Positions 1 to 64,000 of a stretch of DNA of 64,000 nucleotides are shown piece after piece (position 1 is the first letter of the stretch; every line of letters starts with the position of its first letter). Under the pieces are notes generated by a model. It was not told where the DNA came from. It searched no databases and was given only the letters and a program-made list of their open reading frames with translations. The translations under genes and the position numbers were made by a program. The DNA is from Methylobacter sp. S3L5C (GTDB lineage Bacteria > Pseudomonadota > Gammaproteobacteria > Methylococcales > Methylomonadaceae): NCBI RefSeq assembly GCF_022788635.1, contig NZ_CP076024.1, forward strand, positions 4,131,503 to 4,195,502, written 5' to 3'.

Positions 1-1
1 G

Positions 2-268
2 CTTATCGCAGGATCAATTCGCTTGCCAACGATTATCGGTGCCAGCCTTGTGGGGCTATTCGCAATGTTTCATGGCTACGCGCATGGACTGGAATTACCG
101 CAAGCCGCATCGCCTGTCCTTTATGGCATCGGGTTTGTTTTGGCGACTATTTTACTGCATGGCTTGGGTATCGGCTTTACACTAAATTCTCGCCATTACA
201 AAATCATGCAACGCATCGCTGGCGGTTCACTCATTGTTGCTGGCGGTTTATTGCTGGCTGCAGCATAG
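2..268 (+). CDS. hupE: HupE/UreJ-family membrane protein, C-terminal part
   Basis: The frame is open from the window edge, so the true start lies upstream. An in-frame TTG at 23 is not needed as a start. The visible 89 codons encode about three hydrophobic helices, with a histidine-rich stretch FHGYAHGLE in the first, as in HupE/UreJ proteins (usually about 190 residues with several transmembrane segments). HupE is thought to be a nickel-permease-like accessory protein of NiFe hydrogenase clusters. It sits 36 bp before hypC on the same strand, which supports the hydrogenase role. The family call rests on the motif and context; metal specificity is inference. Confidence 0.75.
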   Translation, partial: LIAGSIRLPTIIGASLVGLFAMFHGYAHGLELPQAASPVLYGIGFVLATILLHGLGIGFTLNSRHYKIMQRIAGGSLIVAGGLLLAAA

Positions 269-304
269 TCGCTTTATTATCTTTACTTAAACGGAAAAAC
301 TGCC

Positions 305-541
305 ATGTGCCTTGCGATTCCCATGCAAATTACCCATATTGATGGCTTTAATGCTCATTGTGACGCCAAGGGCGTAAAGCGCGATGTCAGTCTGTTTTTG
401 TTACAGGATGAGACATTGCAAGAGGGGGATTACCTGCTGATTCATGTTGGCTATGCCATCCAGAAAATTTCCGCAGAGGAAGCTCAGTCGACATGGGAAT
501 TACTTGATCAGATGCTGATTGAGGAAGATGCCGGTGCATGA
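305..541 (+). CDS. hypC: Hydrogenase maturation chaperone HypC
   Basis: The product has 78 residues, the normal size for HypC/HupF. It opens with MCLAIPMQI, the family signature in which Cys2 holds the Fe(CN)2CO precursor together with HypD and docks to the immature hydrogenase large subunit. A VGYAIQKI segment in the second half is also typical of the family. The start codon follows a region with no strong ribosome-binding site. The 3' end overlaps the hypA GTG start by 8 nt, so translation of the two is probably coupled. HypC and HybG/HupF cannot be told apart from sequence alone. Confidence 0.93.
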   Translation: MCLAIPMQITHIDGFNAHCDAKGVKRDVSLFLLQDETLQEGDYLLIHVGYAIQKISAEEAQSTWELLDQMLIEEDAGA

Positions 542-884
542 GCTTTCGCTTTGCGAGGACTTGATGGATCAGGTAATGACAATTGCAAAGACACATCACG
601 CGGAAAAAGTCGTTCGAATCATTGTCAGAATAGGTCCCCTTTCTGGTATCGAACCGTTGCTGCTGGAAAGCGCCTTCAACATCAGCTGCGCAGGCACATT
701 AGCCGAATCGGCAGAGTTTCTAACAGAAACTCTGCCGATTCTTGTTCTTTGCAACAACTGTGGAGCCGAATCTGAAGCCACCACTAATAATCTCTTATGC
801 CAAAGTTGCGGCGGTTATAATACCAAATTGTTGAGTGGTGACGAGTTGATTCTGGCACGTGTTGAATTAGAAAATGCAGACTAA
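534..884 (+). CDS. hypA: Hydrogenase nickel-insertion protein HypA
   Basis: I place the start at GTG 534, giving the canonical opening (V/M)HELSLCEDL, in which the residues after Met (His, Glu) form the nickel site. An upstream TTG at 519 would add five residues and destroy this N-terminus. The protein is 116 residues. A zinc ribbon lies in the C-terminal half as two CxxC pairs (CNNC and CQSC). HypA delivers nickel to the hydrogenase large subunit with HypB. It overlaps hypC by 8 nt and is followed by hypB after 27 nt, so it is part of the hyp operon. Confidence 0.92.
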   Translation: MHELSLCEDLMDQVMTIAKTHHAEKVVRIIVRIGPLSGIEPLLLESAFNISCAGTLAESAEFLTETLPILVLCNNCGAESEATTNNLLCQSCGGYNTKLLSGDELILARVELENAD

Positions 885-911
885 GACAAGTTAATTAATT
901 GGAGTGTGATT

Positions 912-1781
912 ATGTGTAATACCTGTGGTTGTAACATTACACCGGGTAATCGCCCGTTGGTTATGGCAGAAAAACCTAAAAATGGCGTGACGACAGTGTC
1001 GGTACTACAAAACTTGTTGTCAAAAAACAATCATCAAGCCGAGCACAATCGCGCACATTTTGACGCTCAAAAAGTACTGGTAATTAATTTAATGTCTTCA
1101 CCCGGTTCGGGTAAGACTGCATTACTTGAAGCTACCATCAAGCATCTGCGCGACTCGTTAAAAATCGCCGTCATCGAAGGCGATCTTGAAACCGAAAATG
1201 ATACCAAACGGATACAGGCACAAGGTGTGCCCGCTTATCAGATTACAACCGGGACGGCTTGTCATCTGGACGCGCATTTGGTGCATAATGCCTTGCATCA
1301 TCTGGCGCTGGATGGTCTGGATCTGTTATTTATTGAAAATGTAGGTAATCTGGTTTGCCCTGCCAGTTTTGATCTGGGTCATCATCGTAATGTCGTGTTA
1401 TTGTCAGTGACCGAAGGCGATGATAAGCCGGCAAAATATCCGGTTATGTTTCGTGCAGCCGACTTGATGTTAATCAGCAAGACTGATTTACTGCCGTATC
1501 TGGATGATTTTTCAGCCGTTAATGCTGAACAAAATCTGCATAATCTGGCCAACGATGCGCCCGTCATCGCTTTTAGCGCAAAAGACGGCAATGGCCTGGA
1601 TGCGTGGCTAACCTGGTTGCAGTCAGAAATAACCGCTTATCAGGCACTCTTACTTAAGCAACAGACACAACGCCCTAAAGTACAACAGGATGGGCAATTA
1701 CTTCATGCCCAACCCGGTAACACCAAGTTTTATCCGATCAGCAATAAAACTGCCCATAAAATTAATGTTAAACAGGCTTAA
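912..1781 (+). CDS. hypB: Hydrogenase nickel-incorporation GTPase HypB
   Basis: The start at ATG 912 is favoured because GGAG at 901-904 is correctly spaced and the product then begins MCNTCGC, the high-affinity nickel motif of HypB (Cys2, Cys5, Cys7). A GTG at 906 would bury it. The 289-residue protein has a G domain with the P-loop SSPGSGKT, the metal-switch region GDLETENDTKR, ENVGNLVCP, a guanine-specificity motif SKTD and SAKDG. There is no long polyhistidine stretch, only scattered His between the N-terminal motif and the G domain. About 45 residues after the G domain form a polar tail. It acts with HypA in GTP-dependent nickel insertion. Confidence 0.95.
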   Translation: MCNTCGCNITPGNRPLVMAEKPKNGVTTVSVLQNLLSKNNHQAEHNRAHFDAQKVLVINLMSSPGSGKTALLEATIKHLRDSLKIAVIEGDLETENDTKRIQAQGVPAYQITTGTACHLDAHLVHNALHHLALDGLDLLFIENVGNLVCPASFDLGHHRNVVLLSVTEGDDKPAKYPVMFRAADLMLISKTDLLPYLDDFSAVNAEQNLHNLANDAPVIAFSAKDGNGLDAWLTWLQSEITAYQALLLKQQTQRPKVQQDGQLLHAQPGNTKFYPISNKTAHKINVKQA

Positions 1782-1795
1782 CTAAAATATTTAGT

Positions 1796-1826
1796 CCACG
1801 AAAAGCACGAAAGACACGAAAAAAAG
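1796..1826. repeat. Half-copy of the dispersed ACGAA-rich repeat
   Basis: The sequence repeats CCACGAAAAGCACGAAAG then ACACGAAA. Similar words occur at 3070-3095, 3138-3190, 7228-7319, 28195-28231 and near 28970. It lies in the 198-bp hypB-hypD gap. Confidence 0.5.
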
Positions 1827-1913
1827 GCTTGGGTTAGCGCATGATGGGGTTTGCAAGCCATAGTAGTCTTCAAACGTTAGGGTAGGGAATTTATCTAATA
1901 AAATCTCCCCTAA

Positions 1914-1934
1914 CCCCTCTTTTTCAAAGAGGGG
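1914..1934. repeat. Perfect hairpin CCCCTCTTT-TTC-AAAGAGGGG
   Basis: A 9-bp perfect stem with a 3-nt loop lies in the hypB-hypD gap, embedded in a C/T-rich stretch that begins about 1905. No U-tract follows, so it is more likely a dispersed intergenic palindrome than a true terminator, though it could slow transcription inside the hyp operon. Confidence 0.55.
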
Positions 1935-1979
1935 AACTGTATAGTTACACTAAACTTAACATCATCTGGAATAAATACT

Positions 1980-3101
1980 ATGCCGACCGGCGCAAAACTA
2001 TTACTGGAAAAAATTCGTGAACTGCCCTTGCCTGATAAGGTTCGGATCATGAATGTTTGCGGCGGGCATGAGCGGTCCATTTCCATGGCGGGTTTGCGTA
2101 CTGCCCTGCCCGCTAATATTGAGCTGATTCCGGGGCCGGGTTGTCCGGTTTGTATTTGTCCGGAAGAAGATATTTATCAAGCCATACAAATCGCGATTAA
2201 TGAAGAGGTTGTGTTATTGGCCTTTGGCGATATGTTACGTGTTCCTGTTAATGTACCCAAAGCGGCTATTCGTACCTTGGAGCAGGCCAAAGCTGCAGGT
2301 GCAGATATCCGGCCCATTGCCTCGCCAACCGAAGCGGTTAAGATCGCCAGCGCCAACCCTGAAAAAACGGTCGTTTTTTTTGTCGCCGGTTTTGAAACCA
2401 CCTGCGCTCCGGTCGCGGCAATGCTTGCTGAAGGCATTCCTGATAATTTATTACTATTAATGAGCGGTCGTTTAACGTGGCCTGCCGTAGCCATGTTACT
2501 GGATTCTGACACGCCTGCTTTTGACGCCCTTATTGCGCCAGGCCATGTCGCCACTATTATGGGCTCAGAAGAATGGCGCTTTGTTGTTGATCAACATCAT
2601 ATTCCAACCGCCATCGCCGGATTTACTACCGAAAGTCTGTTGGCCGCCATTTATTCGGTATTACGCCAACTTATCGAACATAAGATATTTCTTGATAATT
2701 GTTACACTCAGGTAGTTACCGCAAAAGGCAATAACACAGCCCGAAAATTATTACACTCAACCCTTGATATTGTTGATGCACCTTGGCGAGGCATTGGCAT
2801 TATTCCACAATCCGGTCTTGAGTTAACGGCAAAGTTTGCCGCACATAATGCCCGATACCGTTTTCCTGTCTATGCTGACGAAGCCCGAAAAAAAGCCGGT
2901 ACCATGCCGCCGGGTTGTGATTGTGCAAAAGTTGTTTTAGGCAAAATCAAGCCGAATGAATGTCGTTTATACGGTGAATCCTGCGTGCCCCGAAATCCTG
3001 TAGGCCCCTGCATGGTATCCGATGAAGGCGCTTGTCGTATCTGGTGGGCATCAGGCATTAAAAATGGTTTGCCCACGAAAAGCATGAAAGTACCCGATTG
3101 A
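1980..3101 (+). CDS. hypD: Hydrogenase maturation protein HypD
   Basis: The 373-residue protein is full length for HypD. It shows the catalytic/iron-binding motifs CGGHE (27-31) and GPGCPVCICPE (52-62) and the C-terminal cysteine set of the [4Fe-4S] cluster (CDC, NEC, ESC, GPC, GAC within about residues 311-358). HypD is the scaffold on which the Fe(CN)2CO unit is built with HypC and HypE. It is separated from hypB by 198 bp with palindromes, so it may also have its own promoter. The last dozen codons (about 3068-3101) overlap a piece of the ACGAA-rich repeat, giving a C-terminal tail KSMKVPD that is probably repeat-derived. Confidence 0.95.
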   Translation: MPTGAKLLLEKIRELPLPDKVRIMNVCGGHERSISMAGLRTALPANIELIPGPGCPVCICPEEDIYQAIQIAINEEVVLLAFGDMLRVPVNVPKAAIRTLEQAKAAGADIRPIASPTEAVKIASANPEKTVVFFVAGFETTCAPVAAMLAEGIPDNLLLLMSGRLTWPAVAMLLDSDTPAFDALIAPGHVATIMGSEEWRFVVDQHHIPTAIAGFTTESLLAAIYSVLRQLIEHKIFLDNCYTQVVTAKGNNTARKLLHSTLDIVDAPWRGIGIIPQSGLELTAKFAAHNARYRFPVYADEARKKAGTMPPGCDCAKVVLGKIKPNECRLYGESCVPRNPVGPCMVSDEGACRIWWASGIKNGLPTKSMKVPD

Positions 3102-3135
3102 TGCTTAACCATTAAAAAATGGAATATATTATTTA

Positions 3136-3192
3136 TTCACCACGAAGACACGAAGAAAAACAAAAAATATAACTTCGTGTCTTCGTGGTGAA
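3136..3192. repeat. Perfect long inverted repeat (20-bp arms) between hypD and hypF
   Basis: CACCACGAAGACACGAAG at 3138-3155 is the exact reverse complement of 3173-3190, and two more flanking A/T pairs extend the stem to 20 bp. The loop is a 17-nt A-rich spacer. This is the cleanest copy of the dispersed ACGAAG palindrome family in the window. It may form a hairpin in the hypD-hypF transcript. Confidence 0.8.
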
Positions 3193-3272
3193 AATATTTT
3201 CTCGTGTCTTCATGATAAAAATCTTTAAAGCTTTGCCTGCGTTCATCCCAAAACTTATCCACCCCAACTAAA

Positions 3273-5570
3273 ATGTTTGAACAGGAAATTTATCTATTGA
3301 TTACTGACCAGCTTCAAGCCAGACAAATAACTATAACCGGCCGAGTACAAGGCGTTGGTTTCAGGCCTTTTGTCAGTCGACTGGCTAATCAACACAATTT
3401 ATCGGGCTGGGTACGTAACCGTGCCGGGCAAGTTGAAATATGGGTGCAAGGCTCCCTTAAAAATCTGGCATTATTTGAGCAACAATTACTAAGTAAAGCC
3501 CCGCCTTTAGCCCAGCCTGATCACCCTGTTACGCAAATAGTCACCGCTGTTGATCTTAACGTTTTTACCATACTGCCCAGTGTAGCCGGCGATGTCAGTC
3601 AGGCGCATGTTCCACCGGATTATTTTACTTGTGATGATTGTTTGGCAGAGATGCGCGATAAAACCCGGCGCCGTTATCGTTATCCCTTTATTAATTGCAC
3701 CCAATGCGGGCCACGCTACACCTTAATTAAACAATTGCCTTATGATCGCCCCAACACCAGCATGGCTGATTTTTTGCTGTGTTCAGAATGCCGTAAAGAC
3801 TATGAAAACCCGCTAGATCGACGCTTTCATGCCCAACCACTGGCCTGCCCAAATTGTGGCCCTACCCTTGCCTTTCATCGTCAAGGCAGTGCCGATATCA
3901 ATGACAACGAAGGGGCCATTAAGGCCACAATAGCAGCGCTACAAGCGGGCTTAATTGTAGCCGTTAAAGGTATCGGTGGTTATCATTTACTATGTTCAGC
4001 TACCTCGGAAGCGGTCGTCTTAAAACTGCGCCTTCGTAAACAGCGCCGCTTTAAACCCTTGGCAATCATGTTGCCCTGGTCTGGTGCTGATGGTCTTGAT
4101 CAGGTTCGATGCTACACTAAGACATCGGCAACTGAACTGGCACAACTGACTGATCCAAGCCGCCCTATCGTGCTGATAAAAAAACGCCTGAATACCGACT
4201 TAGCAAAATCAGTAGCGCCTGAAATGCATGAATTAGGCATCATGCTACCATATAGTCCCCTGCATCATTTATTACTGCAAGACTATGGCGCGCCATTAAT
4301 TGCCACCTCTGCCAACATCAGCGGCGAACCGGTACTAACTAAAGCTGAGCAGGTTGAAAGTCGCTTAGGGCTAATCGCCGATGCTTTTTTACATCATAAT
4401 CGACCGATATTAAGACCTGCGGATGACAGCGTCTACAAAGTTATCGGGGATTCTGCACGCGCCATAAGAGTAGGTCGTGGAATGGCACCGCTAGAGTTTA
4501 CTTTACCATTTTCTTTAGACTACCCCTTGTTGGCGGTGGGTGGTCAAATGAAAAACACCATTGCTCTGGCTTGGGACCAGCGTGTCGTTATTTCTCCCCA
4601 TTTAGGCGATCTTGGCTCACCAAGAAGCCAACAGGTATTTGAACAAACCATCGCCGACCTTACCCGACTTTATGGCCTTACCGTCAAGCAATGTGTTTGC
4701 GATGCGCACCCGGATTACAGCGCCAGTCGCTGGGCTGAACGCTCAGGCCTTACCGTGCATAAAGTATTTCATCATCATGCCCATGCTTCCGCTTTAGCCG
4801 CTGAACATAAAATTGCAGAAACCCTGCTGGTATTTACTTGGGATGGCACAGGCTTCGGCGAAGATGGCACAATCTGGGGCGGTGAAGGTTTATTGGGTAA
4901 ACCGGGAGACTGGCGACGGGTAAGTTCATTTAGGCCTTATCACTTACCAGGAGGTGAAAAAGCCGGACGAGAACCTTGGCGCAGCGCGTTGGCTTTATGT
5001 TGGCAGCAAGGCGATGATTGGCGTGAATGCCCGGTCGAAACCGGTTTACTTAAACAAGCCTGGCAAAAACAAATTAACAGCCCGTTATCGAGTTCAGTTG
5101 GCCGCTTGTTTGATGCCGCCGCCGCACTAACCGGCATGGTACAACAGGCCGATTTTGACGGCCATGCGCCGATGTGGCTGGAAGCTGCAGGCTCCGGCAT
5201 AGCATCTGCAGGTATTGATTTGCCGCTGACTTGCAATAGAGACGGCTTATGGTTAAGCGATTGGGCACCGCTGCTCTCGATGCTACAAAATCAACACTTA
5301 ACCCTCTCAAAACGCAGTAGTTGTTTTCATGCCAGTCTGGCAATGGCATTAGTTAAACAGGCCAAGCAAATACAAACCGAACATCAGTTTATTAGCGTGG
5401 GTTTAACCGGTGGCGTTTTTCAAAATCGTTTATTAACCGACTATGTCACCTCTTTATTGCAGGCAGAAGGCTTTACTGTCTGTATGCCAAAGCAGATCCC
5501 CGGCAATGATGCCGGCATCAGTTTTGGGCAAATCATCGACGCCGGAAGTTGTCTGTCTACAACAAGATAA
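3273..5570 (+). CDS. hypF: Carbamoyltransferase HypF
   Basis: The product has 765 residues and all HypF domains in order. An acylphosphatase-like domain with GRVQGVGFRPF spans about 18-105. Two zinc fingers follow, with Cys120/123, Cys142/145, Cys170/173 and Cys192/195. Then come a YrdC-like domain (about 210-385) and a Kae1-like domain (about 400-760) with HHHAHASALAAEH and GLTGGVFQN. HypF converts carbamoyl phosphate to the carbamoyl-adenylate that becomes the cyanide ligands, passing the group to HypE. The first 17 residues precede the acylphosphatase fold and could be an N-terminal extension. It ends the hyp gene run; no hypE lies next to it. Confidence 0.95.
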   Translation: MFEQEIYLLITDQLQARQITITGRVQGVGFRPFVSRLANQHNLSGWVRNRAGQVEIWVQGSLKNLALFEQQLLSKAPPLAQPDHPVTQIVTAVDLNVFTILPSVAGDVSQAHVPPDYFTCDDCLAEMRDKTRRRYRYPFINCTQCGPRYTLIKQLPYDRPNTSMADFLLCSECRKDYENPLDRRFHAQPLACPNCGPTLAFHRQGSADINDNEGAIKATIAALQAGLIVAVKGIGGYHLLCSATSEAVVLKLRLRKQRRFKPLAIMLPWSGADGLDQVRCYTKTSATELAQLTDPSRPIVLIKKRLNTDLAKSVAPEMHELGIMLPYSPLHHLLLQDYGAPLIATSANISGEPVLTKAEQVESRLGLIADAFLHHNRPILRPADDSVYKVIGDSARAIRVGRGMAPLEFTLPFSLDYPLLAVGGQMKNTIALAWDQRVVISPHLGDLGSPRSQQVFEQTIADLTRLYGLTVKQCVCDAHPDYSASRWAERSGLTVHKVFHHHAHASALAAEHKIAETLLVFTWDGTGFGEDGTIWGGEGLLGKPGDWRRVSSFRPYHLPGGEKAGREPWRSALALCWQQGDDWRECPVETGLLKQAWQKQINSPLSSSVGRLFDAAAALTGMVQQADFDGHAPMWLEAAGSGIASAGIDLPLTCNRDGLWLSDWAPLLSMLQNQHLTLSKRSSCFHASLAMALVKQAKQIQTEHQFISVGLTGGVFQNRLLTDYVTSLLQAEGFTVCMPKQIPGNDAGISFGQIIDAGSCLSTTR

Positions 5571-5845
5571 GTCAATTGTTATTCATTTGACTTTAACATA
5601 AGTTCTGGTAAATATTTAGTGTACGAGAGTGAATTAAATATAACTAAAAATAAAAATAAAAAAGAATTATTTTTCCATTATAATATTGCCAATATGGTAA
5701 ATCTTTGTTTAAAATCCCAATAGTTAAAACTAGAAATCATCAAACAAGCACCATCATCTATGTTAAAAAAATCCGGTAATCACCTGCAAAACATAACCAT
5801 TCCTGTTGTAACATATCAGGAGATAACTTTTGGCATGAGAACAGC

Positions 5846-6256
5846 ATGTTGATTGATAATAAGCAAACCACCATAGTGGTTATTGATGATGATGTACTAC
5901 AGCACAAAATCATCAATAATTGCCTTAAGGATGAACCCTATAAAATAATTTCATTACTACGTGGTGAAACTGCTCTGACTTTCTTGCTCATGAATCGGCC
6001 GGATCTCATTCTATTGGATATTAATATGCCCGACTTTTCCGGAATAGAGATATTACAACGGATAAAAAGCTACAAACATCTTTCCGGCGTGCCCATCATC
6101 ATGGTAACGGGCGACAAAAATAGAGATACCATTATAGAATGCATAAAAAAAGGGGCTACTAATTACATTATTAAACCTTTCACGCGGTCTTTACTTATAG
6201 AAAAAGTCGGAACAGCATTAACCACCGCCACATTAGCCACTGAAAATGACGACTAA
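5846..6256 (+). CDS. Single-domain response regulator (CheY-like)
   Basis: The 136-residue protein is a bare receiver. The acidic pocket is IDDD (14-17), the phosphoacceptor Asp lies in LLDINMP at about residue 58, Thr is in MVTGD and the conserved Lys in IIKPF. No output domain follows. It is separated from hypF by 275 bp of AT-rich DNA and converges with the HDOD gene 19 bp downstream. Such stand-alone receivers usually act as phosphate shuttles or bind a partner protein. Its position next to an HDOD protein and a large hybrid kinase suggests it may be fed by that kinase, but nothing in the sequence proves the pairing. Confidence 0.9.
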   Translation: MLIDNKQTTIVVIDDDVLQHKIINNCLKDEPYKIISLLRGETALTFLLMNRPDLILLDINMPDFSGIEILQRIKSYKHLSGVPIIMVTGDKNRDTIIECIKKGATNYIIKPFTRSLLIEKVGTALTTATLATENDD

Positions 6257-6275
6257 TAACGCGATGTAGTTTATT

Positions 6276-7130
6276 CTATTCACTTTTTAAAAGAATTTCA
6301 TTCACATCCCATAACAAATCATCCAATTGATCTTTGGACAAATAAAGATAAGCAAGTAATTCTGCTTTATAATTTGTCCACTCATAACTTTTGAAATAAG
6401 TATCACCGTTCGCAATGATATATTCTGCCAGTTGAGTAATAGTAATCATATTCAGTTCTGCCGTCGATAATTGTTTTGACGAAAATATATCCAAATCATG
6501 GTGCCTTCCTATGGCATTACGTATGCTTTTTGGAAGCCCCCATGCCCTTGCCAACAGAGCACCTGTCAGCATGTGATCAGTTAAGTAGCGGGACGTTTCA
6601 ATCGAGATTAAATTTTCATCGGGTGCAGCGGCAAGTTGCAATGTTTCGTGATAATCGGAAAAGCGCTGCATCATCAGAATCTCACCAGAGTCATGGAATA
6701 GACTATATAAATGTACCTCATCCTTATCAATACCATCAATACGTTTGGTCAAATAATTTGATACCATTGCCGTACGGGTATTGTTATTCCAATAATGTTC
6801 CATACCAAGGGCAGGTGCAATATTACGCAAGGAAAAAGCCGTAACTAAAGTAGCAATATTTTTAATACCTAACAGAATTATAGCGCGCTCAATACTGTCC
6901 ACTTCATTACGCAAGCCGTAATATGCTGAATTGATAGTTTTTAATACCGCTGCTGAAAGTCCTACGTCAGTTTTAATCAATCGCGCTATCTCACGCGGAC
7001 ATCCCCCGTCACTTTTGCTTTGCTCCTGCATAACAGCAACTAAAATAACAGGCTGAGGTGGAATAATAATGCCTTTGAGTAGCTCTTGGGCCTCAGTATC
7101 ACTTAAAGTATCAACTAGCTCTTTATTCAT
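6276..7130 (-). CDS. HDOD-domain signalling protein
   Basis: I choose ATG 7130 (MNKELVDTLSD), giving 284 residues. The longer reading to 7283 runs through an ACGAA-type dispersed repeat and adds 51 unlikely residues; ATG 7160 is a second option. No clear ribosome-binding site decides between them. The HDOD core spans about 20-215, with IIPPQPVILVAVMQE, the DVGLSAAVLKTINSAYYGL segment and an HD-superfamily-like helix region HLYSLFHDSGEILMMQRF. HDOD proteins lack the full HD metal site and act in signalling as protein-interaction or nucleotide-responsive modules. It lies downstream of the hybrid kinase on the same strand, separated by a hairpin repeat. Confidence 0.85.
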   Translation of the reverse strand: MNKELVDTLSDTEAQELLKGIIIPPQPVILVAVMQEQSKSDGGCPREIARLIKTDVGLSAAVLKTINSAYYGLRNEVDSIERAIILLGIKNIATLVTAFSLRNIAPALGMEHYWNNNTRTAMVSNYLTKRIDGIDKDEVHLYSLFHDSGEILMMQRFSDYHETLQLAAAPDENLISIETSRYLTDHMLTGALLARAWGLPKSIRNAIGRHHDLDIFSSKQLSTAELNMITITQLAEYIIANGDTYFKSYEWTNYKAELLAYLYLSKDQLDDLLWDVNEILLKSE

Positions 7131-7227
7131 AATGTCGTTGGGGTTAGTAATAACAAGCATTAGATATAGGAAATAAGACCACCCTGAGAAGCTGTGAAAG
7201 TATTCGTTTTTTGTACAAAATAAAAAA

Positions 7228-7319
7228 CTCACTACGAAGGCACAAGAAGTACACAAAGTTTTTAATGCGTTGAATAAAAGCAATTATTTTTCTTCGTGTA
7301 CTTCATGTCTTCGTGGTGA
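7228..7319. repeat. Imperfect inverted repeat of the ACGAAG family
   Basis: The arm at 7228-7258 and the reverse complement of 7291-7319 match over about 29 positions with a few mismatches and one gap, around a 32-bp loop. It lies between the kinase and HDOD genes. The left arm accounts for the false upstream extension of the HDOD reading frame. Confidence 0.7.
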
Positions 7320-7342
7320 ATAAGGTTTTTAAAAAAATAATT

Positions 7343-10300
7343 TCATATTAATTCCTGTGTTGGCTCATCGGGCCAGGCAAGCAAATATTTTTGTAATACA
7401 CTCCACTCCCCCTCAAAATCAGCTAACAAGCCCTTAAGCATAATCTCATTACCGGATTTTCCGGCACTCTCAAGTTGTGCGCAGAGCTCACCAAAGCTGA
7501 TTGCTCCGACGCTGAGCGCTGACGCTTTTAACTTATGAGCTGCGTTACCTGCCGCAATAATATCTCCGTTATTAATAGCCGCGATTATTTCTGCACTTAT
7601 CTCAATGGCAATAATAGTAAAATAGTTCAGAAACTCGGAAATAGTCTCTGGATCATCGCCAACCAACTCTTTTAAGACACACATCTCCCGGTCCAGAACC
7701 GGCTTCAACAAATTATTTATATCAGCAGTATTAACCGACAAAGATTGTATATTTAAGACATTATCAATGCAATCCGACATCAATAAATCATCTGCATATT
7801 CTTTTATCGGTGATTTGGCGGTATCAATAGCCGTTATCGTCACGGCAGAAGGATTTACCCATTGCACCAACGTTGATAAGAGTAGCGATGGATTGATAGG
7901 CTTACTGATAAAATCATTCATACCTGCTTCCAAGCATTGGCCTCTTTCCTCTTCGGTTACACCGGCCGTGAGTGCAATTACCGGCAGATTTGCAAAGCAC
8001 GGCTGGTTACGTATCTCCCTGGTTGCAGCAAAGCCATCCATGATAGGCATGTGGATATCCATCAACACCGCATCAAACTCGCTTTGCTCAAGAAAGGTCA
8101 GCGCTTCTTTGCCGTTATTGGCAATCTCAACGCTAATGCCGGATAAGACAAGAAATTCCCGAATAATTTGCTGATTAAAAAGATTATCTTCTGCCACCAA
8201 AATACGGATGCCGACAAGCTGTCTGCCAAACTCCTGCAACGCTGAACTGAGCGTTCCCGATGGTTGCTTGATTTTTTCCCGGAAAGACTCAGAAGACAAG
8301 CCAAAAACCAACTCAAAGCTAAAGCTGCTACCCACTTCGGGCATACTTTCTACTATAAGATTGCCGCCCATCAGCTTTACCAGATTATGACTAAGTGCCA
8401 GTCCAAGGCCAGTTCCTCCAAACCGACGCGTAATAGAGTCATCAGCCTGACTGAAAGGCTGGAATAATTTTCCCTGTTCCTTGCTGGACATGCCAATACC
8501 GGTATCTTTAACACAACACAATATCCGGGCTTGTAATGAATCACTGTCCAGCAAACTTATATTAAGACTGACAGAACCGCTCGCGGTAAACTTGACCGCA
8601 TTACCCAACAGGTTAACCAGTACTTGTTGCAGGCGGAGCTCATCACCAATCATGTTACACGGCATATCTGGCGCGATATCTATAGAAAATTTCAGACCCT
8701 TTTTTTCGGCACTATCAATAAATAACGTATTGAGCATGTTCCTTAGCTCATCAACAGCAAACAAGCCAAGACTAAGGCTGACACCTCCTGCATCCAGTTT
8801 GGATAAATCCAAAATATCATTCAGTATGCCCAGCAGCCCTATTGAAGAGGTGTTAATCTTGGTTAGATAATCCCGTATGTCAAAAGGCATCTCTCTGAGT
8901 AATGCCAGTTCCGAGAAACCAATGATGCCATTCATTGGCGTGCGAATTTCATGTGACATATTAGCCAGAAATTGCGCCTTTGATTTGGCAAGCCCTTCAG
9001 CCTGCATTACAGTGGCTAAAGTCAGTTTTTTGATAACCTCATCCGCCTGCTTACGTGCAGTATTATCTGTGCCGATTAGCAGATAACCAATAATCGACTC
9101 TTGAGCATCGCGTAGCGCAGTCACTGATACAATAGCCGGAAAACGGCTGCCATCCTTACGGATATAAGTCAGCTCATAAATATCTTCAATGCCGCGCGAA
9201 GCCTTAAAAACCAACGCGTCAAAGCCCGGTGCAATCGGCGTCTCAAGTTCCTCGGTGAGCGCTTTGGCGCGTGCGATCACTTCCTGGGGATCAGAGATAT
9301 CAGCCGGCGTGATTTTATTCATCACCTCATCGGCCTTATAACCCAACATGTTTTCCGCACCGACATTAAAAATCTGAATAACGCCATTCGCATCGGTGGC
9401 AATACTGGAAAAATTGGCGCTGTTAAAAATGGCATTTTGTAATGCCCCAGCCTTACTTAGCGCCTCTTCTGCCTGCTTGCGCGCAGTATTGTCGGTACCA
9501 ATCAGTAGATAACCAATAATCAACTCTTGATCATCGCGTAGCGCAGTCACTGATACAATAGCCGGAAAACGGCTGCCATCCTTACGGATATAAGTCAGCT
9601 CATAAATATCTTCAATGCCGCGCGAAGCCTTAAAAACCAACGCGTCAAAGCCCGGTGCAATCGGTGTATCAAGTTCCTCGGTGAGCGCTTTGGCGCGTGC
9701 GATCACTTCCTGGGGATCAGAGATATCAGCCGGCGTGATTTTATTCATCACCTCCTCGGCCTTATAACCCAACATGTTTTCCGCACCGACATTAAAAATC
9801 TGAATAACGCCATTCGCATCGGTGGCAATACTGGAAAAGTTGGCGCTGTTAAAAATGGCTTTCTGCAATGCCCCAGCCTTGCTTAGCGCCTCTTCTGCCT
9901 GCTTGCGCGCGGTATTGTCAGTACCAATCAGCAGATAACCGATGATCAACTCTTGATCATCGCGAAGTGCAGTCACTGACACAATCGCCGGAAAATGGCT
10001 GCCATCCTTACGGATACAAGTCAGCTCATAAATATCTTCAATACCGCGCGAAGCCTTAAAAACCAAGGCTTCAAAGCCCGGTGCAATCGGTGTCTCAAGC
10101 TCCTCACTAAGCGCTTTGGCACGTACGACTAGTTCTTGCGGATCAGAGAGTTCAGCCGGCGTGATTTTGTTCATCACCTCATCGGCCTTATAACCCAACA
10201 TGTTTTCCGCACCGACATTAAAAATCTGAATAACGCCATTCGCATCGGTGGCAATACTGGAAAAATTGGCGCTGTTAAAAATGGCATTTTGTAATGCCCC

Positions 10301-11635
10301 AGCCTTACTTAGCGCCTCTTCTGCCTGCTTGCGTGCGGTATTGTCAGTACCAATCAGTAGATAACCAATAATCAACTCTTGATCATCGCGTAGTGCAGTC
10401 ACTGATACAATAGCCGGAAAACGGCTGCCATCCTTACGGATATAAGTCAGTTCATAAATATCTTCAATGCCGCGCGAAGCCTTAAACACCAAGGCTTCAA
10501 AACCGGGTGCAATCGGTGTATCAAGTTCCTCGGTGAGCGCTTTGGCGCGTGCGATCACTTCCTGGGGATCAGAGATATCAGCCGGCGTGATTTTATTCAT
10601 CACCTCCTCGGCCTTATAACCCAACATGTTTTCCGCACCGACATTAAAAATCTGAATAACGCCATTCGCATCGGTGGCAATACTAGAAAAGTTGGCACTG
10701 TTAAAAATGGCATTTTGTAATGCCGCAGCCTTACTTAGCGCCTCTTCTGCCTGCTTGCGTGCGGTATTGTCGGTACCAATCAGTAGATAACCGATAATCA
10801 ACTCTTGAGCATCGCGTAGCGCAGTCACTGACACAATCGCTGGAAAATGGCTGCCGTCCTTACGGATATAAGTCAGATCATAAATATCTTCAATACCACG
10901 CGAAGCCTTAAACACCAAGGCTTCAAAACCGGGCGCAATCGGTGTCCCAAGTTCCTCGGTGAGCGCTTTGGCGCGTACGATCACTTCCTGGGGATCAGAG
11001 ATATCAGCCGGCGTGATTTTATTCATCACCTCATCGGCCTTATAACCCAACATGTTTTCCGCACCGACATTAAAAATCTGAATAACGCCATTCGCATCGG
11101 TGGCAATACTGGAAAAATTGGCGCTGTTAAAAATGGCATTTTGTAATGCCCCAGCCTTACTTAGCGCCTCTTCCGCCTGCTTGCGCGCGGTATTGTCGGT
11201 ACCAATCAGTAGATAGCCAATAATCGACTCTTGAGCATCGCGTAGTGCAGTCACTGACACAATCGCCGGAAAATGGCTGCCATCCTTACGGATACAAGTC
11301 AGCTCATAAATATCTTCAATACCGCGCGAAGCTTTAAATACCAAGGCTTCGAAGCCCGGTGCAATGGGTGTCTCAAGCTCCTCACTAAGCGCTTTGGCAC
11401 GTACGACTAGTTCTTGCGGATCAGAGAGTTCAGCCGGCGTGATTTTGTTCATCACCTCCTCGGCCTTATAACCCAACATGTTTTCCGCACCGACATTAAA
11501 AATCTGAATAACGCCATTCGCATCGGTGGCAATACTGGAAAAGTTGGCGCTGTTAAAAATGGCATTTTGCAATGCCCCGTTTTCTGGAGTCTGAGCGGTC
11601 CACTCAACTCCCAGACTTTTATTATTTTTTTTCAT
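7343..11635 (-). CDS. Hybrid sensor kinase: six near-identical PAS units, HisKA, HATPase, REC, HPt
   Basis: The 1430-residue protein has no transmembrane segment or signal peptide, so it should sense in the cytoplasm. Residues 20-871 are six consecutive 142-residue PAS/PAC units that differ at only a handful of positions. HisKA follows with phosphoacceptor His895 in MSHEIRTPMNG. The HATPase domain (about 1000-1112) has N- and G-box features GNAVKF, DTGIGM and GGTGLGL. The receiver (about 1142-1260) has EDN, Asp1193 and a Lys at about 1245. A C-terminal HPt domain carries His1367 in AAHKLKAS. All catalytic motifs look intact, so a complete His-Asp-His phosphorelay is possible in one chain. It follows the REC-GGDEF gene after 37 bp and is probably the last gene of that operon. 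The ligand of the PAS units is unknown. Confidence 0.93.
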   Translation of the reverse strand: MKKNNKSLGVEWTAQTPENGALQNAIFNSANFSSIATDANGVIQIFNVGAENMLGYKAEEVMNKITPAELSDPQELVVRAKALSEELETPIAPGFEALVFKASRGIEDIYELTCIRKDGSHFPAIVSVTALRDAQESIIGYLLIGTDNTARKQAEEALSKAGALQNAIFNSANFSSIATDANGVIQIFNVGAENMLGYKADEVMNKITPADISDPQEVIVRAKALTEELGTPIAPGFEALVFKASRGIEDIYDLTYIRKDGSHFPAIVSVTALRDAQELIIGYLLIGTDNTARKQAEEALSKAAALQNAIFNSANFSSIATDANGVIQIFNVGAENMLGYKAEEVMNKITPADISDPQEVIARAKALTEELDTPIAPGFEALVFKASRGIEDIYELTYIRKDGSRFPAIVSVTALRDDQELIIGYLLIGTDNTARKQAEEALSKAGALQNAIFNSANFSSIATDANGVIQIFNVGAENMLGYKADEVMNKITPAELSDPQELVVRAKALSEELETPIAPGFEALVFKASRGIEDIYELTCIRKDGSHFPAIVSVTALRDDQELIIGYLLIGTDNTARKQAEEALSKAGALQKAIFNSANFSSIATDANGVIQIFNVGAENMLGYKAEEVMNKITPADISDPQEVIARAKALTEELDTPIAPGFDALVFKASRGIEDIYELTYIRKDGSRFPAIVSVTALRDDQELIIGYLLIGTDNTARKQAEEALSKAGALQNAIFNSANFSSIATDANGVIQIFNVGAENMLGYKADEVMNKITPADISDPQEVIARAKALTEELETPIAPGFDALVFKASRGIEDIYELTYIRKDGSRFPAIVSVTALRDAQESIIGYLLIGTDNTARKQADEVIKKLTLATVMQAEGLAKSKAQFLANMSHEIRTPMNGIIGFSELALLREMPFDIRDYLTKINTSSIGLLGILNDILDLSKLDAGGVSLSLGLFAVDELRNMLNTLFIDSAEKKGLKFSIDIAPDMPCNMIGDELRLQQVLVNLLGNAVKFTASGSVSLNISLLDSDSLQARILCCVKDTGIGMSSKEQGKLFQPFSQADDSITRRFGGTGLGLALSHNLVKLMGGNLIVESMPEVGSSFSFELVFGLSSESFREKIKQPSGTLSSALQEFGRQLVGIRILVAEDNLFNQQIIREFLVLSGISVEIANNGKEALTFLEQSEFDAVLMDIHMPIMDGFAATREIRNQPCFANLPVIALTAGVTEEERGQCLEAGMNDFISKPINPSLLLSTLVQWVNPSAVTITAIDTAKSPIKEYADDLLMSDCIDNVLNIQSLSVNTADINNLLKPVLDREMCVLKELVGDDPETISEFLNYFTIIAIEISAEIIAAINNGDIIAAGNAAHKLKASALSVGAISFGELCAQLESAGKSGNEIMLKGLLADFEGEWSVLQKYLLAWPDEPTQELI
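9023..11578 (-). repeat. Six tandem 426-bp coding repeats (PAS/PAC array)
   Basis: Unit borders, read on the - strand: 11578-11153, 11152-10727, 10726-10301, 10300-9875, 9874-9449 and 9448-9023. All are exactly 426 bp. Long stretches are identical at DNA level, for example around the GAENMLGYKA segment in each unit. One position alternates strictly: KAEE in units 1, 3, 5 and KADE in units 2, 4, 6. Units 1 and 4 share the variant AELSDPQELVVR, while units 2, 3, 5 and 6 carry ADISDPQEV. The alternation points to growth by duplicating a two-unit block, followed by gene conversion. Confidence 0.93.
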
Positions 11636-11672
11636 ATTATGTTGGTATATATCAGTTAATTTTTTAAAACGG

Positions 11673-12587
11673 CTATATCACATAAACAGATACTTGGTTA
11701 CCGCCATTTTTTGTTGCACTATTAACTCCGCTGTTTGCTGCTTCGCAGAGTATCTTGGGGAATAAATTTTGCGAAACAGCAATTTTAGTGGCCACCCCTA
11801 CACTAATCGTGACAAAACCGGCTGTTGAGTCAATATGGACTACCCCCAACTTTTCAACACTCTCACGCAGGCCTTCGGCAATCTGTAAAGCAGTCTTTTC
11901 ATCGGCGTCCGGCAGAATAACCATAAAGGTATCGTTGTTATATCTGGCAATAAAATCGCCCGGCCGCTCCAGATTTTTTGCTAAAGTAATGGCAAGCATT
12001 TTTAACAATATATCGCCAATGCCATAGCCATATTCATCGATATAACCTTTGAAATAATCGACATTGATTTCCAGCAATGATAATGATGTTTTATCACGCA
12101 TGGCGCGCCGCCATTCTGACACCAGGGTTTCATCAAAACGACGATGATTGGGAATAAGTGTCAGTGCATCAATCATCGCGAGAGATTCCAATAAGTCAGC
12201 TTGCTGCTTAAGTTGGATGTGATTACGGATACGGGCCTTAACAATCGGGATGGCGATAGGTTTGGTAATGTAGTCAACGGCGCCAAGGTTTAAACCCTGC
12301 TCCTCATTAATTTCACCACTCAAAAGCGTCAAGAACATCACGGCAATTTTACAAGTCTGCGCATTTTCCTTCAAATGTCGGCAAACTTCAAAACCATTCA
12401 TTTTTGGCATCATGATATCCAAAAGGATTAAATCCGGCTGCTCACGCTCTGCAATCTCCAGCGCATCCTTACCATTATTGGCTACTTTAATGCGATAACC
12501 TGAACCTAAAGCTTCCGCAAGAATTTTGATGTTGACGGGCATATCGTCAACAATAAGTATCATTGGATAATGTTGGGTAATGATCAT
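11673..12587 (-). CDS. Response regulator with degenerate GGDEF domain and intact RxxD site
   Basis: The 304-residue protein has an intact receiver (1-120: DD at 14-15, phosphoacceptor Asp57, Lys109) and a C-terminal GGDEF-type domain (about 135-300). The signature motif is NNDTF (217-221) in place of GGDEF, and the DxLTGLxNRR motif is changed to DALTLIPNHRR, so diguanylate cyclase activity is unlikely. The allosteric inhibitory-site motif RxxD is kept as RPGD (208-211) at the usual spacing, so it may bind cyclic di-GMP as a receptor; this is inference. The start ATG overlaps the stop of the upstream REC-HPt gene as ATGA, indicating coupled translation. Confidence 0.88.
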   Translation of the reverse strand: MIITQHYPMILIVDDMPVNIKILAEALGSGYRIKVANNGKDALEIAEREQPDLILLDIMMPKMNGFEVCRHLKENAQTCKIAVMFLTLLSGEINEEQGLNLGAVDYITKPIAIPIVKARIRNHIQLKQQADLLESLAMIDALTLIPNHRRFDETLVSEWRRAMRDKTSLSLLEINVDYFKGYIDEYGYGIGDILLKMLAITLAKNLERPGDFIARYNNDTFMVILPDADEKTALQIAEGLRESVEKLGVVHIDSTAGFVTISVGVATKIAVSQNLFPKILCEAANSGVNSATKNGGNQVSVYVI

Positions 12588-13633
12588 AAGGTCTCTTGTA
12601 TATCCGGGAGTACTACCAATTGTTGCAACAATAAGCGTGCATCTTGGTAGTGAAGATCGTAGATTAATTTTCGTAAGCGAATAAACAGCTTAAATTTTAC
12701 CGTTGCCAAATTTTCCATAAGATTATTTAACAAGATTTCAGGGATAAAATCATGCTCTCTTAGTAACGCATCTAGTTCGTTGATACAGTGCCGCACTATT
12801 TCACTATTACCGGTATTTTGGGGCGACACTATGGCAGGCTGCGGCGGTAGGGTAATCTTCGACATGGTTTTGACAAAAACAGCATTGAAATCATTAACCA
12901 TGGCAGCAGTCGGCAACCCTTCCTTTAGTTGCGTTTGCAATAGTATTGCTGCCGCATGCAATTGCAAGGCCCCCAGATTACCAGCGACACCTTTAAGACT
13001 ATGTATATGTGCCCAGATAGAGGAGATATCCTTTACTGTTATCATGGCGGCAATTTCAGCCGGAAAATTTTGCATGTCCTCCTTAAAATCAACTAATAAT
13101 CGGTCCGTCAAATCTTGATTATTACCCAGCATCACTAATAGCGCGGTCTTGTCAAAATACGGCAATTCTTTAATAGGCGGCTCTTGTTCAACAGTCTCTA
13201 TACTTTCAGGCACAATATCGCTATCAGTTGCCATTACGCCACGAAATTTTATCCAGCGCACCAGTGCTGACGTAAGCAAAGTCGGATTAATGGGTTTACT
13301 GATCATATCGTTCATGCCTGCAGCCATATATTGATCGCGTTCTGCTTCAGATACCGCAGCCGTGAGTGCAATGATCGGTAACTTGGCAAAACGTGGCTGA
13401 CTACGTAGTTGCTGTGTAGCGGTAATACCATCCATAACCGGCATGTTGATATCCATTAATACCGCATCAAATTTAACCATCTCCAATAATGCTAACGCTT
13501 CTTTGCCATTATTGGCAAACTCGACATTAATACCCAATAAGTTGAGAAATTTCTGGATAATTTTCTGATTAAAAAGATTATCTTCAGCGACCAGAATATG
13601 TAAACCAACCAACTGTTTATTAAAATCATTCAA
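12584..13633 (-). CDS. REC-HPt protein, remnant of a truncated hybrid kinase
   Basis: The 349-residue protein has a receiver (about 8-130: AEDN, phosphoacceptor Asp61, Lys in SKPINP) and an HPt domain with His211 in HIHSLKG. The receiver closely resembles the one inside the large hybrid kinase downstream: AEDNLFNQ, ANNGKEAL, FDAVLMDI and AGMND are shared, as is the QLVG preceding it. Directly upstream, a decayed HisKA sequence is readable, so this is the surviving 3' part of a second hybrid kinase that lost its ATPase domain. The reading frame itself is intact and may work as a phosphorelay intermediate. It heads the operon with the REC-GGDEF and six-PAS kinase genes. Confidence 0.87.
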   Translation of the reverse strand: MNDFNKQLVGLHILVAEDNLFNQKIIQKFLNLLGINVEFANNGKEALALLEMVKFDAVLMDINMPVMDGITATQQLRSQPRFAKLPIIALTAAVSEAERDQYMAAGMNDMISKPINPTLLTSALVRWIKFRGVMATDSDIVPESIETVEQEPPIKELPYFDKTALLVMLGNNQDLTDRLLVDFKEDMQNFPAEIAAMITVKDISSIWAHIHSLKGVAGNLGALQLHAAAILLQTQLKEGLPTAAMVNDFNAVFVKTMSKITLPPQPAIVSPQNTGNSEIVRHCINELDALLREHDFIPEILLNNLMENLATVKFKLFIRLRKLIYDLHYQDARLLLQQLVVLPDIQETL

Positions 13634-13830
13634 CGTAAACCAGCTTTGGGTTTGGATAAATCAAGAACATCGTTAACTATAACCCTATAGCCAAGCAAAT
13701 TAAGACAGCTACTACTAATCTTTTTCATATAATCCCTGTGTCAGTTAATATTGCTTTAAGCAATGTCAATATTTAAAATCCGCTGATGCCATTTATTGGC
13801 GTATAAATCTCATATTACCTTGTTGCTAAT
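13634..13830 (-). pseudogene. Decayed HisKA domain of a lost hybrid kinase
   Basis: Read on the - strand, this stretch aligns with the HisKA coding region of the intact kinase (about 8775-8960). The block that encodes HEIRTPMNGIIGF is recognisable but frameshifted and carries a stop. Further on, a continuous segment reads NDVLDLSKPKAG against NDILDLSKLDAG of the intact gene, ending in a stop just before the ATG of the REC-HPt gene. The HATPase and the linker to the receiver are missing, so an internal deletion joined the end of HisKA to the receiver. Confidence 0.8.
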
Positions 13831-14037
13831 AACAAGCACTTTATTAGTGATAAAATTAAATAAAATAATATTTTTTAGAGTAATTTAAAGTAATAAAACC
13901 TAAGTCAGGAAGATAAAGCCTACTATTTGCAGATAACAAATATTTAACTTAAAGAATAAAAATATTGCACATATTACCAGTCAAGCAGCATTCCTACTAG
14001 CTAATTAGAAGGGTTATTTGGCTTCATACAGACTCCG

Positions 14038-14125
14038 TCCCTTCAAGAGATGTTATCTGTATCAACTTGTAGCCAAGCAAATTGACAATTTAATTTCTGA
14101 AAATCTTTAGCTTTAATAGTAGGTA
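14038..14125. repeat. Diverged dispersed repeat shared with 35395-35640
   Basis: The words CCCTTCAA, GAGATG-TATnTGTAT and AATTTAATTnCTGAAAATCT, then ATAGT, recur in the same order downstream of nqrF (35400-35635). No coding capacity is visible. The function is unknown; it may be a decayed mobile or palindromic element. Confidence 0.4.
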
Positions 14126-14226
14126 ACAGCACCAATTATTGTTCCTTGTTACCTCATATGGTCAGGGCATACATAGACTATTTCTGTTGGCTATTTCATA
14201 GCCTTAAAGAGCTATTCAAGATTATT

Positions 14227-14310
14227 GGTAAGCCTACCCAGTGTTTTGGTATGTACACCCAGTGTTTTGGTAAGTCCACTAACTGTTTTAGTAGGTACGC
14301 CAACTGTTTT
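14227..14310. repeat. Minisatellite: four tandem 21-bp units
   Basis: Units start at 14227, 14248, 14269 and 14290. Each has the form GGTAnGnnnnCCnAnTGTTTT with a few differences. Both strands are open across it; on the - strand the unit would encode a heptapeptide like TKTLGVH. The flanking reading frames do not resemble known proteins, so it is treated as an intergenic repeat in the gap 13831-14580. Confidence 0.85.
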
Positions 14311-14580
14311 TTTGTAAGCCTTTACATATACTGCCCGCTCTTTATCATTGCCAAAAAGAAACAAAAATAGCTTGCTGTTAATGTTGGCAATAATTTTAAT
14401 GACAACGAATAAAAAGAAGCGTAGCTTAAGCACCAGACAAGAAGCCCAGCCAGACCCGCTACCGCTATTTATAGTAATAGCAAAAGCCCTATAACTAGCG
14501 ACCACCCAGTTAATAATGCCTGCCTTTTGCTAAAACAACCGATTATCGCTAATCAATTCGGCCGGAGACTGCCTTTTACC

Positions 14581-15276
14581 ATGACTACTAATAGTTTTTT
14601 CCCCACGACTGAAGCCGGGCAAGTTGTCTGGCTTTCTCACTATGCTTTAAAACTCCCTATCGATGGCCCGGTCTGTGGTATTGATGCCAAGGAAATAGCC
14701 GCTACCCTGACGGATTGTCTTTATTATGTCTGGCTATTGCAACACTGGTATCCTGCCGTGCATCGCGATGCCAAGGAGGCAACCGCCTATAAGGTGCTGA
14801 TGACAAGTGGTAGTGGCAAGTCCCCTATCAGCTATCCGCAACCTTCTGTTTTTCCTGATCCACCCCCTGCGCCTGCGCCCGGCATCCAAAAACGTTTATT
14901 TAGCCAAATTGCCCGTATCAAAGCCAGCCTCAATTACCATGAGGCTATCGGCCATGATCTGGGTATTATTGCTACCGCCAATACTACTGAACATCTGGTT
15001 CCTGAAGCGTCTCTTTCGGTAGAGCTTGGACCTGCCGGTAGCCGGGTACGGATTGATTTTAAAAAATATGGCCACGATGGCATCTGGATTGAAAGCCGCA
15101 TTAATGGTGGCGATTGGAGTTTTCTGGCTATTGATACCGTAAAACCCTATCTGGATGAACGACCCTTTGAACCCGGCAATACCCATGAAACCCGTGAATA
15201 TCGACTGCGGTGGTGGGATAAAAGCGAGCCTCATGGTGAGTGGAGTGCCGTACAAAGGGCAGTTTTGGGTATTTGA
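14581..15276 (+). CDS. Hypothetical protein, about 231 residues
   Basis: I place the start at ATG 14581 (MTTNSFFPTTEAGQ). An upstream TTG-type start at 14527 would add 18 residues with no support. The N-terminal part reads like a helical segment (QVVWLSHYALKLP, then EIAATLTDCLYYVWLLQHW). A proline-rich linker (PDPPPAPAP) lies near residue 105. The C-terminal 90 residues are rich in beta-prone sequence (GIWIESRINGGDWSFLAIDT, EYRLRWWDKSEPHGEWS) and look like a fibronectin III-type fold. No signal peptide is present. I do not recognise a function. It is 72 bp upstream of the GGDEF-EAL gene and could share its transcript. Confidence 0.75.
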   Translation: MTTNSFFPTTEAGQVVWLSHYALKLPIDGPVCGIDAKEIAATLTDCLYYVWLLQHWYPAVHRDAKEATAYKVLMTSGSGKSPISYPQPSVFPDPPPAPAPGIQKRLFSQIARIKASLNYHEAIGHDLGIIATANTTEHLVPEASLSVELGPAGSRVRIDFKKYGHDGIWIESRINGGDWSFLAIDTVKPYLDERPFEPGNTHETREYRLRWWDKSEPHGEWSAVQRAVLGI

Positions 15277-15348
15277 CAATAGCCTTTTACAAACCCCGGA
15301 TTTTGGCCATTAAGCCATCTGTTATCTAACAAATCCAACCAGGTATTT

Positions 15349-17991
15349 ATGAAAATATTAAACTGTATCAATCGCCTACAGGCACTTTATATTAAGTCAA
15401 AACCGGCGGATGAGGTATTCAACAGCTTATTAACGGATATTCTCAATTTGACTAATAGCCAGTTTGGTTTTATTAATGAATTAAAATATGATGAAACTGG
15501 AGGCCAATACCTGCAAGCCTTGGCGATGACCAATATTACCTGGGATGATGCCAGTCGGCGTTTTTGGGAGGATAATTACTCCAGCGGCTTAAAATTTTAT
15601 GCGACCGACTCCCTCTATTTCGCGACTGTTATTACCAATGCCCCTGTTATTGCCAACGATCCGGCTCATGATAGCCATAGTTGCGGACGGATGCCACCCG
15701 GTCATCCTGCGCTGGATTGCTTTCTGGGTTTATGCCTTTATTGTGAAGATGAAATTATTGGCTGTCTGGGTATGGCTAATCGCCCCGATGGCTATGATGA
15801 AGCACTGGTTAAGAACCTGCAACCGGTACTGGCTGCCTGTGCCCAAATAGTTGAGGGTTATCGTAGTGAAATGCGCCAGTTGGCCGCCGAAGCAAAGCTT
15901 CAGGAGAAATCTGTACTACTGGAAAATATGATTAATTCTTCGGCCGATTATATTTTAGCCAAAGATGCTAATTTAAATACCATTCTTTGCAATGAGACTT
16001 TTGCGCAAGCCATTGGTAAAAAACCGACTGACCTGTATGGTAAAACGGACCAAGAAAATGGCTTGGCCCGTTATAAGCAAAGCGATGAGCATAGCGACCT
16101 GGCCGTGCTGTCCGGTAAAATCATGCATAACACCAATCATATTTATCACAGCGATGGCAGCTTGCGTATTTTTGATTCCGTTAAAGTGCCATTACGCTCT
16201 GCTGACGATAAAATTATTGGTTTACTTGAAGTCAACAGGGATATCACCGAAAAAAAAGCACTGGAGGAAAAACTTCAACTGGCCGCCAGTGTGTTTACCA
16301 ATACCCTGGAAGGCATTATGATTCTCTCTTCTGACGGTACTATCCTGGATATTAACAAAGCCTTTAGTCGTATTACCGGCTATGAACTTGACGATATTGT
16401 GGGTAAAAACATGCGTATCTTAAACGCCGGCCTTCAGGATAATAATTTCTTTGAAACAGTCTGGTACAACCTTAATACCAAAGGCCATTGGTATGGCGAA
16501 GTATGGAACCGGCGTAAAAATGGTGAAGTTTATGCCGTGATGCAAAGTATTAATACCGTCAGCGATGAACATCAAACCTCCGCCCGGAAATATGTATCCC
16601 TGTTATCTGATATCACCATGATCAAAGAACATGAAAATGAGCTGGAGCATATCGCCCATTATGATGCCCTAACCAGTCTGCCTAATCGTTTATTATTGGC
16701 AGATCGCCTGTATCAGGGCATAGCGCAAAGCCGAAGACGAGGCGAACAGTTGGCAGTTATCTATATTGACCTCGATGGTTTTAAGTCGATTAATGACAAT
16801 TATGGCCATGAAGCGGGTGATCAATTATTGATTGCCGCAGCGCAGCGTATGAAACAGGCTCTGCGTGATGGCGATACCCTGGCTCGAATCGGCGGCGATG
16901 AGTTTGTCGCCATTTTGCTTGATATTGGTACTATTGAAGCCAGCGTGCCGATACTCAGCCGCATACTGATGGCAGCCTCCCGGCCGGTACATTTCAACCA
17001 GTATACTCTGCAGGTTTCAGCCAGTTTGGGGGTCACGTTTTATGCCTCGACAGATAATACCAATATCGATCAACTGCTACATCAAGCCGATCTGGCGATG
17101 TATCAGGCCAAGCTGGCAGGCAAGAATAATTACCATTTTTTTGATGTTGTCCAGGATAGTCATATCCGTGGTCACCATGAAAGTCTGGAGCGTATACGCC
17201 AGGCACTGATCGCGCATGAATTTGTGCTGTATTATCAGCCCAAAGTTAATATGCAGACAGCGGCAATTATCGGCGTTGAGGCCTTGATTCGCTGGCAACA
17301 CCCCAGCAAAGGCTTACTGCCGCCAAATATTTTTATGCCGATTATTGCAGATAATCCTTTGGCAATAGACCTTGGCGAGTGGGTTATTGATACGGTTCTG
17401 ACCCAAATGGAACGCTGGACTGCCGCCGGATTGACCATCCCGGTGAGTATTAATATCGATGCCCGTCAGTTACAACACAGCGGATTTCTAGAGAGTTTAC
17501 GGACTTTTCTTGCCGCTCATCCGACCGTTAATCCGGCCTCTTTGGAGCTGGAAGTATTGGAAATCAGTGCCATGGAAGATTTGAGCAAGGTATCCAAAGT
17601 GCTTGAAATCAGCAAAGAAATGGGCTTTAAATTTGCCCTGGATAACTTTGGCACCGGCTATTCTTCATTGACTTATCTAAAGCGCCTGCCGGTGACCATA
17701 CTCAAGATAGATCAAAGCTTTGTGCGTGACATTATTAAAGATCCCAATGATCAGGCCATTGTTAAAGGTTTACTGGGGCTGGCACCGGCCTTTGATCTTA
17801 AGGTTATCGCTGTCGGTGTTGAAACCATTGAACATGGCACGCTACTCAGACAACTGGGTTGTGATCTTGCGCAAGGTTATGGTATTGCCCTGCCCATGCC
17901 GGCCAATGAGCTGCCTGATTGGTGTCTTAGCTGGAAACCTGATCCCGTCTGGGCTAATATCCCGTCAATCAATGCAACAAGACCTAATTAA
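15349..17991 (+). CDS. GAF-PAS-PAS-GGDEF-EAL protein; cyclase intact, EAL motif set degraded
   Basis: The 880-residue soluble protein has a GAF domain (about 20-170), two PAS domains (about 190-305 and 310-428), a GGDEF domain (about 435-600) and an EAL domain (about 615-865). The cyclase site RIGGDEF (513-519) is intact, with an inhibitory site RDGD (506-509) at the proper spacing. In the EAL domain, EAL itself is present (644-646), but the usual DDFG is DNFG (765-768) and the usual AEGVE is AVGVE (821-825). Both changes fall at residues normally needed for metal binding or catalysis, so the protein is more likely a diguanylate cyclase, or a GTP/c-di-GMP-sensing one, than a phosphodiesterase. 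That activity assignment is inference. Confidence 0.92.
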   Translation: MKILNCINRLQALYIKSKPADEVFNSLLTDILNLTNSQFGFINELKYDETGGQYLQALAMTNITWDDASRRFWEDNYSSGLKFYATDSLYFATVITNAPVIANDPAHDSHSCGRMPPGHPALDCFLGLCLYCEDEIIGCLGMANRPDGYDEALVKNLQPVLAACAQIVEGYRSEMRQLAAEAKLQEKSVLLENMINSSADYILAKDANLNTILCNETFAQAIGKKPTDLYGKTDQENGLARYKQSDEHSDLAVLSGKIMHNTNHIYHSDGSLRIFDSVKVPLRSADDKIIGLLEVNRDITEKKALEEKLQLAASVFTNTLEGIMILSSDGTILDINKAFSRITGYELDDIVGKNMRILNAGLQDNNFFETVWYNLNTKGHWYGEVWNRRKNGEVYAVMQSINTVSDEHQTSARKYVSLLSDITMIKEHENELEHIAHYDALTSLPNRLLLADRLYQGIAQSRRRGEQLAVIYIDLDGFKSINDNYGHEAGDQLLIAAAQRMKQALRDGDTLARIGGDEFVAILLDIGTIEASVPILSRILMAASRPVHFNQYTLQVSASLGVTFYASTDNTNIDQLLHQADLAMYQAKLAGKNNYHFFDVVQDSHIRGHHESLERIRQALIAHEFVLYYQPKVNMQTAAIIGVEALIRWQHPSKGLLPPNIFMPIIADNPLAIDLGEWVIDTVLTQMERWTAAGLTIPVSINIDARQLQHSGFLESLRTFLAAHPTVNPASLELEVLEISAMEDLSKVSKVLEISKEMGFKFALDNFGTGYSSLTYLKRLPVTILKIDQSFVRDIIKDPNDQAIVKGLLGLAPAFDLKVIAVGVETIEHGTLLRQLGCDLAQGYGIALPMPANELPDWCLSWKPDPVWANIPSINATRPN

Positions 17992-18024
17992 ATATGACAA
18001 GATTGTAACTGTCAGTATCTATGC

Positions 18025-18049
18025 CGGGTTACGGCTAGCGCCTAACCCG
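18025..18049. repeat. Palindrome CGGGTTA-C-GGC-TAGC-GCC-TAACCCG
   Basis: The stem has 10 bp with one bulged C and a 4-nt loop. A related palindrome lies at 63744-63769. It lies between two convergent genes and looks like a small dispersed REP-like element. Confidence 0.6.
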
Positions 18050-18090
18050 ACCTACTACTATGCTTAAAAGGATGGTATCTGTCAGGCAAA

Positions 18091-18114
18091 AAAAAGGGCC
18101 TTGCGGCCCTTTTT
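18091..18114. terminator. Bidirectional intrinsic terminator between GGDEF-EAL gene and pnp
   Basis: AAAAAGGGCC at 18091-18100 pairs with GGCCCTTTTT at 18105-18114 around a TTGC loop, with T-rich DNA on both outer sides. It can stop the convergent transcripts of the + strand GGDEF-EAL gene and the - strand pnp gene. Confidence 0.88.
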
Positions 18115-18136
18115 CTGTACTACGAACAGCTTTGTA

Positions 18137-20230
18137 TTACAATGCTGCTGCGTCTTCTTTATCAACTTCTTTAATACTTAATCTGACTCTACCTTGGCGG
18201 TCAATTTCAAGTACTTTAACTCTGACTACATCGCCTTCATTTAAACGGTCGCTGACTTTATCAACATGCTCGTCTGAAATTTGTGAGATATGCACCAGAC
18301 CATCTTTACCAGGAAGAATGGTAACGAAAGCGCCAAAGTCCATTAGTCTGGCAACTTTACCTTCGTAAATTTTGCCGACTTCAACTTCTGCAGTAATTTC
18401 TTCGATAAGACGGCGGGCTTCTTCACCTGCGGCTTTATCAACAGAAGCGACTTTAACTACACCGTCATCGGTTAAATCAATACTGGCACCGGTTTGTTCG
18501 GTAATGCTGCGAATGGTTGCGCCGCCTTTACCGATAACTTCACGAATTTTGCTCGGATCAATTTTAAACGTGATGATGCGTGGCGCAAAATCAGACATTT
18601 CATCGCGTGTGCTTGATAATGCCTTGTTCATTTCTTCCAGAATATGCAAACGACCTTGTTTTGCCTGTTCCAGTGCCGCTTTCATAATTTCTGCAGTGAT
18701 GCCATCAATTTTGATGTCCATTTGCAGAGCGGTAATGCCTTCTACGGAACCTGCAACTTTAAAGTCCATATCGCCAAGATGATCTTCATCACCCATGATG
18801 TCAGATAAAACTGCAAAGCTGTCGCCTTCTTTAATCAAGCCCATTGCGATACCGGCAACAGGTGATTTAATTGGCACACCGGCATCCATCAACGCCAAAC
18901 TGCTACCGCAAACGGAAGCCATTGAGCTTGAACCGTTGGATTCAGTAATTTCAGAAACCACACGAATGGTATAAGGAAATTCATCCATATTAGGTAACAC
19001 GGCAGCAACGCCACGTTTTGCCAAGCGGCCATGACCAATTTCACGACGTTTTGGTGAACCGACAAAACCGGTTTCACCCACACTATACGGAGGGAAATTG
19101 TAATGCAACATGAACGGTTCTTTATATTCACCGGCCAAAGCATCAATGATTTGTGCATCACGGGCAGTACCCAAGGTTGCCACAACCAGGGCTTGTGTTT
19201 CACCACGGGTAAACAAGGCAGAACCATGGGTTCTTGGCAAGACACCGGTTCTGATGGAAATTGGTCTGATCTTGTCTAAAGCCCTGCCATCAATACGCTT
19301 GCCATCAATTAGAATGGCGTTACGAACAATGCGGTATTCCAGATGTTCGATGATGCCTCGGATATCTTTTTCGGCATAGTCAGCGTTGGCGGTCAATTTT
19401 TCAACAACGGCATTTCTGAGCGCTTTTAACTGTTCTTGTCTGACCAGTTTTTCAGCTACTTGATAAGCGGCTTTAATGCCGGCTTCAATTTCTTCGGTAA
19501 CTAATCTGACCAATTCAGCATTCGCTTCAGGAGCGACCCATTCAACGACACCCGTACCTGCAGCTAGTGCAAATTCATTAATGGCATTAATGGCTATTTG
19601 CATTTGTTGGTGACCAAATAAAACCGCACCCAACATAATTTCTTCAGATAAACCGGTGGCTTCAGATTCAACCATTAATACTGCATGAGCAGTACCGGCG
19701 ACAACCAGGGTTAATGCAGAATCTTTTAACGCGGCAGGTGATGGGTTTATTAAATAAACGCCGTCTTTATAACCTACGCAAGCAGCTCCAATGGGGCCGT
19801 TAAAAGGTAAGCCTGATACTGCCAAAGCAGCAGAAGCACCCAAAAGCGCAGGAATTTCAGGATCAACGTCTGGATTTAACGAGATTACTGTAGCAATAAT
19901 CTGAACTTCGTTGGTATAACCTTCAGGAAAGAGCGGACGAATAGGCCGATCAATTAGTCTGGAGGTTAAGGTTTCTTTTTCGCTGGGACGTCCTTCTCTC
20001 TTAAAAAAGCCGCCGGGAATTTTACCCGCTGCGTAGGCTTTTTCTTGATAATTAACCGTTAACGGGAAAAAATCTCCACCATTGGCTTCTTTTTTACCAA
20101 CGACAGTGACTAGCAGTGATGTACCATCGACATCGATTATGACAGCACCGTCTGCTTGACGTGCGATTTCACCAGTTTCTAGCGTAACGAGCTTATCGCC
20201 ATACTGAAATTCTTTCCTGATAGGATTCAC
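18137..20230 (-). CDS. pnp: Polyribonucleotide nucleotidyltransferase (PNPase)
   Basis: I place the start at GTG 20230, giving (M)[11 protein letters not shown] and 697 residues, preceded by AAGGAA at good spacing. The longer frame to 20278 would enter the leader hairpin. The domains are two RNase PH cores (about 10-145 and 310-455) with a helical linker, then KH (about 550-610; [15 protein letters not shown]) and S1 (about 618-690; [14 protein letters not shown]). PNPase degrades RNA phosphorolytically from the 3' end and joins the degradosome. It is the last gene of the nusA-infB-rpsO-pnp block and follows rpsO after 127 bp with a regulatory-type hairpin. Confidence 0.97.
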
Positions 20231-20261
20231 TATAGGTTCCTTTGTGTGGATATTATGTACA

Positions 20262-20284
20262 GAGACCTTGCAGGGCAAGGTCTC
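20262..20284 (-). promoter_or_regulatory. Perfect 10-bp hairpin in the pnp leader
   Basis: GAGACCTTGC at 20262-20271 pairs with GCAAGGTCTC at 20275-20284. It lies 32-54 nt upstream of the pnp start in the rpsO-pnp interval. In E. coli a leader stem in the same position is cut by RNase III and mediates PNPase autoregulation. Here the position and perfection are seen; the mechanism is inferred. Confidence 0.65.
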
Positions 20285-20357
20285 GTATGTGCTGCTTCTT
20301 AACGACGTTTATTAAATAAAATCGCAAGCCGTTTACAGCAATTGAATCAGGCTGTTT

Positions 20358-20627
20358 TTACTTACGTAAACCCAAGCGCTCAATCAATGAACGATACCGA
20401 CCGCTGTCTTTATTTTTTAAATAATCCAACAATTTACGACGCTGATTAACCATACGCAACAAACCGCGACGTGAATGGTTATCTTTTTTATGAGCGGCAA
20501 AATGCGGTGTTAAATGAAGAATGTGCGCTGTCAATAAGGCAACTTGTACTTCAGGTGAGCCAGTATCGGTTTCTGATTGACGGTAGGCTTCAACAACGAC
20601 TTTTTTTTGTTCTGCAGTAAATGGCAT
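20358..20627 (-). CDS. rpsO: Ribosomal protein S15
   Basis: The 89-residue protein matches S15 in full length and signature ([49 protein letters not shown]). S15 binds the central domain of 16S rRNA. The start ATG 20627 is preceded by AGGGGA. It lies between truB and pnp, the standard gammaproteobacterial order, with a terminator-like hairpin at 20655-20680 between truB and rpsO. Confidence 0.98.
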
Positions 20628-20654
20628 TTATAATCCCCTAAGATTAAAATTAAA

Positions 20655-20680
20655 AAATAAAACCGTCTGATAACGGTCTT
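20655..20680 (-). terminator. Possible intrinsic terminator or attenuator upstream of rpsO
   Basis: On the - strand ACCGT (20677-20673) pairs with ACGGT (20666-20662) and is followed by TTTTATTTTTT. It would partly end truB read-through before rpsO. The stem is short, so the call is moderate. Confidence 0.55.
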
Positions 20681-20725
20681 TAGTACATTGACTTCCACGA
20701 TAGGGTGTAGAAATCAATATTTATT

Positions 20726-20753
20726 ACAGTAACGTGATTTATCCCGTTACTGT
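20726..20753 (-). terminator. Hairpin overlapping the truB stop codon
   Basis: ACAGTAACG (20726-20734) and CGTTACTGT (20745-20753) form a perfect 9-bp stem with a 10-nt loop. No U-tract follows. It may protect the 3' end of the truB message or slow transcription. Confidence 0.45.
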
Positions 20754-21694
20754 TGATTGTTTATATTAAACAATTTTTTCGGTGTTATTTTACCATCCAA
20801 TAGCATTTCTCCCAAGCCTAAAAAAACATCCCTGTGATACAGCCTTAACAGCCCTTCCCCACCTTCCAAAGCAAAAGCCAGGTCTGGAGCCAAATGGATT
20901 GCTTGTCCATATTTTATGGAAATGGCTTGTGCCTCCGATAACTGTACGCTACGCAAGGCTTCCAAAGGTTTGTCAACAGGCATAAGCGCTTGAAACAAAT
21001 CTTGCTCGGTTAGCGCCCTTAACTGCTCAATAGTCATGGCATCTTTAATACTAAACTGACCTGCTTCCAACCGACGTAATTGGGTTACCGTACCACCGCA
21101 GCCCAGAACATGACCGATATCTTCAGCCAGTGATCTGATATAAGTACCTTTGGAACAGAATACTTCCAACCGTAATTGATCGGGTTTGCTGATCTCGGCA
21201 TCGGAATAGGGCAACAACTTTAATTCGAAGATGTTAATACGTCGAGCTTTACGCTCAATGGTTTTACCTTCGCGTGCCAATTCATAGAGTTTTCTGCCGT
21301 TATGTTTTAACGCAGAATACATGGGGGGAACCTGATCGATTGCACCGGTAAACTGCTGCAGGCAGACTTGTATTTGTTCAATCGATAAATCGGGAACCGG
21401 TTTGGTCTCGATAACAGTGCCTTCTGCATCACCGGTATCAGTCATGACACCGAGCTGCACAAGTACCTGATAACGTTTATTGTCATCCAGCATTAATGCC
21501 GATACTTTAGTGGCTTCGCCAAAACAAAGCGGCAACAAGCCGGTTGCCAAAGGATCAAGGCTACCGGTATGTCCTGCTTTATTGGCATTAAATAAATGCC
21601 TGACTTCCTGCAACGCCTTATTTGATGAAACGCCCAGACGCTTATCCAACAGCAATATGCCGTGAATATTAAGTCCGGACTTGCGTTTACTCAT
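20747..21694 (-). CDS. truB: tRNA pseudouridine-55 synthase TruB
   Basis: The 315-residue protein opens with an N-terminal GILLLDKRLGVSSN and carries the catalytic motif GHTGSLDPLATG with nucleophile Asp47. It makes pseudouridine 55 in the T-loop of tRNAs. The start overlaps the rbfA stop as ATGA, so translation is coupled. This rbfA-truB-rpsO order is conserved in Gammaproteobacteria. Confidence 0.97.
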   Translation of the reverse strand: MSKRKSGLNIHGILLLDKRLGVSSNKALQEVRHLFNANKAGHTGSLDPLATGLLPLCFGEATKVSALMLDDNKRYQVLVQLGVMTDTGDAEGTVIETKPVPDLSIEQIQVCLQQFTGAIDQVPPMYSALKHNGRKLYELAREGKTIERKARRINIFELKLLPYSDAEISKPDQLRLEVFCSKGTYIRSLAEDIGHVLGCGGTVTQLRRLEAGQFSIKDAMTIEQLRALTEQDLFQALMPVDKPLEALRSVQLSEAQAISIKYGQAIHLAPDLAFALEGGEGLLRLYHRDVFLGLGEMLLDGKITPKKLFNINNQQ

Positions 21695-22113
21695 GTATCG
21701 GAAATATCCGAATCATGCTTGTCCTGAGCGTCGTCTTCGGGCTTGTCCTTAACGTCGCCGATGGGCTTAATCACATCACTTAATAACTCGGCCACCCGCA
21801 TACCGGTATCAAAGGAGTCATCATAATGAAAGCGCAGTTCAGAAATATGCCTTAAGCGCATTCTTTTTGCCAACTGATGCCGGATAACCGGTGACATCTC
21901 ATTTAACAATTTAACGTTCGCGCGCTTACCTTGCTCATCAACATTTAACACGGTGACATAAACTTTAGCAACGGCCAGATCTTTAGTTACTACAACTTCA
22001 TTGATAGTAACAAAACCCAACCTCGAATCATCGATATCACGCAACAAGATTAAGGAAAGCTCTTTTTGCATCTGTGATGAAACACGGGCATTACGACCAA
22101 ATTCTTTTGCCAT
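21691..22113 (-). CDS. rbfA: Ribosome-binding factor A
   Basis: The 140-residue protein has the RbfA KH-like core, from RNARVSSQMQKELSLILL to about residue 115 (MRLRHISELRFHYDDSFDTGMRV). A short acidic tail (KPEDDAQDKHDSD) follows. RbfA assists late 16S rRNA maturation and cold adaptation. It follows infB after 4 bp and overlaps truB by 4 nt. Confidence 0.96.
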   Translation of the reverse strand: MAKEFGRNARVSSQMQKELSLILLRDIDDSRLGFVTINEVVVTKDLAVAKVYVTVLNVDEQGKRANVKLLNEMSPVIRHQLAKRMRLRHISELRFHYDDSFDTGMRVAELLSDVIKPIGDVKDKPEDDAQDKHDSDISDT

Positions 22114-22117
22114 AAGC

Positions 22118-24781
22118 TTACAGTTCCCGCTTGATTTCTATGCGTTCAAATACTTCGATCTGATCGCCAGGCTGAACATCGTTGTAATTTTTTACGCCGA
22201 TACCACATTCCATGCCCATTTTAACTTCGGCGGCATCATCTTTGAAGCGACGTAACGATTCCAACTGGCCTTCATAAATAACGACATTGTCTCGCAATAC
22301 ACGAATGGGCAGGCTTCTTTTAACAAAACCATCAATGACCATACAACCGGCAATAGCACCAAACTTTGGTGACCGGAATACGTCGCGAACTTCAGCGAGA
22401 CCGACAATTTGTTCCTTGATTTCAGGCGCCAACATACCGCTAATCGCTTTCTTGACTTCATCAATCGCATCATAAATAACACTGTAATAATGCAGGTCAA
22501 TATTTTTTTCTTCAATCAGCTTTCTGGCTGTCGTATCGGCTCTAACATTAAAGCCCATTAAGATCGCACCCGAAGCCAATGCCAGATTGGCATCACCTTC
22601 ATTAATACCGCCAACACCGCCAAAAACAATCTTGACTTCTACTTCTTCGTTGGATAAGGAAACCAGTGATCCACGTAATGCTTCCAAACTGCCTTGCACA
22701 TCTGTTTTGATAACCAGATTTACACTGGCAATCTCACCGGTTGCCATTCTGGAGAATACTTCATCCAGCTTGGAAGCCCGTTGTGCAGCATGTTTAGTGA
22801 ATTTTTTGCGGTCTTCACGATGTTTTGCCAAGTCTTTGGCAATACGTTCGTTTTGAACCACCAGAAACTCGTCACCGGCATTGGGTGTACCCGACAAGCC
22901 AAGAATTTCAACCGGAGAACAAGGACCGGCTTCTTTAATGGCTTTTCCATTTTCGTTAAACATGGCGCGAACCCGGCCATATTCTTGACCGCAAAGTACC
23001 ATTTGGCCACTTTCCAAGGTACCTTTTTGAATCATTATTGTCGCAACAGCACCACGACCTTTATCCAGTCTTGACTCAATCACAAGACCTGATGCAGCGC
23101 CTTCAACCGGTGCTTTCAACTCTAAAATTTCGGTCTGAACAATTAAAGCTTCAATTAAATCATCAATGCCTTCACCGGTCTTGGCAGAAATTTTAAGAAA
23201 CTGGACATCGCCGCCCCATTCTTCTGCAAGCACATTAAGAACCGATAGTTCTTGCATGACTTTTTCAGGATTTGCATCCGGTTTATCGATTTTATTGATG
23301 GCTACGATAATTGGCACATTAGCAGCTCTTGCATGCTCAACGGCTTCTTTCGTTTGTGGCATCACACCATCATCGGCAGCAACAACAATAATGACTACGT
23401 CAGTAATGTCCGCGCCTCTGGCTCTCATGGCAGTAAAGGCAGCATGTCCGGGTGTATCCAAAAAGGTTACCGAACCATGATCTGTTTTAACTTGATAAGC
23501 ACCGATATGCTGGGTAATACCACCCGCCTCACCGGCAGCAACACGGGTTTTGCGAATATAATCAAGCAACGATGTTTTACCATGATCGACGTGACCCATA
23601 ATGGTAACAATAGGTGCGCGTGGCAGTTCAACACGAGTATCTTCTACCTGCGCTTCAGCCAGCATTTCTTGCTCAAGGTCATCATCACTCTGCATAATCG
23701 CTTTATGACCCATTTCCTCAACCAAAATGACCGCTGTTTCCTGGTCAATGCTTTGATTGATAGTTGCCATAATGCCCAGCTTCATCAAATGCTTGATGAC
23801 CATCGCCGCTTTGACACTCATTTTCTGGGCAAGATCGGACACAATAATCATTTCTGGTATGGTGACGTCTTTGACTATCGGTGCAACCGGCATCTCAAAC
23901 TGATGTTTACCATCATTTTGTACAGCAACACGTTGTGGTTGCTTGCCTTTTTTCTTGCCTCTTTTAGCATCTTTACCGGATGGACGAGCATTGCCGCCGC
24001 CTTCTTCCTGCTTTTTTCTGTGCAGTGTTTCCTGCTTGGCCGCCGCTTGCTGTCTTACTTTATCAGCATTTCTCTTGATGGATTCCTCAAGTCGACGCTC
24101 TTTTTCCTGCAGCTTTTTCTTGGCCTCATCCGCTTCATTGGTTTTGATCGATTTTTCCTGCTTGATTTTCTTTTCTTCCTTTATTTTTAAAGCTTCAAAT
24201 TTAGCTTCAGATTCAAGTGATTCAATGGGCTCAACAGGCTCAACTTCAACCTCTTGTACAGTGACAGCCTGAACTTCCGGTTCAATTTTGACGGGCTCAA
24301 CTTCAATCGCTTCTTCTATTGGAGCAATTTTTACTACAACAACGGGTGCTTCAACAACAGGCAATTTTTCAGCAGGCGTTAAAACAACTTCTGCTATTTT
24401 TACCGGCTCAACCAAAACAGGCTTTACCAATTCTTCTTTGTTACTTAAATCAGGATCGCTTACTTCACTACGTTTTATATATGTTTTCTTTTTACGAACT
24501 TCAACGCTAATGGTTTTCGTAGAACTACCAGGCGCGCTAGCCTGTTTGATTTCAGTTACTTTTCTGCGTTCCAAAGTGACACGTCGGGGGGAATTACTGA
24601 CTTCGCCCTCAGCCTTACCATGCCGCTTACGCAAATGCGCAAGCAACTGCATTTTTTCATCTTCATTAATAACATCATCAGGAGCTCTGGCAGATAAACC
24701 CGCTTCTTTTAGTTGCTCTAATAATCGTTCCAGAGGTATTTTTACTATCTCTGCTAATTGCTGTACTGTTTTATCGCTCAT
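22118..24781 (-). CDS. infB: Translation initiation factor IF-2
   Basis: The 887-residue protein has an IF2-N motif at 1-55, a long charged and valine/proline/glutamate-rich linker (about 60-300), a second IF2-N-like domain (about 310-365) and the GTPase domain. The G motifs are [16 protein letters not shown] and [10 protein letters not shown], followed by the EF-Tu-like domains and the C-terminal fMet-tRNA-binding domain. IF-2 brings fMet-tRNA to the 30S subunit. It is 30 bp downstream of nusA. In-frame ATG/GTG codons could give shorter isoforms as in E. coli, but none is evident from ribosome-binding sites. Confidence 0.97.
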
Positions 24782-24811
24782 CTTTAACCCCTTACTTACT
24801 CGCTATGTGCC

Positions 24812-26311
24812 TTAAGCAAACCAAGGCTCACGCGCCTTCATAATTAATTTTGCCGCCCGCTCTTCGTTCATGCCTGAAAAACCCAGCAAATCATCAACTG
24901 CTTGTTCTGCTAAATCATCCATTGTGATAATACCCTGACTTGCCAGGTCATGGGCCAGATCAGCATCCATACCGTCCATTTCCAGCAAGTCTTGTGCCGG
25001 CTTTGCTGTTTCTATTTTTTCTTCCATGGCAATGGCACTAATCAATAAGGCATCTTTTGCCCGACTTCTTAATTCATTGACCAAATCTTCATCAAAGCCT
25101 TCAATTTCAAGCATTTCACTGACAGGAACATAGGCAATTTCTTCGACGCTAATAAAACCTTCTTCAGCCAAAATCAACGCGATATCTTCATCGACATCTA
25201 ATTGATCTATAAACAATTGCTTTATCTTGCCAACTTCCGCTTCAGCATTTTGATCTGCTTTGGAGGCATCAATAACATTTAATTCCCAACCGGTTAACTG
25301 GCTTGCCAGACGTACATTTTGACCACCCCGACCGATAGCCTGCGACAGGTTATCTGAACTGACGGCAAGATCCATACTGTGTTTGTCTTCATCCACAACA
25401 ATGGACTGAATTTCAGCCGGTGACATGGCATTAATGACAAACTGAGCCTCACTGGGATTCCAAAGAATAATGTCGACGCGCTCGCCAGCCAGCTCATTGG
25501 TCACTGATTGCACTCTGGAACCGCGCATGCCTACACAAGCACCCACCGGATCAAGACGGGGATCATTACTTTTGACTGCCAACTTGGCTCTGGAGCCTGG
25601 ATCACGCGCCGCACCAATTACTGAGATTAAACCCTCACCGACTTCGGGTACTTCCAGACGAAATAAAGCAATTAATAATTCAGGTGCCGTACGGCTAACA
25701 AATAATTGTGGACCACGGGGTTCTGACCTGACATCTTTTAAATAGCCCCGAATTCTGTCACCAATACGAATGGCTTCGCGTGGAATCATATCTTCTTTGG
25801 CGATATAGGCTTCTACATGGCCACCCAAGTCCAGATAAACACTGCCTTTTTCAATACGTTTGACAATCCCGGTAATCAGCTCACCGACACGGCTGTTATA
25901 GGCTTCAACAATTTTTCTGCGTTCAGCTTCCCGAACTTTGTGGATAATAACCTGCTTGGCAGTTTGCGCAGCGATACGTCCGAAATCAACAGATTCAATT
26001 TCTTCTTCTACCACATCACCAATTTGGATTTCCGGATTATCCAGCAGGGCAACCTCTAATAACACCTGAGTGGTTGGAAATTCAACATCACCAGCACAAG
26101 ACAGATTAGTATCAACGACATCCCATTGTCGATAAGTGAGGTAGCCTCCGGTCTTTCTGTCAATGACAACACGCGCTTTGATGGGATTGGTGTGACGCTT
26201 TACCGTAGCAGCTTCCAGTGCTGACTCTATTGCCTGGAAAACGATTTCCTTTTCAATCTCTCTTTCATTAGAAAAAACCTCAACTACTAACAAGATTTCT
26301 TTATTTGCCAC
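24812..26311 (-). CDS. nusA: Transcription elongation/antitermination factor NusA
   Basis: I place the start at GTG 26311, preceded by AGGAGG at ideal spacing and giving (M)[10 protein letters not shown] and 499 residues. The longer frame to 26329 adds six residues that would cover the ribosome-binding site. The domains are an N-terminal RNA polymerase-binding domain, S1 (about 130-200; [18 protein letters not shown]), KH1 and KH2 (about 210-345; [22 protein letters not shown]) and two acidic C-terminal repeats (from about 360) as in E. coli. It overlaps the 3' end of rimP by 11 nt. Confidence 0.97.
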
Positions 26312-26786
26312 TGCGGCCTCCTTTTTCAATTAAATATTCAGGCACCAAACGCGCTTTACTCATCGCATCAAAAGGCACCTCATAAATCTGTTCGCCTTCC
26401 TGAAGCGTAATAATATCATCTTCAACTTTTTTTATCAGGGCGGTAATTTTTCTTCGGCCACCTATTGCTTTAAATAGATTAACCAATACCATACTGCCGA
26501 TAAATTGTTCAAACTGACTTATCTTAAAAAACGGTCTGTCTCCACCCGGAGAAGATACTTCTAACTGATAGTTGCCTTGTATGGGATCTTCCACATCCAA
26601 AACACCACTAATTTGGTGACTGACTTTAGTGCAGTCTTCAACCAAAATACCATTTTCACTATCAATATAAATTCTTAACAAGCCATGCTGTGGATGCGGG
26701 TTATAGTCAATACCAACACACTCATAACCCAAGCCTTCAACAATTGGCTCGATTAAGTTGACCAAATGCTCAGGAGCCTGTTTCAT
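26301..26786 (-). CDS. rimP: Ribosome maturation factor RimP
   Basis: ATG 26786 gives [22 protein letters not shown] and 161 residues, the usual length and N-terminus. A longer frame to 26843 runs through a terminator hairpin and is rejected. The family motifs include [12 protein letters not shown] near residue 90. RimP assists 30S assembly. It is the first protein gene of the nusA operon and overlaps nusA by 11 nt. Confidence 0.95.
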
Positions 26787-26810
26787 GGTTTTCTCACTTA
26801 TTTTCGAACA

Positions 26811-26833
26811 AAAAAAAAGAGCCAAAGGCTCTT
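26811..26833 (-). terminator. Intrinsic terminator between tRNA-fMet and rimP (distal)
   Basis: On the - strand AAGAGCC-TTT-GGCTCTT is followed by an uninterrupted run of T residues. It lies 24 nt before the rimP start, so rimP-nusA transcription from the tRNA promoter must read through it or start after it. Confidence 0.85.
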
Positions 26834-26879
26834 CCATAAACAATCTAATTTTAAGCTTCCCAAAACCGAAGCCCAGAAA

Positions 26880-26902
26880 ATAAAAAACCCCAAAATGGGG
26901 TT
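26880..26902 (-). terminator. Intrinsic terminator just after tRNA-fMet (proximal)
   Basis: On the - strand AACCCCA-TTT-TGGGGTT is followed by TTTTA. It begins 9 nt after the tRNA 3' end. With the distal hairpin it forms a tandem terminator pair. Confidence 0.85.
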
Positions 26903-26910
26903 CTAAAATA

Positions 26911-26987
<77 letters not shown>

Positions 26988-26999
26988 ATTGATTTAGCT

Positions 27000-27027
27000 A
27001 TTATAAGCATTTATCAGAATTTGGCAA
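27000..27027 (-). promoter_or_regulatory. Sigma70-type promoter for tRNA-fMet
   Basis: On the - strand TTGCCA (27027-27022) and TATAAT (27005-27000) are separated by 16 bp. The -10 hexamer is consensus and lies 12 bp before the first tRNA base. Confidence 0.75.
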
Positions 27028-27222
27028 GTGTTTTATAACTTTATTTTTTAAACGGTTAAAAACAAAGCCCGCATCAACCTTTAATAAAAGCAAGTAAACA
27101 GCTTACAACCCTGCATCAACAAGACTTAAGGGATGACTGAAAAAATAAAGAATGGTTTTTTAAATAGTGATCACACCTTATTAATATAGGTGCCAAATTA
27201 AACCTGACACACACTATCAATA

Positions 27223-27387
27223 TTAAGCTTTATTAAAATGATAAACACCGATTAAGAAATCGAGATCCGGATTTTTACGCAACAACCCGGCATGCCAATG
27301 CAAACGCTGGGGATAATACCAGCCATCAGCATCTATAAATGGTGGTTTGGCAATTTGGGGACTTAGCGCCGGAATTCTTGACTCGAA
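27223..27387 (-). pseudogene. Relic of a family 2 glycosyltransferase
   Basis: On the - strand an open stretch of 54 codons follows an in-frame stop and ends in TAA. It contains IDADGWYYPQRLHWHAGLL then RKNPDLDFLIG. This resembles the DADD-W-HP-RL-Q--LL--NPD segment of GT2 enzymes. No start and no N-terminal nucleotide-binding part remain, so it is a gene fragment. It lies in an otherwise empty 610-bp gap. Confidence 0.6.
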
Positions 27388-27499
27388 TTAGAGCCGTTCT
27401 TAACTAAAAAAAAGGGGTTATTGATTTTCAGATAAATGATTTCGATACTAACAGAAATTATTTCTTCGAGAGATTATGGGTAATGAGGCACCTTAAATG

Positions 27500-27540
27500 A
27501 AAAGGGTTTTAGCTGTGATCAACGCATCTAAAACCCTTTT
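27500..27540. terminator. Perfect 13-bp hairpin, probable terminator of the winged-helix gene
   Basis: AAAAGGGTTTTAG (27500-27512) pairs with CTAAAACCCTTTT (27528-27540) around a 15-nt loop. It is 57 bp past the stop of the - strand gene ending at 27598. Confidence 0.65.
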
Positions 27541-27597
27541 ACAGAAAACAATCAAACATCACCGACACAAAAACAGGCGCTCAAAAAGCAGTTGTTG

Positions 27598-27795
27598 TTA
27601 TGTCAAAGAAATGGTTTCTGCACGATTGACTATCTCAAGAGAAACCTTTCCTTCTTGAGCCAGCCAACCGATACCACGTTGAATATTTTTTTCATCTATT
27701 TTAGTTTCCCTGGTTAACTTGGCTATAGTGGTCGCGCCATTTTTATCCAGATACTTCCAGATTTCACCTGCTGTATTGCCTACTATGTCTGACAT
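27598..27795 (-). CDS. Small winged-helix protein (DUF2582 type)
   Basis: The 65-residue protein fits the winged-helix family annotated as DUF2582: GNTAGEIWKYLDKNGATTIAKLTRETKI, then a recognition-helix-like IQRGIGWLAQEGKVSLE. The start is preceded by AAGGTGA at good spacing. Members are small, cytoplasmic and of unknown function; DNA binding is suggested by the fold only. It stands alone between a glycosyltransferase relic and a long non-coding gap. Confidence 0.8.
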   Translation of the reverse strand: MSDIVGNTAGEIWKYLDKNGATTIAKLTRETKIDEKNIQRGIGWLAQEGKVSLEIVNRAETISLT

Positions 27796-28280
27796 ATTAC
27801 TATCACCTTAGAGTCATTAATTAAGTCACAATCGATATTACCCTAAATAAAATCAGGAATAAATAGTTTATTTTATCTCCCACAGGATATTGAGTAGCAG
27901 CTCTATCAACTCTATCCTCTAATAGATACTCTGCCGCAATTAGTATAGCTATTCAGGCCGACTTTGTCTTTGCAGATATAAATAAATTAGCTATGAAACC
28001 TCAATTGCATCAATATCACAGAGAATTTAAGCAAAAGACTTTGCCGCCCAAAATATTGCCAAAGGTTCGCGCTATTTAATAACGCACTTATCAAATACCC
28101 TTCTATTTGTGAAATTTCCCAGTCAAGGTATTTTCCATTCCCTGACACTCCTCCCAAGCGTAAATTCTGAAAAACCAATGACTCTATTAATATACGAAAT
28201 TTTTTCGTGTCTTTGGTACTTTTCGTGGATAAACTGACGTTTTTAGATTTAATCATGCTGCACTATAAAAACCTATCCCG
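27796..28280. other. Gap with a copy of the ACGAA-rich repeat
   Basis: No convincing gene is visible in this 485-bp AT-rich stretch. A - strand frame (27987-28256) exists, but its first residues (LSTKSTKDTKKF) are the translation of an ACGAA-type repeat at 28195-28231. Promoters for the flanking divergent genes must lie here. Confidence 0.5.
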
Positions 28281-28919
28281 ATGAAAGAGCAAGAAGGTGT
28301 CATAAAATATCAATTGCAGCATATGCAAAAGCCTATCAAGGAAACTTTTTCATTTAATGAAATTAATGCCTGGCGCACTATTATTTTTCGTCTTGGCCTT
28401 ATTGGACAGGATCCTGATCGCTATAACAATCTTGGTTTTGGCAATATCAGTCAACGACTTTACCCCCTAAGTAGTCAGTTTATTATTAGCGGCACGCAAA
28501 CAGGATCTATTGAACAGTTAAATCCGGAACATTATTGCCTGGTTATCAACGCAGATCCCCGAAAAAACCGGCTTTCATCATGCGGACTGAAGAAACCTTC
28601 ATCTGAAGCACTGACTCATGCAAGCATTTATGCCCAAGACAATACCATACAGGCCGTTATTCATGTGCATAGCCCTGAATTATGGAGCTGTACTGCCGCG
28701 CTTAAGCTAACCCATATCCCCACAGACATTCCTTATGGCACGGTTGCAATGGCTACCGCCGTTGAGCAGCTATTTCAAACTGGTCAGTTACAACAAACAC
28801 CCCTATTTACCATGTTGGGACATAAAGATGGAGTCGTTGCTTTTGGCAAAAACATGCAAGAAGCAGCATGGATATTGATAAAGTATTTATCATTGGCTAT
28901 CAGTACGGCAAAGCAATAG
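28281..28919 (+). CDS. Class II aldolase/adducin-family protein
   Basis: The 212-residue protein has the class II aldolase fold signatures: NNLGFGNISQRL, then PSSEALTHASIY with the catalytic-type Glu, VIHVHSPELW with two zinc-ligand His, and a later GHKDGVVAFG carrying the third His. Relatives include L-fuculose-phosphate aldolase and methylthioribulose-1-phosphate dehydratase. The substrate cannot be told from sequence, and no salvage-pathway gene lies nearby. An in-frame ATG 14 codons in (MQKPIKE) is an alternative start. It appears monocistronic and precedes the nqr operon by 320 bp. Confidence 0.8.
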   Translation: MKEQEGVIKYQLQHMQKPIKETFSFNEINAWRTIIFRLGLIGQDPDRYNNLGFGNISQRLYPLSSQFIISGTQTGSIEQLNPEHYCLVINADPRKNRLSSCGLKKPSSEALTHASIYAQDNTIQAVIHVHSPELWSCTAALKLTHIPTDIPYGTVAMATAVEQLFQTGQLQQTPLFTMLGHKDGVVAFGKNMQEAAWILIKYLSLAISTAKQ

Positions 28920-30588
<1,669 letters not shown>

Positions 30589-30589
<1 letters not shown>

Positions 30590-31791
30590 TGTCGGCTAGA
30601 GAAATTTTAGATAGCATAGAGCCGCATTTTACAAAAGGTGGTCGATTAGAAAAGTATTACGGTCTCTATGAGATGGTCGATACCTTTATATATACGCCCG
30701 CTGATGTAACACGCGGCACTACCCATGTTCGTGACGGTAATGACCTGAAGCGAACCATGACTTTTGTGGTTATAGCAACGCTGTTTTGTGTATTGATGGC
30801 GATGTATAACACCGGATATCAAGCCAATTTGGCAATGGAATCCATGGGTCTGGAAAAAATTGATAACTGGCGCAGTGTCCCGATGATGTTATTCGGATAT
30901 AGCACTATGAATCCGTTTTCTAACCTGGCTCATGGCGCCTTATACTTTTTACCTATTTATATCACCACGTTGGCTATCGGCGGTATTTGGGAAGTATTAT
31001 TTGCTACCGTTCGTGGCCATGAAGTCAATGAAGGCTTTTTGGTTTCATCCATGTTATACGCTTTGATTATGCCGCCTGATATGCCTCTATGGCAGGTAGC
31101 GCTGGGTATTTCATTCGGCATCGTGATTGGTAAGGAAGTTTTTGGCGGTACCGGCAAAAACTTTTTAAATCCTGCGCTGACCGGACGGGCATTTTTATAC
31201 TTTGCTTACCCCGCCTCAATGACTGGTGATTCTGTATGGATCGCAGTTGATGGCTATACCCGGGCAACGCCTTTAGGTCTGGCGGCAAACGGTGGTCTTG
31301 ACGCTGTTTACGCAGCTGATTATAGCTGGATGCAAACATTTTTTGGTTTTGAGCCTGGCTGTTTGGGTGAAACATCAACTCTGGCCATTTTAATAGGTGC
31401 CGCATTCCTGCTGTATACCCGTGTTGCGTCCTATCGCATTATGGGTGGTGTATTTGCCGGTATGGTCGCTATCGCTACGCTGTTTAACTTTGTTGGCAGC
31501 GATACCAACCCCATGTTTGCCCTGCCCTGGTATTGGCATTTAACGATGGGCGGTTTTGCTTTCGGTATGGTTTATATGGCCACTGATCCGGTAAGTGCGG
31601 CAATGACTAATAAAGGTCGTTGGATATTTGGCGCATTAGTCGGCGGTATGACCGTGTTAATCAGAGTCGTCAATCCTGCCTTTCCGGAAGGAATTATGCT
31701 GGCTATTCTGTTTTCAAACATGTTTGCACCGACGATTGATTACTTCGTCATTCAGGCCAATATTAGAAGAAGGGTGAAACGTCATGCCTAA
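30589..31791 (+). CDS. nqrB: Na+-NQR subunit B
   Basis: The 400-residue integral membrane protein has about ten hydrophobic helices. It contains the covalent FMN attachment region DGYTRATPLG (about residues 217-226), where a threonine holds FMN by a phosphoester, as known for NqrB. The C-terminus ends in a basic RRRVKR segment. It follows nqrA with a 1-nt overlap and overlaps nqrC by 8 nt. Confidence 0.97.
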
Positions 31792-32719
31792 TAATAAAAA
31801 GTCTTGTAAACAGATGGAAAAATTGTGTACTGCACTCAATAATAATGAGTACTATCAAAAATTTGATGCTTATAAAAACAAAGTTCTTGCTTTAGGTAAC
31901 GATAGTCTGGAAAAGACAATTGCAATTGCAGTTGCGTTGTGTCTGGTCTGCGCGGTTCTGGTTTCATTTGCGGCGGTTGCATTAAAACCCCTACAAATAG
32001 ATAACAAAGCAGCGGATATGAAGCAGAATATTCTTGATGTTGCCGGCTTGCTGGAAGAAGGCGCGGATATAAATTCGGCATTTGCAGAAAAAATTGAAGC
32101 AAAAATCGTTGACCTGGAAACAGGCGATTATGTTGAAAATATCGATGTCGCTGAATTTGATCAACGTAAAGCGGCAAAAGATCCTGCTCAAAGCGTTGCC
32201 ATCCCAAAAGATAAAGATATTGCCCATATCCGGGTAAAATCCAAATATGCCAAAGTTTTTTTGGTTAAAGAAGGCGATGTGACTAAATCCATTATTCTGC
32301 CTATGCATGGTTATGGATTATGGTCTACCTTGTATGGTTTCCTTTCTTTGGATCCTGATGGTCAAACCGTACAAAGCATCAACTTTTACGATCAAGCTGA
32401 AACTCCAGGATTAGGTGGTGAAGTTGTTAATCCTAACTGGCGTGCATTATGGAAAGGCAAGAAAGTTTATGCTGAAACTGATCAACCGTCATCAGAAAAA
32501 GGTTTAATTACTGAAGCTGATATCGGCGAACCTGCCTTAAGTTTAATTAAAGGCGTGGTAGATAAAACCAAACCTGGTTCTCAATATCAGGTAGATGGTC
32601 TGGCTGGTGCGACTTTAACCAGTACCGGCGTGACTAATCTGGTTAGATACTGGATGAGTGATGAAGGTTTTGCACCGTATTTGAAAAAAGTAAGAACGGT
32701 TAAACAGGTGAAATCATGA
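31784..32719 (+). CDS. nqrC: Na+-NQR subunit C with N-terminal extension
   Basis: The 311-residue protein has a single N-terminal membrane helix (about 46-66) and a periplasmic FMN-binding domain with the attachment motif GATLTST near residue 284. Usual NqrC proteins are about 250-270 residues and begin just before the helix. Here about 40 extra, mostly polar residues precede it, with two Cys. The ATG 31784 is supported by a GAAGGGTG ribosome site and overlaps nqrB by 8 nt, so the extension seems real. ATG 31814 is a shorter option. Confidence 0.95.
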
Positions 32720-33396
32720 GCGCAATTTTAAATGATGAAACAAAAAAAGTATTAACTGCACCACTGGTTAACGATAATCCTATTACTTTGCAGGTTCTGG
32801 GTATTTGTTCAGCGTTGGCGGTTACTTCACAAATGTCAACATCGCTGATTATGGCGCTTGCCTTGACTTTGGTAACGGCATTTTCGAGTGCGGCAATTAG
32901 TGCGATTAGAAACCATATTCCAAGCAGTATCCGGATTATTGTCCAAATGACCATTATTGCTTCATTGGTTATTGTGGTTGATCAACTATTAAAAGCTTTT
33001 GCTTATGATGTCAGCAAACAGTTATCAGTATTTGTTGGTTTGATTATTACCAACTGTATCGTTATGGGACGTGCTGAAGGTTATGCGATGAAAAATCCGC
33101 CTTTAGAAAGCTTCATGGATGGTATCGGTAATGGTCTGGGCTATAGTTTGATATTGATTATCGTGGCATTTTTTAGAGAAACTTTGGGCTCAGGTAAATT
33201 ATTGGGCATAGAAGTCTTCAAGCTGACAAAAGATGGCGGCTGGTACGATCCTAACGGTTTAATGTTATTGCCGCCCAGTGCTTTCTTTATTATTGGTTTG
33301 ATTATCTGGAGTGTCCGTCAGTGGAAACCCACTCAAGCTGAAAAGGTAGAATTCAAGATTATGGCGATTGCTCATGGTGAAGGAGGACATCACTAA
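32716..33396 (+). CDS. nqrD: Na+-NQR subunit D
   Basis: The 226-residue protein has six hydrophobic helices and the NqrD/RnfE-type motifs [15 protein letters not shown] and [16 protein letters not shown]. The first holds a Cys that with NqrE ligates a membrane-buried iron centre. It overlaps nqrC by 4 nt (ATGA) and nqrE by 1 nt. Confidence 0.97.
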
Positions 33397-34004
33397 TGGA
33401 AGCTTATATTAGTTTATTTGTTAAGGCAGTCTTTATTGAAAACCTGGCGCTTTCCTTCTTTTTGGGAATGTGTACGTTTATAGCGGTATCAAAAAAGATT
33501 GCTACGGCGATGGGTTTGGGTATTGCCGTTATGGTAGTGCAAGCCATTACGGTACCCGCCAACAATATCGTTTACCATGCCTTGTTGAAAGAAGATGCCC
33601 TGTCCTGGATAGGAATAAAAGGCGTTGATTTAAGCTTTTTGGCACTATTAAGCTGTATTGGCATGATCGCTGCCTTGGTACAAATTCTTGAAATGATTTT
33701 AGATAAATTCTTTCCAGCTTTGTATCACGCCTTAGGCGTATTTCTACCTTTAATTACAGTAAACTGCGCAATTCTTGGCGGTAGTTTATTTATGATTGAA
33801 CGGGACTATAATTTCGGCGAAAGCGTTACTTACGGCGTAGGCAGTGGTTTGGGCTGGGCATTGGCTATTACTGTTATGGCGGGTGTACGCGAAAAACTTA
33901 AATACAGTGATATTCCAGCCGGACTGCAAGGCCTGGGCATAACTTTTATTACCGCAGGTCTGATGTCGCTTGGCTTCATGGCTTTCTCCGGAATCCAACT
34001 TTAA
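33396..34004 (+). CDS. nqrE: Na+-NQR subunit E
   Basis: The 202-residue protein has six hydrophobic helices and the NqrE/RnfA motifs [21 protein letters not shown] and [11 protein letters not shown], with the Cys used for the NqrD/NqrE iron site. It starts at TAATG overlapping nqrD and is followed by nqrF after 14 bp. Confidence 0.97.
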
Positions 34005-34018
34005 GAAGGTAGCTTATA

Positions 34019-35239
34019 ATGCTGGAAATTCTATTAGGGATCATCATTTTCACGGCTTTTGTTATAGCACTGGTATTTGTAATTATCGGCGCTAAAAGCA
34101 AATTGGTCGCGGAAGGAGATGTTGAGATCCTGATCAATAATGAAAAGAAAATTCATGTCCCAGTCGGCTCAAAACTGTTAACTGCTTTGGCAGATAATGG
34201 TTTATTTGTTTCGTCAGCCTGTGGTGGTGGCGGTACCTGTGCTCAGTGTAAAGTTGTCGTTCATTCAGGTGGCGGTGAGATTTTACCTACTGAACTGACT
34301 CATATTACCAAACGCGAAGCCGCTCATGGCGAACGTCTTTCTTGTCAGGTCTCGGTAAAACATGACATGAGCATAGAAGTTGAAGATGAAGTATTTGGTG
34401 TTAAAAAATGGGAATGTACTGTTAAGTCAAATAACAACGTTGCGACTTTTATTAAAGAACTGGTACTTCAATTACCTGAAGGCGAAGAAATCAAATATAA
34501 GGCAGGCGGTTATATTCAAATTGAATGTCCTGCGCACATTGCCAAATACAGTGATTTTAACGTTGAAGAAAGATTTCATGAGGATTGGGATAAATTCAAG
34601 ATATGGCGTTATGTTTCTGAAGTGAAACAACCGGCATTACGCGCCTATTCAATGGCAAGTTATCCTGAAGAAAAAGAAATCATGCTGAACGTTCGTATCG
34701 CGACACCACCTCCCGGTGCACCCGATAGCGTACCGCCAGGTATCATGTCATCTTATATCTTTAGTTTAAAACCCGGTGACAAATGTATTATTTCAGGACC
34801 TTATGGTGAATTCTATGCCAAAGATACTGAAGCAGAAATGGTCTTTGTTGGTGGCGGTGCCGGTATGGCACCTATGCGCTCACACCTTTTTGATCTGTTA
34901 CGCAGGCTTAAATCCAAACGTAAAATCACTTTCTGGTACGGCGCACGTAGTAAACGTGAAATGTTCTATGTAGAAGATTTTGACATGCTGGCCAGAGAAA
35001 ATGATAATTTTGAATGGCATGTTGCGTTATCCGATCCACTGCCAAATGAAGAATGGGATGGTTATAAAGGCTTTATTCATAATATTCTTTATGAAGAATT
35101 CATTAAAAACCATCCAGCGCCAGAAGATTGTGAGTTCTATATGTGCGGACCTCCAATCATGAATACATCTGTTATCAATATGTTGATTGATAACGGTGTA
35201 GAGCCGGAAAACATTATGTTGGATGACTTTGGTGGTTAA
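34019..35239 (+). CDS. nqrF: Na+-NQR subunit F (NADH-oxidising)
   Basis: The 406-residue protein has one N-terminal membrane helix (about 3-25), a [2Fe-2S] ferredoxin domain with C-x5-C-x2-C ([10 protein letters not shown]) and a later Cys in LSCQ, an FAD domain with RAYSMASYP and an NADH domain with [12 protein letters not shown]. It takes electrons from NADH and ends the operon 58 bp before a strong terminator. No apbE or nqrM gene follows in the window. Confidence 0.97.
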
Positions 35240-35297
35240 ATAATACGCTGTCTTCTCCCTTGAATAATTGTTGTTTTAGGGAGAGCAAAGTATCGAT

Positions 35298-35338
35298 AAA
35301 AAAATGGGGATAAGCGAAAGCATTATCCCCATTTTTTT
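35298..35338 (+). terminator. Strong intrinsic terminator of the nqr operon
   Basis: AAAAAAATGGGGATAA (35298-35313) pairs with TTATCCCCATTTTTTT (35323-35338). The loop can form an extra GC-GAAA-GC tetraloop. It carries A and T runs, so it can work in both directions. Confidence 0.93.
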
Positions 35339-35339
35339 G

Positions 35340-35693
35340 TCTGCCACAGACTCTCGGAAATTACATGCTCAACTCACGTCGCTGTAAGCTTATACAGATA
35401 CTATCCCTTCAAAGGCTGTATCTATTGGTATCGAAATTATTTATCTAAGAATCGGTAAAAATAAACCTCGGGAATATGACAGTCCCTGCTCTATCTTTAA
35501 AAAAATTTTCCACTACATGTGGCTTTAAAAACATACCAATAATATCTCTTAATCTCTCAAAGAGATGGTATTTGTATAGGCTTAACAAGACGCGTAGTGG
35601 AAATTTAATTCCTGAAAATCTATAGCCGTTATAATAGCCAATAAATAAAATTTATTAATAACCCGATTTCCTTAAGTACGAGCATTATTTACC
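35340..35693. other. Gap after nqr terminator with a diverged dispersed repeat
   Basis: No gene is seen. Words at 35400-35435 and 35570-35635 recur, in order, at 14038-14125. The promoter of the following membrane protein must lie near the end of this gap. Confidence 0.4.
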
Positions 35694-36206
35694 ATGAATT
35701 TATTAATCAAATACCTTTCGCTTTGTTGGTTCAAAAATAATCCAGCTGATTTATTTCCATCAAAATCGTTTATGTGGAAAACCGTGGTGTTTTATCTTAT
35801 TTCCGGCATTATTGTTGAAGGTCTTATTGCCGACCCTGCCGATGGCTCACTGGAAGTCTCATTGCGAGCTATCATGGCGCTTTCATCGATAGCCCTGCTG
35901 TTATTAATCATCAAAAAACGGCACTATTTTAGCCAACTATTTACGGCTATTTTTATCTGCGAAAATTTTATTATGACTTTGGCCATTGGTGCCGAAGCAT
36001 TGGATTTTGTCATGGTAATGAACCACAACGAATATCGGGAAATAATATCGATTTCTTTAGCAGTGTTATTGGTCAGCTGGTATATTGCCATTGTCAGTTA
36101 TATTTTTAGACAACTGTTAGAATTTAAAATGAGTACCAGCATTATTTCCGCCTTTAGCTATTTTATTTTAACTTACGGTATTCCCATGCTGTTCATGGAT
36201 ATATAA
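35694..36206 (+). CDS. Hypothetical inner-membrane protein, four or five helices
   Basis: The 170-residue protein has hydrophobic stretches at about 29-45, 57-73, 80-100, 117-137 and 150-168. The N-terminal 25 residues (LCWFKNNPADLFPSKSFMWKT) are polar and could face the cytoplasm. I do not recognise a family. It is separated from nqrF by a strong terminator and is probably expressed alone. Confidence 0.7.
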   Translation: MNLLIKYLSLCWFKNNPADLFPSKSFMWKTVVFYLISGIIVEGLIADPADGSLEVSLRAIMALSSIALLLLIIKKRHYFSQLFTAIFICENFIMTLAIGAEALDFVMVMNHNEYREIISISLAVLLVSWYIAIVSYIFRQLLEFKMSTSIISAFSYFILTYGIPMLFMDI

Positions 36207-36328
36207 ATAAAATACTACAGCTTTTACACAATCGGCTTTGGCGAACCCTTAAAAAGATCAGGAGGCATTGGTTTCAAGGCTATTCAGGACAGTCAAGTTA
36301 TTGAAAGATTTTTTGGTAAATGAATTGC

Positions 36329-36961
36329 TTATTTGTTGATAATTTTAAAGCAACAAACAGCACCACCTTTTGCCATACACTCTACATGATCAATATTCTT
36401 ATCCAGTAACGAAGAAATTAATGTTCTATCAAACTCACAAATTTCTTCGTGTTTTTGAGCAAGGTCATGATAAATACAGTTACGGGCTTCAATAGTGGGC
36501 TCATTTCTATCGGGGTCGGTAATAATCCTCGCATCAAAACCCAAGCTATCCATCACTTTCAATAATGCCTCAATCCGCTCATTAGTCTGTTTTCCTTCAA
36601 ATTGAGGCAACAAAGTTTGTGACAGATTACTACCCAACCTATGCAGATAACGCTGAAAAGCTTCAGACCCTATTTCGTTTTTCATATCAGTAAGCATGAG
36701 TTCAGAAAACCACGCGTATTGCTTTGGAAAACTGTTAATGCCGGCTTCGGTCAGAATAAAGCTACGTACCGGCCGACCAGCTGTCTTATTGAGCACTCCA
36801 GGCTGTATGTAACCGTCTCTTTCCAACACAATAAAATGTTGCTGTACCGCGTTACGGGAAATATCCAATGCAGTAGCAACTTCATCAATACTTAACCCGG
36901 CTTTTTTTTCCAACAGCAATTTTAAAATTTGCTGTTGGCGTGGTCTGGCTTTATCCACCAT
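36329..36961 (-). CDS. SufR-like winged-helix regulator with cluster-type cysteines
   Basis: The 210-residue protein has an N-terminal winged helix-turn-helix (about 8-75: ILKLLLEKKAGLSIDEVATALDISRNAVQQHFIVLERDGYI). In the C-terminal part, Cys occur in ARNCIYHDLA, EEICEFDR, HVECMAKGG and AVCCFKI. This arrangement is like that of SufR-type regulators, in which cysteines hold an [Fe-S] cluster. It is divergent from the truncated haemoglobin gene across 176 bp, so it probably controls that gene and the reductase in response to NO, oxygen or cluster status. The signal is inference. Confidence 0.8.
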   Translation of the reverse strand: MVDKARPRQQQILKLLLEKKAGLSIDEVATALDISRNAVQQHFIVLERDGYIQPGVLNKTAGRPVRSFILTEAGINSFPKQYAWFSELMLTDMKNEIGSEAFQRYLHRLGSNLSQTLLPQFEGKQTNERIEALLKVMDSLGFDARIITDPDRNEPTIEARNCIYHDLAQKHEEICEFDRTLISSLLDKNIDHVECMAKGGAVCCFKIINK

Positions 36962-36992
36962 AAAAATCCCTTCTTTTAATTTGCTTTATAAC

Positions 36993-37021
36993 TTAAAGCA
37001 TAGCAGAAAATGCTGCTTTAA
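36993..37021. promoter_or_regulatory. Inverted repeat, candidate operator of the regulator
   Basis: TTAAAGCA (36993-37000) and TGCTTTAA (37014-37021) are exact complements around 13 bp, within the divergent promoter region 36962-37137. A second imperfect TAAC/GTTA pair lies near 37030-37060. Confidence 0.5.
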
Positions 37022-37137
37022 ATACTAAAATTTGATATAACATATTTATATTGTATAAGTTAAATCGATTTGTTATTATTTTCCTGTAGTCAATCCAGTT
37101 TGGTTACATTTTGGCAAAAAAAATTGAGGCAATAATA

Positions 37138-37539
37138 ATGACTGACACACAAAACCATGAGGAAGCAATAGTGAGTAAAACGCTTTATGACAGACTAGGC
37201 GGAGAACCGGCAGTTAATGTAGCCGTGGATATTTTTTATCGCAAGGTTCTTAATGACGACCGTATCAACCGTTTTTTCGACGACGTTGACATGGAAACGC
37301 AAGCAGCCAAACAAAAAGCTTTTTTAACCATGGCTTTTGGCGGACCACATAGCTATACCGGCGCAGACATGCGCAAAGGTCATGCGCACCTTGTTAAGAT
37401 GGGCTTGGATGATAGCCATTTCGATGCCGTTGTAGAACATTTAGGCGCTACATTGGTAGAGTTAAATGCACCTCAAGAACTCATCGCTGAAGTCGTGGTA
37501 ATTTGTGAAACCACACGCAACGATATATTAGGTAGATAA
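37138..37539 (+). CDS. Truncated haemoglobin, group I
   Basis: The start ATG 37138 is preceded by GAGG (37126-37129); a TTG frame to 37111 is not supported. The 133-residue protein has the group I trHb core: LYDRLGGEPAVNVAVDIFY, then FLTMAFGGPHSYTGADMRKGHAHLV with the proximal His, and a C-terminal helix to RNDILGR. Such proteins bind O2 and NO and often act in NO dioxygenation. About 12 residues precede the core. A reductase gene follows, which would supply electrons to the heme. Confidence 0.93.
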   Translation: MTDTQNHEEAIVSKTLYDRLGGEPAVNVAVDIFYRKVLNDDRINRFFDDVDMETQAAKQKAFLTMAFGGPHSYTGADMRKGHAHLVKMGLDDSHFDAVVEHLGATLVELNAPQELIAEVVVICETTRNDILGR

Positions 37540-37552
37540 ATACGACAACCCC

Positions 37553-37598
37553 ACTCCATAATATTTTACTTTGACTAATTACCAAAATATTATGGAGT
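37553..37598 (+). repeat. Perfect 15-bp inverted repeat between haemoglobin and reductase genes
   Basis: ACTCCATAATATTTT (37553-37567) is the exact reverse complement of 37584-37598, loop 16 nt. It is AT-rich and followed by CTGTTTTAAG, so it may act as a partial terminator or as a stabilising hairpin that sets the ratio of the two products. Confidence 0.75.
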
Positions 37599-37617
37599 CT
37601 GTTTTAAGTACAGGATC

Positions 37618-38589
37618 ATGTACAAATTAACCATTGAAGAAAACTCTTATTCTTGCCAAGCAGATGAAACAGTACTTGATGCTCTGTTACGTAAAGATGT
37701 CGCTATTACCTATAGTTGTAAAAAAGGTACCTGCCATAGTTGTATAGTAAGCAGTCCGGATACCACTCCACCGGAAGCAGCTCAGTCCGGGTTAAAAAAT
37801 ACCCTGAAAAAACTCAATTATTTTCTTGCTTGCCAGTGTCATCCGGAACAAGACATGACCATTAAGCTTCCCGATCAAGCGGAATTCTATAGCGAAGGTA
37901 CAGTTATTGTTACCGAAATGCTTAATAGAAACACCTTGTTACTAAGCCTGACTTTTAACGATACGTTCAAATTTAATGCCGGGCAATTTGTCAATCTGCA
38001 GCGGGCAGATGGCTTAACACGCAGTTATTCCATTGCCAACACTCCGCAAAAATCCAATATTCTGGAATTTAATATTCGTCGACTGCCTAATGGCCAGTTT
38101 AGTGAATGGCTACATAATGATATCAAGGTTGGAGATACCATCGCTGTATCCGAAGCGAACGGATCTTGTTTTTACCTGCCCGAAAAAAATGATCAAAATA
38201 TATTGCTGGCAGGAACCGGAACCGGCTTGGCACCACTGGCAGGTATTCTAACTGATGCACTTGCGCAAGGGCATTCGGGTTCCATTTATCTGTTTCATGG
38301 CAGTCGTGAAGTTGAAGATCTTTACCGGATTGATGAGATGCAAAAACTTGACGAAGAGCATGAAAATTTTCATTACATCCCTTGCCTGTCGGGCGAAGAT
38401 AGTCCTGAAGGGTTTAGTCATGGACGAGTCAACGAAGTCGCATTGGCGTCGCTTCCGGATTTAAAAGGTTGGCGGGTATTTCTCTGCGGTAATCCTGACA
38501 TGGTCAAGCAAATGAAAAAAATGACCTTTCTCAAGGGTGCAGCATCAGCCGATATATACGCAGATGCCTTTTTGGTATCACCAGCCTGA
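37618..38589 (+). CDS. Ferredoxin-FAD/NAD(P) reductase fusion, partner of the haemoglobin
   Basis: The 323-residue protein has an N-terminal plant-type [2Fe-2S] domain (C-x4-C-x2-C in SCKKGTCHSC at about 34-43, and a later Cys in LACQC), an FAD domain with RSYSIANTP and a NAD domain with GTGTGLAP and FLCGNPDMV. This is the layout of oxygenase/haemoglobin reductases. It follows the truncated haemoglobin after 78 bp, which suggests it reduces that heme; a role with another oxygenase is possible. Confidence 0.9.
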   Translation: MYKLTIEENSYSCQADETVLDALLRKDVAITYSCKKGTCHSCIVSSPDTTPPEAAQSGLKNTLKKLNYFLACQCHPEQDMTIKLPDQAEFYSEGTVIVTEMLNRNTLLLSLTFNDTFKFNAGQFVNLQRADGLTRSYSIANTPQKSNILEFNIRRLPNGQFSEWLHNDIKVGDTIAVSEANGSCFYLPEKNDQNILLAGTGTGLAPLAGILTDALAQGHSGSIYLFHGSREVEDLYRIDEMQKLDEEHENFHYIPCLSGEDSPEGFSHGRVNEVALASLPDLKGWRVFLCGNPDMVKQMKKMTFLKGAASADIYADAFLVSPA

Positions 38590-38604
38590 TTCAGGCTGTT
38601 TTAT
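38582..38604 (+). terminator. Intrinsic terminator of the haemoglobin-reductase unit
   Basis: CAGCCTG (38582-38588) pairs with CAGGCTG (38592-38598), followed by TTTTATT. The reductase stop codon TGA lies at the stem-loop junction. Confidence 0.8.
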
Positions 38605-38622
38605 TGTACGAATCAAGCATTT

Positions 38623-39129
38623 TTAGCTGTTGATAATAACGGGGTTGTTGGACAGTTCATTGGGATTGTCGGCATCCGCAGGAAAGTGGGTAGTCAGCAT
38701 TGTCGTAATGTGCTCAATACCTTCAAGTGAGCCGCGCCGGAAATCGCCAACCCGAAAAGCTTCCTGCATGTCGTGTGCCACTGAATCCCACTCTGTCTGA
38801 TGCACGCGCCTGGCAATACCACGGTCAGCAATGATATGAACTTCCCTGTCAGCCAATAACAAATAAATTAATACACCGCTATTTTCTTCAGTATCCCACA
38901 CCCGTAAATTTGAAAATATTTCTGTTGCACGCTGACGGGCTGACAGTCCTCGCCACACCCAAGTGGGTGCAAGGGTATTTTCAATGGCAAAACGCAGTTC
39001 CCCTCGGTGCTGACACTCGGATTGTTTTACCGCTTTTTCAATATCATTAAGCACTGCCGCAGGAAATGCCAGTCGCCAACGCCATGGCGGCGTAAAGGTA
39101 TGCAAAAACCAGCGTTTAATCGCTACCAT
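38623..39129 (-). CDS. TPM-domain protein (soluble)
   Basis: The 168-residue protein fits the TPM (TLP18.3/Psb32/MOLO-1) fold, with ECQHRGELRFAIEN, ATEIFSNLRVWDTEENSGVLIYLLLADREVHIIADRGI and a C-terminal helix. It has no signal peptide in this frame. Its ATG overlaps the stop region of the upstream TPM gene by 7 nt. It is the last gene of a lemA-TPM-TPM run. TPM/LemA gene pairs are common, but the biochemical role is not established. Confidence 0.85.
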   Translation of the reverse strand: MVAIKRWFLHTFTPPWRWRLAFPAAVLNDIEKAVKQSECQHRGELRFAIENTLAPTWVWRGLSARQRATEIFSNLRVWDTEENSGVLIYLLLADREVHIIADRGIARRVHQTEWDSVAHDMQEAFRVGDFRRGSLEGIEHITTMLTTHFPADADNPNELSNNPVIINS

Positions 39130-39953
39130 GATCCTGAGGCACCTCCCCCACCAAAATTACCGCCACCGCCGCCACCCCATGATCCACTACTGCCACCACC
39201 GAAACCGCCGCCACCTGTCCAGCCACCACCGCCACTATGGCGAACGCCGACAATGAAAAAAACCATTATGCCAATAAGTACTACCGCGAAACTCAAACCC
39301 AAAAATAGCGCAGCTAGCGCACCGGTACCCAAGCCGGCAAGTATTCCCGCCATTACTCGCCCCATCATCGCAGACAATATAAACCCTGCTATCAAACCAC
39401 CCAACAAAATAAACATAAAAGCGCTTTCGTTCAACTTGTCATCCGACTCATCAACAGGGGTGGGCAAAGACTCGCCCTCAATCAGTTGCATTAACTGCGT
39501 AACGCCAGCATCTACGCCGCCAGCGTAATCGCCCTTTTTGAAAAAGGGCGTGATAGTCTCGGCAATCACACGTTTGGCAATGGCATCAGGGATAGCACCT
39601 TCTAAACCATAACCCACTTCCAGACGTAATTTACGGTCATCTTTGGCAATAATCAAAATAACGCCGTCATCAACATTTTTACGACCAATTTTCCAGGCTT
39701 CAGCTACCCGTATACCAAATTGAGCGATATCTTCAGGTTGGGTAGTGGGGACAATCAGAATAATAATCTGGCTGCCTTTTTTGGCTTCAAATTCTGCCAA
39801 CCTGCTTTCTAACGCTGTGGCTTGTTGGATGCCTAGAGTAGCGGTAAGATCAGTGACCCGACGCGATAATTCAGGAATTTCAATCTGCGCCCAAACTGCC
39901 GTAAAAAACAGTAGCAAGAAAACCCCAAATCCGTAACGGACTAATGGCAACAT
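39123..39953 (-). CDS. TPM-domain membrane protein with glycine-rich tail (YgcG type)
   Basis: The 276-residue protein has a cleavable-looking signal (1-22), a periplasmic TPM domain (about 28-155: LSRRVTDLTATLGIQQ, GRKNVDDGVILIIAKDDRKLRLEVGYGLEG), two hydrophobic segments (about 181-235) and a glycine/serine/tryptophan-rich tail of about 40 residues. This is the YgcG-type layout. It starts 13 bp after lemA and overlaps the next TPM gene by 7 nt. Confidence 0.9.
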   Translation of the reverse strand: MLPLVRYGFGVFLLLFFTAVWAQIEIPELSRRVTDLTATLGIQQATALESRLAEFEAKKGSQIIILIVPTTQPEDIAQFGIRVAEAWKIGRKNVDDGVILIIAKDDRKLRLEVGYGLEGAIPDAIAKRVIAETITPFFKKGDYAGGVDAGVTQLMQLIEGESLPTPVDESDDKLNESAFMFILLGGLIAGFILSAMMGRVMAGILAGLGTGALAALFLGLSFAVVLIGIMVFFIVGVRHSGGGGWTGGGGFGGGSSGSWGGGGGGNFGGGGASGSW

Positions 39954-39966
39954 TGCAGACTAAACC

Positions 39967-40572
39967 TTACTGACCTGGAGCCATTGCCGGCGTACCAAAA
40001 TCCACTTTAGGCGGTTCTAAAATAGATTTTTCATTTTCCACGGTAAAGCTTGGCTTGATTTTGTGACCAAACAGCATTGCCGTGAGGTTAGTGGGAAACA
40101 ACCTTACGGTAATGTTATAGTCTTTAACTGCGGCGATATAGCGATTACGCGCCACGGTAATACGATTTTCCGTACCTTCCAATTGCGCCTGTAAATCCCG
40201 GAATAAGCCATCGGCTTTTAGTTGGGGATAATTCTCGGAAACTGCCAGCAGCCTGGAAATCGCGCTGGTCATTTGCCCCTGCGCGGCAATAAACTTCTTG
40301 AAGGCCGCCTCATCATTAATCAACTCCGGTGTCGCCTGTATTGCGCCAACTTTGGCACGCGATTCAGTAACTTGGGTTAACACCTCTTTTTCATGAGCAG
40401 CATAGCCTTTAACGACATTGACCAAGTTGGGCACCAGATCGGCGCGGCGCTGGTATTGATTTAACACTTCTGCCCATGTCGCGGTGATATTTTCATCAGT
40501 AGACTGTAGCGTGTTATAACCACAGCCTGACAAAGTCGTTATCAACAATAATGTAATCAGCCCTCTAAACAT
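39967..40572 (-). CDS. lemA: LemA-family lipoprotein
   Basis: The 201-residue protein has a lipoprotein signal with lipobox LSGC (Cys17) and the LemA core: WAEVLNQYQRRADLVPNLVNVVKGYAAHEKEVL, NYPQLKAD, LEGTENRITVARNRY and a conserved NLTAMLFG-like region before the C-terminus. LemA proteins are helical, membrane-anchored and of unclear function. It heads the lemA-TPM-TPM operon. Confidence 0.93.
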   Translation of the reverse strand: MFRGLITLLLITTLSGCGYNTLQSTDENITATWAEVLNQYQRRADLVPNLVNVVKGYAAHEKEVLTQVTESRAKVGAIQATPELINDEAAFKKFIAAQGQMTSAISRLLAVSENYPQLKADGLFRDLQAQLEGTENRITVARNRYIAAVKDYNITVRLFPTNLTAMLFGHKIKPSFTVENEKSILEPPKVDFGTPAMAPGQ

Positions 40573-40794
40573 ATCAATCTCTCAGCTATCAGTTAACGTA
40601 CTTACATGAAAAAAATCGTGTGCTCAACGAAAACCCAAAGCAAGCACTTCGCGGCAGAACAAAAATGGTCAAAAGAGTTATCAAGCAATTAATCATTAGC
40701 AGAAAAATTAATGGCTACATGATACATTCTATTAATTTATTGCGTATCTTTCGTAGAAAAATTTTCGTTTTCAGAATAAGGGTTACCCATTTGG

Positions 40795-41166
40795 TTATAC
40801 CTCATAACCTTTAGGTGATGGTCCATATTCATTTCTTTCCGGATTGCTGTCAAGCACCATAAAGAAAAAGAAGATGATGGCACCAACGCCTGGCACAAAA
40901 TTAATCAGTAACCACCAGCCACTTCGGCCAGTATCATGTAACCGTCTAACAGATACCGCGAGCGTCGGAAGCAAAACCCCCAGAGGATAAAGACTGCTTA
41001 AAATACCCAAGCCTGTTTCAGGATCAACATTACCGGTAAATCGGTCAATAATTGCCAGTGCCATGCTAATAAGCACGTTAAACAGTATAAAAAACCAATA
41101 CTCTTTTCGTCTGGCCCGACCATCAAAAACCGTATATTTTTTTAAAACTTCAAGATACCAGTTCAT
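40795..41166 (-). CDS. DUF805 membrane protein
   Basis: The 123-residue protein has the DUF805 pattern: an opening MNWYLEVLKKYTVFDGRARRKEYW and a later VRRLHDTGRSGWW, with three to four hydrophobic helices. It is related to E. coli YhaH/YhaI, whose role is unknown. It appears to be monocistronic between the lemA unit and the efflux operon. Confidence 0.92.
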   Translation of the reverse strand: MNWYLEVLKKYTVFDGRARRKEYWFFILFNVLISMALAIIDRFTGNVDPETGLGILSSLYPLGVLLPTLAVSVRRLHDTGRSGWWLLINFVPGVGAIIFFFFMVLDSNPERNEYGPSPKGYEV

Positions 41167-41469
41167 AAAACTGTAACGCTCCTGCCTACCTTTAACGGGT
41201 ATGGCAACTTATATATTAAGGAAACCACCATCATTAGCGACTAAGTGGTAGATCCTATAGACTAATCGAAAACAGGATATTTATATAGTTGTTCAGGAAA
41301 GTTTTTCTCTCATTATCGTTCCCGACTTGAGAATATTCTCTTGCAGTACCTTGACAGTTTAGGTGCGCCTTACATAAGCATAACAAAATTATCTTGATAG
41401 CTACCGTTACCATAAGCCATAAAACCCATGCCAGCCTTATAGCTCACGGTAATAAAAGTAAAACTATTA
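41167..41469. other. Gap of 303 bp with no clear gene
   Basis: A - strand frame from within the adaptor gene to 41370 ends with protein-like sequence (YKAGMGFMAYGNGSYQDN). It has no start of its own outside the adaptor gene and could be a small relic. Otherwise nothing is seen. Confidence 0.35.
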
Positions 41470-42696
41470 TTACCGATAAATACCAGATTTTTTGCTTGTC
41501 TCCGCTTGGGGATATTGACAATTTGATGGTAATGGCGCGTTTTTCTGTACCAAATTGGCCATAATAATTTCTTGAGCGTTGGCTTCTGCTTTATCAAGCT
41601 CATCAATAAAGATATCAGTCTCATACTCCTCACTGGAAACAGCTGCCAGTGATGTGCCTAGAGGTAGTTTCGATTCTTTAACATCAATGGAAGTGATTGT
41701 GGAGAGCCCCGGACGCAGAGGATATTTTAGTATTTCATCTTTTTGCAAGGCGATACGCACAGGAACACGTTCGACAATATGAATAAAATTTCCGGCCGCA
41801 TTATCAGGCGGCAATAAAGCAAAGACGCTGCCTGTACCTGGTATCAAGCCTGCTACCGTTCCGTGATAAAGGTGCTGCTTACCATAAAGATCAACCACAA
41901 TTTCGGCCTGTTGGCCGGGGCGCACCAGTGCTATCTCCGTCTCCCGCAAGTTAGCCTCTACCCAGAGATGATCCAAAGGAACCAGTGTCATTAACGGATC
42001 ACCAGGCTGAACCCGATTGCCGACCTGAACCTTACGCATGGATACATAACCTGAAACCGGCGCATGAATTTGTTGTCTTGCATACTCAAGATAGGCGGCA
42101 ATAAATTTATACTTGGCCGCCTCTATATCGGGGTGTAATACCCTGCTGGTGCCGCCCACTTTTGCATCAATAGATTTGAGTTCTGCTTCGGTTTCGCGCA
42201 TCTCGGCTTCGAGAGCTATCATCTGGTCTTCAGCATTTTGCACAACCTGATCAGATACTGAACCGTTTGGCAGCGCCTGACGTAATCGATTAACATCATG
42301 ACGCACCCGGATAAATCGTGCAGAACGGGCAAGCATTTTTTGACACATTTGCTCATGTGTGGAAAAAACAGCACTGATATCCCGTACTACTTTCCCCAGC
42401 TCACCGCGACTCTGACCTAAACCGGTCCGGGCGCGATGCTCATCAAGACGAACTAGTAAATCGCCCTTATTGACATACTGACTTTCTTCAACCAAAACCT
42501 GGATAACGATACCGGTTGCATCAGCTTCAACAGGAACAAGATTACCCGAGATAAAGGCATTATGACTGACAACCTGGAAGCGTGAGTAATACCACCAATA
42601 ACCGGTATAAGCCAATGTACTGGCAAGCAGTATCAGCATCACTAATAATAAATAGCGATTGCGACGGTTACGAATAATTTGGGGATCAGTTTTCAT
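41470..42696 (-). CDS. HlyD/EmrA-type membrane fusion protein
   Basis: The 408-residue protein has one membrane helix (about 17-36), a split lipoyl domain (GNLVPVEADATGIVIQVLVEESQYVNKGDLLVRLD at about 51-85 and APVSGYVSMRKVQVGNRVQPGD at about 218-239) around a helical hairpin (about 90-205), then a beta-barrel domain. This is the layout of EmrA/FarA-type adaptors. The last 65 residues (TDIFIDELDKAEANAQE...) are unusually long and polar. It is the final gene of the lipoprotein-MFS-OMF-adaptor operon and would bridge pump and outer membrane factor. Confidence 0.92.
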   Translation of the reverse strand: MKTDPQIIRNRRNRYLLLVMLILLASTLAYTGYWWYYSRFQVVSHNAFISGNLVPVEADATGIVIQVLVEESQYVNKGDLLVRLDEHRARTGLGQSRGELGKVVRDISAVFSTHEQMCQKMLARSARFIRVRHDVNRLRQALPNGSVSDQVVQNAEDQMIALEAEMRETEAELKSIDAKVGGTSRVLHPDIEAAKYKFIAAYLEYARQQIHAPVSGYVSMRKVQVGNRVQPGDPLMTLVPLDHLWVEANLRETEIALVRPGQQAEIVVDLYGKQHLYHGTVAGLIPGTGSVFALLPPDNAAGNFIHIVERVPVRIALQKDEILKYPLRPGLSTITSIDVKESKLPLGTSLAAVSSEEYETDIFIDELDKAEANAQEIIMANLVQKNAPLPSNCQYPQAETSKKSGIYR

Positions 42697-42732
42697 TGGT
42701 ATTTATATGGCAATATCCCACTTTCATCAAAG

Positions 42733-44250
42733 CTACCATGGCAGCCAACTAATGAGTTTGGGTTCGGGTTTCTGTTGGACGGGCTGAAGATCGTTAACGT
42801 AGCCGCCGCCCAAAGCTTCCATTAAGTCCACCATGGCAAGGCGTTGATCAGCTGCCAAAGTTTGCAAGGCATATTCCTGGTTCAGCAAGGCATGCTGGCC
42901 AGTCAGCAATGCTCGACGATCATCCAGACCACTGCGAAAACGCTCTTCAATAAGACCTAAATTTTCATGTTGTGTAGACAGCAAACGCTCGTGTGCTTCA
43001 AGAATGGTATGGCTTTTCCGCCAGCGACTCAAGCTATCGGCTACCTCCTGCAAGGCATGTAATAAAGTTTCATTGTACAACTCCACGGCACCATCGTATT
43101 CTGCCCGCTGTGCCGATAACTCCCCGCGTAGACGTCCACCTTCGAATAGGGGTAGTCGAAGGCCCGGTGCAATTCCATAGGAGAAACTGGAGCCGGAAAA
43201 TAAAATACTGGCCAGAGAACTTGCTCCATTAGTTAATCTTAAGGCATTGACGCCGGCAAACGCAGTCAGATCAATAGTGGGTAAAAAGCTGGCTTTGGCA
43301 ACGGTAACACCTTTTTCTGCAGACTCGGCTCGATGCAGAGTCGCAGCAAGATCCGGGCGATGCCTGAGTAATTCCAGCGGTAATTTCTCAGGCAGCTTTA
43401 TCGGCTCAGGGCTAATCACGGTGTTGGTAAACAGGTTTTGTGTTGAATCAGGTCCGTCACCGATCAGCCGGGCCAGTAAATTTCGCTGAATAGTTAACTG
43501 CTCACGGATACCGGCTTCGTACTTATTTATCTGCTCTAATTCAATGGTACCTTGTTTAACTTGATCGGCGGCATCCAGTCCCAATCGTAACCGTGTTTCA
43601 TACAGTTCAAGCAAATCGTGCTGCAACGTCACCATGGTATGTACCAGTTCCAATTGCTCGCGTAGCGCCATTCCTTGTATATAAGAACGTGCAATTGTGC
43701 TGGTTAATTGCAGTAAAACTTCAGCCAGCTCCGCTGCTTCAGCGGCTGCCTGCCCCAATGCTGCTTCTATTGCGGCACGATTTTTACCCCAAAAATCAAG
43801 CTGGTAGCGCAAGTTCAAGGGATTAATAAAAGCGGAAGAAAATTTTTCTCCCCGCAGTGCCACATTAAAACCATTTCCTGAAACACGACCTGATTCCACG
43901 CCCACCTGTGCATCCAAAAACGGTAATAACCTTGCATCCTCTACCTTAACCAGAGCCTGGGCTTGACGTAATCGGGCCGCAGCGACCTTGAGGCCAATAT
44001 TATCTTTAAGCGCAATAACCATAAGACCATTAAGTTCCGTACTACCAAATTCCCGCCACCAACGCTTGTGAGGCCAATGTTCTGTAGTCACAGACAATTC
44101 ATCATGGCCGGTCTGCGATAGCGTATATTTCATGGCTGGCATTTTTATAAACTCGGCACGCTTGTCTCCTGCCGGTATCCAGGCACAACCGGACAGCAAG
44201 AGCATAAGTCCCGTAAGGAGAAATTGCTTCACCATAAATTGACGAGTCAT
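42733..44250 (-). CDS. Outer-membrane efflux lipoprotein (NodT/TolC family)
   Basis: I start at ATG 44250, which overlaps the MFS stop as ATGA; the longer frame to 44340 lies inside the MFS gene. The 505-residue protein has a lipobox LSGC (Cys22) and two OEP repeats, with the family phrases LRQAQALVKVEDARLLPFLDAQVGVESGRVSG, RPDLAATLHRAESAEKGVTVAKASFLPTIDL and SRWRKSHTI. It forms the outer-membrane channel for the adjacent pump. Confidence 0.93.
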   Translation of the reverse strand: MTRQFMVKQFLLTGLMLLLSGCAWIPAGDKRAEFIKMPAMKYTLSQTGHDELSVTTEHWPHKRWWREFGSTELNGLMVIALKDNIGLKVAAARLRQAQALVKVEDARLLPFLDAQVGVESGRVSGNGFNVALRGEKFSSAFINPLNLRYQLDFWGKNRAAIEAALGQAAAEAAELAEVLLQLTSTIARSYIQGMALREQLELVHTMVTLQHDLLELYETRLRLGLDAADQVKQGTIELEQINKYEAGIREQLTIQRNLLARLIGDGPDSTQNLFTNTVISPEPIKLPEKLPLELLRHRPDLAATLHRAESAEKGVTVAKASFLPTIDLTAFAGVNALRLTNGASSLASILFSGSSFSYGIAPGLRLPLFEGGRLRGELSAQRAEYDGAVELYNETLLHALQEVADSLSRWRKSHTILEAHERLLSTQHENLGLIEERFRSGLDDRRALLTGQHALLNQEYALQTLAADQRLAMVDLMEALGGGYVNDLQPVQQKPEPKLISWLPW

Positions 44251-45842
44251 GCTTCTTCTATTATTTCTTCGGCGCGAAGATTTCTTACTTCTTCTGCTAT
44301 AGTAGGATGCAAAGGTTGATAGGTCGGATAAGCCAACCACACCAATCCGGCCAATCCCAGAAACAGGTAGCTCGCCAATAAAAAAGCATCATTCAACGCC
44401 AGGATGCCGGCATGCTGCTTTATGAGGATCAGGAGCCTGGCTTTTACCATACTGGTATCGAGGCCGGCAGCCTCCAATTCCGAAGCAAACCCTTGCAGTA
44501 AATCAATAGCAGCAAACTGCCGCCCGCCGAAATGATCAGCCAAATGCAATTGATGATAAGGGGTGCGCTGAAAAAGCACAACACCTTGCAAAGTAATGCC
44601 GAAGGCACCGGCAATTACTCGCAGGAATCCCGCTTCTTCAGAGGCACGCATCTGCAGTTCGCCAGACAGCCCGTGAAGAGTCAGCTTGACCAATGGGGTG
44701 AAAAACGATCCTAAAAAAAAACCAAGTAATAGCAAGGGCCAAAAAATTTGCTCGAATGAACCCGGATCATCGAACAGACCCAACCAATAAAAAGTGAACG
44801 CGAAACCAAGAAGATTGACACAGACGAGCAGACGAGCATCAAGTACTTTGGGTAGCTTATGCATTACCAACGTCACCGGTACAGCAAGTAATATCATAGG
44901 CAGGTAAGCCATACCGGCAAGAAACGAGGAATAGCCCAGTAATACTTGCAGCTGAACAATAAATACCGAAAGTAAGCCCTGGATTGAAAAAAATCCGGCG
45001 GCAATGCAGATTACACCTATTGTAAAATTACGATGAGCAAAAAGGCGTATGTTAAACGCCGGGTGATGTTCGTTGAACTCCCAAATAATAAAACAGGGTA
45101 ATGCCACTGTGAACAAAATCAACATACTGACCAGAAACAATGAATCCAACCAGTCAAAATCATTACCTAGATTCAGCAAGGTTTGCAGACTACCAAGAAC
45201 CAAAGCCAACAAAATAAAACCAACGTAATCAAAACGCGTGTGGTTATACCTAAAGCCTCGCCCGACCAGTAGTGAACCGGTAATCCCGGCGATGGCCAAG
45301 GCGATCGGGATATTTAAATAAAATAAGTAACGCCACCCCCACTCGTCAGCGATCAGTCCGCCAATAGGAAAACTGATGGTAAAAGGCATCAGTGTAACCA
45401 GTCCCCATATTCCTAAACTTAATAATTTTAGATGCTCAGGATATTCTTTCAATAACAGCGATTGTCCAATAAAGAGTGTAATTCCACCTGAAAATCCAAG
45501 TAGGATACGTCCCGGAATAAACAGCCACAAACTTTGACTGATGGCACATAGATAAGAAGCAACTGCATAAATAATAAATGCTGCGATAAATAAACGATAA
45601 TCACCCAATAGACCTGAGAGCCAGCGTGCCACAGGAAAAGCCAGCGCCAAGGCAATAATAAAATAGGTCTGTCCCCAGGTACCAAAACTGGGTAAGACCC
45701 CACCCAAATCACCGGTAACATGAGGCAGTACGGCAATGTATGCACCGACATTAAACAACACAATAATGTGCCCTAAACTAAGCACGATATTAAACAAAAT
45801 AAAACGCCATCTACTCAAGCGTTCGGCATAAACGATGGTCAT
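44247..45842 (-). CDS. DHA2-type MFS multidrug efflux transporter (EmrB-like)
   Basis: The 531-residue protein has about 14 hydrophobic helices. It carries DHA2-type motifs: PHVTGDLGG in helix 1, GTWGQTYFIIALALAFPVARWLSGLLGDYRLF after helix 2, PGRILLGFSGG in helix 4 and GLIADEWGWRYLFYLNIPIA in helix 5. It would pump a drug or toxic organic compound with the adaptor and outer-membrane channel downstream. The substrate is unknown. Start and end overlap neighbours by 4 nt each. Confidence 0.94.
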   Translation of the reverse strand: MTIVYAERLSRWRFILFNIVLSLGHIIVLFNVGAYIAVLPHVTGDLGGVLPSFGTWGQTYFIIALALAFPVARWLSGLLGDYRLFIAAFIIYAVASYLCAISQSLWLFIPGRILLGFSGGITLFIGQSLLLKEYPEHLKLLSLGIWGLVTLMPFTISFPIGGLIADEWGWRYLFYLNIPIALAIAGITGSLLVGRGFRYNHTRFDYVGFILLALVLGSLQTLLNLGNDFDWLDSLFLVSMLILFTVALPCFIIWEFNEHHPAFNIRLFAHRNFTIGVICIAAGFFSIQGLLSVFIVQLQVLLGYSSFLAGMAYLPMILLAVPVTLVMHKLPKVLDARLLVCVNLLGFAFTFYWLGLFDDPGSFEQIFWPLLLLGFFLGSFFTPLVKLTLHGLSGELQMRASEEAGFLRVIAGAFGITLQGVVLFQRTPYHQLHLADHFGGRQFAAIDLLQGFASELEAAGLDTSMVKARLLILIKQHAGILALNDAFLLASYLFLGLAGLVWLAYPTYQPLHPTIAEEVRNLRAEEIIEEA

Positions 45843-46780
45843 TGGGTTACGGTATCAATAGCTAATGGCGAAAGCGTGATGGACTGGTCAGTCGCTTTCA
45901 GTGGTAGTCCCAGTTCATTAGCTCCACGAGTAATTAAGCGCTTACCCATTTCGGTTACGAGCTGCTTGAACTTTTCAGCATCATAATTAAGTAAGGTTTG
46001 TGGCGAATCCTTGGCAGAAAAAGTTTTAGTACTAGCTTTTCCGATAACTTGTCCGGTATTGGGATCAATTAACTTAATCAATACCTGTAATGACGTTTGC
46101 ACAGCAAAAATTCTATAGGTTTCGATACCCACTTCCAATACGGCATCAACGTGCTCCAGACCAAGTTGTCGATAATCAACAGACGACCGATTTTGGTTGT
46201 ACCATTGCCTGATGGTCTTACGCCAATAACCAATATTGACTTCGCTATCGCCACTGGCCATTGGCAAACGATAATAATACGTACTCAATAGCGCTTTAAC
46301 TCTATCGCCATTTAATTGGGAAACGGCTTCCTGCGCCAACATAAAAGTTGGCATCCAGCTCGCTGACAGCGATACCAAGGACTTCAGGTTGGCTGTTTTT
46401 TCCGTTGAGTCCGGGCTTTGATGAAGATTTACTACCGAGACACTATCATCCTTGCTTAACAAACCTGCGATAAGCACTCCTCCGGAATTTTTGTAAATAT
46501 GTTTTTCCAAAAAAACAGAATGGGGTAGCGCTTGATACTGATATTGACTGTATACGGGAAATCGGGATTCAATCAGATCAGGAATAACTTCTAGTGGTGG
46601 TGACTCCACCGGCACCACCAAAATAGTATGTATTTTAGCCATCGTGTCACTTGACGGCTTGACCGGTTCAATAACACAACCGCTTAATAAAAAAACCAGT
46701 AACAACCATGCGCCATAATTTTTTATCTCTGCCAAAGAATGCGAAGCATAAAAAATTGGCTGTCGATAAACACTAATCAT
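45839..46780 (-). CDS. Putative lipoprotein at the head of the efflux operon
   Basis: I start at ATG 46780 (MISVYRQPIF), giving 313 residues with a hydrophobic segment and lipobox LSGC (Cys35) near residue 24-35. The frame to 46888 adds 36 unlikely residues. The mature part is soluble and contains a DxGxETYRIFAVQTSLQVLIKLIDPNTGQVIGKAS region like that of periplasmic or outer-membrane accessory lipoproteins. I do not recognise the family. It overlaps the MFS start by 4 nt, so it is likely part of the efflux system. Confidence 0.75.
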   Translation of the reverse strand: MISVYRQPIFYASHSLAEIKNYGAWLLLVFLLSGCVIEPVKPSSDTMAKIHTILVVPVESPPLEVIPDLIESRFPVYSQYQYQALPHSVFLEKHIYKNSGGVLIAGLLSKDDSVSVVNLHQSPDSTEKTANLKSLVSLSASWMPTFMLAQEAVSQLNGDRVKALLSTYYYRLPMASGDSEVNIGYWRKTIRQWYNQNRSSVDYRQLGLEHVDAVLEVGIETYRIFAVQTSLQVLIKLIDPNTGQVIGKASTKTFSAKDSPQTLLNYDAEKFKQLVTEMGKRLITRGANELGLPLKATDQSITLSPLAIDTVTQ

Positions 46781-46943
46781 AGACTTGTGATCCCTGTTTT
46801 TGGCATGCAATAATTTATACGTGGCTTCATTGTCTTTATTGCCAATAAATGCAAAAAAAACGACGAAAAACGATTTATTAATATTCATGCTGTCTACTAT
46901 AAAAGCTCGTCCTTATATAAGGCAAACGATATTTATTGGACAA

Positions 46944-46966
46944 TAGTATCGACATATCCGATACTA
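46944..46966. promoter_or_regulatory. LysR-type operator TAGTATCG-N7-CGATACTA
   Basis: Two 8-bp arms are exact reverse complements around a 7-bp spacer. The site lies 6 bp before the LysR-type gene start and about 165 bp from the divergent efflux operon start, as expected for an autoregulating LysR protein. It contains the T-N11-A pattern. Confidence 0.75.
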
Positions 46967-46971
46967 AATTG

Positions 46972-47835
46972 ATGGATATAGATCAGATCAAAACTTTTTT
47001 AGGGGTAGTGGCTAATGGTAGCTTTCTGGAAGCGGCGACCAGACTACATGTTACCCAATCAACCGTGAGTACACGCATACAAAGACTGGAAGCCTATCTT
47101 GGCGTTAGCCTGTTTGTACGCAATCGCTCAGGCGCTGTACTAACACTACCTGGACGTCGTTTTTTAGGTCATGCAAAATCCATATTATTAACATTAGAAC
47201 AAGCACAATACGATATTGGCTTACCCAGTCGTTTTAATGCCAGTATTACCATAGGCGCACGAATTGCTTTTTGGGAAGAATTATTGCCCCAATGGCTTGG
47301 TACAATGCGCAGGCAGGCTCCGGATATTTCCATTTGCAGCGAAATTGGCTTTGAAGATGATCTAATGCGCGGACTCATTGAAGGTAGAATCGATGTAGGC
47401 ATGATGTATACACCACAACATAGCCCCGGCCTTCAGATTGAGCATTTATTCGATGAAACACTGGTACTGCTAACCACCGATCCGGATAAACCCTGGCCAA
47501 ATGATGATTATATCTATGTGGACTGGGGACCGGCATTTTACGCCTTACACAGTAGCAGCTATCCTGATCTGGAACGCCCTCCCCAGCTGGTAAATATCGG
47601 TTGGCTTGGGGTGCAATTAATCCTTAGTAATGGTGGTTCATGTTTTTTACCTATGCGTATTGCTGAACCGTTAATTCAGGCTAATAAATTGTTTCATGTA
47701 CCTGGTAGTCCACAATTTAGATTACCGGCTTACATGGTTTTTTCCAGTGGAAATGATTCACTAGTGTTGTATCAGGTCTTGGAAAGCTTGCGTTCGTTAG
47801 CGGTTGTTGAGCAACAAAAAGTATTAAATTTTTAG
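46972..47835 (+). CDS. LysR-family transcriptional regulator
   Basis: ATG 46972 gives MDIDQIKTFLGVVANGSFLEAATRLHVTQSTVSTRIQRLEAYLG, a standard LysR winged helix-turn-helix, and 287 residues; the longer TTG frame from 46936 would run through the operator. The C-terminal substrate-binding domain (about 90-285) has the usual alternating fold, with IGARIAFWEELLPQWL. It is divergent from the lipoprotein-MFS-OMF-adaptor operon and probably controls it. The inducer is unknown. Confidence 0.92.
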   Translation: MDIDQIKTFLGVVANGSFLEAATRLHVTQSTVSTRIQRLEAYLGVSLFVRNRSGAVLTLPGRRFLGHAKSILLTLEQAQYDIGLPSRFNASITIGARIAFWEELLPQWLGTMRRQAPDISICSEIGFEDDLMRGLIEGRIDVGMMYTPQHSPGLQIEHLFDETLVLLTTDPDKPWPNDDYIYVDWGPAFYALHSSSYPDLERPPQLVNIGWLGVQLILSNGGSCFLPMRIAEPLIQANKLFHVPGSPQFRLPAYMVFSSGNDSLVLYQVLESLRSLAVVEQQKVLNF

Positions 47836-48208
47836 GATGTTAGGCACTAACTATCTTGACTCATTAATTTATATAAAAACAGGTATCAGCATAACTATAA
47901 AAATATCGATCAGGACACTATTAAGCTTCAATTTAAACCGATTATCCTTACGCTAATAAATTAAATAACGGCTATCGACTTAAACTAGCCAATATCAAAA
48001 AATAGCTTCATGATTAGCCATTTATTTAAAAATGCTTCTTGGTAAAATACCAACGTATTTTATCCACATTTGGATTATTGGTTAACGATAAAGCACTTAA
48101 CCCGTTATCAACCAGCATTGAAAAATTGTCACTAAAATTTAATATTGAAAACTCCGTACAAGCGTATTTATATGCTACTCTATGTGTCATTTTAATTGGG
48201 GGAAAAAA
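47836..48208. other. Gap of 373 bp before osmC
   Basis: No gene or clear repeat is seen. It should contain the promoter of the OsmC-speD unit. A GGGGGA ribosome site lies at its 3' end. Confidence 0.4.
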
Positions 48209-48628
48209 ATGCAAGCAACAGTCAAATGGATTGATGGTGTAATGTTCGTCGGCGAAACTGGCAGTGGTCATGCGGTTGTTATGGATGGCGCGCCTGATCA
48301 TGGCGGACGTAATATGGGAATGCGGCCAATGGAAATGATTTTAGTGGGCTTGGGTGGTTGCTCATCTTTTGATGTTGTGCAGATTTTACAAAAAGGCAGA
48401 AATAACATTGTCAATTGCGTGGCAGAAATTTCTGCTGAACGGGTTGATACTGTTCCCAGTGTGTTTAGCAAAATTCACCTGCATTTTGTCGTCAGTGGTC
48501 GTGATTTGAAAGTATCGGCTGTTGAGCGGGCAGTTAAATTGTCGGCAGAGAAATATTGCTCTGCTTCCATTATGCTAGGTAAAGCGGGGGTAGAAATTAC
48601 CCATGATTTTGAAGTTTTAGAGGTTTAA
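48209..48628 (+). CDS. OsmC-family protein
   Basis: The 139-residue protein starts at ATG 48209 ([21 protein letters not shown]), preceded by GGGGGA. It has the OsmC/YhfA core: [26 protein letters not shown], with the conserved Cys, and a later [17 protein letters not shown] with the second Cys. OsmC-type proteins reduce organic peroxides or act as thiol-dependent enzymes. It precedes speD by 5 bp, so the two are probably co-transcribed. Confidence 0.93.
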
Positions 48629-48633
48629 CAGTT

Positions 48634-49449
48634 TTGAATAAATTGCAATTACACGGCTTTAACAATTTAACAAAATCCCTTAGTTTTAATATATACGATA
48701 TTTGTTATGCTCCAGCAGAACAACAGCAGGCCTATATTGAATATATTGACGAAGCGTATAACGCCAAAAAATTGACGCAAATTCTTAAAGATGTTGCTGA
48801 AATTATTGGCGCGCAAATTCTTAACATCGCCCATCAGGACTATGATCCTCAAGGTGCCAGCGTTACCATGCTGATATCAGAGGGCGATGCTCCACCGCCA
48901 CCCAGCATGAATAGCCAATCGCCAGGCCCGTTACCTGACACCATCTTGGCGCATCTGGATAAAAGTCATATTACCGTGCATACTTACCCTGAAAGCCATC
49001 CTGATAATGGTATAAGTACTTTTCGCGCTGATATTGATGTATCAACTTGTGGTCGTATTTCACCATTAAAAGCGCTCAATTATTTACTGCATAGCTTTGA
49101 ATCAGATGTAGTCACTATGGACTATAAAGTGCGTGGCTTTACCCGTGATATATCAGGTAAAAAGCATTATATTGATCATAACATTACCTCTATTCAAAAC
49201 TATATTGCCAAAGATACTCAGGAAAGCTATCAAATGATAGATGTGAATGTGTATCAGGAAAATATTTTCCACACCAAAATGATGCTCAAGGAAACCGAAC
49301 TGGAAAATTATTTATTTGAGAAAGAAAGTAATCTCACTGGCACTCAAAAAGAAGAAATAGAAGAAAAGTTACGTAAAGAAGTCACCGAAATTTTTTACGG
49401 GCACAACTATCGGCGTAAAAAAATAAAAGTTGCCGATCAAGAGTTTTAA
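48634..49449 (+). CDS. speD: S-adenosylmethionine decarboxylase proenzyme
   Basis: The 271-residue protein is the E. coli-type (group I) SpeD. It has the autocatalytic cleavage motif [15 protein letters not shown], in which the Ser becomes the pyruvoyl group, and the C-terminal region FHTKMMLKE. It makes decarboxylated SAM for spermidine synthesis. The start is TTG 48634, preceded by AGAGGT, an uncommon start codon that may lower expression. No speE lies in the window. It follows osmC after 5 bp. Confidence 0.95.
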
Positions 49450-49453
49450 ATTT

Positions 49454-49490
49454 TTGCAGTAGAGATGCAATAAATTGCATCTCTACGCAA
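49454..49490 (+). terminator. Long perfect hairpin downstream of speD
   Basis: GTAGAGATGCAAT (49459-49471) pairs with ATTGCATCTCTAC (49474-49486) around AA. After a bulged A, TTGC/GCAA extends the stem. No T-run follows. It may be a dispersed palindrome serving as an RNA 3' end. Confidence 0.65.
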
Positions 49491-49633
49491 CTTAAACGGT
49501 TAGTTATTATGTGTACAATGAATGACTTTACTCTTGAGTCTGTATTTTAATTTAGCTATACCCGCCTGTTAATAAACACTGATAGCCTAAAAACGGTATA
49601 AGACTCTCCAATGCCGCTGCGTGTTAAGTCTAC

Positions 49634-50125
49634 TTATAGCTTTTCAGTAGTCAACGTCAAGCCTTCAACAATCCTGGCATATTCCTCCACTTTAGGTCGG
49701 TATAAAAACAGCCCTAATGCAGATAATCCCGAAAATATATACAACGTATTAACGTTATCGCCCAAGACAAACATGACCAAGCCAAAAACTCCAACGCTCT
49801 CAATGAGTGACATAGACACAATAATTGTCACTAAATAACGGCTTTTTGCCTCATTAACGGTTCCTTGCGAAAACGGCATGGTTTGATTTAACCGTAGTTG
49901 AATGTAGCGGATCAAGTTGGTTAGTGGGAAGGTTATGATGGCCACTACGTAAAATATCGTTCTTATAAGCACTCTCTGAGCTTCCGGGAGTGGTTGTTGC
50001 ATCTGTTCACCTAATGTCAGACAAACAATAAGCAAAGCTGCCAGCATAACCAGCATAACGCCCAGAATGATCCAAGGGATAACAAGATCCGCTTTTAATT
50101 GTTCAGGTTTAACTTTACCCGGCAT
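49634..50125 (-). CDS. Hypothetical membrane protein, four helices
   Basis: The 163-residue protein has hydrophobic segments at about 15-37, 50-68, 95-115 and 122-141. The N-terminus MPGKVKPEQLKADLVIPW and the C-terminus are polar. I do not recognise a family. It is divergent from the 50282 gene across 156 bp and converges with speD. Confidence 0.7.
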   Translation of the reverse strand: MPGKVKPEQLKADLVIPWIILGVMLVMLAALLIVCLTLGEQMQQPLPEAQRVLIRTIFYVVAIITFPLTNLIRYIQLRLNQTMPFSQGTVNEAKSRYLVTIIVSMSLIESVGVFGLVMFVLGDNVNTLYIFSGLSALGLFLYRPKVEEYARIVEGLTLTTEKL

Positions 50126-50281
50126 TTTTTTTCCTGAAAGGTTGATGATAAGTGGTCATGATACCAAAACTCGTGGCTTAGTCCTGATTTTCTGTCAAGA
50201 TAACCGACTGTTAACAACGTTTAAATATAATTCCTATAAATTGGTATGATATGTGTTCATACACTATAAATAGAGAATACG

Positions 50282-50821
50282 ATGCAAGACTTAACTGAAC
50301 AGCAGCTATATCAAGCCCTGCAATACGCCAAAAACATAGACGAAGACAATGGCAAACTAATTATGTCTCAATTTGAGACTGATCAACCGATACTTTTTCA
50401 AACAATTTTTGGCATTTTTCCTTCCATTCTGGCTGATAAAAATCAGGATATGGCACACCTGTTTATGGATTTATGTTTCGAGATAATTTGCGTGTATCAA
50501 AATGCGTTGGGCGATGTACCAAAATCTATAGACGACCCTACCTGGATGGAAAGGCAAACCATTCTATTGGAAACAGATTTTCAATTATTAAGACAAAATG
50601 GGGCTGTAGTTGATACGAAAAATAATATCCTGCAGGGACAATTTATTAAAGATAAAGAAAATCCGGTTCAGATTAGGCTGGTAAAATTCTTAAATGAATC
50701 TATTGATGAATTTGCTTCTGCCAGTATTAGCCGGGTGCCATTCATTGAATTTACCCAAGCCATTATTTTTGTTGTGGTCAAGTTATTTAACAACCTATAC
50801 AACGAACCAACAACACAGTAA
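50282..50821 (+). CDS. Hypothetical soluble protein, 179 residues
   Basis: The product is acidic, mostly helical and without signal or membrane segments. It contains a stretch FQTIFGIFPSILADKNQDMAHLFMDLCFEIICVYQ and a C-terminal VPFIEFTQAIIFVVVKLFNNLY. I do not recognise it. It is probably monocistronic; the 255 bp after it (50822-51076) hold no gene. Confidence 0.7.
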   Translation: MQDLTEQQLYQALQYAKNIDEDNGKLIMSQFETDQPILFQTIFGIFPSILADKNQDMAHLFMDLCFEIICVYQNALGDVPKSIDDPTWMERQTILLETDFQLLRQNGAVVDTKNNILQGQFIKDKENPVQIRLVKFLNESIDEFASASISRVPFIEFTQAIIFVVVKLFNNLYNEPTTQ

Positions 50822-51076
50822 CGCTTTTTTATCTGGATAAAAATCAGGCATATGATTTATATCCAGGCTGGCAATGGAGACATTCTAATCTCAGAGACAG
50901 TCTCCCAAGGCTTACTATGCGCGCCTAAGTACAATGGATCGCGTAGCAGGCCCACTAGAATGAATACTTAAGGCAATTTCCGACGAAGAATATACTCAAG
51001 TCGAGAGCAATAGCTAGAGACAAAATTTTCCTGGATAGCTATAGTCCAACTTTACCTCACGCTTTATAAGTGTCCG

Positions 51077-51490
51077 TTAGCTAAATGCAAATAAAGCGAT
51101 AAAGGATACGCTCACCGTAAAAGAGGTAACACATTTTATTTTCTGGGCAGAAGACAACTGCTCCCAATAACTGGCAAGGTATAATTGATACTCCCTGCCA
51201 ATAGCAAGGAGCCGGTTTTTAAGCCAATGATAAAATACCGGCAGCACACGCCATAATAGATAGCAACCGCCCAGTGCCATAAAGCACAACAGGTAAAAGA
51301 CGATAATTTGGCCCTGTTTGCGGTCGGTATGAAAAAGATGCTCAATGAGATGCTCAAGAGCAAGTTCAAACCATTCAAAAGCAAGATGCACGATGGTCAA
51401 TAATGAATGCAACATTACATCATACATCGTCACAACAATAATGATCACAATAAAATGGATCAGTATTTTTCGATTATTTAATGGCATCAT
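51077..51490 (-). CDS. Hypothetical membrane protein, 137 residues
   Basis: I start at ATG 51490 (MMPLNNRKIL), behind GGAAGAG; the frame to 51517 adds nine residues. Hydrophobic helices lie at about 11-30, 62-82 and 118-135, and the segment after the first helix is rich in His and Glu (HSLLTIVHLAFEWFELALEHLIEHLFHTD). I do not recognise the family. It lies 78 bp after the SulP-carbonic anhydrase gene on the same strand and may be co-transcribed. Confidence 0.65.
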   Translation of the reverse strand: MMPLNNRKILIHFIVIIIVVTMYDVMLHSLLTIVHLAFEWFELALEHLIEHLFHTDRKQGQIIVFYLLCFMALGGCYLLWRVLPVFYHWLKNRLLAIGREYQLYLASYWEQLSSAQKIKCVTSFTVSVSFIALFAFS

Positions 51491-51568
51491 AGGCTCTTCC
51501 CAAAATAATAGAGTCAATAAAATTTAATTTTTAATAACAGCAATGTCTGCCTTTAATGTATCTTACCG

Positions 51569-53785
51569 CTAAACATCCGCATAGAATTTCACTTTCCCGG
51601 TTTCAATATCATACATCGCGCCAACTATACCAATTTCACCATTTTTAACCATATCGTCTAACAAAGTACTTTTACTTCTGATTTGCTCAACGGTTAACTG
51701 CACATTTTTATCCGCTACTTTTTGAACCAGAACAGGATCATCGGCACTAATTCTCAACGATTCATCAATTCTGACAGCATTAACCGCCGCCTTGATTTTG
51801 GACAATAACCCGGTCAGATGATCCAGCTTAACATCAGCGCAGGCACCTTTAATAGCCCCGCAATGCGAATGCCCCAACACCACAATAAGCTTTGATCCGG
51901 CAATTTTACAAGCATATTCCATACTACCCAGAATATCATCATTGATAACATTACCGGCTACCCGAGTGCTAAATACATCACCCAGACCCTGGTCAAAAAT
52001 CAGTTCCACCGAAGTACGTGAATCCATGCAACTCAAGATGATGGCAATAGGAAATTGTCCTTGCCGGGTATCATTAACCTGTTCCAGTAAATTGCGATTG
52101 GCCTTTAAATTATTAACAAAGTGTTCATTACCTTCTTTTAATAGCGCCAACACTGCCGATGGTGTTAATGATTGTTGTGTGTTGTAGGTTTGTGCTCGTG
52201 CATTCTCAACCGGCTCCAGCACACCATAGCCACGAAGATTCTCAATGGTCAGTTTGATATTTTTATATTCAGCTTCGATTTTAAAGTTTTGAATAATTTC
52301 ATAAACATCGTAATCGATATATTTGGAGCGGGTTGCATCAATAATAACCTCGGCATTCCTGGGTAACTGTTCAAATGTTTTTTGGATGTTGGCTTTATTT
52401 AAAAAAGAAACATGCTCGGATAACCGAATAATGATTTTGTTACCAACATGAACTTCATTAAAATAAAAAGCGCTTTTATAATTTTCCAGCAAAATTGAAA
52501 ATATAGCGGCACTCAGACCAATAATGATCCCCAACAACATATCCGTAAAAACCAGCCCAGAAATAGTGGCACAGAATGGAATAAAATGATACATCCCTGC
52601 TTTGTACATGGCTTTAAAAACATCCGGCCTCGCCAATTTATAACCTACCATCAATAAAATTGCAGCCAGACTAGCCAACGGAATTTTATTTAACAGGGTG
52701 GGGATAAAAATAACTGCAAACAATAATAACAGTCCCCGGATAAAAGCTGATGCCTTGGTTCTTGCACCTGACTGGATATTAACTGAGCTACGGACAATAA
52801 CTTGCGTCAGAGGCAAGCCACCAATCAATCCTGAACTGATATTACCGATGCCTTGCGCTATCAACTCCCGGTTGGAAGGTGTTACTCTTTTATAGGGATC
52901 CAGCTTATCAACCGCTTCTACAGAGAGTAGCGATTCTAAACTGGCGACCAATGCCAATGTTAATGCAGCCAAATAAATTTTAGGATTGCCCAGCTGCGAA
53001 AAATCAGGAAAATACAGCTGACTTAACACATCATTTGCACTTTGAAAGACCGGAATCATCACCAGATGACCGTCACCAAGAGCAAAATCAGAATAAAAGT
53101 TTTGCAGAATATAATTGGTTACTACGCCAGCAATAACAGCCATTAAAACACTGTTAAATAGTTGGAAAAAACGGTGTTTTTTCATAAACGGCTGATCCCA
53201 CAAAATCAGGAACAACAGTGATATGACGGCAATCAGAACTGAAGCAGGCGAAATAAACTCCAGCATGTGCGATAGCTCTGAAAATGAAGAGTAATTATCT
53301 GCCTGAAAAAAACTAAAATCACCCTCGTAATCTTTGTCATAGCCTAGAGCATGTGGGATTTGCTTGAGAAAAATAATGATACCTATCCCCGACAATATGC
53401 CGTTAATGACCGAAGACGGAAAGTAATAAGCAATAACGCCAGCTTTTGCCAGTCCCATCATAATTTGAAAAACACCGGCCATAACCACTACCAGCAAAAA
53501 AGCATTAAAGCCAAGATCCTGGATAGCACTTAATACAATGACAGCAAGTCCCGCAGAACTACCGCTGATACCTAACGATGAACCACTTAACGGCGCTACA
53601 ATGATGCCGCCGATAATGCCGGTAATCAATCCCGAAAATAGCGGTGCACCAGACGCCAGTGCGATACCTAACGATAGTGGAATAGATATCAGAAATACCG
53701 CAATACTGGCGGGAAGGTCATATTTTAAATTAGCCAATATGCCAAATTTATGTCGCTGAAGTTTTGATAAGGGATTGCTTGTCAT
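51569..53785 (-). CDS. SulP transporter fused to a beta-carbonic anhydrase
   Basis: The 738-residue protein has an N-terminal SulP transporter with about 12 hydrophobic helices (about 20-425), a STAS domain (about 430-535) and a C-terminal beta-carbonic anhydrase (about 545-738). The anhydrase keeps the zinc ligands Cys586 in CMDSR, Asp588, and His639 and Cys642 in GHSHCG. SulP-carbonic anhydrase fusions are known and are presumed to move bicarbonate coupled to CO2 hydration; sulphate or another anion is possible. It follows the metal-efflux operon on the same strand across 125 bp with a hairpin. Confidence 0.93.
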   Translation of the reverse strand: MTSNPLSKLQRHKFGILANLKYDLPASIAVFLISIPLSLGIALASGAPLFSGLITGIIGGIIVAPLSGSSLGISGSSAGLAVIVLSAIQDLGFNAFLLVVVMAGVFQIMMGLAKAGVIAYYFPSSVINGILSGIGIIIFLKQIPHALGYDKDYEGDFSFFQADNYSSFSELSHMLEFISPASVLIAVISLLFLILWDQPFMKKHRFFQLFNSVLMAVIAGVVTNYILQNFYSDFALGDGHLVMIPVFQSANDVLSQLYFPDFSQLGNPKIYLAALTLALVASLESLLSVEAVDKLDPYKRVTPSNRELIAQGIGNISSGLIGGLPLTQVIVRSSVNIQSGARTKASAFIRGLLLLFAVIFIPTLLNKIPLASLAAILLMVGYKLARPDVFKAMYKAGMYHFIPFCATISGLVFTDMLLGIIIGLSAAIFSILLENYKSAFYFNEVHVGNKIIIRLSEHVSFLNKANIQKTFEQLPRNAEVIIDATRSKYIDYDVYEIIQNFKIEAEYKNIKLTIENLRGYGVLEPVENARAQTYNTQQSLTPSAVLALLKEGNEHFVNNLKANRNLLEQVNDTRQGQFPIAIILSCMDSRTSVELIFDQGLGDVFSTRVAGNVINDDILGSMEYACKIAGSKLIVVLGHSHCGAIKGACADVKLDHLTGLLSKIKAAVNAVRIDESLRISADDPVLVQKVADKNVQLTVEQIRSKSTLLDDMVKNGEIGIVGAMYDIETGKVKFYADV

Positions 53786-53842
53786 TGTTATAATATCCTT
53801 TTGTGCAGACTCAAAAGTATTTTTGTTGTCTAAAAAAATAGC

Positions 53843-53879
53843 CCTATCACTTTATCGACTTTTATATCGTGGTGATAGG
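53843..53879 (-). terminator. Hairpin between metal-efflux operon and SulP-carbonic anhydrase gene
   Basis: CCTATCAC (53843-53850) pairs with GTGATAGG (53872-53879), loop 21 nt. On the - strand it is followed by GCTATTTTTTT, so it can act as the terminator of the czc-type operon. Confidence 0.65.
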
Positions 53880-53910
53880 ACGTTATCTATTTTGAGTCAA
53901 AAAAAACGAA

Positions 53911-56900
53911 TTAACGTTTTTCTTCAAACCATCGGTAAAGTGTTGGCAACATAATTAACGTTAATAACGTTGAAGTGATCAGCCCACCGATGACAACAAT
54001 AGCCAGCGGACGCTGAACTTCCGAGCCCGGTCCGGTAGCAAACAAAAAAGGCACCAATCCCAGTAGGGCTACGGTAGCTGTCATCATAACCGGGCGAAAT
54101 CGTTGAGCGCAGCCCTGACGAATAGCATCTATTTGGGATAGCCCGTTATCTCGCAGATTACGTATATAGGACACCAGTACGACGCCGTTTAATACTGCAA
54201 TTCCCCACAGAGCAATAAAACCTACGGAGGCTGGTACTGACAGATATTCACCGGTAATAAACAAAGATACAACGCCGCCAATCGACGCAAACGGCAACAC
54301 TAAAATAATCAGCGTAGCAAAGCGTAGTGAATTGAACAGCATGAAAAGTACAAAGAAAATCGCACCTATCGTAATAGGAATAATAATTTTAAGATGTCCC
54401 AATGCGCGTTCCATATTTTGAAATTGACCACCCCATTCCAGATAGTAGGATTCCGGCAACTTAACTTCACTGGATATGGTTTTTTGTAGCTCAGCCACAA
54501 AGCTTCCCAAATCCCTGTTTCTGACATTAATGCCGACCACGATGCGGCGCTTACCCATTTCCCTGTTTATCATCGCAGGCCCGTCTGTCAATCGAATATC
54601 AGCCAGATCGCCTAACGGTATACGGGCACCGTTTGCAGACGTCAACAAAACAGCATCGATGTCTTCGATACTGTTACGAAAACTTTCCGGAAAACGGACG
54701 GACGCTGTAAAGCGGCGTTCACCTTCATAGATTTCCGTCGCTGTTTTGTTACCAATAGCAGTTTCAATAACATCGTTAATATCAGAGGCATTAATACCAT
54801 GTCTGGCAGTCGCTTCCCGATTAACGGTGATGGATAAATACTGTTGACCGGTAAGTCGTTCTACACGAATATCCTCAGCACCTTGAATACCACCGGCAAC
54901 TCGAGATATCTCGTTGGCAGTGGCTTTCAATTTTTCCAGATCATCTCCGAATACTTTGATAGCCAAATCCGAGCGAACTCCAGTGAGCATTTCATCAACA
55001 CGATCGGAAATAGGCTGTGCCATCACAATTTGTACGCCAGGTAAATCAGTACTTAGCTTGTCACGCATCGCATCGGCAATATTATCCTGAGTCCAACCCT
55101 CAGGCCATTCATCCCGAGGCTTCAAACTGACGATAGGGGTAGAATCATTTTGACTCTGAGGATCAGCCGGACTTTCACCCCGGCCAACATTACTCACTAC
55201 AAGACTCACACCCGGAATATCCATGACCATACGCATGGCATCCATTTCCATTTTAATGGATTCTTCCAAAGAAATATTTGGCATACGGGTAATTGCGGGC
55301 ACAATAGAGCCTTCTTTCATTTCCGGAATAAAAGCACTACCCAACAACGGCAGTAATACCAAGGCACCAACAAACAAACTGGTCGCCACCAAAACAACAG
55401 TCTTGCCTTTTTGCAGAGATAGATCCAGCAGCTTCAAATAGGGCTTCTTCATGAAGGCTATAATACGCGTGTCGTGCTCTGTTCCCTCTTGCCCCTGCAA
55501 CAGAAAAGAGCATAAAACCGGTGTTAAGGTCAGCGATAAAAACAGTGAAATCAGCAAGGCAATCGCTATCGTGTAGGCCAGTGGTGCAAACATCTTACCT
55601 TCCATACCCTCCAGCGTCATCAGCGGTAAAAACACCAAAACGATAATGCCAACACCAAACAACACCGGCGTGGCAACTTCCTCAGCCGCCTCCATCACTA
55701 CTTTTACCCGACTTTTGGTACTACCTTTGCGCTCGGTAAGTAAACTGAAAGCATTTTCGACAACGACGACGGAACCATCGACAATCAGGCCGATAGCAAT
55801 CGCCAATCCACCCAACGACATCAGGTTGGCAGAAATCCCCAACTGGTTCATTACGATAAAAGTAGCCAGAGGCGTAACGACCAAGGTACTGACAACAATG
55901 ACACTGGAGCGAATATCACCGAGAAACAAGAGTAAAGTAACGACCACCAGCGCAATACCTTCAAGCAGCACTTTGGTGACTGTGTGCAGGGAGGCATCAA
56001 CCAGTTCACTTCGATCATAATAAGGAACGATTTTCAGACCATCCGGCAACATATTCTGGTCATTAATTTCCTTAACGCGTTCCTTAATGCGACTAACGAC
56101 CTCTTTGGCATTGCCGCCGCGCAGCATCATGACAATACCACCAACGGATTCGGTGTAACCATTTTTTACAACAGCACCCACCCGTACCTCACTGCCTATT
56201 TTTACTTTGGCAACATCATGAATATGAATGGGGACGCTTTGTTCCTCTTTAAGAACGATATTGCCAATATCAGCAGTATCACGAATCAAACCGACTCCCC
56301 GAATCATATATTGCTCGGCATAATGCGGTAAAACGCCGCCACCGCTATTAGCATTGTTATGCGCTAGTGCATTAAAGACTTCTTTCAGGGTAATATGATA
56401 ATGATGCATACGGTCAGGATTAACCAACACCTGATATTGCTTAATGTAACCACCCTGTGAATTAACTTCCGCAACGCCCGGTATACCTCGCAATAAGGGG
56501 CGTACTACCCAGTCTTGGGCTTCACGCCGCGTCATCAATTCTTCCGGCGTCAACGCACGCTGACCATCATCGGCTTTATCCAAGGTGAATTGATAAACTT
56601 CGCCAAGTCCTGTAGAAACCGGCCCCAATGCCGGATTGATACCTTCCGGCATGCTGTGACTGACTTCTATCAAACGCTCCATGACTAATTGTCTGGCAAA
56701 ATAAACATCGGTCGCGTCAGTAAATACCAAGGTAATCAATGAAAGACCATTTTTATTTAATGAGCGCATCTCCGTAAGGCCTGGAAGGCCTGCCATTGCT
56801 ATTTCTACCGGCACGGTAATAAAGCGTTCAACCTCTTCCGGAGAACTTCCTGACGCTTCGGTAGCAACTTGTACCTGCACGTTAGTCACATCAGGAAAGG

Positions 56901-57012
56901 CATCAACGGATAACGATTGCAGTGAACGAACACCAAACAAGGTTAGCGCTACCGCCATAACCAGTACCAGAATGCGGTTATTTAAACTTCCGCGTATTAA
57001 AGCTTGAATCAT
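53911..57012 (-). CDS. Heavy-metal efflux RND permease (CzcA/CusA family)
   Basis: The 1033-residue protein has the RND layout: helix 1 after MIQALIRGSLNNR, a periplasmic pore domain with DAFPDVTNVQVQV, five helices (about 345-500), a second periplasmic part and six C-terminal helices. The fourth-helix motif is LGGLAIAIGLIVDGSVVVVEN. It has neither the DFG of classical zinc/cobalt CzcA nor the MVDAAIVMIEN of CusA, so the metal cannot be assigned. It is the inner-membrane pump of a czcCBA-type operon. Confidence 0.94.
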   Translation of the reverse strand: MIQALIRGSLNNRILVLVMAVALTLFGVRSLQSLSVDAFPDVTNVQVQVATEASGSSPEEVERFITVPVEIAMAGLPGLTEMRSLNKNGLSLITLVFTDATDVYFARQLVMERLIEVSHSMPEGINPALGPVSTGLGEVYQFTLDKADDGQRALTPEELMTRREAQDWVVRPLLRGIPGVAEVNSQGGYIKQYQVLVNPDRMHHYHITLKEVFNALAHNNANSGGGVLPHYAEQYMIRGVGLIRDTADIGNIVLKEEQSVPIHIHDVAKVKIGSEVRVGAVVKNGYTESVGGIVMMLRGGNAKEVVSRIKERVKEINDQNMLPDGLKIVPYYDRSELVDASLHTVTKVLLEGIALVVVTLLLFLGDIRSSVIVVSTLVVTPLATFIVMNQLGISANLMSLGGLAIAIGLIVDGSVVVVENAFSLLTERKGSTKSRVKVVMEAAEEVATPVLFGVGIIVLVFLPLMTLEGMEGKMFAPLAYTIAIALLISLFLSLTLTPVLCSFLLQGQEGTEHDTRIIAFMKKPYLKLLDLSLQKGKTVVLVATSLFVGALVLLPLLGSAFIPEMKEGSIVPAITRMPNISLEESIKMEMDAMRMVMDIPGVSLVVSNVGRGESPADPQSQNDSTPIVSLKPRDEWPEGWTQDNIADAMRDKLSTDLPGVQIVMAQPISDRVDEMLTGVRSDLAIKVFGDDLEKLKATANEISRVAGGIQGAEDIRVERLTGQQYLSITVNREATARHGINASDINDVIETAIGNKTATEIYEGERRFTASVRFPESFRNSIEDIDAVLLTSANGARIPLGDLADIRLTDGPAMINREMGKRRIVVGINVRNRDLGSFVAELQKTISSEVKLPESYYLEWGGQFQNMERALGHLKIIIPITIGAIFFVLFMLFNSLRFATLIILVLPFASIGGVVSLFITGEYLSVPASVGFIALWGIAVLNGVVLVSYIRNLRDNGLSQIDAIRQGCAQRFRPVMMTATVALLGLVPFLFATGPGSEVQRPLAIVVIGGLITSTLLTLIMLPTLYRWFEEKR

Positions 57013-57015
57013 GGT

Positions 57016-58125
57016 TTACTCCAATTCCTTGCGTAGACGTTCGCTATTAAGATGAAAGCCGCCTTCTACAACAACCTTGTTACCCTGTTTTAAGCCATTA
57101 ATAACATGACGAACGTTACCATCAAGAACGCCCAGCTTTACGGGTTTTAGCTCAAATTCTTCAGGGGCTGTCTGGACGAAAACATGCTCGCTGTCATTAA
57201 TACGAAGTACCGCTGAATCGGGTACAACTAATGCGGGTACGCCCTGTTTACGGATCAGTAAAGTTGCCAGCATTTGCGGCTTGAAATTACGCTCCGGATT
57301 GGGCAAGGCCATTCGCACTGTAACGGTGCGGGATTTTGGATCAACCATGTCAGCAACATAAATCAGGCGACCACTCAACTCTTGTCCCGGCAGGGCGGCA
57401 ATAGTGACCAGTGCTTCATCACCTTTATGCGCCCAACTCGCCTGTTGCTCAGGCAATTCGGCAACGACCCAGACATGGGAAAGATCAGCTACAGTAAACA
57501 ACGCGTCAGCAGGCTGGACGACCTGACCGACCGTCACCTTGCGTTCAACAATAGTACCCTGGATACTGGCAGTAATGGGTAAGAATGAATGAATTTTCCT
57601 GTCTCTAGCTAGTTGTGCCAAATCCCTGTCCGACATACCGAATACACGCAACTGATCGGTAGCCGTGCGTAAATCGACATCAGCTTCATTCAAAATACCT
57701 TCTCTTTCCTGGAGTTCGGCTGCCGCAATAACATCACTGGCCAATAACCGTTTGGCTCTATTGACAGCGAGTCTGCGCAGATTTACCTGAGCGCTGGTTT
57801 TCAGATAAGCTGACTGCACCAAGCCAAGTTCAGTGCTATTAATCGTTGCAAGATGCTCGCCTTTAGCAACATTCTGACCGAGTTCAACCTGGATTTGGGT
57901 AATTCGGCCGGTTACCGTTGCACCCATTCGTGCAACACGCTGTTGATCCAGATCCACTCGTGCCGGCAAGCGCAATGAATCATGCACTTGACCTTCACCA
58001 ATAGCCATGATTTTGATTTGCTTCATCAATGTGGGGGTAGCTTTTACCATCGGCAACGAATCGTCAGCGTTACTTGTCGATGAAATCAGAAGCAGGATAA
58101 ATAATAATGGGGTAAATAAAGTCAT
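57016..58125 (-). CDS. RND periplasmic adaptor (CzcB/CusB family)
   Basis: The 369-residue protein has a signal peptide (1-20), a lipoyl domain split by an alpha-hairpin (VTGRITQIQVELGQNVAKGEHLATI at about 70-94 and ITASIQGTIVERKVTVGQVVQPAD at about 181-204), a beta-barrel domain and a membrane-proximal domain with DSAVLRINDSEHVFV. No His-rich metal-binding N-terminus is seen, unlike some CzcB. It lies 3 bp before the permease gene. Confidence 0.93.
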   Translation of the reverse strand: MTLFTPLLFILLLISSTSNADDSLPMVKATPTLMKQIKIMAIGEGQVHDSLRLPARVDLDQQRVARMGATVTGRITQIQVELGQNVAKGEHLATINSTELGLVQSAYLKTSAQVNLRRLAVNRAKRLLASDVIAAAELQEREGILNEADVDLRTATDQLRVFGMSDRDLAQLARDRKIHSFLPITASIQGTIVERKVTVGQVVQPADALFTVADLSHVWVVAELPEQQASWAHKGDEALVTIAALPGQELSGRLIYVADMVDPKSRTVTVRMALPNPERNFKPQMLATLLIRKQGVPALVVPDSAVLRINDSEHVFVQTAPEEFELKPVKLGVLDGNVRHVINGLKQGNKVVVEGGFHLNSERLRKELE

Positions 58126-58127
58126 GG

Positions 58128-59402
58128 TTACAAGTTCTCCAGGTCGGTAGCGCGTAAACGGTCCAGATCAATTCGTGCTGCCTGGCGGTCAAATTGGGCG
58201 TTAAGATAATCCGTACGAACACTACGATAAGTGCGCTGGGCATCAAGGTAATCAAGTATGCCACGCTCACCGAAGCGGTAAGCCGCTTCAGCGACTTTTA
58301 GCACCGTTTCAGCTTCTTTTAATAAACCGGCATCAAACGTTTCAACTTGGCGACTGGCTATTCGATAGCGGTTATAAGCATTTTCCAGCTCCCGTATAAC
58401 CGTAAACTCCTGTTGATTAGCCAAGGCTTCTGATTGTCTTAGTTGTGCAGCGGCTTCGCCAATAGGTCCCTGACGCTGATTCCACACAGGTAAAGGTATA
58501 ACAAGATTAACCCGCCACTGCTTAAGACCCGGATCTTGTTCAGCACCGGCTTTCAGGGTTGGTTGCGGATAACGAAGATTTTCCTGAAATTTGACGTTGG
58601 CTTGGGCTTTTTGAACTTCTGCACGGACCTGTTGAAGGATAGGTTGTCTGTCCAGCACTTCTTCACGCAAACTTGCCAGCGTCGGCAATGACACTAATGG
58701 TGCAGGTAAAGCACCGGATGTTTCATATTGGAGCGGTAAACCAGAACCGAACATCATACGTAATGCAGATTTTGCATCATCTACCTGTGTTTCGGCACTT
58801 TCCCTCAACTTCAAGGCATTGAGTGATTCCGCTTCAGATTTGACCTGTTCATAACGGGGTGATTCGCCTTCTTCCACTTTGAGTTTAATTTTATCGCGTA
58901 TTTGCGTCAGTAATAATTCGTTGTCTTTACTGATTTGCAGTACTTCCTGACGGCGTAAAATTTCATAAAATGCCAAGCGTACCTGACTACGCACGGTTAG
59001 CCAGACATGGCGATTGGCCTCATCTGCCGAGGTAATACCGGCTTCGGCAACCATACGCCGAGCCTCTCTTACAAAGGGAAAATCCAGTGGTTGGGAAATA
59101 AAAATCTGTTGATTGGAGCCACTAAGCGCCCCTTGACCAATGCCTGTGGACGTGCCTCCGCCTACTTCAAGTTCCGGATTTGGATAGGCTCTGGAAGTTA
59201 CTAATGCAGCCTGTGCCAAATCTTGACGTGCATTGGCATTGGCAATGGATGGATTATGTTCTTCAAGCAAGCCAAGCACTTGCGGTAAAGTCAAGGTTTC
59301 TGCAGACAGACTACTGTGCCAAAAAGTGCTCAGGGTAAAGATAAGACCAAGATATTGTAAAATGGAAAGGGGCGGATATAGTAATTTTCTAGGTCTTCGC
59401 AT
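58128..59402 (-). CDS. Outer-membrane efflux protein (CzcC/TolC family)
   Basis: The 424-residue protein has an N-terminal signal-like segment (about 12-33) and two OEP-type repeats: TLPQVLGLLEEHNPSIANANARQDLAQAALVTSRAYPNPELEVGGG and RQPILQQVRAEVQKAQANVKFQENLRYPQPTLKAG. The second half shows RFGERGILDYLDAQRTY. It is the first gene of the metal-efflux operon, 2 bp before the adaptor. Confidence 0.93.
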   Translation of the reverse strand: MRRPRKLLYPPLSILQYLGLIFTLSTFWHSSLSAETLTLPQVLGLLEEHNPSIANANARQDLAQAALVTSRAYPNPELEVGGGTSTGIGQGALSGSNQQIFISQPLDFPFVREARRMVAEAGITSADEANRHVWLTVRSQVRLAFYEILRRQEVLQISKDNELLLTQIRDKIKLKVEEGESPRYEQVKSEAESLNALKLRESAETQVDDAKSALRMMFGSGLPLQYETSGALPAPLVSLPTLASLREEVLDRQPILQQVRAEVQKAQANVKFQENLRYPQPTLKAGAEQDPGLKQWRVNLVIPLPVWNQRQGPIGEAAAQLRQSEALANQQEFTVIRELENAYNRYRIASRQVETFDAGLLKEAETVLKVAEAAYRFGERGILDYLDAQRTYRSVRTDYLNAQFDRQAARIDLDRLRATDLENL

Positions 59403-59731
59403 GATTTTATATTTTAGGTTAAAGATGATGATAGTGTATTGCTATCAAGTTAAGTTAGACTTAAGCAAAAAGGAATCTGCCTGCCAGTTTACTAATTAAC
59501 CCGAAATAAGCTATTTCGGTTCATATGCAAATTTTTCGACTTTCTTTCTTACAAAGTTACCAGCAGGTTTTATACCAAAGGAATCATGCATTTCAAGGTA
59601 TACTACAATTATGATGCTGGCATTTTGATAATCAGCTGTCAGCCATAAAATATAACAGCCTTTTTTCATGACCATAACAATGCTTTTTTATGGCCATGAA
59701 AGCTTTAGTAAAAGTTTGTTTTAGCGATTAT
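59403..59731. other. Gap of 329 bp with an inverted repeat
   Basis: TTCATGACCATAA (59665-59677) and TTATGGCCATGAA (59688-59700) form a 13-bp stem with one mismatch, after the SulP stop. The promoter of the metal-efflux operon should lie at the lower end. No gene is seen. Confidence 0.5.
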
Positions 59732-61333
59732 TTATGCTTCTGCCCGATCATTTATTATAACGATGGCTTGGTGTTTTTTAATTTTCTCTTTGCCATGTAA
59801 CTCAATAACTTCGACAGTAATATCGTCATCCGGCGCAGTTTCCAGAAAATCTTCAATCGTTTCCAAAATATCGTGGTCAATAAATTTGGCATCACTCGCA
59901 TCAATGGTTACTGTACTTTGCTCGGGAATGCTCAAAATAAATTTTCTTAATAACGCTTTATTCAAGAAGGAAACATCCTTGTTTAGCGCCAACAAATAAT
60001 GCGTACCATCTTGAGTCAAGGTAATAGCAGCATGGTAATTGGCTTTAATGACAAAAAACAAACCAATAACCATGCCGATGGCCATACCTTTTAATAAATC
60101 AGTGGTAAGAATGGCAATAACCGTAATGACAAAAGGCAGAAATTGGCTCATACCTTTTCGGTAAAACGCCTTGAATAAAACCGGATTTGCCAGCTTATAT
60201 CCCGTATGCAACAAGATAGCCGCCAAACAAGCCAGAGGGATATAGTTTAAGTAGTGCGCCAAAAACATAACGCTAAGCAACAAAAAGACACCATGAGTGA
60301 AGCTGGCTATACGCGTTTGGCCACCCGCATTAATACTGGCGGCACTACGGACGATGACGGCAGTTATTGGTAAACCGCCAAGTAAGCCACTGATAATATT
60401 ACCGACGCCTTGCGCTTTAAGCTCTCTGTCGGTGGGGCCGATACGCTTCAAAGGATCCAGTTTATCGGTTGCCTCAAGGCTTAACAAGCTTTCCAGACTG
60501 GCAATAATTGCAATGGTTACGGCAACCATATAAACCTGTGGATTACTCAGATAATCCAGATAACTGGCGTTTGGTAGTACAAAATTACTAAAAAAATCGA
60601 TCGCTTTTTCTGAAACCGGTAAGTTAACCAGGTGTTCACCGCTAACTGCCCACTGAGGGAAAAATTTTAGGGCAAGCAGATTATAGCCAACACCCCAAAT
60701 GACAGCGACTAACGCTCCAGGAATCAGTTTTAATAGTTTTTGTTTTTTAAACCATGCTGTACCCCATAGCATCAGCAACAATATCGCTACAACACTAATA
60801 ACAACCGAGCCTGGAGATATGCCATTAAACGCCTCAAATAACTCCATAAAGCTGGATTCGGCAGTTTCCCTCATGTAGCTCTCATCGCCTTCATAACTGC
60901 TATCATATCCCGTTGCATGAGGAATTTGCTTGATAATCAAAATTAAACCAATGGCTGCCAACATGCCTTCTATGACTGCGGAAGGGAAAAAAGCACCAAT
61001 AATACCGGCCTTAAGGTAGCCCAAACAGAGCTGCATAATGCCTGCTAAAACACAAGCAACCAATACTCCCTGAAATCCACCCAAAGTTTCAATGGCATTA
61101 AAAACAATAATGGTTAAACCAGCCGCAGGTCCCGAAACAGCGAGTTGTGAGCCACTAAACCAGGCAACGATCAGACCACCGATCAAGCCACTAATTAATC
61201 CCGAAAACAAAGGAGCACCTGATGCCAATGCGACCCCTAAACATAAAGGTAAAGCCACTAAAAACACGACAATTCCGGCTGGAATATCATTTTTTAAATG
61301 GCGCAAATAATACTGCACGTGTTTGTGTATCAT
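59732..61333 (-). CDS. SulP-family anion transporter (no carbonic anhydrase)
   Basis: I start at ATG 61333 (MIHKHVQYYLRHLKND), giving 533 residues; the longer frame to 61429 adds hydrophobic residues from the promoter region. It has about 12 helices and a short STAS domain (about 425-525: VTIDASDAKFIDHDILETIEDFL). It is a paralogue of the SulP half of the 51569 gene: LPxSIAVFL/DIPAGIVVFL, LASGAPLFSGLI, IKQIPHALGYD and KLDPYKR/KLDPLKR are shared. The likely substrate is bicarbonate, sulphate or another anion. It is divergent from the OmpR/kinase pair. Confidence 0.92.
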   Translation of the reverse strand: MIHKHVQYYLRHLKNDIPAGIVVFLVALPLCLGVALASGAPLFSGLISGLIGGLIVAWFSGSQLAVSGPAAGLTIIVFNAIETLGGFQGVLVACVLAGIMQLCLGYLKAGIIGAFFPSAVIEGMLAAIGLILIIKQIPHATGYDSSYEGDESYMRETAESSFMELFEAFNGISPGSVVISVVAILLLMLWGTAWFKKQKLLKLIPGALVAVIWGVGYNLLALKFFPQWAVSGEHLVNLPVSEKAIDFFSNFVLPNASYLDYLSNPQVYMVAVTIAIIASLESLLSLEATDKLDPLKRIGPTDRELKAQGVGNIISGLLGGLPITAVIVRSAASINAGGQTRIASFTHGVFLLLSVMFLAHYLNYIPLACLAAILLHTGYKLANPVLFKAFYRKGMSQFLPFVITVIAILTTDLLKGMAIGMVIGLFFVIKANYHAAITLTQDGTHYLLALNKDVSFLNKALLRKFILSIPEQSTVTIDASDAKFIDHDILETIEDFLETAPDDDITVEVIELHGKEKIKKHQAIVIINDRAEA

Positions 61334-61577
61334 ATTTAATAGTCCGGTGAAGTTATGTGTTGCTATTATTATAAGCAGTATCGAATCGAAATTAATAATT
61401 AATATATTTATAGCTTCCAGATTATCCAAAGAAAGCCTATTTATAAATACCAGTTTTATGCTCTGAGACTCTACCTTTAAACTGTATTGTTTTTTATTTC
61501 ACTATCAGCTTATTGTTTAGACGATATTTTAGCCGCTCTTTCTTTCACCAACCTTTCACAATAGTTGTATCGGATTT

Positions 61578-62252
61578 ATGAACATTTTATTGATAGAAGA
61601 CGATGCTGTTTTAGCCGATGGCTTAATTCATACCTTGGCCAATAGCGGTTATGTCGTTACCTGTGCAACGACGGGGACTTATGCTGAACATTTATTACTA
61701 GCACAGGGCTTTGATTTAATTGTGCTTGATTTAGGCTTGCCTGATGTGGACGGACTGGAATTACTGCGCCGTTTTAGACGATTAAAGGTACCCTTGCCTA
61801 TTATTATTTTAACAGCGCGTGATGGCGTCAATGACAGGATCACCGGCATAGAGCAAGGTGCCGACGATTACATGACCAAACCTTTTGAGCTTCGGGAATT
61901 GGAAGTGCGGATTAATGCCCTGATTCGGCGCTGTTATGGCGGCTTTAGCAATGATATTGTTATTGGCCGATTGGTACTGGATACGCACAACCACCAAGTA
62001 CTGGTAGAGAGACAACCGATTTTATTATCGGCAAGGGAATATGGCGTATTGGAGATTTTATTGCTACAAGCCGGAAAAGTCGTTACCAAAGATAGTATTG
62101 CACAACGCTTATCGGTTGATGGTGATGCATTAACCGACAATGCCATTGAGATTTATATTTACCGCCTCCGTAAACGCATAGAACCTTATGGAGGAGTAAT
62201 TCGCACCGTACGCGGCTTAGGCTATCTATTGGAGAAATCAACGGATGAATAA
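61578..62252 (+). CDS. OmpR-family response regulator
   Basis: The 224-residue protein has a receiver (DD at 8-9, phosphoacceptor Asp51 in LIVLDLGLP, Lys in MTKPF) and a C-terminal winged helix (about 130-220: LSAREYGVLEILL, YIYRLRKRIEPYGGVIRTVRGLGYLL). It is closest to the QseB/TctD type. It overlaps the kinase start by 8 nt and is divergent from the SulP gene across 244 bp, so control of that transporter is plausible but unproven. Confidence 0.94.
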   Translation: MNILLIEDDAVLADGLIHTLANSGYVVTCATTGTYAEHLLLAQGFDLIVLDLGLPDVDGLELLRRFRRLKVPLPIIILTARDGVNDRITGIEQGADDYMTKPFELRELEVRINALIRRCYGGFSNDIVIGRLVLDTHNHQVLVERQPILLSAREYGVLEILLLQAGKVVTKDSIAQRLSVDGDALTDNAIEIYIYRLRKRIEPYGGVIRTVRGLGYLLEKSTDE

Positions 62253-63618
62253 AAACAAAAGTCTCAAAACGGAAATGCTTTTCCGGTTGGTTATTCCGCT
62301 TATTTTTTTCGTGATAGTTGATGCCACCCTGTCTTATTTCGTAACCCTGAATTATGTCGATGAAGCGTATGATCGGTGGTTACTCGATTCTGCCAAATCC
62401 TTAACGCAGGAAATCAAAGTACGGGAAGGCAAGATAATTATTGAGTTGCCAACCATTGCCTTGAAGATTTTCAACTGGGATGAGCAAGATAAAACTTATT
62501 TTAAAATAACCTCTTCAGCGCAGGAAATACTGGCGGGCGATAATCTGGTTCCCGAGCCCGAAGATCTAAAAAAAGATTGGTCACATCCGGTTTATTTTAA
62601 CGACAAGATGAACGGGCAATCAGTCAGAGTTGTGTCCATGTTAATTCCTCTGGATCAAACATCAGAAAAAGTTTTTGTACATGTCGCAGAAACCATGAAC
62701 AAGCGCCAGACAATGATGATTGATATATTATTATCCGATCTGATTCCGCAAATAATATTAATTCTGCTAACCGGCATTTATCTGTTGAAGGGCTTGAAAA
62801 AAGGTCTGGAGCCCCTGCGGTTATTGGCTAATCAAATCAGTCAGCGGTCATCTCGTGACCATAGCCCCATACCGGAAACACATGTTTTTATCGAAGTGCG
62901 CACACTGACAGATACTATTAATGATTTGCTGGCAGCACACACGCTGGCTATTGCTACCCAGCAGCGTTTTATTGCCAATGCCGCACATCAACTACGTACA
63001 CCGCTGGCAGGTTTGAAATTACAGGCTGAACGTGCACTGCGTGAACAGGATTTATCGGCAATGCAACCCGCACTCAAACAAATCCAAAACAGTGCTGATC
63101 GCATGTCCCATTTAACGACACAATTATTGGTTCTTGCCAGATCAGAGCCCATCAATGGTGGATACGAGTTGCTGCCGGTAAATCTTTGCAAACTGGCTAA
63201 AAAAACCTGTATAGATTGGGTACCTAAAGCCTTACAGCGAAACATGGAGTTGAGCTTTGAAAGCACGGAAGACGTGATTTACGTCCAGGGCGATGAAATA
63301 CTACTGGGGGAATTATTAACTAATCTTTTGGATAACGCTATTTTTTATGGCTACGATAACGGTAACATTGCCGTCAAAATTTGCCGCTATCCTGTTCCGT
63401 GCCTGACAGTAGAAGATGATGGTCCCGGCATACCCGACATTGAAATAAACAGGGTTTTTGAGCGCTTTTACCGTATCCCCGGAAGCACGGGCAATGGTTG
63501 CGGCCTGGGATTAGCCATTGTTAAGGAAATTGCTGATCTGCATAAAGCACGTTTTGAAATGGGTAAATCAAGTATCGAAGGCGGAACCCGCATTAATTTA
63601 CTCTTTGAAAAAACTTAA
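62245..63618 (+). CDS. Sensor histidine kinase of the OmpR pair
   Basis: The 457-residue protein has two membrane helices (about 10-31 and 160-180) around a periplasmic domain of about 125 residues, then HAMP, HisKA (phosphoacceptor in NAAHQLRTPLAGL) and HATPase (LLTNLLDNAIFYG, DDGPGIP, GCGLGLAIV). The periplasmic part (DEAYDRWLLDSAKSLTQEI) resembles the 2CSK_N domain of TctE-type kinases for carboxylates. It overlaps the regulator gene by 8 nt. Confidence 0.94.
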   Translation: MNKNKSLKTEMLFRLVIPLIFFVIVDATLSYFVTLNYVDEAYDRWLLDSAKSLTQEIKVREGKIIIELPTIALKIFNWDEQDKTYFKITSSAQEILAGDNLVPEPEDLKKDWSHPVYFNDKMNGQSVRVVSMLIPLDQTSEKVFVHVAETMNKRQTMMIDILLSDLIPQIILILLTGIYLLKGLKKGLEPLRLLANQISQRSSRDHSPIPETHVFIEVRTLTDTINDLLAAHTLAIATQQRFIANAAHQLRTPLAGLKLQAERALREQDLSAMQPALKQIQNSADRMSHLTTQLLVLARSEPINGGYELLPVNLCKLAKKTCIDWVPKALQRNMELSFESTEDVIYVQGDEILLGELLTNLLDNAIFYGYDNGNIAVKICRYPVPCLTVEDDGPGIPDIEINRVFERFYRIPGSTGNGCGLGLAIVKEIADLHKARFEMGKSSIEGGTRINLLFEKT

Positions 63619-63743
63619 AATCACCAACAGTGAAAGCATAAGATAATATCGAAATAGTTGACATTTTTTTATCAAAAATGCGTAACAATCCCGGTAGGCA
63701 GGTCAGGCGCCACCCCTAACTCGAAACACAGACTTTGATTTTC

Positions 63744-63769
63744 CGGGGTTACGTTATTGCGTCACCCCG
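63744..63769. repeat. Palindrome CGGGGTTACG-N6-CGTCACCCCG
   Basis: The arms pair at 9 of 10 positions. It resembles the palindrome at 18025-18049 and probably belongs to the same dispersed family. It lies between the kinase gene and the convergent rluB gene. Confidence 0.5.
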
Positions 63770-63784
63770 AATCCTTTATAAAAG

Positions 63785-64000
63785 CTATCGTCTTGCAGGA
63801 CTGTGGTTTCTAGGTTCTCTTCTGGGATTATGGCCTTTGGTTTCCGGCTTGCCTTTTATTACTTCAGGCTCATTTCTTTCTAGTCCGGCAAATTCAAATA
63901 ACAAATCCAGTTCTTTATCCGTCAATTCATAAAACGTACAGGCTTTTAGACGTTCAGGTAAAACTACCGGCCCGTAGCGAACACGCATTAAGCGGCTAAC
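63785..64000 (-). CDS. rluB: Ribosomal large-subunit pseudouridine synthase (RluB-like), C-terminal part
   Basis: The frame is open to the window end (V-S-R-L before the ATG at 63988), so this is the 3' part of a gene starting outside. The sequence LMRVRYGPVVLPERLKACTFYELTDKELDLLFEFAGL matches the C-terminal end of RluB/RsuA-family enzymes, with a short basic tail (KGHNPRREPRNHSPARR). The catalytic region is not in the window. RluB would make pseudouridine in 23S rRNA. Confidence 0.8.
   Translation of the reverse strand, partial: VSRLMRVRYGPVVLPERLKACTFYELTDKELDLLFEFAGLERNEPEVIKGKPETKGHNPRREPRNHSPARR

Follow-up and report, generated by a model that had tools for sequence, protein, structure and literature searches.

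The locus

The PAS array considered here is in a gene of Methylobacter sp. S3L5C, a methane-eating bacterium from a lake, and was analysed within a stretch of 64,000 nucleotides of its DNA (the window). The product of the gene is, to judge by its domains, a hybrid histidine kinase with phosphorelay domains, since HisKA, HATPase_c, receiver and Hpt all score above their Pfam cut-offs in the one ORF, and it is probably cytoplasmic (Table 1). Ahead of these domains are six PAS units, each exactly 142 residues or 426 bp, which follow one another without spacers over 9020-11575, much as the first-pass annotation had them, its unit phase being 3 bases away from the present bounds, which is immaterial. 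TRF, independently, gives a period of 426 with 6.0 copies, 93% matches and 0% indels over 9037-11578. Pairs of units within the array differ at 15-54 of 426 nucleotides (DNA identity 87-96.5%) and at 2-17 of 142 residues. As had also been described, an alternation of Glu and Asp is strict across the six units (codon 39, GAG/GAT), and the variant AELSDPQELVVR is confined to units 1 and 4.

Table 1. Features of the array kinase gene and its neighbours (positions are those of the window)
Feature	Position	Strand	Remarks
Receiver-Hpt gene, upstream	12584..13633	-	same strand; candidate phosphorelay partner, by adjacency
Receiver-GGDEF gene, upstream	11673..12587	-	same strand; candidate output partner, by adjacency
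Hybrid histidine kinase ORF	7343..11635	-	1430 aa; just 20 residues ahead of unit 1
PAS unit 1	11150..11575	-	variant AELSDPQELVV, Cys94, His101
PAS unit 2	10724..11149	-	142 residues
PAS unit 3	10298..10723	-	used as query in genome draws
PAS unit 4	9872..10297	-	variant AELSDPQELVV, Cys94, His101
PAS unit 5	9446..9871	-	142 residues
PAS unit 6	9020..9445	-	end unlike units 1-5; joins kinase directly, without second PAS
HisKA dimerisation/phosphoacceptor domain	8786..8980	-	aa 886-950, Pfam
HATPase_c	8309..8647	-	aa 997-1109, Pfam
Receiver domain (Response_reg)	7871..8203	-	aa 1145-1255, Pfam
Hpt domain	7436..7603	-	aa 1345-1400, Pfam
HDOD-domain protein gene, downstream	6276..7283	-	same strand; domain search

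Membership of the PAS superfamily is seen with PAS_9 (PF13426; 237.9 bits, cut-off 27) and PAS (PF00989; 219.6 bits, cut-off 22.6), each matching six stretches of the kinase, and with TIGR00229 sensory_box of NCBIfam, which matches seven. Weak Pfam matches of CARF_Card1, Rotamase_3 and POL3_N over the array, no single stretch of which passes alone, are read as chance matches summed over the repeats. For the kinase part, ArcB, BarA and TorS (NF008302, NF008318, TIGR02956) are among the best-scoring NCBIfam matches listed, and the array kinase shares their HK, REC and Hpt domains; membership of those families was rejected, as the scores of 292, 378 and 352 fall short of their curated cut-offs (838, 890 and 676.5).

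Spread and constraint of the PAS clade

As a rule, PAS domains are recognised chiefly by their fold. The clade to which the present units belong, of 142 residues and near-fixed pitch, is here named U, and its loci among the best 80 of 562 relatives, a selection that biases identities upward, are 82-88% identical to unit 1 in eight phyla, going by record titles. In these best 80 of 562 loci, counted without duplicates, 91 of 99 neighbouring unit starts less than 300 residues apart are exactly 142 residues apart, as are five of five in the window array, and natural arrays have 1 to 6 units at the one pitch. The median identity is 87% for units versus 40% for kinase cores (52 kinases including that of the window, 1324 pairs), with unit identity exceeding core identity in 98.0% of pairs when the first unit is taken and in 99.8% when the last is. 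U is joined to differing kinase cores and, less often, to GGDEF outputs; a second PAS domain lies between the last unit and the kinase in 52 of 60 kinases (best 80 of 562 loci). Nineteen charged columns in U are kept at 90% or above. EF-Tu was located in 23 of 36 genomes tried, and the best unit pairs in those 23, which are from several phyla, are 83-92% identical and in 22 of them surpass EF-Tu in conservation.

How widespread is U? Among evenly drawn genomes it is present at 71% identity or above in 8 of 194 Verrucomicrobiota, 10 of 199 Acidobacteriota and 2 of 201 Chloroflexota, counts that include 1, 2 and 1 genomes known beforehand to carry it. Identities in these draws are bimodal, either 71-90% or at most 56%; U is set apart from other PAS domains by this gap in three phyla and is nearly invariant across them. 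For the window's own genus the gap is not a clean one, its units being at 61-93% with several species at 61-72%. Of 252 plasmid records one exceeds 80%, the complete plasmid of Gemmatirosa kalamazoonensis at 83%, and the other 251 are below 60%. A search of PHROGs with unit 1 gave 0 families, no clade-specific model is among the Pfam matches or among the NCBIfam matches listed (25 of 149), and no description of a module or PAS array of this kind was found in the open-licence PMC literature.

Fourfold sites differ between loci by 0.51, where 0.58 is expected at saturation, and amino acid identity is 86%. With synonymous sites so nearly saturated and amino acid identity so high, U is under strong purifying selection, to which the dN/dS of 0.11 among the window units also points, and this across a patchy spread. 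Could such a domain simply be ancient, extremely constrained, vertically inherited and lost in most lineages, with no horizontal transfer at all? The near saturation does imply that most pairs parted long ago, and the purifying selection is also in keeping with that history. However, it needs U to be missing or lost from the majority of genomes in every sampled group, it has to accommodate units in several species of the window's own genus that are well below the 85-90% found in other phyla, and the best unit pairs being more conserved than EF-Tu counts against it as well, so that, though it has the most in its favour of the alternatives weighed, vertical descent is unlikely. The spread of U has probably been horizontal. 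Since the unit tree is weak, with 76 of its 194 inner branches open and its starred branches forcing at most two changes per phylum, the case for transfer leans more on patchiness, bimodality and the comparison with EF-Tu than on the tree.

Growth of the array

Is ordinary recent tandem duplication, with a two-unit block as the mode of growth, enough to explain the likeness of the six units? They form one clade in the unit tree (SH-aLRT 100, the cut unit of M. psychrophilus being left out), their mean DNA identity of 92% is well above the 74% to units of other genomes (selected loci), and in the closest pairs units 3 and 5 are merely 15 nucleotides apart and units 1 and 4 merely 17. However, mean protein identity is 93% within the array and still 84% to those selected loci of other genomes. 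The initial observation that the units are far closer to one another than is usual for PAS domains is correct. Nearly the same closeness extends across other phyla, however, and recent duplication is therefore not the whole cause; as a full account it is refuted by this likeness across phyla, the best pairs in the 23 genomes with EF-Tu included. Nor is the array very young, as unit dS within it (0.14-0.43, mean 0.26, dN/dS 0.11) is comparable with the dS of 0.35-0.36 between S3L5C and its M. psychrophilus ortholog. The two-unit block, which had been deduced from the alternation, found no support: the pattern 1,3,5 versus 2,4,6 is at 2 of 36 informative sites and the pattern 1,4 versus the rest at 14 of 36, while the alternating split ties for sixth among the ten 3+3 splits. 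Altogether, that recent duplication alone accounts for the array is quite improbable. Duplication of a three-unit block, which ranks 3 among 15 pairings, is not established.

What did hold of the history first proposed is exchange between units. Among pairs of sites 253 of 630 are incompatible and compatible sites are clustered (PHI p=0.0002, NSS p=0.019), and a 77-bp tract is the same in all six units (p about 1e-4). Such homogenisation is no general rule: of the 63 loci with more than one unit, 23 are monophyletic, and amino acid identity within one locus, 88.5%, is hardly higher than the 86.1% between loci.

Unit number and assembly

According to its genome report, the S3L5C chromosome of 4,815,745 bases was assembled by Unicycler from PacBio and Illumina data (PMC9723741). 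The count of six is that of this published hybrid assembly, with the window inside a single contig. The expectation that such an array is prone to collapse in assembly is borne out in drafts, as contigs of the nearest relative, M. psychrophilus, stop at its array on both sides, and 33 of 86 module ORFs are cut, all in loci that reach a contig end (best 80 of 562 loci). With contigs breaking inside them, such arrays are probably undercounted in draft genomes. Unit number differs among homologous kinases of different species at 82-86% kinase identity, one having three units and six others two, and the natural range from one to six is a ready dose series on what repeated sensor domains give a kinase. 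Mis-binning or contamination of metagenome assemblies is a very improbable source of the near-identity across phyla. In its favour, many of the best 80 of 562 loci are MAG contigs, several sharing projects and with the cut ORFs just mentioned, and in one genome, called Opitutaceae, EF-Tu is present in two copies (79% and 66%), suggestive of a contaminated bin. Against it, the module is also on the complete G. kalamazoonensis plasmid and in records whose titles do not mark them as MAGs (Sphingomonas JC676, Janthinobacterium CG3, Massilia eurypsychrophila). In four single contigs from the draws of Verrucomicrobiota and Acidobacteriota it lies over 1 Mb into the contig, and unit GC3 tracks locus GC (r=0.88), unlike a single contaminant.

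What the units may do

LOV photosensors have a conserved adduct-forming Cys, PYP a chromophore-binding Cys and FixL-type heme PAS domains a conserved heme-ligating His. The first two readings were rejected, as 167 of 178 units from other genomes are without Cys, which is in at most 5 units per column, and so was a FixL-type His-ligated heme, with His missing from 153 of the 178 and its commonest column holding 7, though some other residue could ligate heme. Trp is missing from 176 of them. A FAD-binding PAS of the NifL/MmoS type gave no match in sequence or profile searches; in the PDB the best match by sequence with one unit (phmmer) is FixL at E 0.048, the best by profile is WalK at E 0.00016 through split partial matches, and MmoS is missing from both sets. 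AlphaFold models from 68-row and 52-row alignments have poor pLDDT values of 57.5 and 58.7, perhaps since so uniform a family carries too little information. The low-confidence model has a PAS-like order of strands and helices, and Foldseek with the 57.5 model places LOV near, meaningful for fold alone, and NifL at E 5.5e-5 to 1e-4.

FixL (heme) and MmoS (FAD) have two PAS domains with the cofactor in one (PMC8534201). The likeness is of PAS domains in tandem before a kinase, MmoS being likewise from a methanotroph; the difference is that the present array has six units, all nearly equal, in which no His, Cys or Trp is conserved. In PpsR, long helices (S-helix) with a proposed role in signal transfer and dimerisation connect the PAS domains; it is a transcription factor of N-domain, PAS1 and PAS2 rather than a repeat array of one clade (PMC3949515).

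What would keep a PAS domain at 82-90% identity across phyla while the attached kinase varies? The contrast suggests a task both exceptionally exacting and widespread, for which a common intracellular ligand and strict unit-to-unit contacts are candidates. A bolder idea, tentative and distinctly doubtful, is that the whole surface of U, pocket included, is frozen as units must fit other U units, with the arrays of different kinases, and units of unlike origin, able to stack or pair in a shared signalling assembly. It would explain the pitch, the charged columns, the likeness across phyla and the ease of array growth, and if true would set U apart, as a PAS scaffold of the repeat type, from the PAS sensors known to us.

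A proposed history and mechanism

The reading we prefer, at a probability of about 0.6, is that of a hybrid kinase with an array of U, a circulating constrained module, which grew within its gene and signals through stacked helices. U would be a rare and patchy module, held nearly unchanged by purifying selection and apparently handed between bacterial lineages; unequal exchange within the gene would have led to six units in the S3L5C lineage, and exchange among them would keep the six alike. By analogy with PpsR, the kinase may be a parallel dimer with its six units stacked on a near-continuous helix, the end of one unit leading into the start of the next, and every unit may sample one common intracellular signal. 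Altered helix packing, on the same analogy, would be conveyed to HisKA and from there by a His-Asp-His relay to REC and Hpt, and perhaps onward to the neighbouring REC-GGDEF protein. ORFs with only a receiver are present at 17 of the 34 clade-U loci that span 9 kb or more, signalling families alone having been sought.

A PAS module shared across phyla

What the comparisons point to above all is that the PAS clade of the array units, here U, is a strongly constrained module, shared across phyla and repeated at near-fixed pitch. Searches of open-licence papers for the module or for PAS arrays found no description of it. When the most N-terminal unit (unit 1) was scanned against one genome per species there were at least 562 relatives, the best 80 of which are 82–88% identical to it, a likeness whose mean is biased since the loci were picked for it. 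Those 80 loci belong, by record titles that are sometimes vague ('Deltaproteobacteria' for L043, for instance, was counted as Myxococcota), to Pseudomonadota (alpha, beta, gamma and others), Thermodesulfobacteriota, Myxococcota, Acidobacteriota, Verrucomicrobiota, Gemmatimonadota, Chloroflexota and Planctomycetota. Unit length is 142 residues in 207 of 211 units (206 were retained, with the window array and one paralog counted twice; between-genome counts use the 178 units of the best 80 loci), and in these loci the spacing between neighbouring starts, where it is below 300 aa, is exactly 142 aa in 91 of 99 cases. Unit numbers of 1, 2, 3, 4, 5 and 6 occur in 9, 26, 13, 3, 1 and 1 of 53 uncut ORFs, the longest uncut arrays having five units in L043, a Deltaproteobacteria bin, and six in a Gallionellaceae bin (L076); the window gene is one of the longer U arrays seen. 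One array, in a Rhodocyclales bin, is divided over two reading frames, which either a genuine frameshift or faulty assembly would explain.

Is such a module a discrete entity? In the three phyla drawn it is. Even genome draws (E ≤1e-20, at most 20 candidates scored per genome) remove the likeness-selection bias, seeds excepted. Matches were found in 19 of 194 Verrucomicrobiota genomes, eight (including the seed, G319) at a best identity of 72–89% and the other 11 at 53% or below; in 14 of 199 Acidobacteriota, ten at 81–90% (including G318 and G320, previously found by the unit 1 scan) and four at 56% or below; and in eight of 201 Chloroflexota, two (one the seed) at 85 and 88% and the others at 48% or below. 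Plasmid records show the same gap, with one at 83% and 251 below 60%. At a stricter E of 1e-40, ten of 274 genomes of the window's class match, nine (its own included) at 73% or above and one at 57%. Within the window's genus (E 1e-35; 12 of 35 genomes match, at 61–93% outside the window array) the gap is blurred, members of other phyla often being closer than congeners.

Constraint and probable transfer

Fourfold-site divergence between loci is 0.51, versus 0.58 expected at saturation with these codon usages, while the unit proteins are 86% identical, from which it follows that most pairs split long ago and have been under strong purifying selection. Unit GC3 tracks the GC of the surroundings (r=0.88). 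EF-Tu of the window genome was matched, at 60–89%, in 23 of 36 genomes that carry the module; the 13 without a match are uninformative. The best unit pair exceeds EF-Tu identity in 22 of the 23, the exception being Crenothrix polyspora (89 and 89%), a comparison tilted toward the unit because the genomes were found by it. The two unlike EF-Tu copies (79% and 66%) in the genome of L110 point to a mixed bin. Rarity within phyla, together with identity above that of EF-Tu, is most readily explained by transfer combined with constraint. Phylum changes on the unit tree number 33 (67.5 after shuffling; the minimum is 7), few of them forced by starred branches; the tree is weak but compatible with transfer.

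The window array and its history

Translation and Tandem Repeats Finder (period 426, 6.0 copies, 0 indels) bear out the first-pass annotation of six back-to-back units, each of exactly 142 residues or 426 bp and without a spacer. Pairs differ at 15–54 of 426 nt and 2–17 of 142 aa. The window sits within a single contig of 4,815,745 bases, from PacBio and Illumina reads assembled with Unicycler (PMC9723741), and the number six is that of the published assembly. In the protein, Pfam recognises six PAS stretches, followed by HisKA, HATPase_c, receiver and Hpt domains.

Features located in the window and at related loci
Feature	Location	Strand	Remark
Hybrid kinase ORF	window 7343-11635	(-)	ORF translation, 1430 residues
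hypA, hypB-like (CobW/HypB/UreG), hypD, hypF	window 519-5570	(+)	hydrogenase maturation
Response regulator	window 5846-6256		
21-base tandem repeat	window 14225-14310		~3 copies; no ORF ≥100 aa
Divided U array	L103, ~6001-7340		two reading frames
Second PAS (example)	L054, from ~6853	(+)	
Purine-rich short repeat	L134, 2112-2243		end of G002:C65
Hybrid kinase cluster	G000:C1:2595000-2613000 (L139)		window genome

The annotation had further proposed duplication of a two-unit block followed by gene conversion. Both variant patterns that it named, the alternating site and the variants of units 1 and 4 only, are present, yet only the exchange between units is borne out. Among 36 two-state informative sites, 14 join units 1 and 4 and five join units 1, 2 and 4; just two have the alternating 1,3,5|2,4,6 pattern, a split tied sixth among the ten possible 3+3 splits, and the two-unit block is not supported. 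A three-unit-block pairing ranks third of fifteen. Conflict in 253 of 630 site pairs, with compatible sites clustered (PHI p=0.0002, NSS p=0.019), is the signature of exchange and upholds conversion. The six units share one identical 77-bp tract (unit nt 40–116; p ~1e-4 versus random placement by codon position); as the corresponding codons 14–38 are about as variable within other arrays as the rest (fourfold variability 0.35 versus 0.36–0.44), it looks like local homogenisation. Homogenisation of the kind found in the window array is not general, since no more than 23 of the 63 loci with several units are monophyletic.

All 15 unit pairs are under purifying selection (mean dN 0.027, mean dS 0.257, ratio 0.11). 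Their ages span the divergence from Methylobacter psychrophilus Z-0021 (G002), with whose partial ortholog the gene has a dS of 0.35–0.36: units 1 and 6 are older (0.43), units 1 and 4 younger (0.14). That strain likely has an array too, because its contig C33 starts within the last unit and C65 stops shortly past the upstream gene. Among 35 genomes of the genus, only this strain's and the window's give whole-kinase best matches at E=0. Where C65 stops ahead of the array there is a purine-rich short repeat, outside the window-aligned stretch.

Partner domains and signalling

The 86 module ORFs of the best 80 loci comprise 60 with recognised output, all kinases, 22 that are cut and four without a recognised output. 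Elsewhere, paralogs in the window genome have units joined to kinases and, at L141, to GGDEF-EAL; at L150, in another genome, units are joined to GGDEF. Across 52 kinases (the window's and those 51 of the 60 that combine a kinase match over 180 residues with a unit of exactly 142 residues), median pairwise identity over 1324 pairs is 87% for units versus 40% for kinase cores. Between last unit and kinase, 52 of the 60 have a second conserved PAS, with a motif like QRLRDQQFYTRSL (exact in 28 ORFs) and, for the 54 segments of 130–150 residues, a median pairwise identity of 79%, which merits separate study; in the window gene, unit 6 joins the kinase directly. Four large hybrid kinases, 55–64% identical to that of the window, are clustered elsewhere in its genome; a U unit is present in two of them, scoring 257 and 220 bits.

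Of what might U be a sensor? Its signal is probably cytoplasmic, as predicted from the short leads: of 79 ORFs open to an upstream stop, 52 have at most 60 residues ahead of the first unit. A few leads look hydrophobic by eye (L051, L065). His is absent from 153, Cys from 167 and Trp from 176 of the 178 units from other genomes, a pattern that disfavours His-ligated heme as well as LOV or PYP chemistry. In 68 rows chosen for diversity (two of the 2278 pairs reach at least 90% identity), 23 of the 142 columns never vary and another 65 show conservation of 90% or more; 19 of these 88 are charged, which hints at surface contacts. Structure prediction yielded no reliable model. By analogy with PpsR and S-helix work (PMC3949515; PMC1592074), the signal may pass along helices linking the units. 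The adjacent same-strand REC-GGDEF and REC-Hpt genes suggest that a c-di-GMP-linked relay could follow. Also in the window are a short tandem repeat and, just past a response regulator, the hydrogenase maturation genes.
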